Below are positions 1-64,000 of a stretch of 64,000 bases of DNA, piece after piece. Position 1 is the first letter of the stretch; every line of letters begins with the position of its first letter. This DNA comes from Nocardiopsis mwathae (GTDB taxonomy: Bacteria > Actinomycetota > Actinomycetes > Streptosporangiales > Streptosporangiaceae). The stretch lies in contig NZ_JACHDS010000001.1 of NCBI RefSeq assembly GCF_014201195.1, positions 1,798,001 to 1,862,000 on the forward strand. Reading direction: 5' to 3'. Made by a program: the position numbers and the translations under genes. Below the pieces are notes generated by a model, which did no database searches, was not told the DNA's origin, and saw nothing but the letters and a program-made list of their open reading frames with translations.

Positions 1-1
1 T

Positions 2-322
2 GTCCTGCTCGCGATGCTCTACAACACCCCGATCAACCTGGTGCTCAACGACGACGAGCTCGACGCGCACGGCGAGGAGATCGCCGAGCTGCAGAACTAC
101 TTCCAGCCGCTGCACGAGGCGGCGGCCACCGAGCCCATGACCGGCTTCGCCTACCTGTCCGACGACCATCTGGTGCAGCGCACCGGGTTCGGCGACGGGG
201 CGCTGACCGTCACCGCCAACTTCGGCGACGCGGCCGACCCCGGCACCGGACTGCCGGGCGGCTGCGTCGAGGCGAGTGTCGACGGCGGTGCGCCCCGGCG
301 CCTGTGCCCCGAGGCGGCCTGA
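2..322 (+). CDS. Probable secreted glycoside hydrolase, C-terminal end (5' partial)
   Basis: Only the last 106 or so codons are in the window; the frame is open to the first bases and stops with TGA. The visible piece reads like the end of a catalytic barrel followed by a small C-terminal beta-domain, with a phrase of the type LVQRTGFGDG and then VTANFGD. That pattern closes several large glycosidase families (GH101/GH129-like and related actinobacterial enzymes). Acidic loops and two cysteines near the end would suit an exported protein. The catalytic residues lie outside the window, so the family is a guess from the tail alone. Confidence 0.45.
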   Translation, partial: VLLAMLYNTPINLVLNDDELDAHGEEIAELQNYFQPLHEAAATEPMTGFAYLSDDHLVQRTGFGDGALTVTANFGDAADPGTGLPGGCVEASVDGGAPRRLCPEAA

Positions 323-381
323 CCACGGGCCCCTGACACCGCCGTTCCCCCGAGACCATCGGAGGGAATACCGCCATGGGG

Positions 382-387
382 TAGCGT
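382..387 (+). promoter_or_regulatory. -10-like hexamer upstream of the serine-hydrolase pseudogene
   Basis: A TAGCGT hexamer lies about 45 bases before the ATG at 430, and a GGAGAG ribosome binding site lies at 415-420. A decoy GGAGGG-ATG pair just upstream opens a two-codon frame (ATG GGG TAG at 376-384) and codes for nothing useful. Confidence 0.3.
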
Positions 388-429
388 CCCCGGCGTGCGG
401 GGGACCGGTGACGCGGAGAGGCGGCCACG

Positions 430-1061
430 ATGCGGGTCGAGGGATTCACGGCCACCTGATCGACGGCGTCCTGCGTGCGGGCGCCGACACCACGCTGGCC
501 GAGGTCTATGCGGGTGTGGTGCGTCCGGCGCTGGGCATCGAGGCCTACTTCGGGGTGCCGGAGCACGTCCTTGCCCGGGCCGCCGACCTGGAGTACGCCG
601 ACGCGGAGTGGCCGCGCCGGCTGCCCGCACTACCGTGGATGGCGCCGCCCGCCGGAGCCATGGACATGGGCCGGATGAACAGCCCGGAGTGGCGGCGCGC
701 GGTCTTCGGTGCGATCAACCTGCACACCACCGCGAGCGCCGCTGCGAAGTTCTTCGCCGATCTGACCCGCGAGGACGGCCCCGTGCGCGCACTCCTGGGC
801 CCGCGCCTGCACGGCGAATTCCTCCGACCCCAGGTCACCGGCCACGACGACCTGTTCGGCACCGAGGTCACCTGGACGCCGGGCTTCGTCCGCGACCATG
901 TCAAGATCGCCAAGGGCGGGCTCGGCGGCTCGGCCGCCTGGTGGTCGCTGCGGCACCACCACGCCTGCGCCTACCTCACGCGCCGCCTCGACGACCACGC
1001 GCGCGCCGCCGAGATCGCGGCCGCCCTGGGCGACGACCTGACCGTGATGCCGCTGCGCTGA
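430..1061 (+). pseudogene. Serine hydrolase (beta-lactamase fold), internally deleted and frameshifted
   Basis: The gene keeps a good start: a GGAGAG ribosome binding site, then ATG at 430 and codons for MRVEGFTA, a typical N-terminus of EstB-like beta-lactamase-family hydrolases. The frame then hits TGA at 457-459. The C-terminal part of the same family resumes in another frame at about 450 with GHLIDGVLRAG and runs to 1061, including the conserved WTPGF and GGLGGSAAWW-like region. Roughly 150-190 codons carrying the SxxK nucleophile and the YxN motif are missing, so the product cannot be active. The join sits in GGCCACC, suggesting a deletion by short homology. This assignment rests on both ends matching one family in order. 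Confidence 0.7.
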
Positions 1062-1076
1062 CCTCGGCGGGGGCGG

Positions 1077-1724
1077 CTATACCCACCCGGCGTCGTGGGC
1101 GAGGATGGCCGCCTGCACCCGGTTGGTCATGCCGAGCTTGGAGAGGATGCGGCTGACGTGTGCCTTGACCGTGGCCTCGCGCATCCCCAGTTCGCGGCCG
1201 ACCTCGGCGTTGGACATGCCGCGGGCGATGGCGACGAGCACGTCGCGCTCGCGGTCGCTCAGCACCTCCAACCGCTTGGCGGCCACCGGCGCCTCGTCGG
1301 ACGCGGGTGCGGCGAAACGCTCCAGCATGCGCTTGGTGACGCTGGGCGCGAGCATGGCGTTGCCCTCGTCGATCGTCCGCACGGCCGAGATCAGGTCGCG
1401 CGGCGGGGTGTCCTTGAGCAGGAAGCCCACGGCCCCCGCACGCAGCGCGCGGTGCACGTACTCGTCCAGGTCGAAGGTGGTGAGCAGGACGACTTTGGGC
1501 GGGTTCGGCAGGGCCGTCAACTCGGCGGCGGCGGTCAGCCCGTCGACGCCCGGCATCCGGATGTCGAGCAGGACGACGTCGGGCGCCAGCTGACGGGCCA
1601 GGCGGACCGCCTCGGCGCCGTCGGCCCCCTCGCCGACGACCTCGATGTCGTCGGCCGAGTCCAGGATCATCTTCAGCCCCGAGCGCACCAGCTGCTCGTC
1701 GTCGATCAGTATCGTGCGGATCAC
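1077..1724 (-). CDS. LuxR-family (NarL/FixJ) response regulator
   Basis: This 215-residue cytoplasmic protein has a receiver domain at about 1-120 and a LuxR-type helix-turn-helix at about 150-212. Acidic residues D8/D9, the phospho-acceptor D54 in LLDIRMP, the threonine in LLTTFD and the lysine in FLLKD are all present, so it should be phosphorylated normally. The C-terminal domain has the usual LSDRERDVLVAIARG and VKAHVSRILSKL phrases. The start overlaps the end of the kinase gene by four bases (ATGA type), so the two are translationally coupled. It probably controls the divergent ABC exporter, as in many DesKR-like systems. That target is inferred from position only. Confidence 0.93.
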   Translation of the reverse strand: MIRTILIDDEQLVRSGLKMILDSADDIEVVGEGADGAEAVRLARQLAPDVVLLDIRMPGVDGLTAAAELTALPNPPKVVLLTTFDLDEYVHRALRAGAVGFLLKDTPPRDLISAVRTIDEGNAMLAPSVTKRMLERFAAPASDEAPVAAKRLEVLSDRERDVLVAIARGMSNAEVGRELGMREATVKAHVSRILSKLGMTNRVQAAILAHDAGWV

Positions 1725-2995
1725 CCGCGTTCCCCTGTCTCCTCAGACTCCTGCGTCCCCACCGGCAAGATAGCGCGAACCTGCCACCCGCCGTCCGGGT
1801 ACGGGCCCGCGGACAGGTCGCCGCCGACCAGACTGATGCGCTCGCGCAGCCCGGCCAGCCCGTATCCGCTGCTGGGCGGAGGTTCCGAGCACGGGCCGGC
1901 GGTGTCGCGGCGCGGCTCGTTGGTGACGACGATCTCCAGGTTGTCCTCGCCGTAGTCCATGCGGACCGTGACCGCGCCGCCGGGGGCGTGCTTTCCGGCG
2001 TTGGTCAGCGCCTCCTGCACCGTGCGGAACGCGGTGCGCTCCACCTGGGCGGGCAGCGGGCGCGGGGATCCCGTGGTACGCCACTCGATCCGCATTCCGG
2101 CCGTCCGCCATTCGGAGATCAGCCGGGCGAGGTCGGAGAGGACCGGCTGCGGGGCGGTGGGCGCGTCGGCGGCGGGGTCGTCGCGCAGCACGCCGAGGAT
2201 CTCGCGGAGCTCGGAGAGGGCCTCGCGGCCGGTGCTGCGGATCAGCCCGGCGGTCTCGACGGTCGTCGGGTCGGAGGCGGACACCTCCAGTCCGCCGGCG
2301 TGCAGCACCATCAGGCTGACCCGGTGGGCGACGACGTCGTGCATCTCCCGGGCGATGCGGGTGCGTTCGGCGGTGATGGCGCGGTCGGCCATCAGGTGCT
2401 GTTCGCGCTCCAGCCGCTCGGCGCGCTCCTTGAGGTTGTCGACGAGCTGGCGGCGGGTGCCCACCCACAGCCCGATGGTGAGGGGGAGCGCGATGAACAC
2501 GATCCACACGCTCAGGGTGAGGAAGACGGGCGTCTCGCTGAAGGAGTAGGCGACGGCCGCCCCGATGACCATGGTCAGGGTCCAGGCCGCCAACCGCCGC
2601 CGGTCGGAGAACCAGGCGGCATACGAGTACAGGGCGATCGCGGCCGCCACCCCGCTGCCGAACACGAAGAGCATCACGGCCGCGGCTATCAGCAGCAGCT
2701 CGGGGCGGGTACGGCGGAACAGGATCGCCAGCGCCGTCAGCGCGGGGAACAGCAGCACCACCAGGCCGATCGCCACCAACTGCAACGGCCACGCCACGGG
2801 TCCGTCCAGCAGGCGCATCACCGGAGCGGCCATCCCCGACTGCGATGCGGCGGAGGACAGGATGATCCACGGCCAGAGGGTGATCGCGTAGAACCAGTCG
2901 GCGAACCGGTAGCGGCGGTCCCACCACCACTTCCAGAGCCGCGTCGGGCGCTCCCCGAACGCGCGCCGCAGCTTCTCTTCCTCTCCATGGAACAT
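1721..2995 (-). CDS. Sensor histidine kinase, DesK/HisKA_3 type
   Basis: Using the ATG at 2995 gives a membrane kinase of 424 residues; an upstream in-frame start would add 16 arginine-rich residues and looks less natural. The N-terminal half has five or six hydrophobic segments and no obvious large extracellular sensor domain. A coiled linker with many Glu/Arg residues leads to the phospho-acceptor histidine in REMHDVVAHR. The ATP-binding half carries an N-box (EALTNAGKHAP) and a G-box (YGLAGLRERI). No strong Shine-Dalgarno sequence precedes 2995. It is the partner of the adjacent response regulator. The signal is unknown; cell-envelope or antibiotic stress is common for kinases beside MacB-like exporters. 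Confidence 0.92.
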   Translation of the reverse strand: MFHGEEEKLRRAFGERPTRLWKWWWDRRYRFADWFYAITLWPWIILSSAASQSGMAAPVMRLLDGPVAWPLQLVAIGLVVLLFPALTALAILFRRTRPELLLIAAAVMLFVFGSGVAAAIALYSYAAWFSDRRRLAAWTLTMVIGAAVAYSFSETPVFLTLSVWIVFIALPLTIGLWVGTRRQLVDNLKERAERLEREQHLMADRAITAERTRIAREMHDVVAHRVSLMVLHAGGLEVSASDPTTVETAGLIRSTGREALSELREILGVLRDDPAADAPTAPQPVLSDLARLISEWRTAGMRIEWRTTGSPRPLPAQVERTAFRTVQEALTNAGKHAPGGAVTVRMDYGEDNLEIVVTNEPRRDTAGPCSEPPPSSGYGLAGLRERISLVGGDLSAGPYPDGGWQVRAILPVGTQESEETGERG

Positions 2996-3339
2996 GTGCC
3001 GGAGTCTATGGCGCGCTCTGCGCCGCGGGCTTCGCCTGGTCAACGGCGTTTTCCCGGGGGCGGCGAAAGTCGATCACCCATCAGCGCCGCAGGTCAGGAA
3101 GGCGAACCCGGGCGAGTCCGGGGAGGCGGGGGTGGAGGGGCACCGACGAAAGTCGGTACCGGTGCCCCGACGAAGGCGTCGCCGGCGCCGTTCGGCCGTA
3201 CTTTCGGCCCAGGCGGAAATCGGCTCTCCGACCGAGGAATCCGTGACATGCGCGGACATACCGTGATCAAAGTTGCGGCGGGCCATGCACCCGCCCGTCG
3301 CCGGAACAGACCCCGTTGAATCCGTCAGGAGAACCGATC
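2996..3339. promoter_or_regulatory. Divergent promoter region with two overlapping hairpins
   Basis: This 344-base gap separates the kinase from the ABC exporter. At 3137-3168 two mutually exclusive hairpins can form. One pairs GGGGCACCG (3137-3145) with CGGTGCCCC (3160-3168). The other pairs ACCGAC (3142-3147) with GTCGGT (3152-3157) around a GAAA tetraloop. The second lies inside the first but shares its bases, the layout of an attenuator or a response-regulator site. No clear -35/-10 pair stands out. The ABC start has its own AGGAG at 3327-3331. Confidence 0.4.
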
Positions 3340-4113
3340 GTGAGCGAAAGCGCCGCACTGGCCACGCCGCACCGACAGCACCCGCAAGCCCCGCCCGTGG
3401 TGATCGCCCGTAATCTCACCAAGGTGTACGGCAGCGGGGACTCGGCGGTCCGCGCCCTGGACGACGTGTCGGTGGAGTTCACCCGCGGCGCGTTCACCGC
3501 GATCATGGGCCCCTCCGGATCGGGCAAGTCCACCCTCATGCACACCCTGGCCGGACTGGACACCGCCACCTCCGGCACCGTCCACCTCGGCCGCACCGAC
3601 ATCACCCGCCTCAAGGACAAGCAGCTCACCCTCCTGCGCCGCGACCGCATCGGCTTCATCTTCCAGTCCTTCAACCTCCTGCCCATGCTCACCGCCGAGC
3701 AGAACATCCTCCTGCCCGCCCAGATCGCCAAACGCGGCACCGACCGCGAGCGCTTCGACCACATCATCAAGGTCGTCGGCCTGGAGAACCGGCTGCACCA
3801 CCTGCCCTCCAAGCTGTCGGGCGGCCAGCAGCAGCGCGTGGCCGTGGCCCGCGCCCTGCTCGGCGCCCCCGAGGTCGTCTACGCCGACGAGCCCACCGGC
3901 AACCTCGATTCGCGCTCCGGCGCCGAGGTCCTGGCCTTCCTGCGCGACTCGGCCCGCGAGCTGGGCCAGACCATCGTCATGGTCACCCACGACCCCGTCG
4001 CCGCCTCCTACGCCGACCGGGTCGTCTTCCTGCGCGACGGCCGCCTGGTCGACGAGGTCCACGCCCCCACCGCCGAGACCGTGCTCGACCGCCTCGTGAA
4101 GCTGGAGGCCTGA
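3340..4113 (+). CDS. ABC exporter ATP-binding protein, MacB/LolD type
   Basis: The GTG at 3340 is chosen because AGGAG lies eight bases before it; an upstream TTG has no such signal. The 257-residue ATPase has Walker A GPSGSGKST at 57-65, a Q-loop in FIFQSFN at about 107-113, the signature LSGGQQQR at 159-166, Walker B with YADEPTGNLD at 181-190, and a switch histidine in MVTHD. The 'FQSFNLLPMLTAEQN' region is the classical mark of the MacB/LolD/FtsE class, which couples to FtsX-domain permeases. The permease gene follows three bases downstream. The complex probably exports an amphipathic or antimicrobial molecule, or works on the envelope. Confidence 0.95.
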   Translation: MSESAALATPHRQHPQAPPVVIARNLTKVYGSGDSAVRALDDVSVEFTRGAFTAIMGPSGSGKSTLMHTLAGLDTATSGTVHLGRTDITRLKDKQLTLLRRDRIGFIFQSFNLLPMLTAEQNILLPAQIAKRGTDRERFDHIIKVVGLENRLHHLPSKLSGGQQQRVAVARALLGAPEVVYADEPTGNLDSRSGAEVLAFLRDSARELGQTIVMVTHDPVAASYADRVVFLRDGRLVDEVHAPTAETVLDRLVKLEA

Positions 4114-4116
4114 GCC

Positions 4117-6654
4117 GTGCTGCGCACCACCCTGGCCGGCCTGCGCATGCACAAGGGCCGCCTGATCACCACCGCCCTGGCCATCATCCTCGGCGTCATG
4201 TTCGTCTCCGGCACCCTCGTCTTCACCGGAACCCTCAAGGAGAGCTTCAGCAGCCAGGTCATGGGCTCCGCGGACAAGCTCTCCGCGATCGTGGAGCCGG
4301 AGAGCACGCCGCACCAGGCCCCGGACGCCGAGCCGGACCTGCTGCCGAGCTCGACCCTCGACGACATCCGCGACCTGTCCGAGGTCGACAAGGCCGACGG
4401 CGTCATCAAGGCCGACGCCCCGCTCCTGGACAAGGACGGCCGCGCCGTCGGCACCTTCCCGACCAAGGGCATCTCGGTCGGTGAGGTCACCCGCTACGAC
4501 GCGACCGCGGGGCGCCTGCCCACGGCGGGCGACGAGGTCGCCCTGGCCACCAACATCGCCGCCGAGACCGGTTATGAGATCGGGGACAAGGCCGAGGTCC
4601 TCGACCCCGACGGTGAGAAGCACACCTTCACCGTGACCGGCCTCATCGACGTCGGCGTCGACCAGGAGCTCGCCTTCATGGGCGCGCTCGCCTTCACCCA
4701 CGACACGGCCGTGCGGATGACCGGTGTCTCCGACTACAGCGAGATCGACGTCATCGGCACCGACGGTACCGACGACAGCGCCGTCGCCTCCGCCGTGGAG
4801 AAGGCCGCCGGCAGCGGCGCCGAGGTCATGACCGGCCAGGAGAAGGGCGAGGCCCTGGCCAAGGCGGCAGGCGCCCAGGCCGATGTCATGGCCACCGCCC
4901 TCATGCTCTTCGCCCTGATCTCGGTCTTCGTCGCCGGGATCGTCATCTACAACACCTTCGCCATCCTCATCGCCCAGCGCCAGCGCGAGATGGCCCTGCT
5001 GCGCTGCGTCGGCGCCCATCGCGGCCAGGTCTTCGGCAGCGTGCTCACCGAAGCGCTCGTCGTCGGCCTGGTGGCCTCGGCTCTGGGCGTGCTCGCCGGC
5101 ATCGGCCTGGGCTACGGCGCCTTCCAGCTCGGCGGCGAAGCCATCGGCGGCGACGGCGCCCCGGCCGCGCTGGTCGTCAGCCCGTCGGCGGTCATCGTCG
5201 GCATGCTCGTCGGCACCCTGATGACGCTGTTCGCGGCGCTGGTCCCGGCGCTGCGCGCCACCCGCGTGCCGCCGCTGGCGGCGCTGCGCACCAGCGCGGT
5301 GGCGCACGGCCTGGACAAGGGCTTCGGGTGGAAGCGGATCGCCGGTGCCGCGGTGTTCTTCCTGGCCTCCGGCGGACTGATCCCCCTGGCGATGGACGCC
5401 AAGGGGCAGGACGGCCTGACGCTGACCGCCGTGTCCGGCATCCTCGCCTTCATCGGCGTGGTCATCATCGGCCCGCTGCTGGTCCGCGCCGTGGTCACGG
5501 CCGTGGGCGTTCCGATGCGCAGGATCGGCGTGCCCAGCATGCTCGCCGCCGACAACGCGCGGCGCAGTCCCAAACGCGCCGCCACCGCCATGATCGCGCT
5601 CACCGTCGGCGCCACCCTCATCACCGGCTACTCCGTCATCAGCGCGTCGGTCTCCAAGACGATGACCGAGATGATGGACAGGCAGTTCCCGGTGGACTAC
5701 CAGGTCACCCAGCAGGTCAGCCTGGACGGCGACGGAAACGGCCGCGGCATCCCGGAGGCGGTCGTCGACCGCCTGGAGGCCTCCCCGAAGATCGCCACGG
5801 TCATCGGCCAGCGCAGCACCGACGTGGAGGGCGAGGACGGCTACACCCCGGTCTCCGCCTATGACGGCGCCACCCTCGGTACCGACATCAAGTCCGACGT
5901 GGAGGCCGGCGACCTGGCCGACCTGGGCCCGGGGAAGGCCGTCCTGTCGGACGACACGGCCACCGGCGGATCGGGCGTGGGGGACACCTACACCCTGCGG
6001 ACCGAGAAGGGCGAGCGCTCCTTCGAGATCGTCGCGATCACCAAGGACTCCCCGCAGATGTGGGGCGTGACCCTGGACCCGGACGACTTCGCCGCGGACT
6101 TCCCCGGCGTCAGCGGGTACCGGCAGGTCTCGGTCAAGGGCGCCGAGTCGGCGCCCAGCGACGAGGTGCGCGACGCGGTCTACGCCGCCGTCGACGACGA
6201 CCCGACGCTGCAGGTCGCGTCGGTCGCCCAGGTCAAGAAGCAGTTCGACGACATGCTCAACATGGCGTTCCTGGTCATCGCGGCCATGCTCGGCCTGGCG
6301 ATCATCATCGCGGTGTTCGGCATCGCCAACACCATGGCGCTCTCCGTGCTGGAGCGCACCCGCGAGTCGGCGCTGCTGCGGGCGCTGGGACTGTCCAAGG
6401 CGCAGCTGCGGCGGATGCTCAGCCTGGAGGCCGTCCTGCTCTGCCTGATCGGCGCGGGCGTGGGCATCGGGCTCGGTGTCCTGTTCGGCTGGGTCGCGGG
6501 CGCAGCCTCGTTCCAGGGCATGCAGTTCGCCCTGCCGGCCGGGCAGATCGCGGTCTTCATCGCGGTCGCGGTCGTCGCCGGCCTGCTGGCCTCGGTGCTG
6601 CCGGGCCGCAAGGCCGCGAAGACCTCGATCACCGGGGCGCTCGCCAGCGAGTAG
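4117..6654 (+). CDS. FtsX-domain ABC permease (MacB-like, double FtsX)
   Basis: This 845-residue membrane protein starts with GTG three bases after the ATPase stop, so the pair forms one operon. It has an N-terminal membrane helix at about 15-37, an extracellular domain of about 220 residues, a first FtsX block of three helices near 265-400, a further pair of helices, a second extracellular domain, and a second FtsX block near 715-840. The phrases LRCVGAHRGQVF and LRALGLSKAQLRRML are the usual cytoplasmic coupling helices of each block. This duplicated architecture is common in actinobacterial efflux systems that answer to LuxR-type two-component systems. The substrate cannot be read from the sequence. 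Confidence 0.94.
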   Translation: MLRTTLAGLRMHKGRLITTALAIILGVMFVSGTLVFTGTLKESFSSQVMGSADKLSAIVEPESTPHQAPDAEPDLLPSSTLDDIRDLSEVDKADGVIKADAPLLDKDGRAVGTFPTKGISVGEVTRYDATAGRLPTAGDEVALATNIAAETGYEIGDKAEVLDPDGEKHTFTVTGLIDVGVDQELAFMGALAFTHDTAVRMTGVSDYSEIDVIGTDGTDDSAVASAVEKAAGSGAEVMTGQEKGEALAKAAGAQADVMATALMLFALISVFVAGIVIYNTFAILIAQRQREMALLRCVGAHRGQVFGSVLTEALVVGLVASALGVLAGIGLGYGAFQLGGEAIGGDGAPAALVVSPSAVIVGMLVGTLMTLFAALVPALRATRVPPLAALRTSAVAHGLDKGFGWKRIAGAAVFFLASGGLIPLAMDAKGQDGLTLTAVSGILAFIGVVIIGPLLVRAVVTAVGVPMRRIGVPSMLAADNARRSPKRAATAMIALTVGATLITGYSVISASVSKTMTEMMDRQFPVDYQVTQQVSLDGDGNGRGIPEAVVDRLEASPKIATVIGQRSTDVEGEDGYTPVSAYDGATLGTDIKSDVEAGDLADLGPGKAVLSDDTATGGSGVGDTYTLRTEKGERSFEIVAITKDSPQMWGVTLDPDDFAADFPGVSGYRQVSVKGAESAPSDEVRDAVYAAVDDDPTLQVASVAQVKKQFDDMLNMAFLVIAAMLGLAIIIAVFGIANTMALSVLERTRESALLRALGLSKAQLRRMLSLEAVLLCLIGAGVGIGLGVLFGWVAGAASFQGMQFALPAGQIAVFIAVAVVAGLLASVLPGRKAAKTSITGALASE

Positions 6655-6666
6655 CCCCGGCCGGGG

Positions 6667-6696
6667 CGCGGGGTCGTTTCACCGGGCGGCCCCGCG
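6667..6696 (+). terminator. First hairpin after the ABC exporter operon
   Basis: CGCGGGG (6667-6673) pairs with CCCCGCG (6690-6696) just after the permease stop. It is followed by a stronger hairpin, so the two may act together. Confidence 0.4.
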
Positions 6697-6706
6697 ACAC
6701 ACCGGT

Positions 6707-6744
6707 GGCGCGGGCGGTTCCCCCTCAGGGGGGCCGCCCGCGCC
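6707..6744 (+). terminator. Strong intrinsic-type hairpin between exporter and MFS gene
   Basis: GGCGCGGGCGG (6707-6717) and CCGCCCGCGCC (6734-6744) form an 11-bp perfect stem. The intervening bases can extend the stem through a C-run pairing with a G-run. There is no U-tract, as is usual in actinomycetes. Confidence 0.6.
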
Positions 6745-6771
6745 GTAGTGTTTCCCGGGGAGGTGAGCCGG

Positions 6772-8301
6772 GTGATCGGTGGCGGGACCGGCCGGGTCGC
6801 CGCGGGCGAGGTCGCCTGGGGCACCCCGGCGGCACGGTGGATCATGACCGCGACGGTGCTGGGCTCGGGCATGGCGTTCCTCGACTCGACGGTCGTCAAC
6901 GTCGCGCTACCCGACATCTCCGCCGACCTGGACACCGGCATGTCCGGGCTGCAGTGGATCGTCAACGGCTACATGATCACGCTGTCGGCCCTGATCCTGC
7001 TCAGCGGGTCGCTCGGCGACCGGTTCGGCCGGGTGCGGCTGTTCATCCTCGGTGTCGCCTGGTTCGCGGTGGCCTCGGCGCTGTGCACGGTCGCTCCGGA
7101 CCTGTCCTGGCTGGTGGCGGGGCGCCTGCTGCAGGGGGTGGGCGGCGCGATGCTCACCCCGGGCAGCCTCGCGATCATCCAAGCGGGCTTCCGCAAGGAG
7201 GACCGGGCGCGGGCGATCGGCGCGTGGTCCGGGCTGACCGGCGTGGCCGCGGCGGCCGGGCCGTTCGTCGGCGGCTGGCTGGTCGACACGGGCTCATGGC
7301 GGCTGATCTTCCTCATCAACCTGCCGCTGGCGGTGGTGGTGCTGTTCATCGCCTGGCGCCACCTGCCCGAATCGCGCGACACCGAGGCGCCGGAGCGGCT
7401 GGACCATCGCGGGGCGGTCCTGGGCGTCGTCGGGCTGGCCGGGATCACCTACGCGCTGATCCAGTCGGGCGCGCCCCAGGCTCCGGTGGCGGGGATCGCG
7501 GCCAGCGCGGTGATCGGGGTGGCGGCGCTGGTGGCCTTCGTGGTCGCCGAGCGGCGCAGCCCCCACCCCATGCTGCCGCTGGACATCTTCTCTTCGGTGC
7601 GCTTCAGCGTGACCAACGCCGTGACCGTGCTGGTCTACGGTGCGCTGGGGCCGCTGTTCTTCCTACTGGTCATCTACCTGCAGGAGGTGCGCGGCTACAG
7701 CGCGGTGGCCGCCGGCGCCGCCGCGCTGCCCATCACCGTGCTGATGCTCGTGCTCTCCGGCCAGTCGGGGCGGCTGTCCGAGCGCATCGGTCCGCGCCCC
7801 CAGCTGACCGTCGGCCCGCTGCTGGTCGCCGCCGGGACGCTCCTGCTGGCCAGGCTGGGCGCTCCCGAGCCCGGCCAGGAGGCGACACTGGGCGACTACA
7901 CCGCCGCCGTGCTGCCCGGCGTCGTCCTGGTCGGGCTGGGGCTGTCCACCGTGGTCGCGCCGCTCACGGCCACCGTGCTGGCCTCCGCCCCCGAACGCCA
8001 CGCCGGGGTGGCCTCCGGCGTCAACAACACCCTGGCGCGCGGCGCCCAGCTGATCGGTGTGGCCGCCGTTCCGGTGCTCGCGGGGATCACCGGTGCGCGC
8101 GGCATCGCCGCCGGGTTCGGCCCGGCGATGCTGATCCTCACCGGACTCGGCGTCGCCGCGTCGGTGCTGGCCCTGTTCCTGCGGGACCACGAGGTCCGGG
8201 CCCGCGCGTTCCGCCGCACCTTCTGCGACGTGTCCGGGCCGCCGCTGAGCCGCTGCCCGGGATCGACGGCGGGTGAGGGACCCGGCGCGGCCGACCGCTG
8301 A
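6772..8301 (+). CDS. MFS drug:proton antiporter, DHA2 family (14 TM)
   Basis: The start is placed at the GTG at 6772 because GGGGAGG lies eight to nine bases before it; this gives about 509 residues. The protein carries the DHA2 hallmarks. Motif D1-like residues (MAFLDSTVVNVALP) lie in helix 1, motif A (LSGSLGDRFGRVR) follows helix 2, and motif C-like glycines (GVAAAAGPFVGGWLVD) lie in helix 5. About 14 hydrophobic segments are visible. Members such as EmrB/QacA export drugs, dyes or natural products in exchange for protons. The gene has its own ribosome binding site and follows two terminator hairpins, so it is probably a separate unit. The 3' end carries a short basic tail. Confidence 0.93.
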   Translation: MIGGGTGRVAAGEVAWGTPAARWIMTATVLGSGMAFLDSTVVNVALPDISADLDTGMSGLQWIVNGYMITLSALILLSGSLGDRFGRVRLFILGVAWFAVASALCTVAPDLSWLVAGRLLQGVGGAMLTPGSLAIIQAGFRKEDRARAIGAWSGLTGVAAAAGPFVGGWLVDTGSWRLIFLINLPLAVVVLFIAWRHLPESRDTEAPERLDHRGAVLGVVGLAGITYALIQSGAPQAPVAGIAASAVIGVAALVAFVVAERRSPHPMLPLDIFSSVRFSVTNAVTVLVYGALGPLFFLLVIYLQEVRGYSAVAAGAAALPITVLMLVLSGQSGRLSERIGPRPQLTVGPLLVAAGTLLLARLGAPEPGQEATLGDYTAAVLPGVVLVGLGLSTVVAPLTATVLASAPERHAGVASGVNNTLARGAQLIGVAAVPVLAGITGARGIAAGFGPAMLILTGLGVAASVLALFLRDHEVRARAFRRTFCDVSGPPLSRCPGSTAGEGPGAADR

Positions 8302-8393
8302 GTCGCGTCGGCGCCCGAACCGGTCTCCGAGCGTGCCGGACGCGCATCGCGCCTGGTCTAGCCTGGCCGGAGGGGCGCCATCCCCGCCGCGGG

Positions 8394-9239
8394 ATGAGCA
8401 CGGGAAGGGAGAACGGGGTCCTGGGAGTGGGCACGAGCCGGAACGCCGCCGAACCGGTCATCGCGTTCGCGGGCGGCGGCCCCAGCGCCGCGCTGGTGGC
8501 CATCGCGCTGCTGCGCGCCACCACCTGGCTGCGCCTGGGCTACGAGGTGGTCCTGTTGGACGAGTACGGCCGGTACGCCCGCGGCACCTCGTGCGCGGGC
8601 GGCGACGACCGGCGGCTGGACGCGCCGGTCCGCACGCTGTCGGCCTTCCCCGACCGCCCGGCCCATCTGCTGGAGTGGGCGCGGAGCAGCGGGGTGCGGT
8701 GCAGCCCGGCCACGCACCTGCCGCGGCGGGTGTACGGCGACTACCTCGCCGCGACGCTCGCCGATACCACCGACTGGGCCTGGCCGCACGCCGCCGTCCA
8801 CCGGCGGAGCGCCCGGGTGGCCGCACTGGCGGCCGACGGGGACGGGGTGGTCCTGCACATCCGCGACGACCGTCCGGGGCGCGCGAGTGCCCGGACCCGG
8901 TCGGCCGGAACCGGAGCGGGCCCCGCCGGAGAGGAACGGCTGCGGGTGGCCGCCGCCGTCGTGGCCACCGGAGACCCGGCGGTCCACGCCCCGCCGCCCA
9001 TCGCCGGTGTGCCCGCGCAGCGTGGCGCGGCAGGGCTGGCGAGCTGCCCGCGCGGGGCACTGATCACCGTGTCGGGCGGCCCGTCGCCGTGCCTGTTCGT
9101 CGTCGGCCCGGCGCGCCGCGGGCACCGGTTCGACGCCCTCCCGCGCATCCGCGACCAGGCCGAACGCCTCGCCGGGCTGATCGCCGACACGGTGCTGCGC
9201 CGGGCCGGAACCGCGCATCGCGGGGACCCGGCCGGGTAG
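8394..9239 (+). CDS. FAD/NAD(P)-binding protein (NAD_binding_9-like), short form
   Basis: This 281-residue protein opens with a dinucleotide fold: strand, then AFAGGGPSAALVAIALLR at about residues 24-41, and an acidic strand end in VVLLDEYG. A conserved RVYGDYLAATL phrase and a later VVATGDP motif match the FAD-NAD(P)-binding family PF13454, whose members are usually 450-600 residues. The C-terminal half of the family is missing or replaced by a poorly conserved linker rich in Arg and Ala. The reading frame itself is intact. A GTG at 8427 is an alternative start. Enzymatic role unknown; it could be a reduced oxidoreductase or a decaying gene. Confidence 0.6.
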   Translation: MSTGRENGVLGVGTSRNAAEPVIAFAGGGPSAALVAIALLRATTWLRLGYEVVLLDEYGRYARGTSCAGGDDRRLDAPVRTLSAFPDRPAHLLEWARSSGVRCSPATHLPRRVYGDYLAATLADTTDWAWPHAAVHRRSARVAALAADGDGVVLHIRDDRPGRASARTRSAGTGAGPAGEERLRVAAAVVATGDPAVHAPPPIAGVPAQRGAAGLASCPRGALITVSGGPSPCLFVVGPARRGHRFDALPRIRDQAERLAGLIADTVLRRAGTAHRGDPAG

Positions 9240-9248
9240 CCGGCGCCC

Positions 9249-9638
9249 TCACTCCTGCTGGAACAGGCCGATGAGGTTGCCGCAGGTGTCGTTGAAGACG
9301 GCCTGGGTCACCGTCCCCTCCTTCGTCGGCTCCATGATGAACTCCACGCCGAGTTCGCGCATGCGCTCGTACTCGGCGTGGATGTCGTCGGTGGCCAACG
9401 AGGTCATGGGCGTTCCGGCCGCCATCATCGCCCCCTGGTACTGCCGGGCGATCCGGCTGCCGCCGGGTTCGAGGAGCAGTTCCACCCCCTCCGGTCCCCG
9501 GGGTGAGGCGACGGTGAGCCACCGGGCGTCGCCGATGGGGAAGTCCTGCTTCTTCTCGAAGCCCAGCACGTCGGTGTAGAAGGCCGGCGCCTTCTCCTGG
9601 TCGGTGACGTACACGCCGGTCAACGCGATCCTGATCAT
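9249..9638 (-). CDS. VOC (glyoxalase/bleomycin-resistance fold) family protein
   Basis: The ATG at 9638 is preferred because GGAAGG lies about eleven bases upstream; an ATG three codons earlier would sit on top of that site. The 129-residue protein has the paired beta-alpha-beta-beta-beta modules of the vicinal-oxygen-chelate fold. Phrases typical of the two modules are YVTDQEKAPAFYTDVLGFE near the start and FNDTCGNLIGLFQ at the end. The metal-ligand positions include the final acidic/Asn residues, but the substrate cannot be told. Many such proteins are uncharacterised enzymes or antibiotic-binding proteins. Confidence 0.88.
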   Translation of the reverse strand: MIRIALTGVYVTDQEKAPAFYTDVLGFEKKQDFPIGDARWLTVASPRGPEGVELLLEPGGSRIARQYQGAMMAAGTPMTSLATDDIHAEYERMRELGVEFIMEPTKEGTVTQAVFNDTCGNLIGLFQQE

Positions 9639-9762
9639 GAGGGGCATGCCCTTCCGGTCGGTGCGCGAGGAGTGATCACCGCCGAGTCCCGCACCTGCCG
9701 GTGACACCGCACGGGACGGACACGGTGCGCCCATAGGAGAGCGGACCGCCCCGCGCGGCCCC

Positions 9763-10551
9763 TCATTTCCTGCGCGCCTCGCGCTCGTAGGAGCGCAGCC
9801 GGAACGGGCGCAGCGCGGACTCGACCTGGACGGCCAGGTCCATCTTGCTGGACCCCTCCTGCCGGTCCTCGAAGTGGATCGGGATCTCCACGATCTTCTG
9901 CCCCCGCCGGTAGGCGCGGAAGTGCATCTCCACCTGGAAGCTGTAGCCGCTGCTGTGGATGCTCGGCAGGTCCAGCACCTCCAGCGCCTCGCGGCGCCAC
10001 AGCTTGAAGCCCGCCGTCACGTCGCGGACCGGCATCGCCAGGATGGCCTTGACGTAGGCGTTGGCCCACCCGCTGAGCAGGCGGCGGCGCAGACCCCAGT
10101 GTTCCGACAGGCTCCCGCCGGGAACGTAGCGGCTGCCGATGACCACCCCGGCGCCGGTGGACAGCAGGGTCCCCAGCAGCTGCGGCAGGTAGCCCGGCGG
10201 GTGGCTCAGGTCGGCGTCCATCTGGGCGACGTACTCGGCACCGTCCTCCAGTGCCCTGGTCATCCCGGCGACATAGGCGCGCCCGAGCCCGTCCTTGGCG
10301 GTGCGGTGCACGACGGTGATGCGCGGTGCGCCCGCCCCGACCTCCCCGGCGCTCGCGGCGAGCTTGTCGGCGATCTCACCGGTGCCGTCGGGAGAGCCGT
10401 CGTCCACGATCACCAGCCGCAGGTGCGGCAGGCCCAGGGCGAGGACCTGTTCGACCAGGACAGGGAGGTTGTCGGCCTCGTTGTAGGTGGGGACGACGAC
10501 GGTCACCCGGGCCTGCGACCACGGCTCGGGGAGTGTCACGGGAATCGGCAT
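9763..10551 (-). CDS. Polyprenol-phosphate mannose synthase (GT2)
   Basis: The 262-residue enzyme is a family 2 glycosyltransferase of the Dpm1/Ppm1 catalytic-domain type. It should transfer mannose from GDP-mannose to polyprenyl phosphate at the inner face of the membrane. Visible motifs are [13 protein letters not shown] near residue 18, the nucleotide-binding [10 protein letters not shown], the metal-binding DADLSHPP (DxD) near 112-119, and the family's [12 protein letters not shown] and [11 protein letters not shown] phrases. There is no membrane domain, as for stand-alone actinobacterial Ppm1 catalytic subunits; the partner Lnt-like domain is elsewhere. The product feeds protein O-mannosylation and lipomannan-type glycolipids. 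Confidence 0.92.
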
Positions 10552-10752
10552 ACAGCGGTCTCCAGGGGGACGGCGGTCGTGGCGGGCGGGCGTGGAACGG
10601 CCCTGCGCGCTGCCGCACCCTCCGGTACCTGCGACGCCGCCCGTGCGCCCACCCCTTACCGACCAGTATCGGACGTTGTGTCCCCGGCCGCCAGCCGGCG
10701 GCGATGGCGGCGGACGACGGCCCGGAGCCGCGGGGCGCCGAAACCCCCGCCT

Positions 10753-11559
10753 CTACTCGCCGCGGTCGACCTCCAGCACCGCGACGTGCACGAGCGTGCC
10801 CATGTCCTCCAGCGTCATCAGCACCTCGGGATCGGCGTGGTTGTCGGTGATCAGGTGCGCGATGTGCTCGGGTGCCACGGTCTGCACCATCGTGTCGGCG
10901 CCGACCTTGGTGTGGTCGGCCAGCACGATGACCTCCTCGGCGCAGCCGACCAGCGCCCGGTCGGTGCTGCCCACCGCCGGGTTGGGCGTGCTCAGCCCCC
11001 GCTCGGCGGTGACGCCGTTGCCGGACACGAACGCGCGGTGCACGCGCAGCCCGGCCAGTGACTGCTCGGCGGCGGTGCCGACCAGCGCGAGATTCGTGCT
11101 GCGCAGCGTCCCGCCGGTCACCACCACCTCCACCCCGGGTGCGGCTGCCAGGATCTCGGCGACGGGCAGCGAGTTCGTCACCACGGTGAGGTTCCGCCGC
11201 CCGACGATCTCGCGGGCCAGCGCCTCGGTGGTGGTCCCGGGGCCGAGCACGATGGCGTCGTCGTCCTGGACCAGCCGGGCGGCGGCCGCGGCGATGGCGA
11301 GTTTCTCCGGGGCGGCCGTGCCGGAGCGCTGGGTGTGGTTGTGCTCGTGGACGAGCCGACCGGGCAGAGCGGCCCCGCCGCGTCGCCGGTCGATCAGGCC
11401 CTCGGCCTCCAGCACGCGGATGTCGCGGCGCACGGTGACCTCCGAGGCGCGGACCTGGGCGGCGATGTCGCGCAGCGCCATGCTGCCGTTGGCGCGCACC
11501 AGCTCCAGGATGCGCTCCCGGCGCTCCGCCGCGAACGCGGGCCTGGTCTCCTCCGTCAT
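10753..11559 (-). CDS. DeoR/GlpR-family transcriptional repressor
   Basis: The ATG at 11559 is favoured because AGGGGGG precedes it by eight bases; an upstream GTG would overlap that site. The product is 268 residues. The N-terminal helix-turn-helix has the DeoR pattern RRERILELV...SEVTVRRDIRVLEAEGLIDRRRGGA. The C-terminal domain has the sugar-phosphate isomerase-like fold of DeoRC, with VLGPGTTTEALAREI and the later VLADHTKVG. Such repressors bind a phosphorylated sugar or similar effector. There is no neighbouring sugar catabolic operon, so the regulon is unknown. Confidence 0.9.
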   Translation of the reverse strand: MTEETRPAFAAERRERILELVRANGSMALRDIAAQVRASEVTVRRDIRVLEAEGLIDRRRGGAALPGRLVHEHNHTQRSGTAAPEKLAIAAAAARLVQDDDAIVLGPGTTTEALAREIVGRRNLTVVTNSLPVAEILAAAPGVEVVVTGGTLRSTNLALVGTAAEQSLAGLRVHRAFVSGNGVTAERGLSTPNPAVGSTDRALVGCAEEVIVLADHTKVGADTMVQTVAPEHIAHLITDNHADPEVLMTLEDMGTLVHVAVLEVDRGE

Positions 11560-11636
11560 CCCTGTGTCCCCCCTGATCACGCCGGGCCTTCGGCTCGATC
11601 ATAGGGCGGGACCGGGGGGCCGCTCTTCTCAGGCTC

Positions 11637-11807
11637 TCATCCGAGGTGGACGCCGTGGGCGTGCGACGAGCGGTCGACCTCCTCGTCGTCGGCCTGTTCG
11701 GCGTCGCCGGCATCGCCCGCCCCGGCCAGCAGTGCCGTCATGAACAGTCCGACGAGTAGAGCGAACATCGCCAGAGACCCGATACCGAACATCACCATGA
11801 TGGACAC
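11637..11807 (-). CDS. Small single-pass membrane protein (56 aa)
   Basis: A GTG at 11807 follows AAGGAGG by five bases, the strongest ribosome binding site in this stretch. The predicted 56-residue product has one hydrophobic segment (MVMFGIGSLAMFALLVGLFMTA, about residues 4-25) followed by an acidic tail ending in a His-containing stretch. I do not recognise a family. The strong ribosome binding site and the clean membrane/acidic-tail layout argue for a real gene. The neighbours, two DeoR regulators, give no hint of function. Confidence 0.6.
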   Translation of the reverse strand: MSIMVMFGIGSLAMFALLVGLFMTALLAGAGDAGDAEQADDEEVDRSSHAHGVHLG

Positions 11808-11954
11808 GGGGGCCTCCTTGGGGGACGGACCGACCTGCCTCCCCGGCCCCGGCGGCACGGACCGCACCACCGGGCACCCGGGGTCTGGAGAACGGATTCC
11901 CAACGGGACCGGCGGTTACACCTCATCGGACGCACCCGGTGCGGTGCGTGACCG

Positions 11955-13193
11955 TCACCTCACCGGGCGCAGCGCTCCGGCCATTCCCGCCATGAGCAGG
12001 GCCAGCAGGGCGGGCAGCGCCAGTGCGACGCCGAGTCCGCAGAGGTGGGCCAGGGCGCCGATCAGCACCGGACCGCTGAGCAGGCCGACGTAGCCCGCGG
12101 CCGCGACCCGGCTCAGGTTGCGTCCGGCGCGCAGCGGATCGAGCGCGGCCGCGGCGGTGAAGGCCTGCGGGACGATGCACGACAGGCCCGCCCCCATCAG
12201 CCCGAACCCGGCGACGGCCGCCCACGGCACCGGGACCAGCAGCGCCGCCCCCAGTCCGGCCGCCGCCAGCAGTCCGCCGCCGCGCACCACGGTCGCGGGG
12301 CCGAACGCGGCGCTGAGCCGGTCACCGACGAGCCGCCCGGCGGCCATCGTGGCGGAGAAGACGGCGAAAGCGCCGGCGGCGACCGCGGCGGAGCTCCCCA
12401 TCGTGTCGTGCAGGTAGACGCTGGACCAGTCGAGTGCGGCGCCCTCGCCGAGGAAGGCGGCGAACGCGACGAAGCCGAACAGCAGGAGCTTCGGCGCCCA
12501 TGCCGCAGGGGGGACGGGCGCGGGGGGACCGGCCTCGACCGCCCCGGCGGCGGGCGGTGCGGATGCGGCGTCGGGCCCGGCCAGCAGGCCCCGCCGCACC
12601 GCCACCGACACCGCGGCCATGACCGACGCGACGCCCCAGAAGTGGGCGGCCGGACCCACACCGGCCTGGGCGGCCAGCGCGCCGATCCCGGCCCCGGCGA
12701 ATCCGCCGAACGAGAACGCCGCGTGGAACGAGGCCATGATGGGACGGCCGTAGAGCCGCTCGACCCGGGCGGCGTGCACGTTCATCGGGACGTCGAGCAT
12801 GCCGTGCCCGGCGCCCAATGCGAACAGCGCGGCGAAGAGGAGGGGCAGCGAGTCGGCGTGACCCGGCGCCGCGAGCGCGAGGCTGCCCGCGACCGCCGCC
12901 GGGAGGATGACGGCGGCGCTGCCGAAGCGGTCGCTCAGCCGACCGGCGGCCTGCATGGCGGCGAGCGCGCCGAGGGCCAGGCCGAGCAGGCCGATGCTCA
13001 GCCGCCCGTCGTCGAGGCCGGTCTGTGCCTTCACCGCGGGGACGCGGGCCGCCCACGTCGCGATGATCAGCCCGGCGATGAAGAAGTACGCGGCCACGGC
13101 GCCGCGTGCGCGGCGCAGTCGGCGGTCGGGGCGGGCGGCGGAGGGGCCGCTGCCGTGCCCGGTGGACGGGGCGGATGCGGAGGCGTCAGGCAC
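11955..13193 (-). CDS. MFS transporter, YbjJ/fucose-permease-like
   Basis: This 412-residue protein has 12 hydrophobic segments and the phrase ATWAARVPAVKAQTGLDDGRL-like in helix 1, typical of the YbjJ/FucP-related permeases. It starts with GTG inside the last codons of the upstream DeoR gene (an 8-base overlap), so translation is coupled. The pairing suggests uptake or efflux of a sugar-like molecule under control of that repressor. The substrate is not readable. The central loop is Ala/Pro rich and poorly conserved. Confidence 0.88.
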   Translation of the reverse strand: MPDASASAPSTGHGSGPSAARPDRRLRRARGAVAAYFFIAGLIIATWAARVPAVKAQTGLDDGRLSIGLLGLALGALAAMQAAGRLSDRFGSAAVILPAAVAGSLALAAPGHADSLPLLFAALFALGAGHGMLDVPMNVHAARVERLYGRPIMASFHAAFSFGGFAGAGIGALAAQAGVGPAAHFWGVASVMAAVSVAVRRGLLAGPDAASAPPAAGAVEAGPPAPVPPAAWAPKLLLFGFVAFAAFLGEGAALDWSSVYLHDTMGSSAAVAAGAFAVFSATMAAGRLVGDRLSAAFGPATVVRGGGLLAAAGLGAALLVPVPWAAVAGFGLMGAGLSCIVPQAFTAAAALDPLRAGRNLSRVAAAGYVGLLSGPVLIGALAHLCGLGVALALPALLALLMAGMAGALRPVR

Positions 13194-13953
13194 GGACGAC
13201 CGTCACCCCCGCCGCCTGGAGGTCGGCCACGATGCCGTCGGGGGCGGCGGAGTCGGTGACCAGGGTGTCGATGGCGGTGACGGGGCCGACGCGGCCCATC
13301 GTCACCTGCCCGAGCTTGGTGGAGTCGGCGGCCAGGACGGTGCGCCGGGACGACCGCATGGCGGCGCGTTCGACCGCGACCTCGCCGAGGTCGTGGGCGG
13401 TGATGCCGTCGCCGACCGTGATCCCGCAGCAGCCCAGCACGGCGACGTCGAAACGCACCGCGTCCAGGGATGCCTCGGCCAGGGGTCCGTGCAGGCTGAG
13501 CTCGGTGGGGCGGACCTCGCCCCCGGCCATCAGGACCTTGGTCGCGCGGTCCGCGCTCAGCAGCTGGGCGGCCTGCAGCCCCAGGGGCATCACGGTGATG
13601 GCCCGCCCCGCCAGGACACGGGCGACCTCGGCCGCGGTGGTTCCGCCGCCGAGGACCACGGCGCTACCGGGGCCGATCAGCTCGCCGACGGCGGCGGCGA
13701 TGCGCCTCTTGGCCTCGGCCGACTGGCGCTCGCGCAGTGCGTAGGGGGCCTCCTGGCCGCGCGGGACCAGGCTGACGGCGCCGCCGCGCACCCGCCGCAG
13801 CACGCCCTGGGCGGCGAGCTGGTCGAGGTCGCGGCGGATGGTCATCTCGGAGTGGTCGGTGAGTTCGGCGAGCTCGGTGACGGTCACCTCGCCGGTCTCC
13901 CGCAGCCGGGAGACGATCAGATCGGTTCTGTCCGCACTGTCCATGCCGCCCAT
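13186..13953 (-). CDS. DeoR-family repressor of the MFS gene
   Basis: The 255-residue regulator has an N-terminal DeoR helix-turn-helix (DHSEMTIRRDLDQLAAQGVLRRVRGGA) and a DeoRC domain with VVLGGGTTAAEVARVL and LAADSTKLG. It is the first gene of a two-gene unit with the MFS transporter. An ATG three codons in (13944) is an alternative start; neither has a good ribosome binding site, so the transcript may be leaderless. Palindromic and directly repeated ATGTTCGA-type sites lie immediately upstream and may be its operators. Confidence 0.9.
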   Translation of the reverse strand: MGGMDSADRTDLIVSRLRETGEVTVTELAELTDHSEMTIRRDLDQLAAQGVLRRVRGGAVSLVPRGQEAPYALRERQSAEAKRRIAAAVGELIGPGSAVVLGGGTTAAEVARVLAGRAITVMPLGLQAAQLLSADRATKVLMAGGEVRPTELSLHGPLAEASLDAVRFDVAVLGCCGITVGDGITAHDLGEVAVERAAMRSSRRTVLAADSTKLGQVTMGRVGPVTAIDTLVTDSAAPDGIVADLQAAGVTVVRA

Positions 13954-13965
13954 TCAAACACATAT

Positions 13966-14014
13966 CATGTTCGATGTCGGGAAAAACTATCGTTATCCAT
14001 GTTCGAAGGAACAT
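13966..14014. promoter_or_regulatory. Candidate DeoR operator cluster
   Basis: CATGTTCGA occurs at 13966-13974 and again at 13998-14006, 32 bp apart, about three helical turns. The second copy is part of a perfect palindrome: ATGTTC (13999-14004), GAAG, GAACAT (14009-14014). The sites fill the short AT-richer gap between the divergent DeoR gene and the phosphopantetheinyl transferase gene. Binding by the DeoR protein is inference. Confidence 0.5.
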
Positions 14015-14061
14015 CGGGGTCGGGTGTGCCGCGGGCGCGGACGACCCGCCACAATGGGGGC

Positions 14062-14799
14062 GTGACGAAACCGACCTGTGACGTGTGGTGGGCGGAACCG
14101 GCCCAGGCGCACCCCGGCCTGCTCGACCTGCTCGACGAGGAGGAGCGCGCCCGCCACGCGCGCTTCCGCCTCGCGGCCGACCGCGACCGCTACGCGGTGG
14201 CCCACGCCCTGGCCCGGCTCGTCTGCGCCCGCCGCGCCGGGTGCGCACCGCAGGAGGTGCGCTTCACCCTGCACTGCAGGAACTGCGAGTCGCGCCGGGA
14301 GCCGCGCACCGAGCCGCACGGCAAGCCGCGCCCCGCCGGGCCGGCGCTCGGCCTGGAGATCTCGATCAGCCACTCCGGCGACCGGGTCGCACTCGCCGTG
14401 TCCGACGGGGTCGAGGTGGGGGTCGACGTCGAGGCGGTCGCGCCCGACCGGGACATCGACCGGCTGGCCTCCTACACGCTCACCGAGAAGGAGCTCGCGG
14501 CCTGGCACGCCTTGCCCGGCGCCGAGCGCACCGCCGGCTTCTTCCGGTACTGGGCGCGCAAGGAGGCCCTGCTCAAGGCGACCGGGGACGGACTGTCGGC
14601 CGGGCTCGGCAGTGTCGGGGTCACGGGGCCGGGCGACCCGGCGGGTCTGGTCGCCTGGAGCGCGCCGAAAGCGCCCGCCGACGTGTGGCTGACCGACCTG
14701 GACGCCGGGGCCGACTACCGCGCGGCGCTGGCGGTGCTGGCCCCCGGCCCGGTCGCCCTCGCCATGCACCGGGCCGCCCCGCTGCTGGCCGCCGGGTAG
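14062..14799 (+). CDS. 4'-phosphopantetheinyl transferase, Sfp type
   Basis: Starting at GTG 14062 gives 245 residues. The enzyme transfers phosphopantetheine from CoA to a serine of carrier proteins. Conserved motifs are ISISHSGD at about 100-107, VGVDVEAV at 119-126 with the magnesium-binding Asp and Glu, and WARKEALLKATGDGL at 164-178. Sfp-type enzymes usually serve polyketide or nonribosomal peptide carrier proteins; none lies in this window, so it acts in trans. A CACAAT hexamer ends six bases before the GTG and there is no spaced ribosome binding site, which fits a leaderless transcript. A CRNC loop at 72-75 is a local insertion. Confidence 0.93.
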   Translation: MTKPTCDVWWAEPAQAHPGLLDLLDEEERARHARFRLAADRDRYAVAHALARLVCARRAGCAPQEVRFTLHCRNCESRREPRTEPHGKPRPAGPALGLEISISHSGDRVALAVSDGVEVGVDVEAVAPDRDIDRLASYTLTEKELAAWHALPGAERTAGFFRYWARKEALLKATGDGLSAGLGSVGVTGPGDPAGLVAWSAPKAPADVWLTDLDAGADYRAALAVLAPGPVALAMHRAAPLLAAG

Positions 14800-14818
14800 C
14801 GCCGCTACCCGGATCCGG

Positions 14819-15487
14819 TCAGGCGGCCAGCGCGAGGGCGACGCCGAAGGCGGTCAGCGCGACGCCGCTGCCCAGTTCGATGCCCTGGCGGACCCGGCGG
14901 CGGCGCAGGAACTCGGTCAGGCGGGTGATCGACAGGATGTAGATCAGCCACCACGCCCCCGTCACCAGCACCACGATGGAGCCCAGCACCGCCGTCTGCA
15001 GGGTGGCGTCGGCGGGGGAGTCGATGAACTGCGGCAGCGCGGTGAGGAAGAACGCCAGCGGCTTGGGGTTGAGCACGTTGTTGAGCAGGCCCTGCCAGAA
15101 CGGGGCGCCGCCGTGCACCCCCGTGCCCTCGGTCGGCTCTCCCTCCCCGCCGGAGGCCGGGTCGGCGGCCTGGACGAGGGTGCCCGCGCGCCATCGCCGC
15201 CGGAGCCGCACCAGCGCGCTGGTGCCCAGGTAGATGAGGTAGGCCGCGCCCGCCAGGCGCAGCACCGTGACGAGCGTCGGGTTGGCCGCGATGAGCACGG
15301 TCAGCCCGGCCGCGGCCAGGGCCGCCCAGGCCGACATGCCCAGCACGCAGCCTGCGGCCGTCGCGAAGCCGGTGCGGCGTCCCCCGGTGAGGGTGTTGCG
15401 GGTGACCAGGACGAAGTCCGGTCCGGGTAGGACCACGATCAACACCGTGGTGAGGGTGAAGAGGAGCAGGTGCTCCGGCTGTGGCAT
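14819..15487 (-). CDS. LysE-family amino-acid exporter
   Basis: The ATG at 15487 has GGGAGGG seven bases upstream and gives 222 residues. The six-helix membrane protein shows the RhtB/LysE signature VLPGPDFVLVTRNTLTGG near residue 20-37 and GFATAAGCVLGMSAW in the next helix. The conserved LNPKPLAFFLTALPQF phrase lies in the middle. It exports amino acids or derivatives by proton exchange. The divergent Lrp/AsnC gene 150 bases away is the usual regulator of such exporters, activated by the transported amino acid. Confidence 0.93.
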   Translation of the reverse strand: MPQPEHLLLFTLTTVLIVVLPGPDFVLVTRNTLTGGRRTGFATAAGCVLGMSAWAALAAAGLTVLIAANPTLVTVLRLAGAAYLIYLGTSALVRLRRRWRAGTLVQAADPASGGEGEPTEGTGVHGGAPFWQGLLNNVLNPKPLAFFLTALPQFIDSPADATLQTAVLGSIVVLVTGAWWLIYILSITRLTEFLRRRRVRQGIELGSGVALTAFGVALALAA

Positions 15488-15638
15488 GGCGGATCCCTCC
15501 CATCGGGTGAGCTGCGTCACCGCTGCGGCCTGCGACACGACGAAACGACCGGGAGGTCCCGGTCGTTTCACGGCAAGAACAGCTCAATTATGTTGAGTTA
15601 TCGGTCTATATGGCAAACTGCCGTGATATCTTCGGACC

Positions 15639-16118
15639 ATGGCCGATAATCTGCGTCTTGATTCGACCGACCTGGAGATTCTGCGGGTTCTGCAGAACGA
15701 TGCACGGATCACCAACCGCGAACTCGCCGCCACCGTGGGCATTGCGGCCTCCACCTGCCTGGACCGCGTCAACCGGATGCGCGAGGGCGGCGTCATCCTG
15801 GGCTACCGCCTCCAGGTTTCGCCCGAGGCTCTGGGGCGCCCCATCCAGGCATTCCTCACCATCCGCGCCCAGCACCGCCGCGAACTGCTCGCCTCCCTGG
15901 CCGAGCACATCCGCTCCCAGCCCGAGACCCGCGCGCTCTACCACCTGGCCGGGCGCGACGACTTCCTGGTCCTGGTGGCCGCCGAGAGCGTCGCCGACCT
16001 GCAGCGGCTCGTCATCGACGAGCTCACCTGCCGACCGGAGATCACCCAGGTGCAGACGACTCTGGTGTTCCAGGAGTGGGAGGGCGGCCCGCTGCTCCCG
16101 CCCGGCGCGCGGGCCTGA
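15639..16118 (+). CDS. Lrp/AsnC-family regulator of the LysE exporter
   Basis: The 159-residue protein has an N-terminal helix-turn-helix (LDSTDLEILRVLQNDARITNREL...STCLDRVNRM) and a C-terminal RAM ligand-binding domain with HLAGRDDFLVLV. It lies divergent to the LysE gene. The shared 151-bp gap is the most AT-rich stretch nearby, around 15585-15630, and holds TATATG and GATATC hexamers. The ATG lacks a clear ribosome binding site. By analogy with LysG/Lrp systems it senses an amino acid and turns on export. Confidence 0.93.
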   Translation: MADNLRLDSTDLEILRVLQNDARITNRELAATVGIAASTCLDRVNRMREGGVILGYRLQVSPEALGRPIQAFLTIRAQHRRELLASLAEHIRSQPETRALYHLAGRDDFLVLVAAESVADLQRLVIDELTCRPEITQVQTTLVFQEWEGGPLLPPGARA

Positions 16119-16134
16119 CCGCGCAGACGTGTGC

Positions 16135-16152
16135 GGGTGACCGGCGTCACCC
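16135..16152. promoter_or_regulatory. Perfect inverted repeat between Lrp and TetR genes
   Basis: GGGTGAC (16135-16141) and GTCACCC (16146-16152) flank CGGC. It could be a terminator stem for the Lrp gene or an operator for the following TetR gene; position fits either. Confidence 0.35.
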
Positions 16153-16267
16153 TCGCCCGGGGCGCGTCCCGGTCTATTGTGTGCACGTGGCCCCCGCACC
16201 GGGGCCCTCGGAGAACACGACCCGACCGGGTCGCACAGCGGCAGAACAGTGACAGAAAGGCCGTGCC

Positions 16268-17008
16268 GTGGCCGTCCGAACCCGCGGTGGCGAAGGCAGC
16301 TCAGCAAGACCCCCGTCCCCGGCGTCCTGCGCCCCCGCCGACCGCGCCGAGGCCGCCGCGGCGGCCGCGGCCGGTGAGAGGGCCGGCGCGGCGGCCGCGG
16401 CCGGTGAGAGGGCCGGCGCGGCGGCCGACACCGTGCCGCGGCGCCTGCTCACCGCGGCCACCCGGCTCTTCGCCGAGAAGGGCTTCGACCGCACCTCCGT
16501 GAAGGAGATCGTGGACGCCGCCGCCGTCACCAAGGGCGCGATGTACCACTACTTCGCCGCCAAGGACGACCTGCTCGCCGAGGTCTACGCGCGGGTGCTG
16601 CGCATGCAGATGTGCAGACTGGAGGAGATCGCCGCCTCCGGCGGGCCCGTCGACGACCGCCTCGGCCGGGCCGCCGCCGACGTCGTCGTCAGCACCATCG
16701 CCAACCTGGACGACGCCACGATCTTCTTCCGCTCGATGCACCAGCTCAGCGCCGCCAAGCAGCGCGAGGTCCGGGCCGAGCGGCGCCGCTACCACGAGCT
16801 GTTCCGGTCGCTGATCAGCGAGGGCCAGAGCGAGGGCGTCTTCGCCGACCGCGTGCCCGCGGACCTGGTGGTGGACTTCTACTTCGGCTCGGTGCACCAT
16901 CTCAGCACCTGGTACCGCGCCGAAGGCGCGCTGACCCCCGCCGAGATCGGCGCCCACTACGCCCGCCTCCTCCTCGACGCCCTGCGGCCCGCGACCGCCC
17001 CCGCCTGA
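16268..17008 (+). CDS. TetR-family transcriptional regulator with Ala-rich N-terminal extension
   Basis: The GTG at 16268 follows AAAGG by seven bases. The 246-residue protein begins with about 52 low-complexity residues (Ala, Arg, Gly, Pro), which include a duplicated ten-residue unit AAAAAGERAG. The TetR helix-turn-helix follows: LLTAATRLFAEKGFDRTSVKEIVDAAAVTKGAMYHYFAAKDDLL. The C-terminal ligand domain has a conserved FYFGSVHHLSTWY phrase like regulators of acyl-CoA or steroid catabolism (KstR2-like). The ligand is not known. The extension is unusual; a start closer to the helix-turn-helix is not obvious because the duplicated region has no good ribosome binding site. Confidence 0.88.
   Translation: MAVRTRGGEGSSARPPSPASCAPADRAEAAAAAAAGERAGAAAAAGERAGAAADTVPRRLLTAATRLFAEKGFDRTSVKEIVDAAAVTKGAMYHYFAAKDDLLAEVYARVLRMQMCRLEEIAASGGPVDDRLGRAAADVVVSTIANLDDATIFFRSMHQLSAAKQREVRAERRRYHELFRSLISEGQSEGVFADRVPADLVVDFYFGSVHHLSTWYRAEGALTPAEIGAHYARLLLDALRPATAPA
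16361..16427 (+). repeat. 30-bp perfect tandem duplication inside the TetR gene
   Basis: The unit at 16361-16390 is repeated without change at 16391-16420, followed by seven bases of a third copy. Thirty bases keep the frame and add ten residues. Exact identity at the DNA level marks a recent or unstable duplication. Confidence 0.9.
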
Positions 17009-17125
17009 CCCCGGCGCCGTGCGCCCGCCCGGCCCGGAGCACCCCCGGCGGAGCCGGAACCCCCGCCACCACTACGATGCGTGCGACGCACCGGCAGACC
17101 GAGCACGCACAACGGGGGCCCCGCC

Positions 17126-17956
17126 ATGACCGAACGTCCCGCCTGGATGCAACCCCGCTTCGACGACCCCGCGGCACCGCCCGGGATCGACACGAGCGCC
17201 GCCCACCCCGCCCGGATCTGGGACTACTGGCTGGGCGGCAAGGACAACTTCGCCGCCGACCGCGCCACCGGCGATCTGATCCTGGAGGCCATGCCGCAGA
17301 TGGGCGCCAACGCCCGCGCCGACCGCGCGTTCCTCGGCCGGGCCGTGCGCCACCTCGCCGCCGACGCCGGCATCCGGCAGTTCCTCGACATCGGAACCGG
17401 CATCCCCACCGCCGACAACACCCACGAGGTCGCCCAGTCGGCGGCCCCGGACAGCCGCGTCGTCTACGTCGACAACGACCCGGTCGTGCTCGCCCACGCC
17501 CGCGCCCTGCTCGTCGGGGACGAACGGGGCAGGACCGACTACGTCCACGCCGACCTGCGCGAGCCCTCCGACGTCCTGGAACAGGCCGCCCGGACCCTGG
17601 ACTTCGACCGGCCCGTCGCCGTCATGCTCCTCGGCGTGCTGGAGTTCATCACCGACCCCGGGCAGGACGCGGCCATCGTGCGGACCCTGATGGACGCCCT
17701 GCCCTCCGGCAGCCACCTGGCCGTCTCGGTGTCCACCACCGAGGTGGACGCCGCGGCCATGGAGGAGGCCGCGCGGCTGTGGAACGAGGGCGGCTCCACC
17801 CCGCTGGTGCTGCGGACCGCCGACGAACTCGCCGCGCTGTTCGACGGCCTGGAAACGGTGGCACCCGGCGTCGTCCCGTGCACGGAGTGGCGCCCCGAAC
17901 CCGGTGCCGACACCACCCCGGTGGCGCAGTACTGCGCGGTCGGCCGCCGCCCCTGA
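17126..17956 (+). CDS. SAM-dependent methyltransferase, DUF574 family
   Basis: The ATG at 17126 gives 276 residues. The protein has the DUF574 (PF04672) pattern: PARIWDYWLGGKDNFAADR near residue 30-48, then the SAM-binding FLDIGTGIPTADNTHEVAQ, then VVYVDNDPVVLAHARALL and ADLREP. This family is greatly expanded in mycelial actinomycetes, with dozens of copies per genome, but the substrates are unknown. It stands alone with its own short upstream gap. No membrane segment is present. Confidence 0.92.
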   Translation: MTERPAWMQPRFDDPAAPPGIDTSAAHPARIWDYWLGGKDNFAADRATGDLILEAMPQMGANARADRAFLGRAVRHLAADAGIRQFLDIGTGIPTADNTHEVAQSAAPDSRVVYVDNDPVVLAHARALLVGDERGRTDYVHADLREPSDVLEQAARTLDFDRPVAVMLLGVLEFITDPGQDAAIVRTLMDALPSGSHLAVSVSTTEVDAAAMEEAARLWNEGGSTPLVLRTADELAALFDGLETVAPGVVPCTEWRPEPGADTTPVAQYCAVGRRP

Positions 17957-18036
17957 GGCGCCGCGCGGACACGCCGACGGCGGACACGGGTGGGTCGACC
18001 GCTCTCCTGTGGCCCCTGATGCGGTAGAACGTCGAC

Positions 18037-18576
18037 ATGACGGAAAGCATGAGTGACAGCGCGCCCGGATGGTTCTCGCCCGAGGAGCTGGACGGCGTGC
18101 GCAGTCGGCTGCCCATCCTCTATGTCAACGCCGTCCCGGTGCGGACCGACGAGTCCGGCATGGTGACGCACGTCGGCCTGCTGCTGCGGGCCGCCCCGGA
18201 CGGCACCATCAGCCGCGCCCTGGTCTCCGGGCGGGTCCTCTACCACGAGCGCATCCGCGACGCGCTCACGCGCCACCTGGAGAAGGACCTCGGCCCGATG
18301 GCGCTGCCGCACGTCCCCGCATCGCCGCAGCCGTTCACCGTCGCCGAGTACTTCCCGACCCCCGGCATCACGCCGTTCCACGACCCGCGCCAGCACGCGG
18401 TGTCGCTGGCCTACGTCGTCCCGGTCACCGGCGACTGCCAGCCCCGCCAGGACGCGCTCGACCTGGTGTGGTTCACCCCCGAGGAGGCCGCCGGCCCCGC
18501 CGTCCAGCAGGAGATGAGCGGCGGCCAGGGCGTGCTGCTGCGTCAGGCCCTCGGGCACGTCGGCCGCCTTTCCTGA
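18037..18576 (+). CDS. DUF4916 (NUDIX-like) protein
   Basis: This 179-residue protein matches the DUF4916 family, which has a NUDIX hydrolase fold. It has a conserved GWFSPEELDGVRSRLPILYVNAVPV start, RALVSGRVLYHERIRDALTRHLEKDLG, and HAVSLAYVVPV. The Glu-rich NUDIX box is not canonical, so nucleotide hydrolysis should not be assumed. The family is widely conserved in actinobacteria. A TAGAAC hexamer ends six bases before the ATG and no ribosome binding site is seen, so the message may be leaderless. Confidence 0.85.
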   Translation: MTESMSDSAPGWFSPEELDGVRSRLPILYVNAVPVRTDESGMVTHVGLLLRAAPDGTISRALVSGRVLYHERIRDALTRHLEKDLGPMALPHVPASPQPFTVAEYFPTPGITPFHDPRQHAVSLAYVVPVTGDCQPRQDALDLVWFTPEEAAGPAVQQEMSGGQGVLLRQALGHVGRLS

Positions 18577-18593
18577 GCGGGCCGGTGCGCCGC

Positions 18594-19355
18594 TCAGACC
18601 AGCAGCGCCGCGCCCAGCGCGGGGGTGCCGAGCAGGCAGCCCCACCGGATGACCAGTTCCACCGGAGAACCGGTCGAGAAGCGCAGGCCGTGGGGCATCC
18701 CGACCATCCGCCAGCGCTGCCCTCGGATGCGCACCGGCCAGGCCAGGGGGACGGCCGTGCGCGTCAGTGCGTCGCCCAGCGAGTGCACGATCATGCCCAT
18801 CGCCAGCACCGCGCCCACGTAGCCGCCCGTGGCCACGCCGCCCCAACCGACCAGTAGCGCGGTGGCGACGCCCGCGAGCAGGGACACGGTCGGCCACGAT
18901 CCCAGCTCCCGCCGGTTGCGGCCGCGGGGCAGGCACTGGCCCAGGCCGCGCAGTGCCAGGGAAAGCGTCAGCCACAGGACGACCGCAAGCGCCTGCCACC
19001 ACAGGCTGCAGACCACTCCCACCGCGGCGCCCACGGCGAGCGCGAACAGCGGGGTGTGCAGCAGGTAGCGGTGCTCGCCGTCGGACACGCGGTCGCCGCG
19101 GGTGCGGGTGCGCCGGTAGACGGCGGCCGACAGCGCCCGGGCGCCGCGGCTGACCAGCCCGGTGGCCGGGCCCTGCGAGCGGGTGGCCGTGGAGTTGGGG
19201 TGGTCGAGGTCGGGCAGGAGGGCAGCGCCCGCGCCGATCCCCGCGGCGGCGGTCAGCTCCACCGGCCCCGCGGGGACGCCGAAAAGCGGGGCGAGCAGCC
19301 CGGTGGCCGCCACCCCGGCCAGTGCGCCGGTGGCGGCGTGCGAGCCGCCCATCAT
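18594..19355 (-). CDS. YdjM/LexA-binding-type membrane metal-dependent hydrolase
   Basis: This 253-residue membrane protein belongs to the YdjM family (PF04307). It has about six hydrophobic segments. Putative metal ligands lie in MMGGSHAATG at the N-terminus, in LLPDLDHPNS near residue 47-56, and in HSLGDALT near 191-198. The family is labelled metal-dependent hydrolase, but substrates are mostly unknown. It is convergent with the DUF4916 gene and divergent from the phosphotransferase gene. Confidence 0.87.
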   Translation of the reverse strand: MMGGSHAATGALAGVAATGLLAPLFGVPAGPVELTAAAGIGAGAALLPDLDHPNSTATRSQGPATGLVSRGARALSAAVYRRTRTRGDRVSDGEHRYLLHTPLFALAVGAAVGVVCSLWWQALAVVLWLTLSLALRGLGQCLPRGRNRRELGSWPTVSLLAGVATALLVGWGGVATGGYVGAVLAMGMIVHSLGDALTRTAVPLAWPVRIRGQRWRMVGMPHGLRFSTGSPVELVIRWGCLLGTPALGAALLV

Positions 19356-19560
19356 CGCGCGGCCGCCTCACCGTGCGTAGCGGTCCGACGTGGTGTCCGG
19401 TGAGGGGTGAAGCATGGGGAATCGGCGCAGGGGAGGGCGGTGTGGGGCACCGGGGGCCTTTCTTCTCTTGTCGGAGGGGTCCTTCCAGGGTCACACACCG
19501 TGCCGACATGTCGGTCCGGGAGGCCGCCCTCCGAGCACCCTCCGACCGGACGCAGATCGA

Positions 19561-19578
19561 ATACCGACCGGGTGGTAT
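19561..19578. promoter_or_regulatory. Candidate TetR-type operator over the phosphotransferase promoter
   Basis: An 18-bp near-palindrome runs from ATACCGACC to GGGTGGTAT, with perfect outer ATACC/GGTAT arms and matching inner CC/GG. It overlaps TATGTT (19575-19580), a likely -10 hexamer for the gene starting at 19622. Sites of the ACCGAC...GGT type are typical for TetR regulators of acyl-CoA catabolism. Confidence 0.5.
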
Positions 19579-19621
19579 GTTGGTCGCTCCTCGAAGGCAT
19601 CGAACGGCGGGAGGGCCGACC

Positions 19622-20668
19622 GTGGGTACGGCGACGACGAACCCCCCGGGGCTGGACCCGCAGCGGCTGCGTGCCCACCTCGACGCCGAACGGCCCGGAC
19701 TCGTGTGCGGCGACCTGCGGGCCACCCTCATCACCGGCGGCCGCTCCAATCTCACCTATGACGTCACCGACGGCCACCGGCACTGGGTCGTGCGCCGCCC
19801 GCCGCTCGGCCACGTGCTTCCCACGGCGCACGACATGTCGCGCGAGCACCGCGTCGTCACCGCGCTCGCGCCGACGCCCGTCCCGGTGCCGGGGACGGTC
19901 CTGTACTGCGACGACCCCGAGGTCATCGGGGCGAGCTTCTACGTCATGGAGCGGGTCGTCGGCACGCCCTACCGGGAGGCCGACCGACTGGCCCGACTCG
20001 GCCCGCGGCGCACCCGGAACATCGCCCACGCGATGATCGACACCCTGGTCGACCTGCACGCCGTCGACCCGGCCGCGGTCGGTCTCGGCGACTTCGGGCG
20101 CCCCGACGGGTTCGTCGAGCGCCAGCTCCGCCGGTGGGCCCGCCAGCTGGACTCCTCCCGGAGCCGCGAGCTGCCCGGCATCGACGAGCTGCACTCCCGG
20201 CTCGCGGCGGCGCTGCCCGCCTCACCCCCGCCGACCATCGTCCACGGCGACTACCGGCTGGACAACCTCCTGATCGGCGCCGGGGACGGTGCCGGCCCCG
20301 ACGACCGCATCACCGCCGTCCTCGACTGGGAGATGTCCACCCTCGGCGACCCCTTCACCGACCTGGCCCTCCTCATCGCCTACAGCAGCCCCGCCATCCC
20401 GCCCGTCCCCGGCGTCAGCGACGCCCACACGGCGCCGGGCTACCCCGGCCCCGACGAGATCGCCGAGCGCTACGCGCGGTGCTCCGGACGCGACGTCTCC
20501 GGCCTCGACTTCTACGTCGCCTTCGCCTACTTCAAGCTCGCCGTCATCCTGGAGGGCATCCACTACCGCTTCGCCCGCGGCCAGACGGTGGGGGACGACT
20601 TCGACCGGCTCGGCGAGGCCGTCCCCCGGCTCGTCGAGGCCGGACTCAGGTCTCTCGGCGCGGACTGA
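19622..20668 (+). CDS. Phosphotransferase family protein, acyl-CoA dehydrogenase-associated (APH fold)
   Basis: The GTG at 19622 gives 348 residues. The protein has the aminoglycoside-phosphotransferase kinase fold. Lys/Arg in the WVVRRPP strand bind ATP, the catalytic loop is IVHGDYRLDNLLI near 206-218, and the metal-binding loop is AVLDWEMSTLGDPFTDLALL near 233-252. This WEMSTLGDP form marks the subgroup fused or linked to acyl-CoA dehydrogenase (ACAD10/FadE36-like), thought to phosphorylate hydroxy-acyl substrates in lipid breakdown. The TetR-type site upstream supports control by a fatty-acid regulator. Its last 23 bases overlap the convergent quinone-reductase gene. Confidence 0.92.
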   Translation: MGTATTNPPGLDPQRLRAHLDAERPGLVCGDLRATLITGGRSNLTYDVTDGHRHWVVRRPPLGHVLPTAHDMSREHRVVTALAPTPVPVPGTVLYCDDPEVIGASFYVMERVVGTPYREADRLARLGPRRTRNIAHAMIDTLVDLHAVDPAAVGLGDFGRPDGFVERQLRRWARQLDSSRSRELPGIDELHSRLAAALPASPPPTIVHGDYRLDNLLIGAGDGAGPDDRITAVLDWEMSTLGDPFTDLALLIAYSSPAIPPVPGVSDAHTAPGYPGPDEIAERYARCSGRDVSGLDFYVAFAYFKLAVILEGIHYRFARGQTVGDDFDRLGEAVPRLVEAGLRSLGAD

Positions 20669-21683
20669 CGATGTCGCCGGCCCGGACGAGCTGCGCGTGC
20701 GGGTCCCGCTCGCTCAGGTGCGCCCGGTCGTGCGGTGCGTGGAAGTCCACCTGCGGCCCGGCCGGGACGATCCGGCGCGGATTGATCGCGCTGTGCGTGA
20801 CGAAGTAGTGCCGCTTGATGTGGTCGAAGTCGGTGGTCTCGCGGAACGCCGGCTCGGAGTACAGGTCGCGGGTGTAGCCCCACAGGTTCGGGTAGTCGAC
20901 CAGGCGCCGCACATTGGTCTTGAAGTGCGTCACATAGACGACGTCGAACCGCACGAGGGTCACCCAGAGCCGCACGTCGGCCTCGGTGATGCGGTCGCCG
21001 AACAGGTAGCGGCGCGTACCCAGCCGCTCCTCCAGGTCGTCGAGGGTGGCGAAGAGCTCGCTGACCGCGCTGTCGTAGGCGGCCTGGGTCGGCGCGAAGC
21101 CGCACCGGTACACCCCGTTGTTCACGGTGGAGTAGATCCTGCGGCTGAGCGTGTCGATGTCCGAGCGCATCCCGGCCGGGTACAGCTCGATCCGGTTGCG
21201 CGCCCAGGCGTTGAAGCAGGAGTTGAGGTCCAGTGTGATATCGGGGAAGTTGTTGCTCACGATACGGCGGGTGAAGGTGTCCCACAGCACCGGTACCGAG
21301 ACGTGCCCGTCGTAGCCCGGCCGACTGGCCGTGTAGACGTCGCGCAGCAGCGCGAAGTTCCCCACGTCGTCGGGGCCGTGCCCCGGACCTTCGCGAAACG
21401 CCCAGCCCCGGCCGTCCCGGATCGGGTCGGCGATGCCGACCGAAACGACGTCCTCCAGGCCCTTGAGCTTGCGGACGATCAGCGCGCGCTGGGACCAGGG
21501 GCAGGCGTAGGAGGCGTACAGGTGGTAGCGGTGGGCCTCGGCGGGGAACCGCTGCGAGCCGACCCGGCCGCGGAAAGTGTAGGGAGGCCGGACGAAGGCC
21601 GCTTCCTTCGGGCTGGTCAGGAACGTTCCGTAGTCGCCGTGGGCATCGAAGTCGACGGGTGAGGCGGTGGTGATGGTCTTCAT
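20646..21683 (-). CDS. Glutathionyl-hydroquinone reductase homologue (Xi-class GST fold)
   Basis: The ATG at 21683 is preceded by GGGGAGG at the right distance and gives 345 residues. The protein matches the ECM4/YqjG/PcpF family: FRGRVG, then HLYASYACPWSQR with the catalytic cysteine at residue 61, then the Xi-class WDTFTRRIVSNNFPDI phrase and a C-terminal helical domain. Classical members reduce glutathionyl-hydroquinones. Actinomycetes normally make mycothiol rather than glutathione, and mshC is in this window, so the physiological thiol is probably mycothiol; that is inference. The 3' end overlaps the convergent phosphotransferase gene by 23 bases. Confidence 0.92.
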   Translation of the reverse strand: MKTITTASPVDFDAHGDYGTFLTSPKEAAFVRPPYTFRGRVGSQRFPAEAHRYHLYASYACPWSQRALIVRKLKGLEDVVSVGIADPIRDGRGWAFREGPGHGPDDVGNFALLRDVYTASRPGYDGHVSVPVLWDTFTRRIVSNNFPDITLDLNSCFNAWARNRIELYPAGMRSDIDTLSRRIYSTVNNGVYRCGFAPTQAAYDSAVSELFATLDDLEERLGTRRYLFGDRITEADVRLWVTLVRFDVVYVTHFKTNVRRLVDYPNLWGYTRDLYSEPAFRETTDFDHIKRHYFVTHSAINPRRIVPAGPQVDFHAPHDRAHLSERDPHAQLVRAGDIVSPRRET

Positions 21684-21878
21684 GGGTCCTCCCCATGCTG
21701 CGGGCGGCGCGTACCCGGATTCCTCTGGCCGTACACCGGCACAGTCCTCTGTACCCGCGCGGCCGCCCTCTGACGCCGTCCGCACCCATCCTGATCCGCG
21801 GTTTTGCCGACAGCAGGGGCCGACGCCCGGGCGTGCCGGGCCCGGTTCCCCCGGCTCGATTCCGTTACCGCCAAGTAG

Positions 21879-22655
<777 letters not shown>

Positions 22656-22749
22656 CCCCGACGCCACCAACCCGCCGGCAGCGGCGGCGCTCCCGCGCCG
22701 CGGTCCCCTGCTACCGGGCGCGAACGAAAGAACTGGACGGAAAGACTCC

Positions 22750-23514
22750 ATGGGAATCCTTGAGGGCAAGCGCATCCTCGTCACCGGGGTGATCACCGAC
22801 TCCTCGATCGCCTTCCACGTCGCCCGCCTGTGCCAGGAGCAGGGCGCCACGGTCGTGCTCACCGGCTACGGCCGGCTGAGCCTGGTCGAGCGCATCGCGC
22901 AGCGGCTCCCCGAGACCCCGCCGGTGATCGAGCTCGACGTCACCGACAGCGGCCACCTCGACAGCCTCGCCGACCGGATCGGCAAGCACGTCGACGGCAT
23001 CGACGGCATCGTGCACTCGATCGGCTTCACGCCGCAGGGCGCACTGGGCGGCAACTTCCTCGACACCGCGTGGGAGGATGTCGCCACCGCCGTGCACACC
23101 TCCACGTTCTCGCTGAAGTCGCTGACCACGGCGGTGCTGCCGCTGATGCGGGACGGCGGCTCCGTGGTGGCCATGGACTTCGACAACAGCGTCTCCTACC
23201 CGGTCTACGACTGGATGGGCGTCGCCAAGTCCGGGCTCACCTCCACCGCCCGCTACCTGGCCCGCTACCTCGGCGACCAGAAGATCCGGGTCAACCTCGT
23301 CTCGGCCGGCCCGCTGCGCACCATGGCCGCCCGCAGCATCCCCGGCTTCGACGAGCTCGCCGGGCACTGGCCCGAGCGCGCCCCGCTCGGCTGGGACACC
23401 TCCGACCCCGAGCCGGCGGCGCGCGCCGTCGTCGCGCTGCTGTCGGACTGGTTCCCCGCCACCACCGGCGAGATCGTCCACGTCGACGGAGGGTTCCACT
23501 CCACGGGCGCATAG
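22750..23514 (+). CDS. fabI: Enoyl-[acyl-carrier-protein] reductase (FabI/InhA)
   Basis: The ATG at 22750 gives 254 residues. The NADH-binding loop is VTGVITDSSIAFHVA at 11-25, as in InhA and FabI. The catalytic pair is Y153 and K160 in YDWMGVAKSG, and S90 in HSIGF matches the InhA serine linked with isoniazid binding. Met and Phe residues around 142-147 (AMDFDN) match the substrate-binding loop of InhA. The enzyme carries out the last reduction in fatty acid elongation. It is in one unit with fabG. Confidence 0.95.
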   Translation: MGILEGKRILVTGVITDSSIAFHVARLCQEQGATVVLTGYGRLSLVERIAQRLPETPPVIELDVTDSGHLDSLADRIGKHVDGIDGIVHSIGFTPQGALGGNFLDTAWEDVATAVHTSTFSLKSLTTAVLPLMRDGGSVVAMDFDNSVSYPVYDWMGVAKSGLTSTARYLARYLGDQKIRVNLVSAGPLRTMAARSIPGFDELAGHWPERAPLGWDTSDPEPAARAVVALLSDWFPATTGEIVHVDGGFHSTGA

Positions 23515-23629
23515 GGTGAGAGGTTCCCAGGCATGATCACCGCGGGCGCCCCCTTCGCCGCGGGCAGGGGGCCGCCCGCGGCCGCGTGCGGGACAAGCGC
23601 GGCCACACCAGAGAGGACGTAGAACGCCG

Positions 23630-24394
23630 ATGGATCTCGGACTCCAGGGAGCCAGGGTCGTCGTCACCGGGGCGAGCCGGGGCATCGGCCGCGCCATCGC
23701 CCGGACCTTCGCCGAGGAAGGGGCCGACCTCGCCATCTGCGCCCGGTCACCCGAGCCGCTCAAGCGCGCCGCCGAGGAGCTGCGCGCGACCGGCCGCCGG
23801 GTCGTCGAGCAGGCGGCCGATGTCACCGACGGCGAGGCGCTGCGCGGCTTCGTCGCCGAGGCGGCCGAGCGGCTCGGCGGCATCGACGTGCTGGTGTCCA
23901 ACGTGTCGGGCGGCAGCGCGGCCACCCCCGACCAGTGGGAGCGCGGGCTGGCCGCCGACATCCTGCCGTTCGTGCGGCTGACCGAGTACGCCGAGCCGCA
24001 CCTGGCCGCCTCCGAGCGGGGTGGGGCGGTGGTCCTCATCTCCACCACCTCGGCCCTGCACGCCAGCGCGCCCTCCGGGCCCAAGGCCTACGGCGCGGTC
24101 AAGGCCGCGCTCAACCACTACGCGGCCGCGCTGGCCCGGTCGTGGGCGGAGAAGGGCGTGCGGGTGAACACGGTCTCGCCCGGCCCGATCGAGTTCCCCG
24201 GCGGCGGTTGGGACCGCCGCAGGCACAACGACCCCGTGTTCTACGAGAGCATCCGGGCCAGGATCCCCTACGGGCGGCTGGGCCGCCCCGAGGAGGTCGC
24301 CCGAGCCGCCGTCTACCTCGGCAGCCCCGCGGCGAGCTTCGTCACCGGAACCAACCTCGTCGTCGACGGCGCGTTCCTGGACCGCGTCCACTGA
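23630..24394 (+). CDS. Short-chain dehydrogenase/reductase
   Basis: This 254-residue cytoplasmic enzyme has the classical SDR layout: TGASRGIGRAIA near 14-25, a conserved VSNVSGG in place of NNAG, and the catalytic YGAVKAA near 160-166. The substrate loop IEFPGGGWDRRRHNDP is of the kind seen in SDRs acting on hydroxy-acids or steroids. The gene lies 115 bases after fabI and may be read with it, but the substrate is unknown. It ends just before a long bidirectional hairpin. Confidence 0.9.
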   Translation: MDLGLQGARVVVTGASRGIGRAIARTFAEEGADLAICARSPEPLKRAAEELRATGRRVVEQAADVTDGEALRGFVAEAAERLGGIDVLVSNVSGGSAATPDQWERGLAADILPFVRLTEYAEPHLAASERGGAVVLISTTSALHASAPSGPKAYGAVKAALNHYAAALARSWAEKGVRVNTVSPGPIEFPGGGWDRRRHNDPVFYESIRARIPYGRLGRPEEVARAAVYLGSPAASFVTGTNLVVDGAFLDRVH

Positions 24395-24406
24395 CCCCGC
24401 CCGACC

Positions 24407-24458
24407 CCGGCCCCTCGGTGAGGCCGCCGCCCCCGTGGCGGCCTCACCGAGGGGCCGG
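24407..24458. terminator. Long bidirectional terminator hairpin
   Basis: Two perfect 22-base arms (24407-24428 and 24437-24458) flank the loop GCCCCCGT. The structure sits between the convergent SDR and acyl-CoA synthetase genes. The innermost bases of the right arm, CACCGAGGGGCCGG, occur a second time at 24465-24478, where they form the end and stop codon of the synthetase gene. Confidence 0.85.
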
Positions 24459-24463
24459 CGCCG

Positions 24464-26095
24464 TCACCGAGGGGCCGGCTCCAGCCCCAGCTCCTCGGCA
24501 GCCCGGGCACGCATCTCGACCTTGCGGACCTTGCCGCTCACCGTCATCGGGAACGACTCCACCACCCGCACGTAGCGCGGCACCTTGAAGTGGGCGAGCC
24601 GGTCGCGGCAGAACCCGGCGACCTCGTCGCGGGTGGGCGGGTCGGCGGGGTCGCGGGGGATGACGCAGGCCAGGACCTCCTCGCCGTACTTCGCGTCGGG
24701 CACCCCGACGACCTGGACGTCGGCGACCTTGGGGTGGGTGTAGAGGAACTCCTCGATCTCGCGCGGGTAGATGTTCTCCCCGCCGCGGATGATCATGTCC
24801 TTGAGGCGGCCGACGATCGCCGCGTAGCCGTCCTCGCGCATCACCGCAAGGTCGCCGGTGTGCATCCACCTCCCGGCGTCGATCGCCTCGGCGGTCTTCT
24901 CCGGCTCCTCCCAGTACCCGGTCATCACCGAGTACCCCCGCGTGCACAGCTCGCCCGGCTCGCCGCGGGGCAGGGTGACACCGCTGGCCGGGTCGACGAC
25001 CTTGATCTCCACGTGCGGCATCACCCGGCCCACGGTGGCGGTGCGGCGCTCCAGGTCGTCGTTGACCCGGGTCATCGTGGACACCGGGGAGGTCTCGGTC
25101 ATGCCGTAGCAGATGGCGACCTCGGGCATGTGCATCTCCGACATGACCCGCTTCATGATCTCCTCGGGGCACGGCGAGCCCGCCATGATGCCGGTGCGCA
25201 GGCTGGACAGGTCGTAAGCGGCGAAGTCGGCCAGCCCCAGCTCGGCGATGAACATCGTCGGCACCCCGTACAGCGCCGTGGCCCGCTCCTCGGCGACCGC
25301 GCGCAGGGTGGCGGCCGCCTCGAAGGACGGCGCCGGGATGATCGCGCAGGCGCCGTGGCTGGAGGCCGCCAGATTCCCCATGACCATGCCGAAGCAGTGA
25401 TACAAGGGCACGGGGAGGCAGATCCGGTCGTGTTCGGTGTAGCCCAGCAGCTCGCCGACGAAGTACCCGTTGTTCAGGATGTTGTGGTGGGTCAGCGTCG
25501 CACCCTTGGGGAAGCCGGTCGTTCCCGAGGTGTACTGGATGTTGATCGGGTCGTCGCAGGACAGCGTCGCGGCGCGTGCGGCCAGCCGCTCCGGCGGCAC
25601 CCCGGCCCCCCGGTCCAGCAGCAGGTCCCAGCTCGGGTCGTCGAGGTAGACGACGTCGCGCAGCGCGGGGCAGCGCTCCCGGCTCCGCTCGGCCATCCGC
25701 CGGTAGTCGCTGCCCTTGTGCCGCTGCGCGGCCACCAGAAGCCGCACACCCGACTGGTCGAGCACGTACTCCAGCTCGTGCGCGCGGTAGGCGGGGTTGA
25801 TGTTCACCATGATCGCGCCGACCTTGGCGGTCGCGTACTGCACCAGCGACCACTCCGGCCGGTTGGGTGACCAGATCCCCACCCGGTCGCCGCGCTCGAC
25901 GCCCATCGCCAGCAGGCCCAGCGCCACGGCGTCGACCGCGGCGCCGAACCGGGCATAGGTCCACCTGCGGCCCGATACGACGTCCACCAGCGCCTCTCTG
26001 CGCGGGAACGTCGCCACCGTCCGGTCCAGGTTCTCCCCGATGGTGTCGCCCAGCAGCGGCTGGGGGGAGGCGCCGCTGGCATAGGACTTGGTCAT
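24464..26095 (-). CDS. AMP-binding acyl-CoA synthetase (fatty-acid/FadD-like)
   Basis: This 543-residue enzyme activates a carboxylic acid to the acyl-AMP and then the CoA thioester. The P-loop is [12 protein letters not shown] near 188-199. The A5 motif [11 protein letters not shown], the A7 motif WMHTGDLA and the A8 hinge [23 protein letters not shown] follow in order. The catalytic lysine is in [10 protein letters not shown] near the C-terminus. The family resembles medium-chain synthetases of beta-oxidation. The start has AAGGA nine bases upstream. The divergent LuxR gene and the inverted repeat between them suggest local control. Confidence 0.94.
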
Positions 26096-26176
26096 GGTCG
26101 CCGTCCTTGTCGTTCGGTCGTGGTCGCGCGGGGCGGAGGGGACGCACTACGATCGTTGCCGATGTGACCGGCGTCT

Positions 26177-26200
26177 CCCTACCCCCGAACGGGGGTAGGG
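26177..26200. promoter_or_regulatory. Perfect inverted repeat between acyl-CoA synthetase and LuxR genes
   Basis: The 10-base arms CCCTACCCCC (26177-26186) and GGGGGTAGGG (26191-26200) flank GAAC. The site is 30 bases before the LuxR start and about 80 bases before the synthetase start, ideal for a shared operator. Confidence 0.6.
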
Positions 26201-26230
26201 GATCGCGCCCGACACGGGAGGGAACTCGGT

Positions 26231-27112
26231 ATGCAGCCCCGTGCCGCCCGCGGCGACGACCTCGCGGAGATCCGCTCCGCCCTACCCCGCCTCCGCAGAG
26301 ACAGCGGGCTGCCGGTGGTCTTCGGCGGCGCGGTCGGCCCCGGCGGCCGCGCCCGCTACACCGAGCTGGCCGGAACCCGCACCGAGGCCATCCGCGGCCT
26401 GGTCGTCGAACCGGGGTGCGGGCTGGGCGGCAAGAGCCTGGCCACCCGCCGCCCGGCCTGGGTGCGCGACTACATCTCGGCCTCGGCGATCAGCCACGAG
26501 TACGACGCCGCCGTGCGCGCCGAGAAGCTCGGCGCCATCGTGGCGGTCCCCGTCGTGGTGCGCGACCGGCCGCGCGGGCTGCTGCTCGGCGCGCTGCGCC
26601 AGACGCTGCCGATGGGCGACCGCGCCATCGCGGCGGTGCACGCGGTCGCCCGCGCCGTCGAGCAGGAGATCGCGGTGCGCGACGAGGCCCAGCGGCGCCT
26701 GCTGGACCTGGAGCGCGCGCGGGCCGGGCCGCGGGACCGCGGCACCGCGGCCGGCGCGCCGCACTGGGAGGAGATCCGGGCGCTCAACGCCGAGCTGCGC
26801 TCGCTGGCCGGGCGGGTGGTCGACGCCGACCTGCAGGCGCGGCTGCTGGAGATCAGTTCGCGGATGGCCTCCGCCGCGGACGGCGACCAGGCGGGCCGCG
26901 GCCGGGACGGCGATGCCCCGGCGCTGGCGCCGCGCGAGCTCGACGTGCTCTCGTGCGCCGCCCTGGGGTGCACCAACGCCGGAATCGCCGACCAGCTGGG
27001 GCTGCGGCCCGAGACGGTCAAGAGCTACCTGCGCTCGGCCATGCGCCGCCTCGGCGCGCACACGCGGCTGGAGGCGGTCAGCGAGGCGCGCCGCCAGGGG
27101 CTGCTGCCCTGA
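26231..27112 (+). CDS. LuxR-family regulator with GAF-like sensor domain
   Basis: The 293-residue protein has an N-terminal ligand-sensing region that looks GAF-like (about 20-160: GLVVEPGCGLGGKSLATRRPAWVRDY and a later VPVVVRDRPRGLLLGALR), a helical linker, and a C-terminal LuxR helix-turn-helix near 235-290 (LAPRELDVLSCAALGCTNAGIADQLG). It lacks a receiver domain, so it senses a small molecule rather than a phosphate signal. This class is often found divergent from acyl-CoA synthetase genes in actinomycetes and probably responds to an acyl compound. The first half is rich in Arg. Confidence 0.87.
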   Translation: MQPRAARGDDLAEIRSALPRLRRDSGLPVVFGGAVGPGGRARYTELAGTRTEAIRGLVVEPGCGLGGKSLATRRPAWVRDYISASAISHEYDAAVRAEKLGAIVAVPVVVRDRPRGLLLGALRQTLPMGDRAIAAVHAVARAVEQEIAVRDEAQRRLLDLERARAGPRDRGTAAGAPHWEEIRALNAELRSLAGRVVDADLQARLLEISSRMASAADGDQAGRGRDGDAPALAPRELDVLSCAALGCTNAGIADQLGLRPETVKSYLRSAMRRLGAHTRLEAVSEARRQGLLP

Positions 27113-27268
27113 ACCCGACGCCGCGTGCCGCGCCGGACATTTCTCGGACTTCGCGGCCCGCATCCGCCCGGATTTGGTGTGAATTGTCGTCCCCCATGGG
27201 TTTTCTTTATTGTCGGAGCGGATAGTGAATTGCCGTTATGGGTATTCGTCTCCGGAGAGCGGTCGCAG

Positions 27269-28087
27269 ATGTTCCCGGGGGTGGACGCAATGGCGCACGC
27301 GACGAATTATCCGGTCCGGGTCGAAGGGGAACTCGGTCCGGTCACCCGATGGATGTGGCTGGTCAAGTGGATCCTGGCCATCCCGCACTGGATCGTCCTG
27401 TTCTTCCTGCGGATCGCGTTCGCGATTCTCACGGTGATCGCCTTCTTCGCGATCCTCATCACCGCCCGCTACCCCAGGTCCATCTTCACGTTCAATGTCG
27501 GGGTGCTGCGCTGGCGCTGGCGCGTCAACTTCTACACCTATTGGGCGCTGGGTACCGACCGGTACCCGCCGTTCACCCTCGCCGAGGTCGACGACTACCC
27601 CGCCAAGTTCTCGGTGGACTACCCCGAGCGGCTCTCCCGCGGGCTCGTGCTGATCAAGTGGTGGCTGCTGGTCATCCCGCATCTGATCGTGATCGGCTTC
27701 TTCACCGGCATCGCGGTCTGGACGACCCGCGACGGCGAGGCCGGCTGGGTGTGGAAGAGCGAGGACATGCCCGCCGTGTGGACCGACGACTACGGCAAGT
27801 ACGTGGCCGTTCCGGGACTCATCTTCGTGCTCGTCGCCTTCGCCGCCATCGCGCTGCTGTTCGCCGGCCGCTACCCGCGCGGCATCTTCGACTTCGTCCT
27901 GGGCATGAACCGGTGGTTGCTGCGGGTGCTCGCCTACCGCTCGCTGATGACCGACCGCTACCCGCCGTTCCGCATGGAGCCGGGCGGGCGCGACCCGGGG
28001 CGGCCCGCACGGCCGACCACGCCTCCCGCCGAGGGCGGCGATGAGGGGGGCGATGAGATGCCGGTGTCCGGCGGCGGTACCGCCTGA
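27269..28087 (+). CDS. DUF4389 membrane protein (tandem domain)
   Basis: The ATG at 27269 has GGAGAG nine bases upstream; an ATG at 27290 is a second choice. The 272-residue protein has two copies of the DUF4389 unit. Each copy has a P-W-rich start (WMWLVKWILAIPHWIVLFFL; LIKWWLLVIPHLIVIGFF), a second helix pair, ARYPRSIFTFNVGVLRW or GRYPRGIFDFVLGMNRW, and a TDRYPPF end. It has four to six membrane helices and a Pro/Gly/acidic tail. The function of the family is unknown. The upstream 150 bases are notably AT-rich and probably hold its promoter. Confidence 0.88.
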   Translation: MFPGVDAMAHATNYPVRVEGELGPVTRWMWLVKWILAIPHWIVLFFLRIAFAILTVIAFFAILITARYPRSIFTFNVGVLRWRWRVNFYTYWALGTDRYPPFTLAEVDDYPAKFSVDYPERLSRGLVLIKWWLLVIPHLIVIGFFTGIAVWTTRDGEAGWVWKSEDMPAVWTDDYGKYVAVPGLIFVLVAFAAIALLFAGRYPRGIFDFVLGMNRWLLRVLAYRSLMTDRYPPFRMEPGGRDPGRPARPTTPPAEGGDEGGDEMPVSGGGTA

Positions 28088-28121
28088 GCGGCGGTCCGAG
28101 GCGGAACGCGGCCGGCCTTCC

Positions 28122-29921
28122 TCAGCCCTCGCGCAGAATCCGCACCAGGCGGCTGTGCCGGGGGAGGGACGGGATCTCCCGGACGGCCCGGGCCAGGGCG
28201 GGGCCGGACGCGTGTACGACCGACAGGTGGTGCCGCGCCCGGGTGACGGCCGTATAGACCTGCGGGCGCGACCCGCGGGTCTGCGGACCGAACACCGCGA
28301 CCACCGCCGGCCACCGCCCGCCGTGCGCCGCGGCCACGGTGATGGCCCACCCCGGGCGCAGGTGCGCGGCGTCGGCGAGGCCGACCGACGTACCATCGGG
28401 CAGCTCCACCGCGAGGCCGCCGCCCTCCACCGCGCGCAGGTGGCCGACATCGCCCGCCGCGTAGCCCGGTCCATCGGCCGCCAGCAGCACCCGGTCGCCC
28501 GGGTCCACGCCGTTGTACGCCCCCGGACCCGGGTTGAACCGGGCCTTGCAGGCCGCGTTCAGCGCGTCGGCGCCCGCCTCGCCGCCCCGCGTCGCGGCGA
28601 CGATCTGCACCTCCTCGGCGGGGATGCCCACCGCGCGCGGGATCGAGTCGCCGATGAGCTGCAGCGTGCGATGCGCCGCCTCGGCGCCGGATCCCGCGGG
28701 CACGACCACGACCTCCCGCCGCGGGGCCGCCACCTCGCCCAGCTCCCCGCCCGCGACCAGGGCCGCCAGCTCGGCCAGCGGGCCGGCCCCGGCGGCGTCC
28801 GGCAGTTCCGCCACGGCCAGCGCACGTGACGCCGCGAGGTCGGCGACCACCTGCCCCGGGCCGACCGACGGTGCCTCGGCCGGGTCGGCGACCAGCACCA
28901 GGTGGGTGCCGTCCGCGCACGCCTCCACCAGCGCCGCCGCGTGCTCCACGTCCAGCGCCATCGCGTCGGTGACGACGACCAGCCCCGCCTCGACGGGGCG
29001 CTCGGCGCCGCGCCCGAACGCGCCGGGGCCGCGGCACTCCAGCAGCCGCGCCAGCGGAACGGCCACGGCGCCCGCCCCGCCGTCGCCCAGGGCCGTCAGC
29101 TCCGCGTTGAGCGCGGCCGCGGCCTGCGCGGTGGGCGCGGCGACGGCGACACCGAGTTCGCTCTCGGCCCCGATGTCGGCGGCGCACGCCACCACGTGGG
29201 CGACGGCCGCGCGCGACCCCGCACCGTGCGTCAGGACCGACACACCCCGCAGCGCCACCGTGACCAGCGCGGCGACGGTCTCCGGGGCGATCTCGACGCC
29301 GAGGCGCGCCGCCGTGGCCGCGACGGTCTCGGCGGCGGTCGCCGAATCCATGACCGGCTCGCCGGTGCCCGACAGCCGCACCAGGCCCTCACCCAGGTCC
29401 TGCTCGGCCAGGCCGAGGCGCGCCAGGCCGTAGTGCCGCTCGGGCTCGGGCATCTCGGCGGCCTCCCCGCCCTCGCCGAAGGGGTCGCCGTCGTCCGGGA
29501 AGGACTCGAACACCATGACGCCGCCGTCGTCGAGGGCCGCCGTCATCGCGGCCTCGGCCGTGCGGACCCCGGCCGCGCGCACCGCCCGCGCCAGCCGCCG
29601 CTCCTCGATGGCGGTGTGGCCCTCGCGCGCCGCGCGGCCCAGCAGGTGGGCGACGATCGCGCGGCCGCGCCGCGGGTCGTCGGGAGAGGGGCCCTCGCCC
29701 AGCGCCCGCCGCGCGCAGTGGTCGGCCTGCTCCGGGGTGATGCGGGGGAGGGCCAGCAGCCGCCACGGGTCGGCGTCCAGCTCCTCGGCGGCCCCCGGCC
29801 CCAGCACACCCACCAGCGGCTCCGCCAGGGGTTCGGGCGCGCCCAGCCGCGCCAGCACCGCGCGGGTGCGCTCGACGGGGCCGCCGCCCTGGGACCCCGC
29901 CGCGATCGGTGCCTCGGACAT
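28122..29921 (-). CDS. RecD2-like helicase-family protein with degenerate ATPase motifs
   Basis: The ATG at 29921 follows AAAGGA by seven bases and gives 599 residues. An HhH-like region (about 50-75, LLALPRITPEQADHCARRAL) and a following acidic linker match the N-terminus of RecD2. A two-RecA-like layout follows, and the C-terminus ends with YTAVTRARHHLSVV, the UvrD_C_2/motif VI signature. At the expected Walker A site (GGPGTGKT) it has THGAGSRAA at 231-239, without the Lys-Thr pair. The Walker B region reads VVVTDAMALD rather than a DE box. ATP hydrolysis is therefore unlikely. The intact 599-codon frame argues that it is kept for another role, such as DNA or partner binding. Confidence 0.7.
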   Translation of the reverse strand: MSEAPIAAGSQGGGPVERTRAVLARLGAPEPLAEPLVGVLGPGAAEELDADPWRLLALPRITPEQADHCARRALGEGPSPDDPRRGRAIVAHLLGRAAREGHTAIEERRLARAVRAAGVRTAEAAMTAALDDGGVMVFESFPDDGDPFGEGGEAAEMPEPERHYGLARLGLAEQDLGEGLVRLSGTGEPVMDSATAAETVAATAARLGVEIAPETVAALVTVALRGVSVLTHGAGSRAAVAHVVACAADIGAESELGVAVAAPTAQAAAALNAELTALGDGGAGAVAVPLARLLECRGPGAFGRGAERPVEAGLVVVTDAMALDVEHAAALVEACADGTHLVLVADPAEAPSVGPGQVVADLAASRALAVAELPDAAGAGPLAELAALVAGGELGEVAAPRREVVVVPAGSGAEAAHRTLQLIGDSIPRAVGIPAEEVQIVAATRGGEAGADALNAACKARFNPGPGAYNGVDPGDRVLLAADGPGYAAGDVGHLRAVEGGGLAVELPDGTSVGLADAAHLRPGWAITVAAAHGGRWPAVVAVFGPQTRGSRPQVYTAVTRARHHLSVVHASGPALARAVREIPSLPRHSRLVRILREG

Positions 29922-30137
29922 CGGGAGTTCCTTTCCTGCGCGAACAGTGGTGTGCGAACGTCCCTGGGAGCTTAGCGAGCGCGGCGGACGGATCCGGCCG
30001 CCGCGAGCCGGGCTGTGGACGGCCGGACCCGCGCCGCCCCGCCGGCGAAACCCCGCGGAACTCTCGCGGTCGCCCGCACGACGTCCGGATGAACGTTCCC
30101 GGTGCCGCCCCTGGGTGCCCCGGGCCCGCGGGTGACC

Positions 30138-30163
30138 AGGGCGTGATCCACGGAACACGCCCT
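30138..30163 (-). terminator. Hairpin after the aldo/keto reductase gene
   Basis: AGGGCGTG (30138-30145) and CACGCCCT (30156-30163) form an eight-base perfect stem with a ten-base loop, eight bases beyond the stop of the leftward reductase gene. Confidence 0.5.
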
Positions 30164-30170
30164 GAAGGCG

Positions 30171-31130
30171 TCACCGAGCCGGGGCGGAGGAGGCGTCGTC
30201 GAGGGCTTCGCGGATCTCCCGCGGCAACTCGACATCCTCGGCGGCGAGGACGCCGTCGAGCTGGGCGGTGGTGCGCGGACCCACCACGGCGGCGGTCACC
30301 CCCGGCCGGTCGCGCACCCAGCTCAGTGCCACGGCCAGCGGAGACACGCCCAGGCCGTCGGCGGCCGTGCAGACCGACTCCACGATGCGGCCGCTGCGCT
30401 CGTCGAGGTAGGGCTCGACGTAGGGCGCCATGTGCGGCAGCGCGGCGCGCGACCCCTCGGGCACTCCGCTGCGGTACTTGCCGCTCAGCACCCCGCGGCC
30501 CAGCGCCGACCAGGCGATCAGCCCCGCCCCGCGGTCGGCCGCCGCCGGGAGCAGGTCGTGCTCGGCACCCCGGTTGAGCAGGGAGTACTCCGTCGCGGTG
30601 GCGACCACCGGGGAGCGCCCGGAGCCGGGAGCGGCCTGCTGCCAGGTGGCGTAGGTGGCGAACTGCCAGGCCGTCAGGCCGCCCACGCCGATGTAGCGCA
30701 CCTTCCCGGAGGCCACGGCGGCGTCCATCGCGGCCAGGGTCTCCGCCGCCGGGGTGTCGGGGTCGTGGACGTGCAGCTGCCACAGGTCGATGTAGTCGGT
30801 GCGCAGGCGGCGCAGGGACGCGTCCAGCGAGGCCAGCAGGTGGCGCCGGGAGGTGTCGCAGGGGCGGTAGCCCTCGGGGGTGTGCCCGGCCTTGGTGGCG
30901 ATGATCACGTCGTCGCGCCGGACGACGCCGGTCACCAGCCGACCGATGATGCGCTCGCTGTGCCCGCCGGTGTAGATATCGGCGGTGTCGATCAGTGTCC
31001 CGCCGGCATCCACAAAGGAGGTGAGCTGGTCGCCGGCCTCCTCCTCCGAGGTGTCTTTTCCCCAGGTCATGGTGCCCAGGGCAGTACGAGACACCCAGAG
31101 CCCCGACCCGCCCGCCTGTCGCTGTTCCAT
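30171..31130 (-). CDS. Aldo/keto reductase
   Basis: The ATG at 31130 gives 319 residues. This (alpha/beta)8-barrel NADPH oxidoreductase shows the AKR catalytic set: Asp and Tyr in IDTADIYTGG near 47-56, Lys in IATKAGHTPEG, and His in LWQLHVHDPDT. The C-terminal cofactor loop GPRTTAQLDG is present. It is divergent from uppP. An AKR beside uppP is common in actinobacteria, but no link to cell-wall lipid recycling is known. Confidence 0.93.
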   Translation of the reverse strand: MEQRQAGGSGLWVSRTALGTMTWGKDTSEEEAGDQLTSFVDAGGTLIDTADIYTGGHSERIIGRLVTGVVRRDDVIIATKAGHTPEGYRPCDTSRRHLLASLDASLRRLRTDYIDLWQLHVHDPDTPAAETLAAMDAAVASGKVRYIGVGGLTAWQFATYATWQQAAPGSGRSPVVATATEYSLLNRGAEHDLLPAAADRGAGLIAWSALGRGVLSGKYRSGVPEGSRAALPHMAPYVEPYLDERSGRIVESVCTAADGLGVSPLAVALSWVRDRPGVTAAVVGPRTTAQLDGVLAAEDVELPREIREALDDASSAPAR

Positions 31131-31430
31131 GGCGCGGAGGGTACCGTGTCGCGTCGCACCTGGCTGTGATCCGCTCCGGGAACGGCCGATGGCGGCCGCG
31201 GGCCGCGGCCGCCGTCCGCGGGCACGCCCGCCCCGCCCGCGTGCCGCCGCGGCCGCCCGAAACGCCCCGACGGGCCGTTCTCGCACGTCGGCGCGGACGC
31301 GGCGGCTTGAGTAAGCTGCCCACATCCGTTCCGCGCCGCAGCCCGAGCCGGCGCACCGGTCCCACCGGATCTCCCCGGGTGCCGCCACGCGCGGTGCCGG
31401 AGTCCGCATGCCGTTGGAGACACGTCCGCC
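31131..31430. promoter_or_regulatory. Divergent gap between aldo/keto reductase and uppP
   Basis: The 300-base gap is very GC-rich. A TTGAGTAAGCTGCCCACA stretch at 31307-31324 is the only AT-richer patch and may hold the uppP promoter. GGAG at about 31416-31419 lies eleven bases before the GTG at 31431. No repeat or gene is seen. Confidence 0.3.
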
Positions 31431-32396
31431 GTGAGCATTTTCGAGGCCATCGTCCTTGGGCTGATCCAGGGACTGACCGAATTCCTGCCGATCTCGTCCA
31501 GCGGCCACCTGCGGGTGTTCTCCGCCCTCTTCGGCTGGCCCGACCCCGGCGCGGCGTTCACGGCGGTGAGCCAGCTGGGCACCGAACTCGCCGTGGTCAT
31601 CTACTTCCGCAGGCGGATCGGGGCGATCATCGCCACATGGTCGCGCTCCCTGGTCGACAGGGACCTGCGGCGCGACATCAACGCCCGCATGGGCTGGTAC
31701 GTCATCATCGGCACACTGCCCATCGTCGTGCTGGGGCTGCTGTTCGAGGAGCAGATCGACAGCGCCTTCCGCGACCTGCGGCTCGTCGCGCTCACCCTCA
31801 TCGTCTTCGGCGTGATCCTCGGCCTGGCCGACCGCCATACCCGCAAGCACCGCGAACTCGTCGACCTCGACGCCCGGCGCGGCATCACCTTCGGCTTCTT
31901 CCAGGCGCTCGCGCTCATCCCCGGGGTCTCCCGCTCGGGCGGCACCATCACCGGCGGAATGCTGCTGGGCTTCAAGCGCAAGGACGCCGCCGAGTACTCG
32001 TTCCTGCTCGCCATCCCGGCCGTGTTCGGTTCCGGGCTGTACAAGCTCAAGGACATCGGCGGCGACGAGTACGCCGGGGTGGCGGCCACCGTCGTCGGCA
32101 CCGCCATCGCCGGTGTGGTCGGCTTCGCCGTCATCGCCTGGCTCATGCGGTTCATCTCCACGCACAGCTTCATGCCGTTCGTCTACTACCGGGTCGCGCT
32201 GGGCATCCTGGTCCTCACCCTGGTCGGCTTCGGCGTCCTGGACCCGCACGGCGGTGCCGACGCGGACCACCCCAAGAAGGAGATCATCGCCGAGGAGCAG
32301 GCCGCGCGGTCCTCGGCGGAGCCCGCTCCCTCCGCCGAGCCGGGCCCGGATCCGTCCCCGGCGCCCGCGCCGTCCGCGGTCCCGGCGGTCGGCTGA
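31431..32396 (+). CDS. uppP: Undecaprenyl-diphosphatase (UppP/BacA)
   Basis: This 321-residue membrane enzyme removes a phosphate from undecaprenyl diphosphate to recycle the lipid carrier of peptidoglycan synthesis. It also confers bacitracin tolerance when abundant. Both conserved boxes are present: the Glu-rich QGLTEFLPISSSGHLRV near 11-27 and PGVSRSGGTITGG near 164-176 with the catalytic Ser-Arg. Seven or eight membrane helices are visible. A Pro/Ala/Glu-rich tail of about 50 residues after the last helix is unusual and probably disordered. It heads the conserved run that leads to mshC. Confidence 0.96.
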   Translation: MSIFEAIVLGLIQGLTEFLPISSSGHLRVFSALFGWPDPGAAFTAVSQLGTELAVVIYFRRRIGAIIATWSRSLVDRDLRRDINARMGWYVIIGTLPIVVLGLLFEEQIDSAFRDLRLVALTLIVFGVILGLADRHTRKHRELVDLDARRGITFGFFQALALIPGVSRSGGTITGGMLLGFKRKDAAEYSFLLAIPAVFGSGLYKLKDIGGDEYAGVAATVVGTAIAGVVGFAVIAWLMRFISTHSFMPFVYYRVALGILVLTLVGFGVLDPHGGADADHPKKEIIAEEQAARSSAEPAPSAEPGPDPSPAPAPSAVPAVG

Positions 32397-32446
32397 CGGC
32401 ACCGCCGGCGGGCGTATCGGCGGCCGGGGATCTATGCTGACGCACC

Positions 32447-33205
32447 ATGGGGAGACCAGCGCAGCCGCAACCGCCCGAATCCGCCGCCACCCTGCTGCTC
32501 GTCCGCCACGGCCTGACCGCGGTCACCGGCAGCCGCCTCGCCGGACGCACCCCCGGCCTGCACCTGGACGGCCGGGGCCGCGCCCAGGCCGAGCAGACCG
32601 CCCGCAGACTCGCCCCGCTGCGCCTGGACGCCGTCGTCACCAGCCCGATGGAGCGGTGCGTCCAGACCGCCGCGGCGATCGCCGCGGCCACCGGAACCCC
32701 GGTCACCGAGGACGAGCGGTTCACCGAGTGCGACTACGGGGACTGGACCGGCCGCGACTTCGACGACCTGAGGCGCGACCCCCACTGGCCGATCGTGCAG
32801 CACCACCCCAGCGCCGCCCGCTTCCCCGGCGGCGAGACCCTGGCCGCGATGGCGGCGCGGGCGGTCGCGGCCGTTCGCGACTGGAACGACCGGCTGGCCG
32901 CCGCCACCCCCGCCCCCGTGTACCTCGTCTGCACCCACGGCGACATCATCAAGGCGGTCGTCGCCGACGCGCTCGGCCTCCACCTCGACCAGTTCCAGCG
33001 CATCGTCCCCGACCCCTGCTCCCTGACCGCCGTCCGCTACACCCCCACCCGCCCCTTCCTCGTGCGCCTCAACGACGTCGGCGGCTCGGTCGACGGACTG
33101 CTGCCCGGCCCCGCCGCGACCTCCGGCGACGCCGCGGTCGGCGGGGGAGCGGGGGCGGCCGGATGTGGCCGCTCGGCGGACCCGAGTGGCGGATCACGGC
33201 GGTGA
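32447..33205 (+). CDS. Histidine phosphatase family protein (actinobacterial, MSMEG_4193-like)
   Basis: The 252-residue protein has the phosphoglycerate-mutase-like fold with the phospho-acceptor H21 in LLVRHGLTA, a second catalytic Arg in SPMERCVQTA, Glu in DERFTECDYGDWTGRDF, and the late His in VCTHGDIIKAVVAD. It belongs to the actinobacterial subfamily that always lies next to DUF3090 and the kinase-fold gene. The substrate is unknown. TATGCT at 32433-32438 lies eight bases before the ATG, and no ribosome binding site is seen, so the transcript is probably leaderless. The last 30 or so residues are Gly/Ala rich. Confidence 0.92.
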   Translation: MGRPAQPQPPESAATLLLVRHGLTAVTGSRLAGRTPGLHLDGRGRAQAEQTARRLAPLRLDAVVTSPMERCVQTAAAIAAATGTPVTEDERFTECDYGDWTGRDFDDLRRDPHWPIVQHHPSAARFPGGETLAAMAARAVAAVRDWNDRLAAATPAPVYLVCTHGDIIKAVVADALGLHLDQFQRIVPDPCSLTAVRYTPTRPFLVRLNDVGGSVDGLLPGPAATSGDAAVGGGAGAAGCGRSADPSGGSRR

Positions 33206-33230
33206 CCGCCATCATCTAGGGTTGATGACC

Positions 33231-33815
33231 ATGCCCGTCTACTCTTACGACCCCCCCGAGCGTTTCGTGGCCGGAACCGTCGGCCGACCGGGGGAGCGCA
33301 CCTTCTTTCTGCAGGCCACCGGCGGGGGCCGGATCACCAGCGTGGTACTGGAGAAGGCCCAGGTATCGGCGCTCGCCGAACGCATCGAGGAGCTGCTCGA
33401 AGAGGTACGGCGGCGCTTCGGGGAGCAGCCGGAGGACACCCCGCCGGCCCCCGAGGACATCGACGACGCCCCGCTGGAACAGCCCATCGAGGAGGACTTC
33501 CGCGTCGGGACGCTCGCGCTGGCCTGGGACGCCGACGCCGCCCGCGTCATCGTCGAAGCCCAGGAGGTCGAGGAGCCGGAGGAGACCGGGGAAGACCCCG
33601 TCGCCGAGCAGATCGAGGTCTTCGCCGAGGAGGCGCCCGCCACCCGCGACGTGCTGCGCGTCCACCTCACCCCGGCCGCCGCGCGGGCGTTCGCCGGGCG
33701 CGCCATGCGCGTCGTGGCCGCCGGACGGCCCAACTGCCCGCTGTGCGGCGGCCCCCTCGACCCCGGGGGCCACATCTGCCCGCGGCAGAACGGGTACAAG
33801 CCCTCCGGGCGCTGA
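33231..33815 (+). CDS. DUF3090 protein with C-terminal zinc ribbon
   Basis: The ATG at 33231 gives 194 residues; an ATG two codons upstream is possible. The family (DUF3090) is restricted to actinobacteria and always found in this gene neighbourhood. The body begins YSYDPPERFVAGTVGRPGER and has an acidic middle. The C-terminus has CPLCGG followed by HICP, a likely zinc-binding knuckle. TAGGGT (33217-33222) ends eight bases before the ATG, the same leaderless layout as its neighbour. The function is unknown. Conserved linkage suggests that it acts with the following kinase-fold protein. Confidence 0.9.
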   Translation: MPVYSYDPPERFVAGTVGRPGERTFFLQATGGGRITSVVLEKAQVSALAERIEELLEEVRRRFGEQPEDTPPAPEDIDDAPLEQPIEEDFRVGTLALAWDADAARVIVEAQEVEEPEETGEDPVAEQIEVFAEEAPATRDVLRVHLTPAAARAFAGRAMRVVAAGRPNCPLCGGPLDPGGHICPRQNGYKPSGR

Positions 33816-33834
33816 TGGGCCGGGCGGATCCGCG

Positions 33835-34578
33835 ATGACCGCGTCCTTCCAGGGGCTGCCCACGACCGATGCCCTGGACCTGCTGCGCACCGGTGAGCTC
33901 ACCGTCGAGGGGCGGCTGACCGACGCCTCCAACACCACCCTCTACTGCACCGTCTCCGGCGGCGGGCGCCGCGCCGCCTGCGTGTACAAGCCGGTCGCCG
34001 GTGAACGCCCGCTGTGGGACTTCCCGGAGGGGACGCTCGCCGGACGCGAGGTCGCGGCGTTCGCCGTCTCCGACGCACTGGGCTGGCACATCGTGCCGCC
34101 CACCGTGCACCGCGACGGCCCGTTCGGGGAGGGCATGGTGCAGCTGTGGGTGGACGGCGACCCCGGCGTCGACCTGGTCGCGCTCGCCCGCGACGTGCGC
34201 CACCCGGGACTGCGCCGGATGGCCGTCTTCGACGCCGTCATCAACAACTCGGACCGCAAGATCGGCCACCTGCTGCCCACCCGCGACGGCCACCTGTACG
34301 GCTGCGACCACGGTGTCTCGTTCGCCGAGGTGTACAAGCTCCGCACCGTGCTGTGGCAGTGGCAGGGCGAACCGCTGCCCGACGCGGCCCTGGCCGACCT
34401 GGACGCCCTGCACGCCCGGCTGCAGACCGCCGGCAGCGCGGTCGCCACCGAGCTCGCCCGGCACCTCACCCGGCCGGAGGGCTACGCCGTGCGCCGCCGC
34501 GTCGAACTGCTGCGCGAGCACCGCATCCACCCCTACCCCTCGCCGGAGTGGCCCTCGGTCCCCTGGCCCCCGGTCTGA
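33835..34578 (+). CDS. SCO1664-family protein with PI3/4-kinase-like fold
   Basis: This 247-residue protein is predicted to have a protein-kinase-like fold of the phosphatidylinositol 3/4-kinase type. It keeps the expected active-site residues: the ATP-binding lysine K52 in VYKP, E72 in GREVAAF, a catalytic loop FDAVINNSDRKIGHLL at 132-147 with D140, and a metal-binding D158 in CDHG (in place of DFG). So it is likely an active kinase or related phosphotransferase or AMPylase. No actinobacterial member is characterised as far as I know. It starts 20 bases after DUF3090 and ends shortly before the convergent P-type ATPase gene. Confidence 0.9.
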   Translation: MTASFQGLPTTDALDLLRTGELTVEGRLTDASNTTLYCTVSGGGRRAACVYKPVAGERPLWDFPEGTLAGREVAAFAVSDALGWHIVPPTVHRDGPFGEGMVQLWVDGDPGVDLVALARDVRHPGLRRMAVFDAVINNSDRKIGHLLPTRDGHLYGCDHGVSFAEVYKLRTVLWQWQGEPLPDAALADLDALHARLQTAGSAVATELARHLTRPEGYAVRRRVELLREHRIHPYPSPEWPSVPWPPV

Positions 34579-34601
34579 CCCGGCCGCGGCCGCCGGCCCG
34601 G

Positions 34602-37094
34602 TCAGACGCCCGCGGTCTGCCGCTCCGCCGCGGCCGCCGCCCGCTCCCGGTCGTGGCGCTCCTTGGCGCGCTCGATGAACCGGTCGTCGACCAGGCGGAC
34701 GACGGTGATGAGCGTGGCGGCGACCCCCGCCACGACCAGGGCGGTGACCAGCTTTCCGGGGTCGCTGATGTCCAGTGCGAAGAACTCCCGCCCCTGCGGG
34801 GTGAACAGCACCGAGCACAACAGCCCCACCATCGACGCCACCAGCACGACCTTCCACCACACGTACGGCTTGGCCACCAGCAGCAGCACCCACAGCGTGG
34901 TCGCGCACAGCGTGACGACCACGGCCGTTCGGTCGGTCAGCTCCGGCATGGCCGAGCCGCCCAGCACCAGCAGGTAGGTGGTGACCGCGGCCAGGCCGCT
35001 GATGAGCCCGGCCGGTACGGCCAGCCGCAGGGTGCGGGCCACGAACCCGGGACGGGCGCGCTCGATGTTGGGCGCCAGGGCCAGGAAGAACGCCGGGATG
35101 CCGAAGGTCACCGCGTTGATCAGGGTGGCGTGGCGGGGGAAGAACGGGTAGGAGACGGCGAGCAGGCCGACGATCGTGGCCATCGTCATCGAGTACACGG
35201 TCTTGGTCAGGAACAGGTTGGCCACCCGCTCGATGTTGCCGATGACCCGCCGCCCCTCGGCGACCACCGCCGGAAGCGTGGCGAAACGGTTGTCCAGCAG
35301 CACGATCTGGGCCACCGACCGCGACGCCGGGCTGCCCGAGCCCATGGCCACGCCGATGTCGGCCTCCTTCAGCGCCAGCACGTCGTTGACGCCGTCACCG
35401 GTCATCGCGACCGTGTGCTCGCGCTTCTGCAGCCCCCGCACCATGTCGCGCTTCTGCTCGGGCGTCACCCGCCCGAAGACCGAGGTCCGCTCCACCGCGT
35501 CGTCGAAGCCGCCCTGCCCGCTCGCCAGCTCCCGGGCGTCCACGGGTGACTCGGCGCCGGGCAGCTCCAGCTCCCGGGCCACGGCCCCCACCGAGGCGGC
35601 GTTGTCCCCCGAGACCACCTTGACCTCGACGCCCTGCTCGGCGAAGTAGCGCAGGGTGGGCGCGGCGTCGTCGCGCAGGCGCTGGTCCAGCACGACCAGC
35701 GAGACAGGGGTGAGGGTGCCGGGCGCCTCGGGGGCGTCGACCGGTGTGCCCGAGCGCGCCAGCAGCAGCACCCGCATGCCCTGGGCGCCGATGCGCTCGG
35801 CCTCGGCCGCCTCCGGGCTGTCCGGCGCGGCCAGCACGTCGGGCGCGCCGAGCACGTAGTGCCGCTCCCCGGCCGGGGTGGCGAAGCTCGCGCCGCTCCA
35901 CTTGCGCGCCGAGGAGAACGCGGCGGTGGCCGTCACCGCCCAGTCCGGCGGCCCGCCGCAGGCCTCGCCGACCGCCGCCAGGCTCGCGTTGGGCCGCGGG
36001 TCGGCCGCGGCCAGTGCCGCCAGCACCTCGCGCGGCGCCGTCCGTTCGCCGTTGACCCCGCCGCCCAGGTCGCGGACCTCCGCCAGCCGCATGCCGTTCT
36101 CGGTGAGTGTGCCGGTCTTGTCGGTGCACACGATGTCGACGCGCGCCAGCCCCTCGATCGCGGGCAGCTCCTGCACCAGGCACTTGCGGCGGCCCAGCCG
36201 GATGACACCGACCGCGAAGGCGACGCTGATCAGCAGTACCAGGCCCTCGGGGACCATCGACACCAGGGCGGCCACCATGCCGCGCAGCGCCTCGGCCAGC
36301 GGCCCGTGGATCTGCCCCCCGTCGAGGCTCTCCCTGATGCCGACCTGCCCGCCCAGGGCCAGCTGGCTGAAGATGAGCAGCCCGCCGATGGGGAACAGCG
36401 CCCAGGTGATGAACTTCAGGATCCGGTCGATCCCCGAGCGCAGCTCGGAGTGGACCAGACTGAACCGGCTGGCCTCCTCGGCCAGCCGCGCCGCATACGC
36501 GTGCCGACCGACCTTGGCGGCGCGGAACCGGCCGGTGCCCGCGACGACGAAGCTGCCCGACATCACCCTGTCCCCGGGGGCCTTGAGGACAGGATCGGCC
36601 TCGCCGGTCAGCAGCGACTCGTCGACCTCCAGCCCGGCGGCGGCCACCACCGCGCCGTCGACCGGCACCTGGTCGCCCTGGCCCAGCTCGATCACGTCGT
36701 CGAGGACCACGTCCTGCGGCCGGACCTCGACGACCTCCCCGTCGCGCACCACCCGCGGGTGGGCGGCGTTCACGATGGCCAGTTTGTCCAGGGTGCGCTT
36801 CGCACGCAGCTCCTGGACGATGCCGATCAGCGTGTTGATCACGATCACCAGGGCGAACAGGCCGTCCTGCATCGGGCCGATGACCGCGATGATGCCGAAC
36901 AGCACCGCGATCATGGCGTTGATGCGGGTGAACACGTTGCCCCGGACGATCTGCCCCAGCGTGCGGCTGGCCCGCACCGGAACGTCGTTGGTGCGGCCCT
37001 GGGCGACGCGTTCGGCGACCTCGGCGGAGGAGAGCCCGCGCACCTCCTCGGCAGGGTCCGCGACCTGCTCCATTCGTTCGCCCTGGGGGGCCAT
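34602..37094 (-). CDS. ctpE: P-type ATPase, CtpE-like (probable Ca2+ uptake)
   Basis: The ATG at 37094 has GGAG six bases upstream and gives 830 residues. It is an HAD-type P-ATPase with the A-domain motif LLTGEADPV, helix M4 with [11 protein letters not shown] (PEGL form), the phosphorylation motif [12 protein letters not shown] near 320, and the hinge [24 protein letters not shown]. About ten membrane helices are visible. The PEGL helix and overall length match mycobacterial CtpE, a calcium importer needed for surface integrity. The substrate here is inferred. It is divergent from the NRDE gene and convergent with the kinase-fold gene. The C-terminal tail is rich in Arg and Ala. Confidence 0.88.
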
Positions 37095-37327
37095 CCACGC
37101 TCCAAGTACTCGCTGCGGTCACAATGAAGGGGAAAACGGCCGGCGGGGATCCTCACTTCGCACCCGACCGACCAGCAGCCTATGTGAAGTCGCGGCCCGC
37201 GGCGGTAGGACAAGGGCCCGTTTCGCCCGGTGTGCCGCCTGTCCTCCGACCCGGGCGCGCAGTGGCGGCCGGTCGGCGCCGGGGCACCGCGCAGCCGGAC
37301 GGAACACCGAGGGCGAGGAGAACACGT

Positions 37328-38140
37328 ATGTGTACGGCCGTCGTCGGCTTCGACCCCGGAGCCGAGGTGCCGCTGCTGGTCGCCGCGATACGCGACGAAA
37401 TGGCCGACCGCGGTTGGGAGCGCCCCGCCCGCCACTGGCCCGGCCACCCCGACCTGATCGGCGGGCGCGACACCCGCGACGGCGGGACCTGGCTGGCCGT
37501 ACACGCCGGCGCCGGCACCGGGCCGCGCGTCGGCGCCCTCCTCAACGGCTGGCCGGGCGGTGGACGCACCCCCCGCCTGGAGCCGACCGTCCCCGACCGC
37601 AGGCGCCGCAGCCGCGGACACCTGCCGCTGCTCATGGCCGAACACGGCAAGCTCACCCTCAGCGGCACCGAACTGCGCCGCTACGAACCCTTCCACCTGC
37701 TGGGCGCCGACGCCGCATCGGCGGTCCTCTACAGCTGGGACGGCCGCGAGCTCACCGAACGCGCCCTGCCCACCGGGGTGAGCGTCCTGGTCAACACGGG
37801 CCTGGACCCCGAGGAGCCGCGCGCCGCCCGGCACACCCCGCTGTTCGCGGCCACGCGGCCGAGCCCCGGCGCCGACACGCTGCGCTCGGCCGCCGACCCC
37901 GCACGGATCTGGGGCGAGTGGCCGCGCCTGGTCGACGCCGCAGCACGCGGCCCCGCCCGCACCGGCGGGTTGGGCCCCGGGCCCGACGACCCCTCCTCCC
38001 TGGTCGCCCGGGCCGACCTGGGCGGCGGCCGGATCTGGGCATCGGGATCTGTATCCTTGGTCGCCTGCTCCCCGCGGGAGGCCCGATACGCCTTCACCGG
38101 CGCGCCGGGAGACCCGGAGGCGTGGCGGATGGTCCGTTGA
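37328..38140 (+). CDS. NRDE (TANGO2-like) family protein
   Basis: The ATG at 37328 follows AGGAG and gives 270 residues. The chain begins Met-Cys-Thr, with C2 as the possible N-terminal nucleophile of an Ntn-hydrolase-like fold. The NRDE motif is replaced by RDEMADR and GGRDTRDGGTWLAV. The family member TANGO2 is linked with heme and lipid traffic in eukaryotes; bacterial roles are unknown. A similar protein beside the mycothiol genes is common in actinobacteria. The Arg/Pro-rich insert in the middle is variable. Confidence 0.8.
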   Translation: MCTAVVGFDPGAEVPLLVAAIRDEMADRGWERPARHWPGHPDLIGGRDTRDGGTWLAVHAGAGTGPRVGALLNGWPGGGRTPRLEPTVPDRRRRSRGHLPLLMAEHGKLTLSGTELRRYEPFHLLGADAASAVLYSWDGRELTERALPTGVSVLVNTGLDPEEPRAARHTPLFAATRPSPGADTLRSAADPARIWGEWPRLVDAAARGPARTGGLGPGPDDPSSLVARADLGGGRIWASGSVSLVACSPREARYAFTGAPGDPEAWRMVR

Positions 38141-38340
38141 CCTGGTGATCTTCCCGGGTCAGGGGTCGTCTCCGGTAAACCCCGGCGGTGCGTGTGGCGT
38201 CTCCTACTCGACGGCGCCTCCCGCGCCGCCGCTCGGGAGCCGGGGCCTCTCCGCGCCCGTCCTCGACCACGTCAACCCACGAAGCCGACCCACGAACAGG
38301 CGCCCGCCCCGGCGGGGACCGCCCGGGATTGCGACAACAG

Positions 38341-38589
38341 GTGATAGCTCGAAGATTCAGTGACCGGAGCCAGCGGGGCGAGGACGACGGGATCGCCCGG
38401 CCCCGCCTCCGCCCTCCCGGCTACTACCTCGAATCCGCCGCCTACTGGCTGCTCTACGTGGTGTCCTTCGCCGCCGCGTTCATGCACTGGCGGCTGGGCA
38501 ACGAGCTGCTCGCGGCGCTGTGCGCCGGCGCCGTGATCGTCAGCGTGGCCGCCATCGCGCGCCTCTACCGGACCAGCCGCGCCCTGTAG
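38341..38589 (+). CDS. Small membrane protein upstream of mshC (82 aa)
   Basis: A GTG at 38341 would give 82 residues: a basic N-terminus, then [23 protein letters not shown]-like and [21 protein letters not shown], two hydrophobic helices. I do not recognise a family. The frame stays open further upstream, but that part is Arg/Pro-rich shadow sequence. The ordered two-helix end argues for a real small membrane protein. Confidence 0.5.
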
Positions 38590-38704
38590 CCGCGGCGGCG
38601 CCACCGCCCTCTTCCCTATTCCCCGAGGCGCTGGGAGGATCGCCTCTCTTTCCGCCCGCAGACTCCGGGCATTCCCCCACACACCGGCGGATAGTCTCGG
38701 ATGT

Positions 38705-39934
38705 ATGCGTTCTTGGTCTGCGCCTGACATCGTCCGCCTGCCGGGTAACGGCGGGCCGCTCCGCGTCCACGACACCGCCACCGGTACCCTGCGCACCACC
38801 GACCCCGGTCCCACCGCGCGGATGTATGTCTGCGGCATCACGCCCTACGACGCCGCCCACATCGGCCACGCCTTCACCTACCTCACCTTCGACCTCGTCG
38901 GCCGGGTGTGGCGGGACGCCGGGCACGAGGTCGACTACGTGCAGAACACCACCGACGTGGACGACCCCCTGCTGGAGCGCGCCGCGGCCAACGGGGAGGA
39001 CTGGCGGGCGCTGGCCGAACGTGAGATCCAGGTCTTCCGCGAGGACATGACGGCGCTGCGCATCCTGCCGCCGCGCGCCTACGTCGGCGTCGTGGAGTCC
39101 GTGGAGCTCATCGCCGAGTTCGTCGCCAAGATCCGCGAGCGCGGCGCCGCCTACGAGATCGACGGCGACATCTACTTCTCCGCCGAGTCCGCGCCCCGCT
39201 TCGGTGAGGTGAGCCATCTGGGCCGCGACGAAATGCTGCGGCTGTTCGCCGAGCGCGGCGGAGACCCGGAGCGCCCCGGCAAGAAGGACCCCCTGGACTG
39301 GCTGCTGTGGCGGGCCGCGCGCCCCGGAGAACCCGCCTGGGACACCGTCCTGGGCCGGGGCCGCCCGGGATGGCACGTGGAGTGCAGCGCCATCTCCCTG
39401 CACGAGCTGGGCATGGGCTACGACCTCAACGGCGGCGGCAGCGACCTGGTCTTCCCGCACCACGAGATGGGCGCGGCCGAGGCCCGATGCGCCACCGGCA
39501 CCGGACCCCACGCCCGTAACTACCTGCACGTCGGCATGGTCGGCCTGAACGGCGAGAAGATGTCGAAGTCGCTGGGCAACCTCGTGTTCGTCTCCCGGCT
39601 GCGCGAGCAGGGCGCCGACCCCATGGCGGTCCGCCTGGCCATGCTCGGCCACCACTACCGCACGTCCTGGGAGTGGGGCGACGCCGAGCTCACCGCGGCG
39701 ACCGAGCGCCTCGCCCGCTGGCGCGCCGCGGCGGCACTGCCCACCGGCCCCGACGCCCTGCCGCTGCTCGCCCAGGTCCGCGCCGCCCTCGCCGACGACC
39801 TCGACACCGTCACCGCCCTGGCCGCGGTGGACGCCTGGGTCGGGGCCGCCCTGTCCGGCAGTGCCCAGGACGACCCCGCCGCCCCGGCCCTGGCCGCCGA
39901 CATCACCGACACCCTGCTCGGTATCGGGCTGTAG
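38705..39934 (+). CDS. mshC: L-cysteine:1D-myo-inositol 2-amino-2-deoxy-alpha-D-glucopyranoside ligase (mycothiol synthesis)
   Basis: The 409-residue enzyme joins cysteine to GlcN-Ins, the third step of mycothiol synthesis. It is a paralogue of cysteinyl-tRNA synthetase and shorter than it, without the anticodon-binding part. Zinc ligands C43, C227 and H252/H253 are in place. The HIGH motif is HIGHA at 52-56, and KMSKS is at 285-289. Extended N-terminal text such as [11 protein letters not shown] is typical of MshC rather than CysS. TAGTCT (38692-38697) ends seven bases before the ATG and there is no ribosome binding site, so a leaderless transcript is likely. Confidence 0.96.
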
Positions 39935-39944
39935 GGCGCCCCGC

Positions 39945-39980
39945 CGTCCGGCCGCCCCCTGCGGGCGGGGCGGCCGGACG
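39945..39980 (+). terminator. Terminator after mshC
   Basis: CGTCCGGCCGCCCC (39945-39958) pairs perfectly with GGGGCGGCCGGACG (39967-39980) around an eight-base loop, ten bases after the mshC stop. Confidence 0.8.
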
Positions 39981-40150
39981 CGTGCCCGCATGCGCGCCGC
40001 CGGGCACACGTCCGGATCGACGCGAACCGGCGGCCCGAATCCCGGCCGCCATCCCGCCGCCCACCGGCGCTCGCGCCCGATCCCCACCCCTTCGGGCCGG
40101 GAAGGCCGCGACCGTCCGCGCGACACCCCCAACCATGGTGAGATGGGGGC

Positions 40151-40567
40151 ATGACAACCCCCATCCAACTGTCGACCGCAGCAGAACTCGTCCGCGCCTT
40201 CGTCGCCACCGGCGACACCCTCGGCGACCGTGCGGACCTCGCGCGGTTCCTGCGTGAGCGCCGACTGGCCACCGACGGGGCCATTCCGATCACGCTCGCC
40301 GACTTCGACGAGGCCATCACCCTGCGCGACGGCCTGCACGCGCAACTACGCCGCGCCGCCGGCCACCCCGCCGACACCGAGGCCATCGCCAAGGCCCAGC
40401 GCGTCCTCGACGGGCTGCGGGTGACCGTGCGCATCGAGCCGACCGAGGGAACGGTCTCCGCGCTCGCCCCCGCCGTCGTCGACGAGGTCCGCCGCGGACT
40501 CGCCCGCATCGCGGGCGCCTGGGCCACCGTCCTCGCCACCGGCGAGTGGCGCAAGATCCGGGTCTGA
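40151..40567 (+). CDS. ABATE-domain protein lacking the CGNR zinc finger
   Basis: The 138-residue frame looks like the N-terminal ABATE domain of CGNR-type stress regulators: LSTAAELVRAFVATGDTLGDRADLARFL, then LADFDEAITLRDGLHAQLRRAAG and a helical end. In full CGNR proteins the next phrase is of the WxRLKxC type and opens the zinc finger. Here the frame ends at GEWRKIRV with TGA where the first cysteine would stand. Reading through the stop does not recover the finger, so the gene is either a genuine short form or a truncated one. It lies alone between mshC and a cluster of repeats. Confidence 0.65.
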   Translation: MTTPIQLSTAAELVRAFVATGDTLGDRADLARFLRERRLATDGAIPITLADFDEAITLRDGLHAQLRRAAGHPADTEAIAKAQRVLDGLRVTVRIEPTEGTVSALAPAVVDEVRRGLARIAGAWATVLATGEWRKIRV

Positions 40568-40591
40568 CCCGCTGCCCCGCCCGGTCCCTTG

Positions 40592-40650
40592 CGTCGACCT
40601 CGCGGATACGGCGGAGTTCCGCCGATTCCGCCCGTATCCCGAGATCGACG
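40592..40650. repeat. Intergenic inverted repeat, copy A
   Basis: The outer arms start CGTCGACCTCG and end CGAGATCGACG, with CGGATACGG facing CCGTATC. A second, inner stem pairs CGGCGGA with TCCGCCG. The outer arm matches the one in two repeats at 60965-61030 and 61161-61226. Confidence 0.75.
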
Positions 40651-40681
40651 TCAAGGACCGGTGGCGCCGCCGGGGGAGGGA

Positions 40682-40848
40682 CTAGGGCGTGTTCGACGGA
40701 TCATTTCCGGCTCGCGGCCACCGGAACGACGCTCGCTGCGCCGCTCCACTCGTGAAGCCGACCTGGATTGACTTCGTGAAGCGGCTTGCGAGCGCCGCCC
40801 CGGACGGCCGCTCGCTCAGGAGGAAAGCATCCGCCAAACACGCCCTAG
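40682..40848. mobile_element. 167-bp MITE-like element
   Basis: The ends CTAGGGCGTGTT (from 40682) and AACACGCCCTAG (to 40848) are perfect inverted repeats; with gaps the match extends about 27 bases (CGACGGATCATTTCC against CGGATGCTTTCC). CTAG at both ends resembles a duplicated or palindromic IS5-group target. The interior has no transposase. The right end contains the CTA that is the stop codon of the leftward PAC2 gene. Confidence 0.75.
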
Positions 40849-41690
40849 CCCCGGCCGCGGCGCTTGAGGTAGCGCTCGAACTCGCGGGCGATCGCCTCGC
40901 CGGTCGCCTCGGGAAGCTCGGCCGCGTCCTTGGCCTCCTCCAGGCTGCGCACGTAGCCCGCGATGTCCTCGTCCTCCGAGGCGAGCTCGTCGACGCCGTG
41001 CTCCCAGGCCCGGGACTCCTCGACGAGGTCGCCCAGCGGCACCGTGACGTCCAGGACGTCCTCCACACCCCGCAGCAGCGCCAGCGTGGCCTTGGGGGAG
41101 GGCGGCTGGGCCACGTAGTGCGGCACCGCCGCCCACAGGGACACCGTCTCCAGTCCCGCCGCGGCGAAGGTGTCGTGCAGCACGCCGATGATGCCGGTGG
41201 GGCCCTCGTACCCGGCGGGCTCCAGATGCAGCGACGACAGCAGGTGCTTGGGCGTGGTCACCCCGCTCACCGGCACCGGGCGGGTATGGGGGACGTCGGC
41301 CAGCAGCGCGCCCAGCAGCACCACCCGGCGCACCCCGAGCTCGCGGGCCACCGCCAGCAGGTCCCCGGCGAAGCCGCGCCAGCGCATGTTCGGCTCGACG
41401 CCGCTCACCAGCACGACATCGCAGCCCCCGCCCGCCGGCCGGGCGACGGAGATCCGGGTGCTGGGCCAGCTGATGCCCCTGCCCTCCCCGTCGACGACCT
41501 TCGTCCGCGGGCGCGCGACCTGGAAGTCGTAGTAGTCGTCGGGCTCCAGGGCCAGCAGCTCGTCGGCGCCCCAGGCCGCCGCTAGATGCTCGACCACCGA
41601 CCCGGCGGCCTCCCCGGCGTCGTTCCAGCCCTCGAACGCCGCGACCAGGACAGGCTCGACGAGCTCACCCACGCTGTCGAGCTCAGACAA
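40845..41690 (-). CDS. PAC2 family protein
   Basis: The TTG at 41690 follows AGGAG by seven bases and gives 281 residues; the longer frame upstream is Arg-rich and not conserved. The protein has the PAC2 signature near the start (EPVLVAAFEGWNDAGEAAG) and later RVVLLGALLADVPHTRPVPV. PAC2 is a proteasome-assembly-chaperone-like fold; actinobacterial members are often near metH and mshC, function unknown. The stop codon TAG lies in the terminal repeat of the adjoining MITE, so the C-terminus may have been altered when it inserted. The end reads KRRGRG. Confidence 0.92.
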   Translation of the reverse strand: MSELDSVGELVEPVLVAAFEGWNDAGEAAGSVVEHLAAAWGADELLALEPDDYYDFQVARPRTKVVDGEGRGISWPSTRISVARPAGGGCDVVLVSGVEPNMRWRGFAGDLLAVARELGVRRVVLLGALLADVPHTRPVPVSGVTTPKHLLSSLHLEPAGYEGPTGIIGVLHDTFAAAGLETVSLWAAVPHYVAQPPSPKATLALLRGVEDVLDVTVPLGDLVEESRAWEHGVDELASEDEDIAGYVRSLEEAKDAAELPEATGEAIAREFERYLKRRGRG

Positions 41691-42045
41691 CGGCCGTCTC
41701 CTCACACTTCCCCGGGCCGCCCTGCGCGCGGCCGGCCCGGCCGGGTTCCACTGACACACGCGACGTCCTCCGACGCGCCGTCCAGCCCTACCACGCCGCG
41801 CCGCCGCTACGACAGCCACGGGGCCGGACGCCGGCACCGGCAGCCGGACAGAACCACCCTATGGGGTGGGTGCAACGCCGCGGAACGCGCTGAGGTATCG
41901 TCGCTGGAAAGCGACGGCGGATCATCGGATGAAGTCATCCGGCGCCCCCGCCGCAGGCGCCCCACCTGCCGCATCACCGCACCGACGGCGAACGCAGGAC
42001 CCCATGTCCTGTGCGGAAGGCAGGCCGACACTACAGTTAAGGGTC
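41691..42045. promoter_or_regulatory. PAC2-metH divergent gap with stacked hairpins
   Basis: The 355-base gap holds two perfect hairpins in series. The first is CGTCGCT (41899-41905), GGAA loop, AGCGACG (41910-41916). The second is CGGATG (41926-41931), AAGT loop, CATCCG (41936-41941). A GC-rich stretch with GGCGCC at about 41941-41946 and again near 41956-41961 follows. Nearer metH, TACAGT (42032-42037) ends eight bases before the ATG and AAGGG lies two to three bases before it. The hairpins match no cobalamin, SAM or SAH riboswitch consensus I know. Confidence 0.45.
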
Positions 42046-45000
42046 ATGAGCTCTCGACTCTCCTTCCGGGATGCCCTTGCCCAGCGCGTCATCATCGCCG
42101 ATGGTGCGATGGGCACCATGCTTCAGGCCCACGACCTCGACCTCGACGAGTTCGAGGGCCACGAAGGCTGCAACGAGATCCTCAACGTCACCCGGCCGGA
42201 CGTCGTCCGCGCCACCCACGCCGCCTTCTTCGACGTCGGCGTCGACTGTGTCGAGACCAACACATTCGGTGCGAACTACGGCAACCTCGGCGAGTACGAC
42301 ATCGTCGACCGCACCTACGAGCTGGCCGAGGCCGGCGCGCGGGTCGCCCGCGAGGCCGCCGACGAGTACTCCACGCCCGACCACCCCCGCTACGTGCTCG
42401 GCTCCGTCGGTCCGGGCACCAAGCTCCCCACCCTCGGCCACGCCGAGTTCACGACCCTGCGCGACTACTACGAGCAGTGCCACCGCGGGCTCATCGAGGG
42501 CGGCGCCGACGCCATCCTCATCGAGACCTGCCAGGACCTGCTGCAGACCAAGGCCGCGGTGATCGCGGCGACGCGCGCGCGGCGCGCCGCCGGCTCCGAC
42601 ATCCCGATCATCGCCCAGGTCACCATCGAGACCACCGGCACCATGCTGCTCGGCTCGGAGATCGGCGCCGCGCTGACCGCGCTGGAGCCGCTCGGCATCG
42701 ACATGATCGGGCTGAACTGCGCCACCGGCCCCGCCGAGATGAGCGAGCACCTGCGCTTCCTCTCCCAGCACTCCCGGGCGCCCATCTCCTGCATGCCCAA
42801 CGCCGGCCTGCCCGAGCTCGGCGCCAACGGCGCCGTCTACCCGCTGGAGCCGCACGAGCTCGCCGACGCCCACGACACCTTCACCGGCGAGTTCGGGCTG
42901 TCGATGGTCGGCGGGTGCTGCGGCACGACGCCCGAGCACCTGCGCCAGGTCGTGGAGCGCGTGCAGGGCCGCGGCATCAAGGAGCGCCGTCCGCACAGCA
43001 TCCCGTCGGCGGCCTCGCTCTACCAGAGCGTCCCCTTCCGCCAGGACACCAGCTATCTGGCCATCGGCGAGCGCACCAACGCCAACGGCTCCAAGAAGTT
43101 CCGCGAGGCGATGGTCGCCGAGCGCTACGACGACTGCGTCGAGATCGCCCGCGACCAGATCCGCGACGGCGCGCACCTGCTCGACCTGTGCGTCGACTAC
43201 GTCGGCCGAGACGGTGTGCACGACATGAAGGAGCTCGCCTCCCGCATGGGCACCGCCTCCACCCTGCCGCTGGTGCTGGACTCCACCGAGCCCGCCGTGC
43301 TCGAAGCGGGCCTGGAGCTGGTCGGCGGGCGGGCCGTGGTCAACTCCGTCAACTACGAGGACGGCGACGGCCCCGACTCCCGCATCAACAAGATCATGCC
43401 GCTGGTCCAGGAGCACGGCGCCGCCGTGGTCGCGCTGACCATCGACGAGGAGGGCCAGGCGCGCACCGCCGAGTGGAAGGTGCGCGTGGCGGTCCGGCTG
43501 ATCGAAGAGCTCACCACCAGGTGGGGGATGCGGGTCGCCGACATCATCGTCGACACGCTGACCTTCCCGATCGCCACCGGCCAGGACGAGACCCGCCGCG
43601 ACGGCATCGAGACCATCGAGGCGATCAAGGAGGTCAAGCGCCGCTACCCCGACGTGCAGACCACGCTGGGGCTGTCCAACATCTCCTTCGGCCTCAATCC
43701 GGCCGCGCGCATCGTGCTGAACTCGGTGTTCCTGCACGAGTGCGTCGAGGCGGGGCTGGATTCGGCCATCGTGCACGCCTCCAAGATCCTGCCGATGAAC
43801 CGGATCCCCGACGAGCAGCGCCAGGTCGCCCTCGACATGGTCTACGACCGGCGCACCGAGGACTACGACCCGCTCGCCAGGTTCCTGGAGCTGTTCGAGG
43901 GTGTGGACGCCAAGGCGCTCAAGGCCTCGCGCGCCCAGGAGCTGGCCGCGCTCCCGCTGTGGGAGCGGTTGGAACGGCGCATCATCGACGGCGAGATGGT
44001 CGGTCTGGAAGCCGACCTCGACGAGGCGCTCACCCAGCGCCCCGCCCTGCAGATCGTCAACGAGACGCTGCTGGGCGGGATGAAGGTGGTCGGCGACCTG
44101 TTCGGCTCCGGTGAGATGCAGCTGCCGTTCGTCCTGAAGTCCGCCGAGGTGATGAAGTCGGCGGTCGCCCACCTCGAACCGCACATGGAGAAGACCGACG
44201 ACGACGGCAAGGGCCGCATCGTGCTCGCCACCGTCAAGGGCGACGTGCACGACATCGGCAAGAACCTCGTCGACATCATCCTCTCCAACAACGGCTACGA
44301 GGTCGTCAACCTCGGCATCAAGCAGCCGGTCTCCACGATCCTGGAGGCCGCGGAGGAGCGGCGCGCCGACGTCATCGGCATGTCGGGCCTGCTCGTCAAG
44401 TCCACCGTGATCATGCGGGAGAACCTGGAGGAGATGAACGCCCGCGGCATCTCCGAGCGCTACCCGGTGCTGCTGGGCGGCGCCGCGCTCACCCGGTCCT
44501 ACGTCGAGCAGGACCTGGCCGAGATGTTCGAGGGCGACGTCCGCTACGCCAAGGACGCCTTCGAGGGCCTGCGGCTGATGGACGCCTTCATGGCGGTCAA
44601 GCGCGGCGTCGAGGGCGCCGAGCTGCCCGCCCTGCGCAAGCGCCGGGTCAAGAGCGGGGCCAAGCTCCAGGTCACCGAGCCCGAGGAGATGCCGGCCCGC
44701 AGCGACGTCTCCACGACCAACGCCGTACCCACCCCGCCGTTCTGGGGCGACCGGATCAGCAAGGGCCTCCCGCTGGCCGACTACGCCGCCTTCCTCGACG
44801 AGCGCGCCCTGTTCATGGGGCAGTGGGGCCTGAAGGCCTCGCGCGGCGGCGGCCCGGGCTACGAGGAGCTCGTGGAGACCGAGGGCCGCCCGCGCATGCG
44901 GATGTGGCTGGACCGGATCCAGACCGAGGGGTGGCTGGAGGCCGCGGTCGTCTACGGCTACTTCCCCTGCCACAGCGAGGGCGACGACCTCGTGGTGCTG

Positions 45001-45513
45001 GACGAGGACGGCGGCGAGCGGACCCGGTTCACCTTCCCGCGGCAGCGGCGCGACCGGCACCTGTGCCTGTCCGACTTCTTCCGCCCCAAGGAGTCCGGCG
45101 AGACCGACGTGGTGGCCCTCCAGGTCGTCACCGTCGGCTCGGCGATCAGCCGGGCCACCGCCGAGCTGTTCGAGAAGAACGCCTACCGCGACTACCTCGA
45201 ACTGCACGGCCTGTCCGTGCAGCTCACCGAGGCGCTCGCGGAGTACTGGCACACGCGTGTGCGCGCCGAACTCGGCTTCGCCGGGGAGGACCCGGCCGAC
45301 CTCGACGCCTTCTTCAAGCTCGGCTACCGCGGCGCCCGGTTCTCCCTGGGCTACGGGGCCTGCCCCGACCTGGAGGACCGCGCCAAGATCATGAAACTCC
45401 TGGAACCCGAGCGCGTCGGCGTCTCGTTGTCCGAAGAGTTCCAACTCGTTCCCGAACAGGCAACCGACGCGATCGTCATCCATCACCCGGAAGCGAAATA
45501 CTTCAACGCTTGA
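42046..45513 (+). CDS. metH: Cobalamin-dependent methionine synthase
   Basis: The 1155-residue enzyme makes methionine from homocysteine and methyltetrahydrofolate, with methylcobalamin as carrier. The homocysteine domain (about 1-330) keeps the zinc ligands C225, C291 and C292. The folate domain follows to about 600 with SVNYEDG. The cap and B12 domains are at about 640-890, with D733, H735 and G738 in DVHDIGKN binding the cobalt lower axial site. The AdoMet activation domain runs to the end with RGARFSLGYGACPDL. It is normally followed directly by a HAD gene; here a transposon remnant lies between. Confidence 0.97.
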   Translation: MSSRLSFRDALAQRVIIADGAMGTMLQAHDLDLDEFEGHEGCNEILNVTRPDVVRATHAAFFDVGVDCVETNTFGANYGNLGEYDIVDRTYELAEAGARVAREAADEYSTPDHPRYVLGSVGPGTKLPTLGHAEFTTLRDYYEQCHRGLIEGGADAILIETCQDLLQTKAAVIAATRARRAAGSDIPIIAQVTIETTGTMLLGSEIGAALTALEPLGIDMIGLNCATGPAEMSEHLRFLSQHSRAPISCMPNAGLPELGANGAVYPLEPHELADAHDTFTGEFGLSMVGGCCGTTPEHLRQVVERVQGRGIKERRPHSIPSAASLYQSVPFRQDTSYLAIGERTNANGSKKFREAMVAERYDDCVEIARDQIRDGAHLLDLCVDYVGRDGVHDMKELASRMGTASTLPLVLDSTEPAVLEAGLELVGGRAVVNSVNYEDGDGPDSRINKIMPLVQEHGAAVVALTIDEEGQARTAEWKVRVAVRLIEELTTRWGMRVADIIVDTLTFPIATGQDETRRDGIETIEAIKEVKRRYPDVQTTLGLSNISFGLNPAARIVLNSVFLHECVEAGLDSAIVHASKILPMNRIPDEQRQVALDMVYDRRTEDYDPLARFLELFEGVDAKALKASRAQELAALPLWERLERRIIDGEMVGLEADLDEALTQRPALQIVNETLLGGMKVVGDLFGSGEMQLPFVLKSAEVMKSAVAHLEPHMEKTDDDGKGRIVLATVKGDVHDIGKNLVDIILSNNGYEVVNLGIKQPVSTILEAAEERRADVIGMSGLLVKSTVIMRENLEEMNARGISERYPVLLGGAALTRSYVEQDLAEMFEGDVRYAKDAFEGLRLMDAFMAVKRGVEGAELPALRKRRVKSGAKLQVTEPEEMPARSDVSTTNAVPTPPFWGDRISKGLPLADYAAFLDERALFMGQWGLKASRGGGPGYEELVETEGRPRMRMWLDRIQTEGWLEAAVVYGYFPCHSEGDDLVVLDEDGGERTRFTFPRQRRDRHLCLSDFFRPKESGETDVVALQVVTVGSAISRATAELFEKNAYRDYLELHGLSVQLTEALAEYWHTRVRAELGFAGEDPADLDAFFKLGYRGARFSLGYGACPDLEDRAKIMKLLEPERVGVSLSEEFQLVPEQATDAIVIHHPEAKYFNA

Positions 45514-45517
45514 CGTC

Positions 45518-45541
45518 ATCCCCCGTCCGAGGGCGGGGGAT
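45518..45541. other. Right-end hairpin, probable end of the TnpB guide RNA
   Basis: ATCCCCC pairs with GGGGGAT around GTCCGAGGGC, with several extra G-C pairs. In IS605-type elements this hairpin is part of the omega-RNA that overlaps the 3' end of tnpB. It may also stop transcription of metH. Confidence 0.5.
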
Positions 45542-45543
45542 TC

Positions 45544-46416
45544 TCATGGCTCGCGCCGTGAGGATTCCTGCTTCACAGCCGACCGCCCCGTCCGGGAGGA
45601 CTCCCGTTGAGGTCTTACGCCGGCTCGACAGGCCGACACCGCCAGCCCGGCGGCCGTGATGTTCTCCGCGGCGTTCACGTCCCGGTCATGAGCCGTGCCG
45701 CAATCGCATGTCCAAGTGCGCACGCGCAGCGGCATCCGCGTGGCGAGGGCGCCGCATGCCGAACACGGTTCGGAGGAGGGAAACCAGCGGTCGACCACGA
45801 TGAGTTCGCGGCCGTACCACCGGGCCTTGTACTCCAGCATGCTCCGAAGGTCGTTCCATGCCGCGTCCGAGATGGCTCCGGCGATCTTCCTGTTCTTCAG
45901 CGGTGTGCGGACGTTCGAATCCTCGATCACGATCGTTCGGTTCTCACGAACGAGTCGAGTGGTGACCTGGTGCAGGTGGTCACGCCTGCGGTCGGCGATG
46001 CGAGCATGAATGCGGGCGACCCTGCGCCGCGCCTCGGCCCGATCGGCTCCAGAGCCTCGGGCCTTACGCGCGAGCGCTCGCTGTGCGCGAGCGAGCCGCT
46101 TTCGGTCCTTCCGCTCGTGCCGTGGGTCGGCGATCTCCTCACCGGTCGACACTGTCATCAGGTGGTCAAGCCCGGCATCGACCCCGACGGCACCGCCGGT
46201 CGCGGAGAGCGGTTCAACCGCCGGGTCTTCGCACAGGAGCGACACGAACCAGCGCCCAGCGGGGTCCTGGGACACGGTCACCGTCGACGGCGTCGTGCCG
46301 TCAGGGAGTGGTCGGGACCACACGATGTCCAGCGGTTCGGCCATCTTGGCGAGTGTAAGTTCACTGTCCCGGAACCGGAATGCCCTGGTGGCGATTTCTG
46401 TATATCTGCTCCTTTC
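45544..46416 (-). pseudogene. TnpB RNA-guided nuclease, N-terminally truncated
   Basis: The frame encodes about 290 residues of TnpB, from RSRYTEIATRAFRFRD to the C-terminus; the full protein is about 400. The N-terminal domain is missing. The RuvC catalytic set is intact: Asp in AVGVDAGLDHL, Glu in IVIEDSNV, Asp in AHDRDVNAAENI. The zinc ribbon has CSACG and CDCG. It reads leftward, toward metH. Because the N-terminal (WED/REC-like) part is absent, it should not cut DNA, though the RNA made from its 3' end could still form. Confidence 0.8.
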
Positions 46417-46472
46417 TCGTGGGATATCGTTTTTTCTCCGCCTCAAAGGCGGGGTTTCGTCGGAGGTATCTG

Positions 46473-47192
46473 ATGGCACATGCCGAGACCCGTGGCGCGC
46501 CCGGGGACGCTGCGACCGCGCAGGCCCCGGGCGGGTCTGTGCAAGCCGTTCTGTTCGATATGGACGGCACCCTGATCGACAGTGAGGGCCTGTGGGGGGA
46601 GGCCGAACGCATCGTCGTCGCCGGGCTCGGCGGGGAGTGGACCGAGGAGGACCACGAGCGCAATGTGGGCGGGTCGACCGGGGTCGTCGCCCGCTACATC
46701 ATCGACCTGACCGGGGCCGCGGCCACCGAGGCCGAGGTGGGGCTGGCGCTGTACGAGGAGTTCGGCCGCCTGCTCGCCGACGGTGCGGAGCTGCGGCCCG
46801 GCGCCAAGGAGCTGGTCCGCCTGGTGGCCGACTCCGCGCTGCCGCTGGCGCTGGTGACCTCCACCGAGCGCCGCCTGGTGGAGCGCGCGATCGGCGGGAT
46901 CGGCTTGGGCTCCTTCGATCTGAGCGTGGCCGGCGACGAGGTCGAGCGCAACAAGCCGCACCCCGACCCCTACCTGAAGGCGGCGCGGCTGCTGGGTGTG
47001 GACCCGCGGCGGTGCGTGGCGTTCGAGGACTCGGTCGTGGGCGTCGCCTCGGCCCGGTCCGCCGGATGCATCACGGTGGGCGTGCCCAACCACGTCGACA
47101 TCGCCCCGGCGGACGGCCTCACCGTGCGCGACTCGCTGGTCGGCATCGACCTGGAGTGGCTGCACGGCCTCGCCGGACCGGCCCGGGGCTGA
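46473..47192 (+). CDS. HAD-superfamily phosphatase
   Basis: The ATG at 46473 has GGAGG eight bases upstream and gives 239 residues. The HAD motifs are FDMDGTLIDSEG (nucleophile D near 29), TSTERRL (motif II), and NKPHPDPYLKAARLLG with later FEDSVVGVASARSAG (motifs III and IV). The cap is a helical C1 type as in phosphoglycolate phosphatase-like enzymes. Substrate unknown. HAD genes of this kind follow metH in many actinobacteria. Here the TnpB remnant has separated them and may have taken its promoter. Confidence 0.92.
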   Translation: MAHAETRGAPGDAATAQAPGGSVQAVLFDMDGTLIDSEGLWGEAERIVVAGLGGEWTEEDHERNVGGSTGVVARYIIDLTGAAATEAEVGLALYEEFGRLLADGAELRPGAKELVRLVADSALPLALVTSTERRLVERAIGGIGLGSFDLSVAGDEVERNKPHPDPYLKAARLLGVDPRRCVAFEDSVVGVASARSAGCITVGVPNHVDIAPADGLTVRDSLVGIDLEWLHGLAGPARG

Positions 47193-47387
47193 CGCGTCGG
47201 CGTTGCCCCACCCTCGTTACATCTCCTTAGACGAAATGAGACCTAGGCCTCCGTAGAGTCAGCCGTTATGTGCACCACGACCGCAGGCACGCCGCCCGGT
47301 GTCGAAAACCCGGCCCGGCGGTGTGCCCGGGGGAAGGTGAAGCGTGGTGCGCTCACATCCGGTGGTACTCGACGAGAGGGCGGAGAC

Positions 47388-49160
47388 GTGAGACGAACGG
47401 TAATGGCCCCCATCGCGCTGGGCGCTGCGGCGACCCTGCTGCTCAGCGCGTGCGGCGGTGGCGGCGGCGAGGACGGCGGGGGACCGGACGCGGCCGCGTT
47501 CGACGCGGGCATCACCGAGGTCGTGAACGCCGACGACACGGCCGGCGGCACGCTGCGCTTCGCGATCACGACCAACATGGAGAGCACCGACCCGGGCAAC
47601 ATCTACTACGGCTACATGTGGAACTTCAGCCGCCTGTGGGCCCGCACGCTCTACACCTACGCCGCCGCGCCCGGCGATGAGGGCCGCGAGGTCGTCCCGG
47701 ACCTCGCCGAGGGCGAACCCGAGGTCAGCGACGACGGCACGACCTACACGGTCAAGCTGAAGGAGGGGCTGAAGTACGAGGACGGCTCGGAGATCGTCGC
47801 CGAGGACGTCAAGTACGCGATCGCCCGCAGCAACTTCGGGGACAAGGCGCTGCCCAACGGCCCCAAGTACTACAAGGAGCACCTCGACGTCGACGACTAC
47901 GAGGGCGTGTACGAGGACGGCGCCGACGACCCGCTCGACGGCTTCGACGCGATCGAGACCCCCGACGACCACACCCTGGTCTTCCACCTCAAGGGTCCGT
48001 TCGCCGACTTCCCCTACGTGCTGGTGCAGCCGCAGAGCGCCCCGGTGCCCGCCGACGCCGACACCGGCGAGCGCTACCAGTCCTCGGTGGTCTCCAGCGG
48101 CCCCTACCGGTTCGACGGCGAGTACCAGCCGGGCAACGGGCTCAAGCTGGTGCGCAATGACGAGTGGGACGCCGAGTCCGACCCGATCCGCACGGCGCTT
48201 CCCGACGAGATCACCGTCGCCGAGGGCATCAACCAGGACGAGATCGACAAGCGGCTGGCGACCGGCGAGCTCGACGTCGACCTGAGCGGCACCGGCCTGG
48301 GCCCGGCGCGCAAGGGCGAGGTCTTCACCGATGAGAGCGAGAAGGCCAACGTCGACAACCCGGAGAACAGCGCCCACTACTACCTGACGGTCAACACCCA
48401 GGTGGAGCCCTTCGACGACGTGGCCTGCCGCCAGGCCGTGCAGTACGCCATGGACCGCGACGCGGTGCACCGAGCCTGGGGCGGTGACGCCGGCGGTACC
48501 CCGGCCACCCAGATCCTGCCCCCGGCGGTCCCCGGGTCCGACCCCGACCTCGACCTGTACCCGTCCAAGGAGGACGACAACAAGGGCGACGTCGAGGAGG
48601 CCCGCAAGAAGCTGGAGGAGTGCGGCGAGGGCGACGGCTTCACGGCCAACCTCGGGGTCCGCTCCGACCGGCCGGCCGAGGTCGCGGCCGCCGAGGCCAT
48701 CCAGGAGGGGTTGAAGCGCGCCGGGATCGAGGTGAAGATCCAGCAGTTCCCGTCGGACACCTACACCAACACCCAGGTGGGTTCGCCGAGCTTCGTGCAC
48801 GAGAAGGAGCTGGGCCTGAACATCTACGGGTGGATGCCCGACTGGCCCACCGGCTACGGCTACATGAGCCAGATCCTGGACGGCGACGCGATCAAGGCGG
48901 CCGGCAACTCCAACATCTCCGAGCTCGACGACCCGGAGATCAACCGGCTCCTCAAGGAGGTCGTCGCGGTCCCCGATGAGGAGGAGCGCAACCGCATCTA
49001 CGCCGAGATCGACGAGAAGGCGATGGAGCAGGCCGTCATCGTCCCGATGGTCTTCCACAAGGCGGTGCTGTACCGGCCGGACAACGTGACCAACGTGTTC
49101 TTCAACCCGAGCTGGAAGATGTACGACTACGCGACGCTGGGTGTCGCCGACGGCTCGTGA
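47388..49160 (+). CDS. Peptide ABC transporter substrate-binding lipoprotein (paralogue 1)
   Basis: The GTG at 47388 follows GAGAGGG by seven bases and gives 590 residues. The signal peptide ends in the lipobox LLLSAC at residues 20-25 or so, followed by a Gly-rich linker, so the protein is anchored on the outside. The rest is a family 5 (DppA/OppA) binding protein, with KLKEGLKYEDGSEIVAEDV-type residues and the N-terminal VNADDTAGGTLRFA phrase. It is a close paralogue of the protein at 51616-53373; one 96-base tract is identical. A terminator follows at 49167-49200. Confidence 0.95.
   Translation: MRRTVMAPIALGAAATLLLSACGGGGGEDGGGPDAAAFDAGITEVVNADDTAGGTLRFAITTNMESTDPGNIYYGYMWNFSRLWARTLYTYAAAPGDEGREVVPDLAEGEPEVSDDGTTYTVKLKEGLKYEDGSEIVAEDVKYAIARSNFGDKALPNGPKYYKEHLDVDDYEGVYEDGADDPLDGFDAIETPDDHTLVFHLKGPFADFPYVLVQPQSAPVPADADTGERYQSSVVSSGPYRFDGEYQPGNGLKLVRNDEWDAESDPIRTALPDEITVAEGINQDEIDKRLATGELDVDLSGTGLGPARKGEVFTDESEKANVDNPENSAHYYLTVNTQVEPFDDVACRQAVQYAMDRDAVHRAWGGDAGGTPATQILPPAVPGSDPDLDLYPSKEDDNKGDVEEARKKLEECGEGDGFTANLGVRSDRPAEVAAAEAIQEGLKRAGIEVKIQQFPSDTYTNTQVGSPSFVHEKELGLNIYGWMPDWPTGYGYMSQILDGDAIKAAGNSNISELDDPEINRLLKEVVAVPDEEERNRIYAEIDEKAMEQAVIVPMVFHKAVLYRPDNVTNVFFNPSWKMYDYATLGVADGS
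47744..47839 (+). repeat. 96-bp tract identical to 51966-52061
   Basis: These 96 bases in the first binding-protein gene match 51966-52061 in the second without a mismatch, while flanking parts differ at many silent sites. Confidence 0.9.
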
Positions 49161-49166
49161 CCGGGC

Positions 49167-49200
49167 GGCGCTCCCGCGTGACCACCCGCGCGGGAGCGCC
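49167..49200 (+). terminator. Terminator after the first binding-protein gene
   Basis: GGCGCTCCCGCG (49167-49178) pairs perfectly with CGCGGGAGCGCC (49189-49200) around a ten-base loop, seven bases after the stop. Confidence 0.75.
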
Positions 49201-49257
49201 GGCACCTAGGGGAACGACCGGATGCGCGCGGGGCACCGCGAATGGGACACTGTGAGC

Positions 49258-49767
49258 ATGGGTGTTCCGGAACAGTTGCCGATCGCGGGTCCGATGCTGG
49301 GAGCCGCCCTCACGATCGTGGGGCTGCTCATCTCCTGGATGGTGTGGCGCCGGAAAGGTGCCGCGGCCGGGCTCCGCGGTGTGGCGTGGTCGCTGCTGCC
49401 GCTGGCGGCGGGGCTCATGGGGTTGATGACCATCCTGTGGCGGCTGGTCTTCGACCTCTCCCGGTTCTTCACGGGGTTGATCTTCAACCCGATCGTGTGG
49501 GCCGGGGTGGCGCTGGCCGGGCTGGCCGTCGTGCTGTGGGTGGTCTCGGGGATCATGCGGGCGCGCGGCATCGGCACGGGCGGCGCCGCGGCGCCGAAGG
49601 CCGCCGAGGCGGGCGACGGGGCCGCAGCGGGGATCCCGGGGCCGCAGGCCGCGGCTCCCGCGCCGAGCCCGAAGCAGGCGGCGCCGAAGAAGGCCGCGCC
49701 CAAGCAGGGGGCCGACGAGGACTTCAGCGACATCGAGGCGCTGCTGCGCAAACGCGGCATCGAGTAG
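49258..49767 (+). CDS. Membrane protein of unknown function (169 aa)
   Basis: The ATG at 49258 is used; a GTG two codons earlier (49252) is possible. The protein has three hydrophobic helices in the first 110 residues (AALTIVGLLISWMVW, SLLPLAAGLMGLMTILW, VALAGLAVVLWVVSGIM). An Ala/Pro/Lys-rich stretch follows, and then an acidic end with DFSDIEALLRKRGIE. This tail pattern appears in small actinobacterial membrane proteins near peptide transporters. I cannot assign a function. A terminator hairpin follows 30 bases after the stop. Confidence 0.75.
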   Translation: MGVPEQLPIAGPMLGAALTIVGLLISWMVWRRKGAAAGLRGVAWSLLPLAAGLMGLMTILWRLVFDLSRFFTGLIFNPIVWAGVALAGLAVVLWVVSGIMRARGIGTGGAAAPKAAEAGDGAAAGIPGPQAAAPAPSPKQAAPKKAAPKQGADEDFSDIEALLRKRGIE

Positions 49768-49796
49768 ACCAGCGCACGCCGCCGAGACAGGTGAGG

Positions 49797-49833
49797 CAGG
49801 GGCCGAAAGGGGTACGACCCCTTTCGGCCCCTG
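49797..49833 (+). terminator. Strong terminator hairpin
   Basis: CAGGGGCCGAAAGGGG (49797-49812) and CCCCTTTCGGCCCCTG (49818-49833) form a 16-bp perfect stem with a TACGA loop. It separates the small membrane protein from the main transporter genes. Confidence 0.9.
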
Positions 49834-50517
49834 TGCGTCTCGGGTCGCGGCCGCGACCCGATCATCGACCGCTCCGACTGCGTGCGCCCGCCGGTCGCAC
49901 CGGCGCGCCGGGCAGGGCCGCGGGGCGCCGCGGCACGGCGTTTAGGCGGCCTGACGGTGCGGCGACGGCCCGGCTACGGCCGCCCTCTAGGCGGATCCGG
50001 GGAGTGCGCGCAACTGATTTTCCGGTTTTCGGACGTCCGCGACCGCGATTCGGCGCCGTTCTCGCAGGCGTCGCCTGCTCACCGGGTGTGAGCGGTCGGG
50101 TGCTCCGGCGCGTCCTGCCTCCTTCGTCTTGGCCGGTCAGGCACACTCTGTCGTGAGTGGTGTGCTGCGTGTCACGTTGCGGGAAGTGACGGATCCGTGT
50201 TTCTCGAATCACAATTCGGCCACATCGCTGCTAACTGGACGGTTTGTGTCCAAAACGGGCGTAAATTGATCGCGATGCACCGTTAGGTGGGTCACATGCG
50301 TTAGCCGTGTTGATCTCCCGAGCTAAGTCGACATGGATCAGCGCATGTCCCGGCGGCCGGGCGCACCCGCGCGCCGCCGGATCAGGGTCGTCCGTCTGTC
50401 GGCCCCGGGCACTCGACCAGTGCCCCACCAGGGCCTTGCAGGAGCCTGTCTCCTCGGGGCCCTGTCCGGACTTCAGGGCCGCGCCAAAAGCGGGAGTAGT
50501 GGGGGAGTAGTGGTGCA
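49834..50517. promoter_or_regulatory. 684-bp promoter region of the peptide transporter operon
   Basis: The gap has no convincing gene. Bases 50140-50300 are clearly AT-richer than their surroundings, with TTGTGT, TAAATT and TTGATC patches. The inverted repeat TGGAC (50236-50240) and GTCCA (50248-50252) lies there. A GGGGGAG just upstream of 50518 serves as ribosome binding site for the first permease gene. The long distance from 50300 to 50518 suggests a leader of about 200 bases. Confidence 0.45.
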
Positions 50518-51543
50518 ATGACCGCGCCTTCGGATGCGCCTGGGACAGCGGGCGACGCCTCGGAGGTGGAGCCGGCACAGGGCAGCGGCGACACCGCGAG
50601 CCGCTCTCTCCGCCAGATCGCCTGGCAGCGGTTCCGCAGGGACAAGGTCGCGATGGTCGGCGGTGTCGTCGTCCTGCTGCTGATCGCGGTCGCGATCTTC
50701 GCGCCGCTGCTGGTGAAGCTCTTCGGCTACCCGCCCAACGAGTTCAACCAGGCGCCGATCGACCCGCTGACCGGCGGTGTGCTCAAGGACCCCGACGACC
50801 CCATGAGCGGCATCGACCCGTGGGGCGGGATGAGCTGGAACCACCTGCTCGGCCTGGAGCCGGTCAACGGCCGCGACCTGTTCAGCCGGGTCGTCTACGG
50901 CGCGCAGATCTCGCTGCTCGTCGCCTTCGGCGCCACCGTGCTGTGTGTGGCCATCGGCACCGTCCTGGGCATCCTCGCCGGGTACTTCGGCGGCTGGGTC
51001 GACACCGTCATCAGCCGGGCCATGGACATCTTCCTCGCCTTCCCGCTGCTGCTCTTCGCCATCGCGCTGGCCGGCGTCATCCCCGACGGCGCCTTCGGCC
51101 TCACCGGCAACGGGCTGCGCATCGCCCTGCTGATCTTCATCATCGGCTTCTTCAACTGGCCCTACATCGGGCGGATCGTGCGCGGTCAGACGCTCACCTT
51201 CAAGGAGCGCGAGTTCGTGGAGGCCGCACGCAGTCTCGGGGCGAGCAACCGGCACATCCTCTTCCGGGAGATCCTGCCCAACCTGATCACCCCGATCCTC
51301 GTCTACTCCACGCTGCTGATCCCGACGAACATCCTGTTCGAGGCGGCGCTGTCCTTCCTCGGTGTGGGCATCAACCCGCCCACACCCACCTGGGGCGGCA
51401 TGATCTCCAACTCGCTGCAGTACTACACGACCTCGCCGCACTTCGTGATCATCCCCGGGATGGCCATCTTCATCACCGTGCTCGCCTTCAACCTCCTCGG
51501 TGACGGCCTGCGCGACGCGTTCGACCCGAGGTCCTCCGACTGA
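50518..51543 (+). CDS. Peptide ABC transporter permease (DppC/OppC type)
   Basis: This 341-residue inner-membrane permease begins with a short cytoplasmic tail and the first helix VAMVGGVVVLLLIAVAIFAPLL near 45-66. An extracytoplasmic loop with the conserved NHLLGLEPVNGRDLFSRVVYGAQISL follows, and then five further helices. The EAA loop is EFVEAARSLGASNRHILFREILPN near 234-257, where the ATPase docks. It is the C-type partner of the B-type permease at 53472. The order, with permease C before the binding protein, is unusual. Confidence 0.95.
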   Translation: MTAPSDAPGTAGDASEVEPAQGSGDTASRSLRQIAWQRFRRDKVAMVGGVVVLLLIAVAIFAPLLVKLFGYPPNEFNQAPIDPLTGGVLKDPDDPMSGIDPWGGMSWNHLLGLEPVNGRDLFSRVVYGAQISLLVAFGATVLCVAIGTVLGILAGYFGGWVDTVISRAMDIFLAFPLLLFAIALAGVIPDGAFGLTGNGLRIALLIFIIGFFNWPYIGRIVRGQTLTFKEREFVEAARSLGASNRHILFREILPNLITPILVYSTLLIPTNILFEAALSFLGVGINPPTPTWGGMISNSLQYYTTSPHFVIIPGMAIFITVLAFNLLGDGLRDAFDPRSSD

Positions 51544-51615
51544 CGGGGGCGGGGCCCACCCGGCTCCGCGACCCCGCACGGGCGGTTCAACCCACGTCTG
51601 CGAGAAAGGCAGGAC

Positions 51616-53373
51616 ATGACGAAACGAACTCTGGGGTTCGTCGCCCTCGGCGCGGCGGCGGCCATGCTGCTGAGCGCCTGCGGCGGCGGCGCCACGGACG
51701 GGAACGGCGGGGAGGCCGCCTTCAACCAGGGGGAGACCCAGGTCGTCAACCCGTCGGACGCGACCGGCGGCACGCTGCGCTACGCCATCTCCGCGGACTT
51801 CGACTCGCCCGACCCGGGCAACATGTACTACGCCTTCGCGTGGAACTTCAGCCGCTACTACGCGCGCACCCTGCTGACCTACACCGGCGAGCCCGGCACC
51901 GAGGGCACCGAGCTCCAGCCCGACCTCGCCGAGTCGATGCCCGAGGCCAGCGACGACGGCAAGAGCTACACGGTCAAGCTGAAGGAGGGGCTGAAGTACG
52001 AGGACGGCTCGGAGATCGTCGCCGAGGACGTCAAGTACGCGATCGCCCGCAGCAACTTCGGCGAACAGGCGCTGCCCAACGGCCCGAAGTACTTCAAGCA
52101 GCTGCTCGACAAGAGCGACGACTACGAGGGCCCCTACGCCGACGGCGACGACCCGCTCAAGGGCTTCGACGGCATCGAGACCCCCGACGACCACACCCTG
52201 GTCTTCCACCTCAAGAAGCCGTTCGCCGAGTTCGACTACATCCTGCTGCAGCCGCAGACCGCCCCGGTGCCCGCCGAGGCCGACAAGGGCGAGCAGTACC
52301 AGACCCGCGTCCTGTCCTCCGGGCCCTACAAGTACGACGGCGACTACAGGTCCGGCGAGAGCCTCCACCTGGAGCGCAACGACCAGTGGGACCCCGAGAG
52401 CGACCCGATCCGCGAGGCGCTGCCCGACCGCGTCGAGGTCGAGATCGGCGTCGAGCAGAACGAGATCGACCAGCGCCTGGTCAACGGCGATCTCGACGTG
52501 GACCTCGCCGCCGCCAGCGTCGGCCCGGCGATGAAGGGCACGCTGCTCAGCGACGAGTCCAAGAAGGTCAACGTCGACAACCCCGAGACCAACACGCTGC
52601 GCTACGTCAACGTCAACACCGTCGTCGAGCCGCTGGACGACCTGGCCTGCCGCCAGGCGATCATGTTCGCCGCCGACCACGACGCCCTGCAGCGCGCCTG
52701 GGGCGGGGCGGCCGGCGGTGAGATCCCGACGCAGATCATGCCCAAGGAGCTCGACGGCTCCGACCAGAGCATCGACCTGTACCCGTCGGAGGACCGCAAG
52801 GGCGACCTGGACAAGGCCCGGGAGAAGCTGGAGGAGTGCGGCGAGCCCGACGGGTTCAGCACCAACATCGGCGCCCGCTCCGACCGCCCGGCCGACGTCG
52901 CCACCGCCGAGGCCCTGCAGTCCAGCCTGAAGCGGGTCGGCATCGACGCCCAGATCAAGCAGTACCCGTCGGACACCTACACCAACACCCAGGCCGGGTC
53001 GCCCGACTTCGTGCACGAGAACGAGCTGGGCCTGACGGTCTACGGCTGGGCGCCGGACTGGGCCACCGGCTACGGCTTCATGAGCAAGATCGTGGACGGC
53101 CGCTCCATCCAGAAGGCCGGCAACTCCAACATCTCCGAGCTCGACGACCCCGAGATCAACAAGCTGTTCGACGAGGTCGTCGACGAGCAGGACCCGGACG
53201 TCCGGGCGCAGAAGTACGCCGAGATCGACCGCCTGGTCATGGAGAACGCGGCGATCCTCCCGGCGGTCTTCGAGAAGACGGTGTACTACCGCCCGGACAA
53301 CCTCACCAACGTCTACTACCACGTGGGCTACGCGGGCTACGACTTCATGGCCCTCGGCACCACCCGCGAGTAG
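51616..53373 (+). CDS. Peptide ABC transporter substrate-binding lipoprotein (paralogue 2)
   Basis: The ATG at 51616 has AAAGGCAGGA upstream. The 585-residue lipoprotein starts MTKRTLGFVALGAAAAM and has the lipobox LLSAC, then a family 5 binding fold. It is closely similar to paralogue 1 along its length (YPSDTYTNTQ and AGNSNISELDDPEIN occur in both). It lies between the two permease genes of the same operon, so it is the one most likely to feed this transporter. Ligand unknown; likely oligopeptides. Confidence 0.95.
   Translation: MTKRTLGFVALGAAAAMLLSACGGGATDGNGGEAAFNQGETQVVNPSDATGGTLRYAISADFDSPDPGNMYYAFAWNFSRYYARTLLTYTGEPGTEGTELQPDLAESMPEASDDGKSYTVKLKEGLKYEDGSEIVAEDVKYAIARSNFGEQALPNGPKYFKQLLDKSDDYEGPYADGDDPLKGFDGIETPDDHTLVFHLKKPFAEFDYILLQPQTAPVPAEADKGEQYQTRVLSSGPYKYDGDYRSGESLHLERNDQWDPESDPIREALPDRVEVEIGVEQNEIDQRLVNGDLDVDLAAASVGPAMKGTLLSDESKKVNVDNPETNTLRYVNVNTVVEPLDDLACRQAIMFAADHDALQRAWGGAAGGEIPTQIMPKELDGSDQSIDLYPSEDRKGDLDKAREKLEECGEPDGFSTNIGARSDRPADVATAEALQSSLKRVGIDAQIKQYPSDTYTNTQAGSPDFVHENELGLTVYGWAPDWATGYGFMSKIVDGRSIQKAGNSNISELDDPEINKLFDEVVDEQDPDVRAQKYAEIDRLVMENAAILPAVFEKTVYYRPDNLTNVYYHVGYAGYDFMALGTTRE
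51966..52061 (+). repeat. 96-bp tract identical to 47744-47839
   Basis: Second copy of the identical tract, covering codons for TVKLKEGLKYEDGSEIVAED and beyond. A second shared run of about 42 bases lies further on, around 52175-52216 here and 47957-47998 in the first gene. Confidence 0.9.
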
Positions 53374-53471
53374 CGGTTCCGCTCCGATTCGGTTGACAGA
53401 AGGCAGGTGAAGGCGGCGGGGGCGGCCGGATCCCCACGGGGACCCCGGCCGGCCCCGCGCCGCCGGCCAAG

Positions 53472-54485
53472 TTGCTGACTTACATTCTCCGCCGCGTGGG
53501 CGCCGGCGTGCTGCTGCTCGCCATCGTCACCCTCGTGACGTTCACGATCTTCTACGTCGTTCCGCGGCTGGCCGGGCAGACCACCGAGCAGCTCGCGACG
53601 ATGTACGTGGGCAAGGCACCCACACCCGAGGCCATCGAGGCGACCATCGACCGGCTCGGCCTGGACCAGCCGATCACCGTGCAGTTCTGGGAGTTCCTCC
53701 GCGGCATCTTCGTCGGGGCCGAGTACCAGTTCGGCCGCGACACCGTGCAGTGCGCCGCGCCCTGCTTCGGCTACTCGTTCCAGAACTACCAGGAGGTCTT
53801 CCCGGAGATCATCAAGCGCCTCCCGGTGACCTTCTCGCTGGCCATCGGTGCCGGTGTCATCTGGCTGGTCGGCGGCGTCGCCGTGGGCGTCATCTCCGCC
53901 ATCAAGAAGGGCAGCGTCTTCGACCGCGTCGCCATGGGCATCGCGCTGGCCGGCGTCTCCCTGCCGATCTTCTTCACCGGCCTGCTCTGCCTGGCCTTCC
54001 TGGTGCACGCCACCGGTCTGTTCCCGAGCCCGTCCTACACCCCGTTCACCGACAACCCGGTGGCCTGGGCGACCGGCCTGATCCTGCCGTGGGTCACGCT
54101 GGCGTTCCTGCACGCGGCCCAGTACGCGCGCCAGACGAGAGCGGGCATGCTGGAGACGATGGGCGAGGACTACATCCGTACCGCGCGGGCCAAGGGGCTG
54201 GCCGAGCGCAAGGTCGTCCTCAAGCACGGCCTGCGGCCCACCCTCACCCCGATCGTCACCATCTTCGGTCTCGACCTGGGCCTGGTGCTCGGCGGTGCGG
54301 TGCTGACCGAGACCGTGTTCTCCCTCAACGGCATCGGCCGCTACGCCGTCACCGCGATCGTGCAGAGCGACCTCCCGGTCATCCTGGGCGTCACCCTGTT
54401 CGGCGCGTTCTTCATCGTCGTGTGCAACCTCATCGTCGACCTGCTCTACGCCTGGGTGGACCCCCGGGTCAGAGTCACCGCCTGA
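53472..54485 (+). CDS. Peptide ABC transporter permease (DppB/OppB type)
   Basis: A TTG at 53472 (or the CTG next to it) begins LLTYILRRVGAGVLLLAIVTL, the standard N-terminus of DppB proteins; no ribosome binding site is seen and the upstream 98 bases are GC-rich. The 337-residue protein has six membrane helices, an extracellular loop with LDQPITVQFWEFLRG, and the EAA loop TMGEDYIRTARAKGLAERKVVLKHGLRPTLTPI. It pairs with the DppC-type permease to form the channel. A loop with CAAPCFGYSF has two cysteines that may form a disulfide. Confidence 0.94.
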   Translation: MLTYILRRVGAGVLLLAIVTLVTFTIFYVVPRLAGQTTEQLATMYVGKAPTPEAIEATIDRLGLDQPITVQFWEFLRGIFVGAEYQFGRDTVQCAAPCFGYSFQNYQEVFPEIIKRLPVTFSLAIGAGVIWLVGGVAVGVISAIKKGSVFDRVAMGIALAGVSLPIFFTGLLCLAFLVHATGLFPSPSYTPFTDNPVAWATGLILPWVTLAFLHAAQYARQTRAGMLETMGEDYIRTARAKGLAERKVVLKHGLRPTLTPIVTIFGLDLGLVLGGAVLTETVFSLNGIGRYAVTAIVQSDLPVILGVTLFGAFFIVVCNLIVDLLYAWVDPRVRVTA

Positions 54486-54601
54486 CGACCCCCGGCCGCC
54501 GGAGCCTCCCGGCGGCCGGGTGCGAGACCACGCAGAGCAGTCCTACTCACCCCCGGCCGGCCGACCGGCCGACCGGGGCCCGAGCCGAAGGAAGACCGGC
54601 A

Positions 54602-56473
54602 ATGACCACTCCGGGAGCCGCGCAAGGGTCCGCGGCCGGCGCCGACGCGGCGGTCCGCGTCGCCGACCTGACGATCACCTTTCCGACGATGGACGGCGAC
54701 GTCCACGCCGTGGACGGGCTGTCCTTCGAGGTGCCGCCGGGCGGCGCCCTGGGCATCGTCGGCGAGTCCGGCTCCGGCAAGAGCGCCACGTCGCTGGCGC
54801 TGATGGGGCTGCACCGCGGCAGCAGGGCCCGGATCACGGGGGAGATCACCGTCTCCGGGACCGACATCGTCGCCGCGACCGACGCCGAGGTGCGGGCGAT
54901 GCGCGGCAACGACATCGCGATGGTGTTCCAGGACCCGATGTCGTCGCTGCACCCGCAGTACACCATCGGCGACCAGCTGATGGAGGCCTACCGCACGCAC
55001 CGGCCGAAGGCGAGCCGCGCCGAGGCGCGGAAGCGCGCGGTCGACTCCCTGGACCGCGTGGGCATCCCCGACCCGGCCCGCAGGATCAACTCCTACCCGC
55101 ACGAGTTCTCCGGCGGCATGCGCCAGCGCGTGCTCATCGCCATGGGGCTGATGTGCGACCCCAAGGTCCTGCTCGCCGACGAGCCGACCACGGCGCTGGA
55201 CGTGACCGTGCAGGCGCAGATCCTGGACCTCCTCGACGACCTCCGCCGCGACCTGGGCATGTCGCTGATCCTGGTCAGCCACGACCTCGCGGTCGTCGCC
55301 GGGTCGGTGGACGAGGTGCTGGTCATGCAGAAGGGCCGCGCCGTGGAGCGCGGGGACGTGCGCCGGGTCCTGTCCGAGCCCGAGCACCCCTACACCCGGG
55401 CACTGCTGGCGTCGGTGCCGCGGGTGGAGGTGTCGCGTGCCGAGCGCCGCGCGCAGATCCGCGCCGAGCGTGCCGAGGCGGAGCAGCACGCCCGCCGGGA
55501 GCGCGAGGCCCCCGCGGCGGAGGCGGAGGCCGCCGAGCCGTCCACCGCGGGAACGCCGAGCGCCGCCGCTCCGGCCCCGGGGCCCGAGCGTGCGGCGGCC
55601 CCCGAAGCGGGCGAACCGCTGCTGCAGGTGCGCGACCTGCGGGTGCGGTTCAAGGTCCGCAGCGGCCTGTTCAGCCCCGCCACCGACTTCTACGCCGTCG
55701 ACGACGTCTCCTTCGACCTGTTCAAGGGCGAGACGCTGGGCATCGTCGGCGAGTCCGGGTCGGGCAAGAGCACGCTGTCGCGCGCCGTCATGCGGCTGCT
55801 GCGGCCCACCTCGGGATCGGTCCGCTTCGAGGGCCGCGATATCACCGACCTGTCGGACCGGCGGCTGCGCCCGCTCCGCCGCGACGTGCAGATGATCTTC
55901 CAGAACCCCTACTCCTCGCTGAACCCCCGCATCACCATCGGCGACAGCATCGGCACCGCCCTGCGGGTCCAAGGCGAGAAGGACGGCAAGCTGATCAAGC
56001 GGCGCGTGCAGGAGCTGCTGGAGCGCGTGGGCCTGGAACCGCGGCACTACAACCGCTTCCCGCACGCGTTCTCCGGCGGCCAGCGGCAGCGCATCGCCAT
56101 CGCGCGGGCGCTGATCCTCCGGCCCAAGCTGGTGATCTGCGACGAGCCGGTGTCGGCGCTGGACGTGTCCACCCAGGACCAGGTGCTGCGGCTGCTGTCG
56201 GAGCTGCAGGACGACTTCGAGCTGACCTACATCTTCGTCGCCCACGACCTCGCGGTGGTGCGCCAGGTCAGCGACCGGGTGGCGGTCATGCGCCGGGGCC
56301 GGATCGTGGAGATGAGCGACGGCGACGAGGTCTATGAGAACCCGCGGCACGACTACACCCGCCAGCTGCTCGCCGCAGCCCCGGTCCTGGACCCCGACGA
56401 GGCGCGGGCGCACCGCGCCGAGCGCGTCCGGATGCGCCGCGAGAAGGCCGAACAGGTGACCACCTCGGCCTGA
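54602..56473 (+). CDS. Fused double ATPase of the peptide ABC transporter (DppD-DppF)
   Basis: The ATG at 54602 follows AAGGAAG by eight bases and gives 623 residues. Two ABC ATPase domains are joined by an Ala/Glu/Pro-rich linker. Domain one has Walker A GESGSGKSA at 54-62, signature FSGGMRQR and Walker B LLADEPTTALD. Domain two has Walker A GESGSGKST at 383-391, FSGGQRQR and VICDEPVSALD. Each ends with the OppD/F C-terminal phrase (HPYTRALLASVP; HDYTRQLLAAAP). In most bacteria these are separate D and F subunits; the fusion fixes their ratio at one to one. Confidence 0.95.
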   Translation: MTTPGAAQGSAAGADAAVRVADLTITFPTMDGDVHAVDGLSFEVPPGGALGIVGESGSGKSATSLALMGLHRGSRARITGEITVSGTDIVAATDAEVRAMRGNDIAMVFQDPMSSLHPQYTIGDQLMEAYRTHRPKASRAEARKRAVDSLDRVGIPDPARRINSYPHEFSGGMRQRVLIAMGLMCDPKVLLADEPTTALDVTVQAQILDLLDDLRRDLGMSLILVSHDLAVVAGSVDEVLVMQKGRAVERGDVRRVLSEPEHPYTRALLASVPRVEVSRAERRAQIRAERAEAEQHARREREAPAAEAEAAEPSTAGTPSAAAPAPGPERAAAPEAGEPLLQVRDLRVRFKVRSGLFSPATDFYAVDDVSFDLFKGETLGIVGESGSGKSTLSRAVMRLLRPTSGSVRFEGRDITDLSDRRLRPLRRDVQMIFQNPYSSLNPRITIGDSIGTALRVQGEKDGKLIKRRVQELLERVGLEPRHYNRFPHAFSGGQRQRIAIARALILRPKLVICDEPVSALDVSTQDQVLRLLSELQDDFELTYIFVAHDLAVVRQVSDRVAVMRRGRIVEMSDGDEVYENPRHDYTRQLLAAAPVLDPDEARAHRAERVRMRREKAEQVTTSA

Positions 56474-56528
56474 CGCCCCCACAGGGGCGGATGCGGGCCG
56501 GGGGCGCGGGTCCCGCACCCCCGGCCGC

Positions 56529-57125
56529 TCACCCCCGCCGTTCCCCGTCCACCGCGGCGGAGGCGACCGGTGCGGGCCCGGCCGCCGCGGAGCCGCGGGA
56601 CCCCATGGCCTCGACCGCGCCCCACACACCGATCACCGTGTTCCAGAACATGAAGATCGCCAGCGGGGTGGAGAACCCGTCCAGGGCCGCCGTGCGCTCC
56701 GGGTCGCCCACGTACAGCGTCAACCCCGCCAGGGTGCCGCCGCCGACCAGGCAGGCGAGCAGGCCGCGCAGCCACGCCTTGCCCTCGTGGCGCAGCCGCG
56801 CCGAGCGGCCGCTGGGACGCGGCGGCGGTGGCGGTCCGCCGGCGAAGCGGTGCGCGAACCGGACGTCGGCCCAGGTGATGACCGAGTGCCCGTAGGCGAC
56901 GGTGAATCCGAGGTAGAGCGCCCCGAGCCCGTGCGTCAGATCCGCGGTGGCCCCGTGGCCGAGGTGGAGGGCGATCACCGTCAGCAGCACCACGTCGAGG
57001 ACCGGCACGAGCAGCAGCAGGACCGTGCTCAGCCGCCGCATCCGCAGCAGGTAGCGGGCGGCCAGCCCGCCCAGCACGAAGACCCAGAACAACGCCTCGA
57101 CCACCAGGATCAGCGCCGCGATCAC
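56529..57125 (-). CDS. Membrane protein of unknown function (198 aa)
   Basis: The GTG at 57125 has GGGGG eight bases upstream. The 198-residue protein has five or six hydrophobic helices: VIAALILVVEALFWVFVLGG at the start, VLLLLVPVLDVVLLTVIAL, ALYLGFTVAYGHSVITW, and GLLACLVGGGTLAGLTLYV. A cytoplasmic loop with GGPPPPPRPSGRSARLRHEG lies in the middle. No family recognised. It is divergent from the kinase gene, so it could be its target or sensor partner, but that is speculation. Confidence 0.75.
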   Translation of the reverse strand: MIAALILVVEALFWVFVLGGLAARYLLRMRRLSTVLLLLVPVLDVVLLTVIALHLGHGATADLTHGLGALYLGFTVAYGHSVITWADVRFAHRFAGGPPPPPRPSGRSARLRHEGKAWLRGLLACLVGGGTLAGLTLYVGDPERTAALDGFSTPLAIFMFWNTVIGVWGAVEAMGSRGSAAAGPAPVASAAVDGERRG

Positions 57126-57300
57126 CGTGTCGTCCCCCTTGCTTCCCGCACGCGGGCGGCCCGGGTCCGCCGGACGCCCACATCGACCCCGCCCATCATC
57201 GGGGGCCGGGCCGGGGCCGCGGATCGGCGCGCGTGAGGAGATCGCCGTACGACCTTCGAAGTACGCGCGGGAGGGCCGAACGTGCTGAGATAGGGGCGTG

Positions 57301-58596
57301 ATGCCGTTCTCCCGACGCTCCGAGGTGCTCGACCGCCGCATCCTCGGCGGCCGCCTCTACCTCGGCAGCACGCTGTGGGCCGGGCTGCACCTCGGCGGCG
57401 GGCTGCTGCTGTGGGGGCTCGGCGCCTACCTGGACCGGCCCGGTACCGACCCGCGCTGGCTGCTGCTCACCCTGGCCGGGGTGTGCTCGGCCGTCCTACT
57501 GCGCCGTATCGCCCCCGGGGTCGGACTGGCCGTCGCCTCGCTGTTCCTCGCCGCGGACATCGCGCTCGGGCCCTCGGCCGCGGTGTTCATCGTCTACGGC
57601 GAGGTCCTCTACGCGGTGGGCGCGTGGAGCCGCCGGCGGCTCGCCTACGCGACGGCGGCCGTGGTGGCGGCCGTCGCCGCGGCCGTGCTGGGCATCCTGC
57701 TCTACCTGCTCGCCCACGGAGTGCTGGGCGGGCTGCTGGACGTGATCCAGCTCCTCGGCCTCTATGTCCTGGTCTTCATCGCCCCGCTGATGACCGGGCT
57801 GACCGTCCGTGAGCACCACCTGCGTGCCGAGCTGGAGCGCCAGCGCGCCGACCAGCGCGTCCGCATGGCCGAGCTGGACCGGGGCACCGCAGTGGCCGAG
57901 GAGCGCGGCCGGATGGCGCGTGAGCTGCACGATGTCATCGCCAACCACCTCAGCGCCATCGCGGTGCAGTCCACGGCCGCACTGTCGATGCGCGACCCCG
58001 ACCCCGAGCGGATCCGGCAGATCCTGGGCGTGGTGCGGGACAACAGCGTGCAGGGGCTCGCCGAGATGCGGCAGATGATCAGCGTGCTGCGCGCCGACGA
58101 CACCCCCGACCTGGAGCGCGTCATGCCGCGCCTCAGCGAGGCCGACCGGCTGGTGACGACCGCGCGGCAGTCCGGGTTGGACGTGCGCATCGAGCAGCTC
58201 GGTACCGAGCGGCCGCTCCCGGTGCAGGTCGACGCGGCCGCCTACAGGATCGTTCAGGAGTCGCTCACCAACGCCCTGCGCTACGCCGAGCCCCGGAGGG
58301 TGGCCATCACGGTGGAGTACGCCGCGGCGGATACGGCCGGGGCGGAGGGCGACCGGCTGGTGCTGACGGCCGAGAACCCGGCACCGGACCGGCCGGAGCC
58401 GGACTGGCGCGCCGAGTTGGGCGGCGGGGCCGGCCTCACCGGGATGCGGGAGCGGGTCGCGCTGCTGGGCGGCCGGTTCGAGGCCGGGCCCGCGACGGAC
58501 GGGGAAGCGGGCTGGCGGGTGCGGGCCGAGCTGCCGCTGGGGCGGCCCGGCGAGCCCGAGGCGACGGATGGACACAGAACGGGGATGGGCGCGTGA
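57301..58596 (+). CDS. Sensor histidine kinase, DesK/HisKA_3 type (second)
   Basis: ATG 57301 (or GTG 57298) gives about 431 residues. Six hydrophobic helices fill the first 170 residues. A coiled segment leads to the phospho-histidine in RELHDVIANHLSAI. The ATP-binding half has ESLTNALRYAEP and GAGLTGMRERVALLGG. It ends with a four-base overlap into the response-regulator gene. TGAGAT ends six to nine bases before the start, and AGGGG sits too close for a good ribosome binding site, so a leaderless message is possible. An interrupted repeat CGTAC/GTACG lies at 57246-57265, a possible site for its regulator. Confidence 0.92.
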   Translation: MPFSRRSEVLDRRILGGRLYLGSTLWAGLHLGGGLLLWGLGAYLDRPGTDPRWLLLTLAGVCSAVLLRRIAPGVGLAVASLFLAADIALGPSAAVFIVYGEVLYAVGAWSRRRLAYATAAVVAAVAAAVLGILLYLLAHGVLGGLLDVIQLLGLYVLVFIAPLMTGLTVREHHLRAELERQRADQRVRMAELDRGTAVAEERGRMARELHDVIANHLSAIAVQSTAALSMRDPDPERIRQILGVVRDNSVQGLAEMRQMISVLRADDTPDLERVMPRLSEADRLVTTARQSGLDVRIEQLGTERPLPVQVDAAAYRIVQESLTNALRYAEPRRVAITVEYAAADTAGAEGDRLVLTAENPAPDRPEPDWRAELGGGAGLTGMRERVALLGGRFEAGPATDGEAGWRVRAELPLGRPGEPEATDGHRTGMGA

Positions 58597-59267
58597 TCCG
58601 GGTCGTGGTGGCCGAGGACCAGTGGGCGGTGCGGTCGGGGCTGGTGATGATCCTGGACGCCGCGCCGGACATCGACGTGGTGGCTGAGGCGGCCGATGGT
58701 GAGGAGGCGGTGGCCGCGGCGCGGCGCCACCTGCCCGATGTCGTGCTCATGGACGTGCGGATGCCGCGCAAGGACGGTATCGCGGCGGCCCGGGAGCTGG
58801 CCGGGACAGGTGTGGACGTGCTGATCCTGACCACGTTCGACCTCGACGAGTACGTGTTCGGCGCGCTGCGCGCCGGGGCGGTCGGGTTCCTGCTGAAGGA
58901 CATCGAGGCCGACGAGCTGGTGGAGGCGGTCCGCGTGGTGGCGCGGGGCGAGGGGATGATCGCCCCGGCCGTGACGCGGCGGCTCATCGCCGAGTTCGCG
59001 GGCGGCGCGGCCCCGTCGGGCGGCGAGTGTGCCGGGCCGCGGGTTCCGGGGGTGAGCCCGGTCGCCGTCGGCGAGCTCACCCCCCGGGAGCACGAGGTCC
59101 TGGCGTGCGTGGGGGAGGGGCTGAGCAACCAGCAGATCGCCCGTCGGCTGTGCATCACCGAGACGACGACCAAGACCCACGTCAGCCGGATACTGGCCAA
59201 GCTGGGGCTGCGCAGCCGGGTCCAGGCCGCCATCGCCGCCCAGGAGCTAGGCATCACCCGCAAGTGA
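58593..59267 (+). CDS. LuxR-family (NarL) response regulator (second)
   Basis: This 224-residue protein has a receiver domain with E8/D9, phospho-acceptor D54 in LMDVRMP, T in ILTTFD and K in FLLKDIEA. The LuxR helix-turn-helix runs from LTPREHEVLACVGEGLSNQQIARRLCITETTTKTHVSRILAKLGL to the end. It is translated with the kinase by a four-base overlap. Its last 21 bases overlap the convergent TetR gene. Its targets are unknown; the neighbouring membrane-protein gene is a candidate. Confidence 0.94.
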   Translation: MIRVVVAEDQWAVRSGLVMILDAAPDIDVVAEAADGEEAVAAARRHLPDVVLMDVRMPRKDGIAAARELAGTGVDVLILTTFDLDEYVFGALRAGAVGFLLKDIEADELVEAVRVVARGEGMIAPAVTRRLIAEFAGGAAPSGGECAGPRVPGVSPVAVGELTPREHEVLACVGEGLSNQQIARRLCITETTTKTHVSRILAKLGLRSRVQAAIAAQELGITRK

Positions 59268-59918
59268 GCGCAGCAGTGCCTCCAGGCCCGCGTCGAACGC
59301 GGTCCGGGGGTCGGGGTCGAGTCCGCGCAGCCGGGCGACGGTGGGGAAGCGGCCGTCGAGCACGGCCGGGTTCGCGCCGGCCAGGCCGTCGCCGCGGACC
59401 TGGCCGATGACGGCGCCGGTCACATACGCGTCCAGGGCGGCGGCCGCCCGTACGATGTCGGCGCCCTCCAGTCCGGCCTCGGCGAAGGCGGCGTAGTGCA
59501 GTTCCAGGGCGTGCAGCGCCGCCTCGGTGTCGGGGCGGCGGTGGATGAACAGCGGCAGCGCTCCGGAGTGGCGCAGCAGCGCCGCCCGGTAGTCGTGCGC
59601 CCACGAGCGCAGCCGCTCGTCCCAGGGCCGGTCGTCCTGGGCCGCCTCCCCGGCCGGCGCGGTGCCGCCATCGGCGTCCCCGTCGGTGCCCTCGGTTCCG
59701 GTGCGCTCGGGGCGGGAGACGTCGGTGACGTATTCGACGATCGCGTCGAACAGCTGCTCCTTGCCGAGGGGGAAGTGGTGGTAGACGGCCATGGCCTCCA
59801 CCTCCAGCGCGTCGCCGAGGCGGCGCATGGTCAGGCGGCGCAGCCCCTGGCCGTCGATGATCCGCAGGGCTTCGGTGATGATGCGTTCGGCGCTCAGGCC
59901 GGCATTGTTTCGGCTCAC
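59247..59918 (-). CDS. TetR-family regulator (TetR_C_1-like)
   Basis: The GTG at 59918 gives 223 residues; a longer frame upstream is not conserved. The helix-turn-helix is ERIITEALRIIDGQGLRRLTMRRLGDALEVEAMAVYHHFPLGKEQL, the form of true TetR/TetR_C_1 members, where the C-terminal half binds a drug-like ligand. An acidic, Gly/Thr-rich insert lies near residues 75-95. No ribosome binding site is visible close to the start. The upstream TTAC-TTT-GTAA site may be its own operator. Confidence 0.88.
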   Translation of the reverse strand: MSRNNAGLSAERIITEALRIIDGQGLRRLTMRRLGDALEVEAMAVYHHFPLGKEQLFDAIVEYVTDVSRPERTGTEGTDGDADGGTAPAGEAAQDDRPWDERLRSWAHDYRAALLRHSGALPLFIHRRPDTEAALHALELHYAAFAEAGLEGADIVRAAAALDAYVTGAVIGQVRGDGLAGANPAVLDGRFPTVARLRGLDPDPRTAFDAGLEALLRSLAGDA

Positions 59919-59934
59919 CCACCCGATCCTAGAC

Positions 59935-59945
59935 TTACTTTGTAA
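59935..59945. promoter_or_regulatory. Candidate TetR autoregulatory operator
   Basis: TTAC (59935-59938), TTT and GTAA (59942-59945) form a short palindrome 17 bases before the TetR start, in the one AT-rich patch of the region. Confidence 0.35.
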
Positions 59946-60050
59946 AGGCGGTGGGTGGAATGCCACCCCGCGCGTCCACCGGTGACACGCATCACCTCTA
60001 GAGTGGCAGGCGACCCTGATCCACACGACGCCAACCCGCCGGAGGGAACC

Positions 60051-60446
60051 ATGGGGCTCATCGGCCCGAAGGTCGACGACGACGCCCGTCGCCGCCACAG
60101 CGAGGACGAGCAGGCCGCGCACCGGCTGCCCGGGCTGCTGGAGGAGGTCGCGGCGGCCGAGCGGGCGCTGATCGCGGCGCAGGAGGACGGAGCCTCCGCC
60201 GCGGAGCTGCGCCGGTGCGGCATCGAGCTGGACCGGGCACTGACCGACGCGATGCGCGCCGCCTACGCCCGGGAGCGCGCCCTGATCGGCCCGCGCGGCT
60301 ACACCGACCGCATCCACCGTCGCAAGCGGCTGGCCACGCGGGACGTCCGCCACGCCACCGAGCTCGCCGAGCGCCTGCTCACCGAGCGGGAGGCGCACCG
60401 CCTGCACGGCATCGCGCAGGTTCCCCGGAGCCCGGTCGGCGCCTGA
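60051..60446 (+). CDS. Conserved hypothetical protein (131 aa), helical
   Basis: The ATG at 60051 follows GGAGGG by four to five bases. The 131-residue product is all-helical by inspection, with a heptad-like LLEEVAAAERALIAAQEDGASAAELRRCGIELDRALTDAMRAAYARERAL and a basic end. No motif or family recognised. There is no signal peptide or membrane segment. It stands apart from its neighbours. Confidence 0.65.
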   Translation: MGLIGPKVDDDARRRHSEDEQAAHRLPGLLEEVAAAERALIAAQEDGASAAELRRCGIELDRALTDAMRAAYARERALIGPRGYTDRIHRRKRLATRDVRHATELAERLLTEREAHRLHGIAQVPRSPVGA

Positions 60447-60588
60447 GCCGCGGTCGGCCCCTCCTCACCGGCCTCCGAGCGTGCGCCCGGCGTCCTCGGA
60501 TGGCAGGATCGTCAGGGAACACGGCGCCACCGGACGGCGCCGCGGAGGCCGACAGGACGTGGGCCGGACGAATGGAGTGGGGACGAAG

Positions 60589-60951
60589 ATGCCGGGGTTC
60601 ATCGAACTCGATCCATCATCGAAGGTGCCCCCCTACGAACAGATCCGGTCCGCGGTCGCCAACGCCGCGGCCAACGGCGACATCCCCGTGGGGTTCAGGC
60701 TGCCCACCGTCCGCGCGCTGGCGGGGGAGCTGGAGGTGGCGGTCAACACCGTCGCCCGCGCCTACCGCGAGCTGGAGCAGGCCGGCGTGGTCGAGACGCG
60801 CGGCAGGTCCGGCACCTTCGTCGCCGCCGGAGGCGACGCACAGCGCGAGGAGGCGGTGTCCGCGGCCCGCGACTACGCCGACGTCATCTCCCGGCTGGGC
60901 CTGGAGCGCGGTGAGGCGCTGGACATCGTGCGGGCCGCCCTGGAGCGCTGA
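60589..60951 (+). CDS. GntR-family regulator, YtrA subfamily
   Basis: The ATG at 60589 follows GGGGA by six bases and gives 120 residues. The winged helix reads VPPYEQIRSAVANAAANGDIPVGFRLPTVRALAGELEVAVNTVARAYRELEQAGVVETRGRSGTFV. A short helical tail replaces the large effector domain, as in YtrA-type regulators that usually control ABC transporters. Its target is not adjacent. It is followed by two long inverted repeats. Confidence 0.92.
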   Translation: MPGFIELDPSSKVPPYEQIRSAVANAAANGDIPVGFRLPTVRALAGELEVAVNTVARAYRELEQAGVVETRGRSGTFVAAGGDAQREEAVSAARDYADVISRLGLERGEALDIVRAALER

Positions 60952-60964
60952 GACCCCCACCGCT

Positions 60965-61030
60965 CCGTCGATCTCGGGGATATCGGGGCCTCAGCGGCGA
61001 TTTTTACCCCAATATCTCCGAGATCAACGG
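60965..61030. repeat. Intergenic inverted repeat, copy B
   Basis: A 24-base left arm (60965-60988, starting CCGTCGATCTCGGGGATA) pairs with 61007-61030 with three mismatches, all transitions. The outer arm matches copies A and C. The 18-base loop contains a T-run. Confidence 0.85.
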
Positions 61031-61160
61031 AGGGGTCGGTGGGAGAGCGCTCTCCCGCGTGGTGCGTGCGGGTTGGGGCGCCCGGGTCGGGGGTTGCGGT
61101 GCGCCCGGAACCGCCGCCCGGAACCGAAAGGCGCCCGGAAGGCGACCTCCCGTCCCGTTT

Positions 61161-61226
61161 CCGTTGATCTCGGGAGAACGGTTCGAATTATCGCTGGAAT
61201 TCGAACCGTCCTCCCGAGATCAACGG
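61161..61226. repeat. Intergenic inverted repeat, copy C
   Basis: A 28-base left arm (61161-61188) and right arm (61199-61226) pair with one mismatch around a ten-base loop. The arm begins CCGTTGATCTCGGGAGAAC. Outer 14 bases match copy B at all but one position; inner parts differ. Confidence 0.88.
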
Positions 61227-61258
61227 GGGAGTGGGGTGGTGTCGCGCCGGGCGGGGTG

Positions 61259-61600
61259 CTAGTCGCGGATCGCGATGATGGTGATGATGTAGAGCAGGAC
61301 GAGCCCGCTCCACGTCGCGGCCACCCCCAGCGCCCCGCCGTAGCCCCCGCTGATGGCCGTCAGCGGGACGGCCAGCCCCAGCGTGATGATGGCCAGCACC
61401 ATGCGCGCGGTCCGCGCCGGCACACCGCGCGGCTGGGCCCGCTCCCGGGCGGCGACGTGGTGCCGGACGCGTTCGTCGATGCTCTGCTCCAGGCGCTCGG
61501 CGAGCGATGCGGCGATCGCGTCGTCGTAGTCGGCGCCGAGCTCCCGGCCCGCGCGCAGTGACGCGGCCAGCTCGTCCGTGGGGAGGGGGTCGTTGGACAT
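61259..61600 (-). CDS. Small membrane protein (113 aa)
   Basis: The 113-residue protein has a hydrophilic N-terminal helix region (MSNDPLPTDELAASLRAGRELGADYDDAIAASLAERLEQSIDERVRHHVAARER) and then two membrane helices (MVLAIITLGLAVPLTAI; ALGVAATWSGLVLLYIITIIAIRD). This 'short cytoplasmic helix plus two TM' layout is common in actinobacterial proteins near sigma-factor genes. Function unknown. GGGAGG lies before the start. Confidence 0.75.
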   Translation of the reverse strand: MSNDPLPTDELAASLRAGRELGADYDDAIAASLAERLEQSIDERVRHHVAARERAQPRGVPARTARMVLAIITLGLAVPLTAISGGYGGALGVAATWSGLVLLYIITIIAIRD

Positions 61601-61724
61601 GCCCCCAGTATCCCCGCGCCCGAGGGCGTTGTGCGGCGCCGCGTCACCGGACCAGGGAAAGTTCAGGGATGTCCCTGGGGCCGACGGCGCCCGTGCGGCC
61701 GCACCGGTGGTGCGAGGACGCCGA

Positions 61725-61763
61725 CGGCCCCGGTGCCCGCGTTCGACGCGGGCACCGGGGCCG
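61725..61763 (-). terminator. Terminator of the sigma-factor gene
   Basis: CGGCCCCGGTGCCCGCG (61725-61741) pairs perfectly over 17 bases with 61747-61763 around TTCGA. It lies 55 bases beyond the stop of the leftward sigma-factor gene. Confidence 0.9.
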
Positions 61764-61817
61764 TGGCCGCGGGGGACGTGCGGTCCCCCGGTGTCGATGT
61801 GCTCCTCCGTGAAGGTG

Positions 61818-63149
61818 TCAGCTCGCGAAGTCCAGCAGCTGCTGGGCGCGGCTGGGGTGCCGGAGCTTGGACAGGGACTGCTTCTCCAGCTGCCGGATGC
61901 GCTCCCGGGTCAGCCCCAGGTGCTTGCCGATCTCGTCGAGGGTGCGGGGACGGCCGTCCATCAGGCCGAACCGCAGCGACATGATCGTGGCCTCGCGCGG
62001 CTCCAGGTCCTCCAGGGCGCGGCGCAGCTGGTCGGCCATGAGCTGCCGGTCGACGACCTCCGAGGCCTCCGAGGCGTCGACGTCCTCGATGAGGTCGCCG
62101 ATGCGGGTCTCGCCGTCCTCCCCGATCGTGGAGTCGAGGCTGATCGGCTGGCGCGTGATCCGCAGCAGCTCCTCGATCTGGCTCGGCGTCTTGTCCAGCT
62201 CGTGCGCCAGTTCCTCGGGGCTGGGCTCGCGGCCGAGGGTCTGGTGCATGTCGCGCTCAAGTCGGCTGACCTTGCTCAGCAGCTCCAGCACGTGCACCGG
62301 GAGGCGGATGGTGCGGGCGGAGTCGGCGAAGCCGCGCTGGATGGCCTGCCGGATCCACCACATGGCGTACGTGGAGAACTTGAAGCCCTTGGTGTAGTCG
62401 AACTTCTCCACCGCGCGGATCAGGCCGAGGTTGCCTTCCTGGACGACGTCCAGCAGGGACATGCCGCGGTCGCTGTACTTCTTGGCGACCGAGACCACCA
62501 GGCGGAGGTTGGCCTCCAGCATGTGCTGCTTGGCCTGGCGGCCGTCCTCGGCGACGGCCTCCAGCTCGGCGCGCTCGGCGTCGTCGAGCCGGGCGACCGG
62601 GGCGTCGTCTTCGACGAGCCCCAGACGGTACTCGGCGTAGAGACCGGCCTCGATCCGCTTGGCGAGGTCGACCTCCTCCTCGGCGGTGAGCAGCTTGCGG
62701 CGACCGATGGCCTTCAGGTACGTGTGCACCGAGTCGCCCATGGCCGGCGACTGGTCGTCGAGGTCGGCCTCGGGGCCGTCCGGCTCCTGGGCGGCGGTCT
62801 TCTTCCCCCGCGTCTTGGAGACGGCCTTGACGGCCTCCAGCGTTTCCTCCAGCACCTCGTCATCGGTGTCGGCGTCCACGGACTCCACCGCCGCGGCGTC
62901 GTCGCCCCCGTTGGCGAGCCGCACTCCGGCGTCGGTGAGCTCACGCAGGATGGAACGGCCGTCGGCCGGGCTGATGCCGGCCGCGGAGAACGCGGCGCGG
63001 AGCTCCGCGAGGGACAGGTGTCCCTGGGAACGCCCCCGAGTGATCAGCTGGTCGAGAGCCGCGGACGCGACATCATTGCCGTCTGCGGTCTCCGCCACTG
63101 TGTCCGCCACCGTGGGAGTGGGAGAAGTGGCTAGGGCAGTGCGCGACAT
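61818..63149 (-). CDS. RNA polymerase sigma-70 factor, primary/RpoD-like
   Basis: This 443-residue sigma factor has a short region 1.1-like N-terminus (LDQLITRGRSQGHLSLAELRAAF near 28-50) and an acidic linker. Regions 1.2-2.4 follow (DSVHTYLKAIGRRKLLTAEEEVDLAKRIE; DVVQEGNLGLIRAVEKFDYTKGFKFSTYAMWWIRQAIQR), then region 3, and region 4 with TLDEIGKHLGLTRERIRQLEKQSLSKLRHPSR. The presence of a 1.1-like part makes it group 1-like; group 2 is the alternative, since the extreme end (QQLLDFAS) differs from HrdB. The ATG has GGGAGGGAGG upstream. Confidence 0.93.
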   Translation of the reverse strand: MSRTALATSPTPTVADTVAETADGNDVASAALDQLITRGRSQGHLSLAELRAAFSAAGISPADGRSILRELTDAGVRLANGGDDAAAVESVDADTDDEVLEETLEAVKAVSKTRGKKTAAQEPDGPEADLDDQSPAMGDSVHTYLKAIGRRKLLTAEEEVDLAKRIEAGLYAEYRLGLVEDDAPVARLDDAERAELEAVAEDGRQAKQHMLEANLRLVVSVAKKYSDRGMSLLDVVQEGNLGLIRAVEKFDYTKGFKFSTYAMWWIRQAIQRGFADSARTIRLPVHVLELLSKVSRLERDMHQTLGREPSPEELAHELDKTPSQIEELLRITRQPISLDSTIGEDGETRIGDLIEDVDASEASEVVDRQLMADQLRRALEDLEPREATIMSLRFGLMDGRPRTLDEIGKHLGLTRERIRQLEKQSLSKLRHPSRAQQLLDFAS

Positions 63150-63556
63150 GAAGGCACCTCCCTCCCTTCCAAGACGTCAGGCGCGAGGCGGTGGGAAACC
63201 GCCGTCTCGGCGCGCCAATATGTCTAACGTGTCAGAGAGTCAAATGTTCCCGGTCTCGATTGGATATCGTGCGTCGTGGTGTACATCACGATCGCTCGTG
63301 TGGCCGTCCGGTCCCGGGAGCGGGTAGTGGACTCGGCCCACGGTCGGCGCGTCGGGCGCGGCACCGTCTGCTGCTGCGTGTGATCCCCCCTCGATCGGAT
63401 GATCCGCACTTTCGGCCACTCGCTGAGCCCCTCACATCGGTCGGCGAAACCGGATGCAGGAGTAGACGCCGATACTCCGCAGGAAGTTCCCCCGAATCGC
63501 GGATCCGTCCGGCTCCGGACACGCCTCTCATCTGATCGTGCCCGAGGAGCACCAGG
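63150..63556. promoter_or_regulatory. Sigma-factor promoter region (leftward) and gap before the ligase
   Basis: Reading leftward, TTGACT (complement of 63238-63243) and TATTGG (complement of 63215-63220) are 17 bases apart, a possible -35/-10 pair. GGCGGT and ACCGCC form a hairpin at 63186-63202 in the presumed leader. The rest of the 407-base gap, 63250-63556, shows no gene or clear repeat. Confidence 0.45.
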
Positions 63557-64000
63557 TCAATCGCTGTGCCCGGAGGACGCCCGGAGCGCGGAGAGATCCG
63601 GTTTTCCCGAACCGAGCAGCGGGATCCGCGCGCGCAGGTCGAGCTCCCGGGGAGCCGCGTAGCCGGGCAGCCGGGACTTGACCCATTGTCTCAGGTCATC
63701 GAGTGAGGGCGGACACGCGGGGTCGGTGGGCACCACGACCGCGGTGACGCGCTGCCCCCATTCGGGGTCGGCGCGGCCGACCACCACCGCCTCGGCGACC
63801 GCGGGATGGCGTGCGACCAGCGCGGCCACCTCGCCGGGGACGACCTTGTGCCCGCCGGTGTTGATCATGTCGTCGGCGCGGCCCCGGACCCGCAGCCGCC
63901 CCTCCTCGTCGAAGCGTCCCAGGTCGCCGGTGCGGAACCAGCGCTCGTCGCCGCGGCGGCCGGCGGGCGGGAGCAGGTGCGCGGCGGTGTGCTCGGGGTC
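63557..64000 (-). CDS. menE: o-Succinylbenzoate-CoA ligase-like AMP-binding enzyme, C-terminal part (partial)
   Basis: The gene runs leftward and its start lies beyond the window; about 147 codons are present. The A8 hinge is RGRADDMINTGGHKVVPGEVAALV, followed by WGQRVTAVVVP and LLGSGKPD with the catalytic lysine. This pattern (DDMINTGGHKV...PEWGQRV) is that of actinobacterial MenE, which activates o-succinylbenzoate in menaquinone synthesis. Other small acyl-CoA ligases share parts of it, so the symbol is probable rather than certain. Confidence 0.7.
   Translation of the reverse strand, partial: DPEHTAAHLLPPAGRRGDERWFRTGDLGRFDEEGRLRVRGRADDMINTGGHKVVPGEVAALVARHPAVAEAVVVGRADPEWGQRVTAVVVPTDPACPPSLDDLRQWVKSRLPGYAAPRELDLRARIPLLGSGKPDLSALRASSGHSD

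Follow-up and report, generated by a model that had tools for sequence, protein, structure and literature searches.

A RecD2-derived pseudohelicase of Nocardiopsis mwathae and its relatives across actinobacteria

The gene on the minus strand at 28122..29921 of the window (the whole 64,000-nucleotide stretch of Nocardiopsis mwathae DNA analyzed here) encodes a 599 aa RecD2-like protein, from an ATG at 29921 (preceded in the window by AGGAAAGGAAC) to a stop at 28122. The explanation that we favor, as likely though far from certain, is that this protein, at an early date, became unable to bind and hydrolyze ATP and that purifying selection has since maintained it in a non-motor capacity, for which we infer an adaptor role. 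The pseudohelicase status itself is well supported. A non-motor job in the cell is probable, given that the motor was lost and the gene has nonetheless been retained by selection across Streptosporangiales and in every Streptomyces checked. Hereafter, this second, non-canonical RecD2 locus is denoted RecD2L.

The preliminary description of this gene, which gave the coordinates correctly and left the strand unstated, had assigned the product to the RecD2 family, and the assignment holds for both the domain content and the predicted structure. The Pfam matches are HHH_RecD2 (5.5e-10), AAA_19 (1.7e-9) and UvrD_C_2 (4.5e-9); the first of these (PF14490, 39.5 bits against a cut-off of 27) covers residues 18-103 (29613..29870, minus strand). 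The NCBIfam model of RecD2, TIGR01448, spans residues 18-587 with an E-value of 8e-43, whereas the score of 146.6 bits falls below the curated equivalog cut-off of 500. Neither the OB-fold nor the first HhH domain was found in the window protein by Pfam, and only 15 residues precede its HHH domain. Homology and conserved synteny rule out that 28122-29921 is an antisense or chance frame.

The AlphaFold2 model of the window protein, built from 37 sequences, has a mean pLDDT of 93.4 and a pTM of 0.91. The best Foldseek match of this model is RecD2 of Deinococcus radiodurans (3gp8, E 2e-32), and in the VIA comparison it aligns with 3e1s, the RecD2 of the same organism, over 484 residues with Z 38.7 and rmsd 3.5; RecD (3k70_D, Z 25.4, the next best) and other SF1B helicases score clearly below RecD2. 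Thus, the comparison with RecD2 that had been proposed for this protein indicates, with high confidence for a predicted model, that the full fold is retained despite the loss of the motifs.

The losses of Walker A and Walker B reported in the preliminary description are confirmed, and they extend to other motifs. In the former Walker A (residues 231-241, 29199..29231, minus strand), alignments place THGAGSRAAVA against TGGPGTGKS, with THGAGSRAA (residues 231-239) opposite the TGGPGTGKS of active relatives, and the predicted model retains at this position a strand (227-231), a loop and a helix (237-253). In the former Walker B (residues 314-323, 28953..28982, minus strand), a VVVTDAMALD-type sequence is aligned with VVVDESSMLD, so that the window protein has TDAMALD and the DE pair is replaced by TD (residues 318-319). 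The alignments also identify a former motif III (residues 345-352, 28866..28889, minus strand; ADPAEAPS versus GDPAQLPS) and a former motif V (residues 528-537, 28311..28340, minus strand; AAAHGGRWPA-type versus HRAQGSEWPA). The motif VI-like YTAVTRARHH (residues 556-565, 28227..28256, minus strand) is kept in the window copy, as had been noted, and is degenerate in many dead relatives. An alternative P-loop, which had been named as a finding that would speak against the loss, is not present: there is no GK[ST] or GxxxxGK anywhere in the window protein, and its only lysine is K459.

A comparison of the dead and active forms of RecD2L (see below) shows that motifs I, II, III, IV and V are all lost in the dead form. 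The residues that are common to the active form and canonical RecD2 and lost in the dead form include Q215, K240, S241, R266, R270, H291, D318, E319, N483, N489, H530, R531, Q533, S535 and E536, with R266 and R270 belonging to motif Ia, H530, R531 and Q533 to motif V, and N483 and N489 to the SH3 loop; two further residues of the active form, Q349 in motif III and R390 in motif IV, are likewise not conserved any more in the dead copies. In SF1B helicases, single-stranded DNA is contacted by motifs Ia and V and by the SH3 loop, and the loss of the respective residues suggests that the usual DNA track is probably no longer intact in the dead form. The reduction of the N-terminal part appears in both forms: the active form already lacks the OB-fold and keeps the HhH domain ahead of HHH_RecD2, and the dead form lacks both the OB-fold and the first HhH domain.

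Altogether, 124 orthologues were classified into 29 active and 95 dead, with no intermediates. All 29 active copies possess GGPGTGKS, the DE pair and the glutamine of motif III, whereas none of the 95 dead ones has a lysine in motif I or a DE pair, so the motif loss in the window protein is no chance event. Frankia and its relatives carry active copies, as do several actinobacterial families with small genomes and a few metagenome genomes from the family to which the window belongs. The dead copies, i.e., homologues with the same loss in other actinomycetes of the kind that the preliminary description had proposed to look for, extend far beyond the window: they comprise all the Nocardiopsaceae copies seen, those of Thermomonosporaceae (including Actinocorallia), Actinospica and Actinocrinis, those of a Sporichthyaceae member (L050) and Acidothermus (L053), and a copy in each of the 20 Streptomycetaceae inspected. 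The sampled Streptosporangiaceae have no RecD2L copy.

A tree built after exclusion of the motif columns still unites the dead copies in a single clade (support 100/100) and requires one change only; grouping of the active copies of family f1 with the dead ones is rejected (AU p = 0.0035), so that multiple independent losses are not needed to account for the history. The data do not reject a topology in which the Sporichthyaceae and Acidothermus copies lie apart from the main dead clade (p = 0.19). One ancient loss of the motor is the simplest reading of this phylogeny; two or more losses are also conceivable because the dead copies are long branches and the active copies of family f1 fall outside. 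Recent decay of an active gene, as could have been suspected if close homologues were intact, is ruled out by the clade-wide loss and by the dN/dS values, and nearly all Nocardiopsaceae frames are open. Two orthologues have broken frames, each with two 1-nt deletions: that of a genome of the same genus (G021, L080), in which the deletions are near residues 280 and 291, and that of N. eucommiae (L035); either sequencing errors or genuine decay may account for them.

Selection acts on the entire dead protein. The median dN/dS over 37 independent dead pairs is 0.225 in the HHH domain, 0.224 in RecA lobe 1 and 0.211 in the RecA2/SH3 part, and the corresponding medians for nine active pairs are 0.199, 0.143 and 0.151 (the latter for RecA lobe 2 with SH3), indicating from the sequence comparison that every domain of the dead form is under purifying selection, at about 0.2. 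Among the positions conserved in the active form, the dead form keeps 19 of 22 in the HHH domain, 22 of 36 in 2A (400-470), 22 of 44 in the C-terminal part, 7 of 22 in the SH3 region and 15 of 74 in RecA lobe 1. Several residues are shared by dead and active copies and differ from canonical RecD2 (D51, W53, R84, R418, Q421, D425, S426, K459, W525 and W537), which suggests a kept surface specific to this family; no dead-specific set of conserved residues marks a clear new interface. A shift of relative constraint between the RecA lobes, seen in dN for some close pairs, is not significant once the variable linker is removed (median ratio 0.93 versus 0.75, p = 0.15). Given one dead clade that spans many genera, conserved neighbors and a dN/dS of about 0.2, the proposal that the gene is maintained as an ATPase-dead protein is strongly supported.

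The locus has a conserved organization. Upstream of RecD2L and on the same strand is an aldo/keto reductase gene (30171..31130, minus strand; Pfam PF00248), followed divergently, on the plus strand, by the genes for undecaprenyl-diphosphatase (BacA/UppP, 31431..32396), a histidine-phosphatase-superfamily protein (32447..33205), a DUF3090 protein (33222..33815) and a protein without Pfam matches that we take to be of the SCO1664 type (33835..34578). SCO1664 has been reported to be invariably linked to mshC (PMC4255298). This order is common to genomes from Nocardiopsaceae through Actinospica and Acidothermus, and also to Frankia except for the reductase; active and dead copies sit in the same neighborhood. 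The reductase gene is present at the dead-copy loci wherever the contig reaches that far and, in Streptomyces, its stop overlaps the GTG start of RecD2L (CTGTGAGC), which makes it likely, judging from the overlap, that the two are translated together there. Nevertheless, the link could be positional only, given the 249-bp gap in the window, the spacing of ~3 kb in some Nocardiopsis, and the absence of an adjacent reductase in Frankia and in the active copies from metagenome-assembled genomes. No tRNA or other RNA element lies upstream in Streptomyces, where the conserved sequence ahead of RecD2L belongs to the 3' end of the reductase gene. A defense system was also considered and rejected because PADLOC produced only generic RecD-type matches and the neighbors are housekeeping genes. 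A contig titled Glycomyces fuscus (L041) carries a Nocardiopsis-type copy and neighborhood, so the record may be misnamed.

The genome of N. mwathae also encodes an intact canonical RecD2 (G000:C1:3925507-3927822; L002) with GGPGCGKS and with OB_YrrC and HHH_5 detected by Pfam, ~2.1 Mb away from RecD2L. Since RecD2L has its own conserved neighbors and the canonical gene is intact elsewhere, the window gene is an old second RecD2 locus rather than a decaying copy of the housekeeping recD2. Five genomes of the same family that lack the RecD2L locus (G003, G005, G015, G064 and G100) encode canonical RecD2 and, in addition, another RecD2-like protein with 47-50% identity.

The preliminary description had suggested that the protein might bind DNA or regulate a partner helicase. 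One such partner would be canonical RecD2, for example, in a heterodimer with one dead protomer, and by raw counts, uncorrected for ancestry, 59 of the 71 dead-copy genomes encode it, versus 9 of the 22 active-copy genomes (all 8 genomes of the Frankia family and 1 metagenome genome). However, canonical RecD2 was not found in the remaining 12 of the 71 dead-copy genomes, 3 of which are single-contig (G120, G098 and G103), so that the dead protein can do without it; given also the distance between the two genes in the window genome, we consider a role as regulator or subunit of canonical RecD2 unlikely, and regulation of this helicase as a general function falls with it. The same uncorrected counts are consistent with a scenario in which the presence of canonical RecD2 rendered the RecD2L motor dispensable: of the 14 active-copy genomes tested outside Frankia, 13 have no canonical RecD2. 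If such redundancy permitted the loss of the motor, RecD2L could be a slowly vanishing relic, in line with the two broken frames and the lack of a copy in the sampled Streptosporangiaceae; the dN/dS of about 0.2 in all domains, the frames that remain open across many genera, and the persistence in all 20 Streptomycetaceae, in many of them with a conserved lineage-specific N-terminal segment, make this quite improbable.

Direct DNA binding fares better. RecD2L might be a motorless protein that sits at forks or ss/ds junctions and recruits or blocks other factors, by analogy with the PriA of D. radiodurans, which lacks both Walker boxes and still binds DNA (PMC4504706), and in the dead form conservation is highest in the HHH_RecD2 domain and over much of 2A. 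We regard this proposal as plausible but tentative: it is weakened by the loss of motif Ia, motif V and SH3-loop residues and by the lack of both the OB-fold and the first HhH domain. By contrast, it is hard to credit that RecD2L is still an ATPase with a diverged nucleotide site: the strand-loop-helix in the predicted model and motif VI of the window copy are compatible with such a site, but the acidic pair and the arginine of motif IV are gone along with the motif I lysine, with neither a substitute P-loop nor more than one lysine in the whole window protein.

Under the pseudohelicase reading that we favor, the absence of ATP turnover would make translocation and unwinding impossible, and RecD2L would act in DNA maintenance as a rigid RecD2-shaped adaptor, the HHH_RecD2 and 2A surfaces of which would bind a partner protein and perhaps branched DNA as well. 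The partner is the least certain part of this scheme. By gene order, the first candidate would be the adjacent aldo/keto reductase, and the next ones SSB and RecA, which are reported RecD2 contacts: RecD2 of Bacillus subtilis associates with SsbA and interacts with RecA (PMC12143592). A more specific version, in which RecD2L after the loss of the motor would be a structural adaptor linking an NADPH-type aldo/keto reductase to DNA maintenance, actinobacteria-wide, fixed in Streptomyces and common in Streptosporangiales, is in our estimate doubtful.

RecD2L shares with RecD2, the SF1B 5'-3' DNA helicase of D. radiodurans (3GP8/3E1S) and B. subtilis, the fold, HHH_RecD2, the UvrD_C_2 region and, in the window copy, motif VI, but lacks the OB-fold, the first HhH domain and functional motifs I-V, and scores below the TIGR01448 cut-off; ATP-driven 5'-3' translocation is accordingly predicted, on the basis of the motifs, to be absent. 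Because the defining features of a RecD2 helicase fail, RecD2L should be filed as a RecD2-derived pseudohelicase; as these proteins match RecD2 and AAA domains in Pfam, there is a risk of misreading them as ATP-dependent helicases. RecD, the alpha subunit of RecBCD and the next-best structural match, works as a motor within a complex, whereas the window protein has no motor motifs, and no recB- or recC-like genes are among the conserved neighbors examined. RecC is a dead SF1 helicase fold within RecBCD, derived from SF1A and part of a nuclease complex, and resembles RecD2L in the idea that an SF1 fold can be retained for a function other than that of a motor. The PriA of D. radiodurans, which has lost both Walker boxes, binds ssDNA, fork DNA and DnaB and is kept across a bacterial group (PMC4504706), also has a helicase fold and is the closest precedent that has been examined experimentally; in PriA, however, Lys is replaced by Arg in a recognizable box, whereas RecD2L is of the SF1B type, has the whole motif erased and is known from sequence. 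Thus, pseudohelicases as such are already known and the new element is one derived from RecD2; no paper on RecD2L was found in the literature on RecD2 and RecD-like proteins, most of the subscription literature being outside the scope of the search. The dead RecD2 of all Streptomyces checked makes non-motor roles of the helicase fold readily accessible to genetics, and comparison with the 29 active orthologues of this locus offers a natural before/after view of the change from motor to scaffold.

The dead copies of Streptomycetaceae (L124-L143) have a long, acidic, disordered-looking N-terminal tail. The segment KAADLLAAVRAVESGEKP is conserved in many of the Streptomyces tails, which suggests a lineage-specific use.
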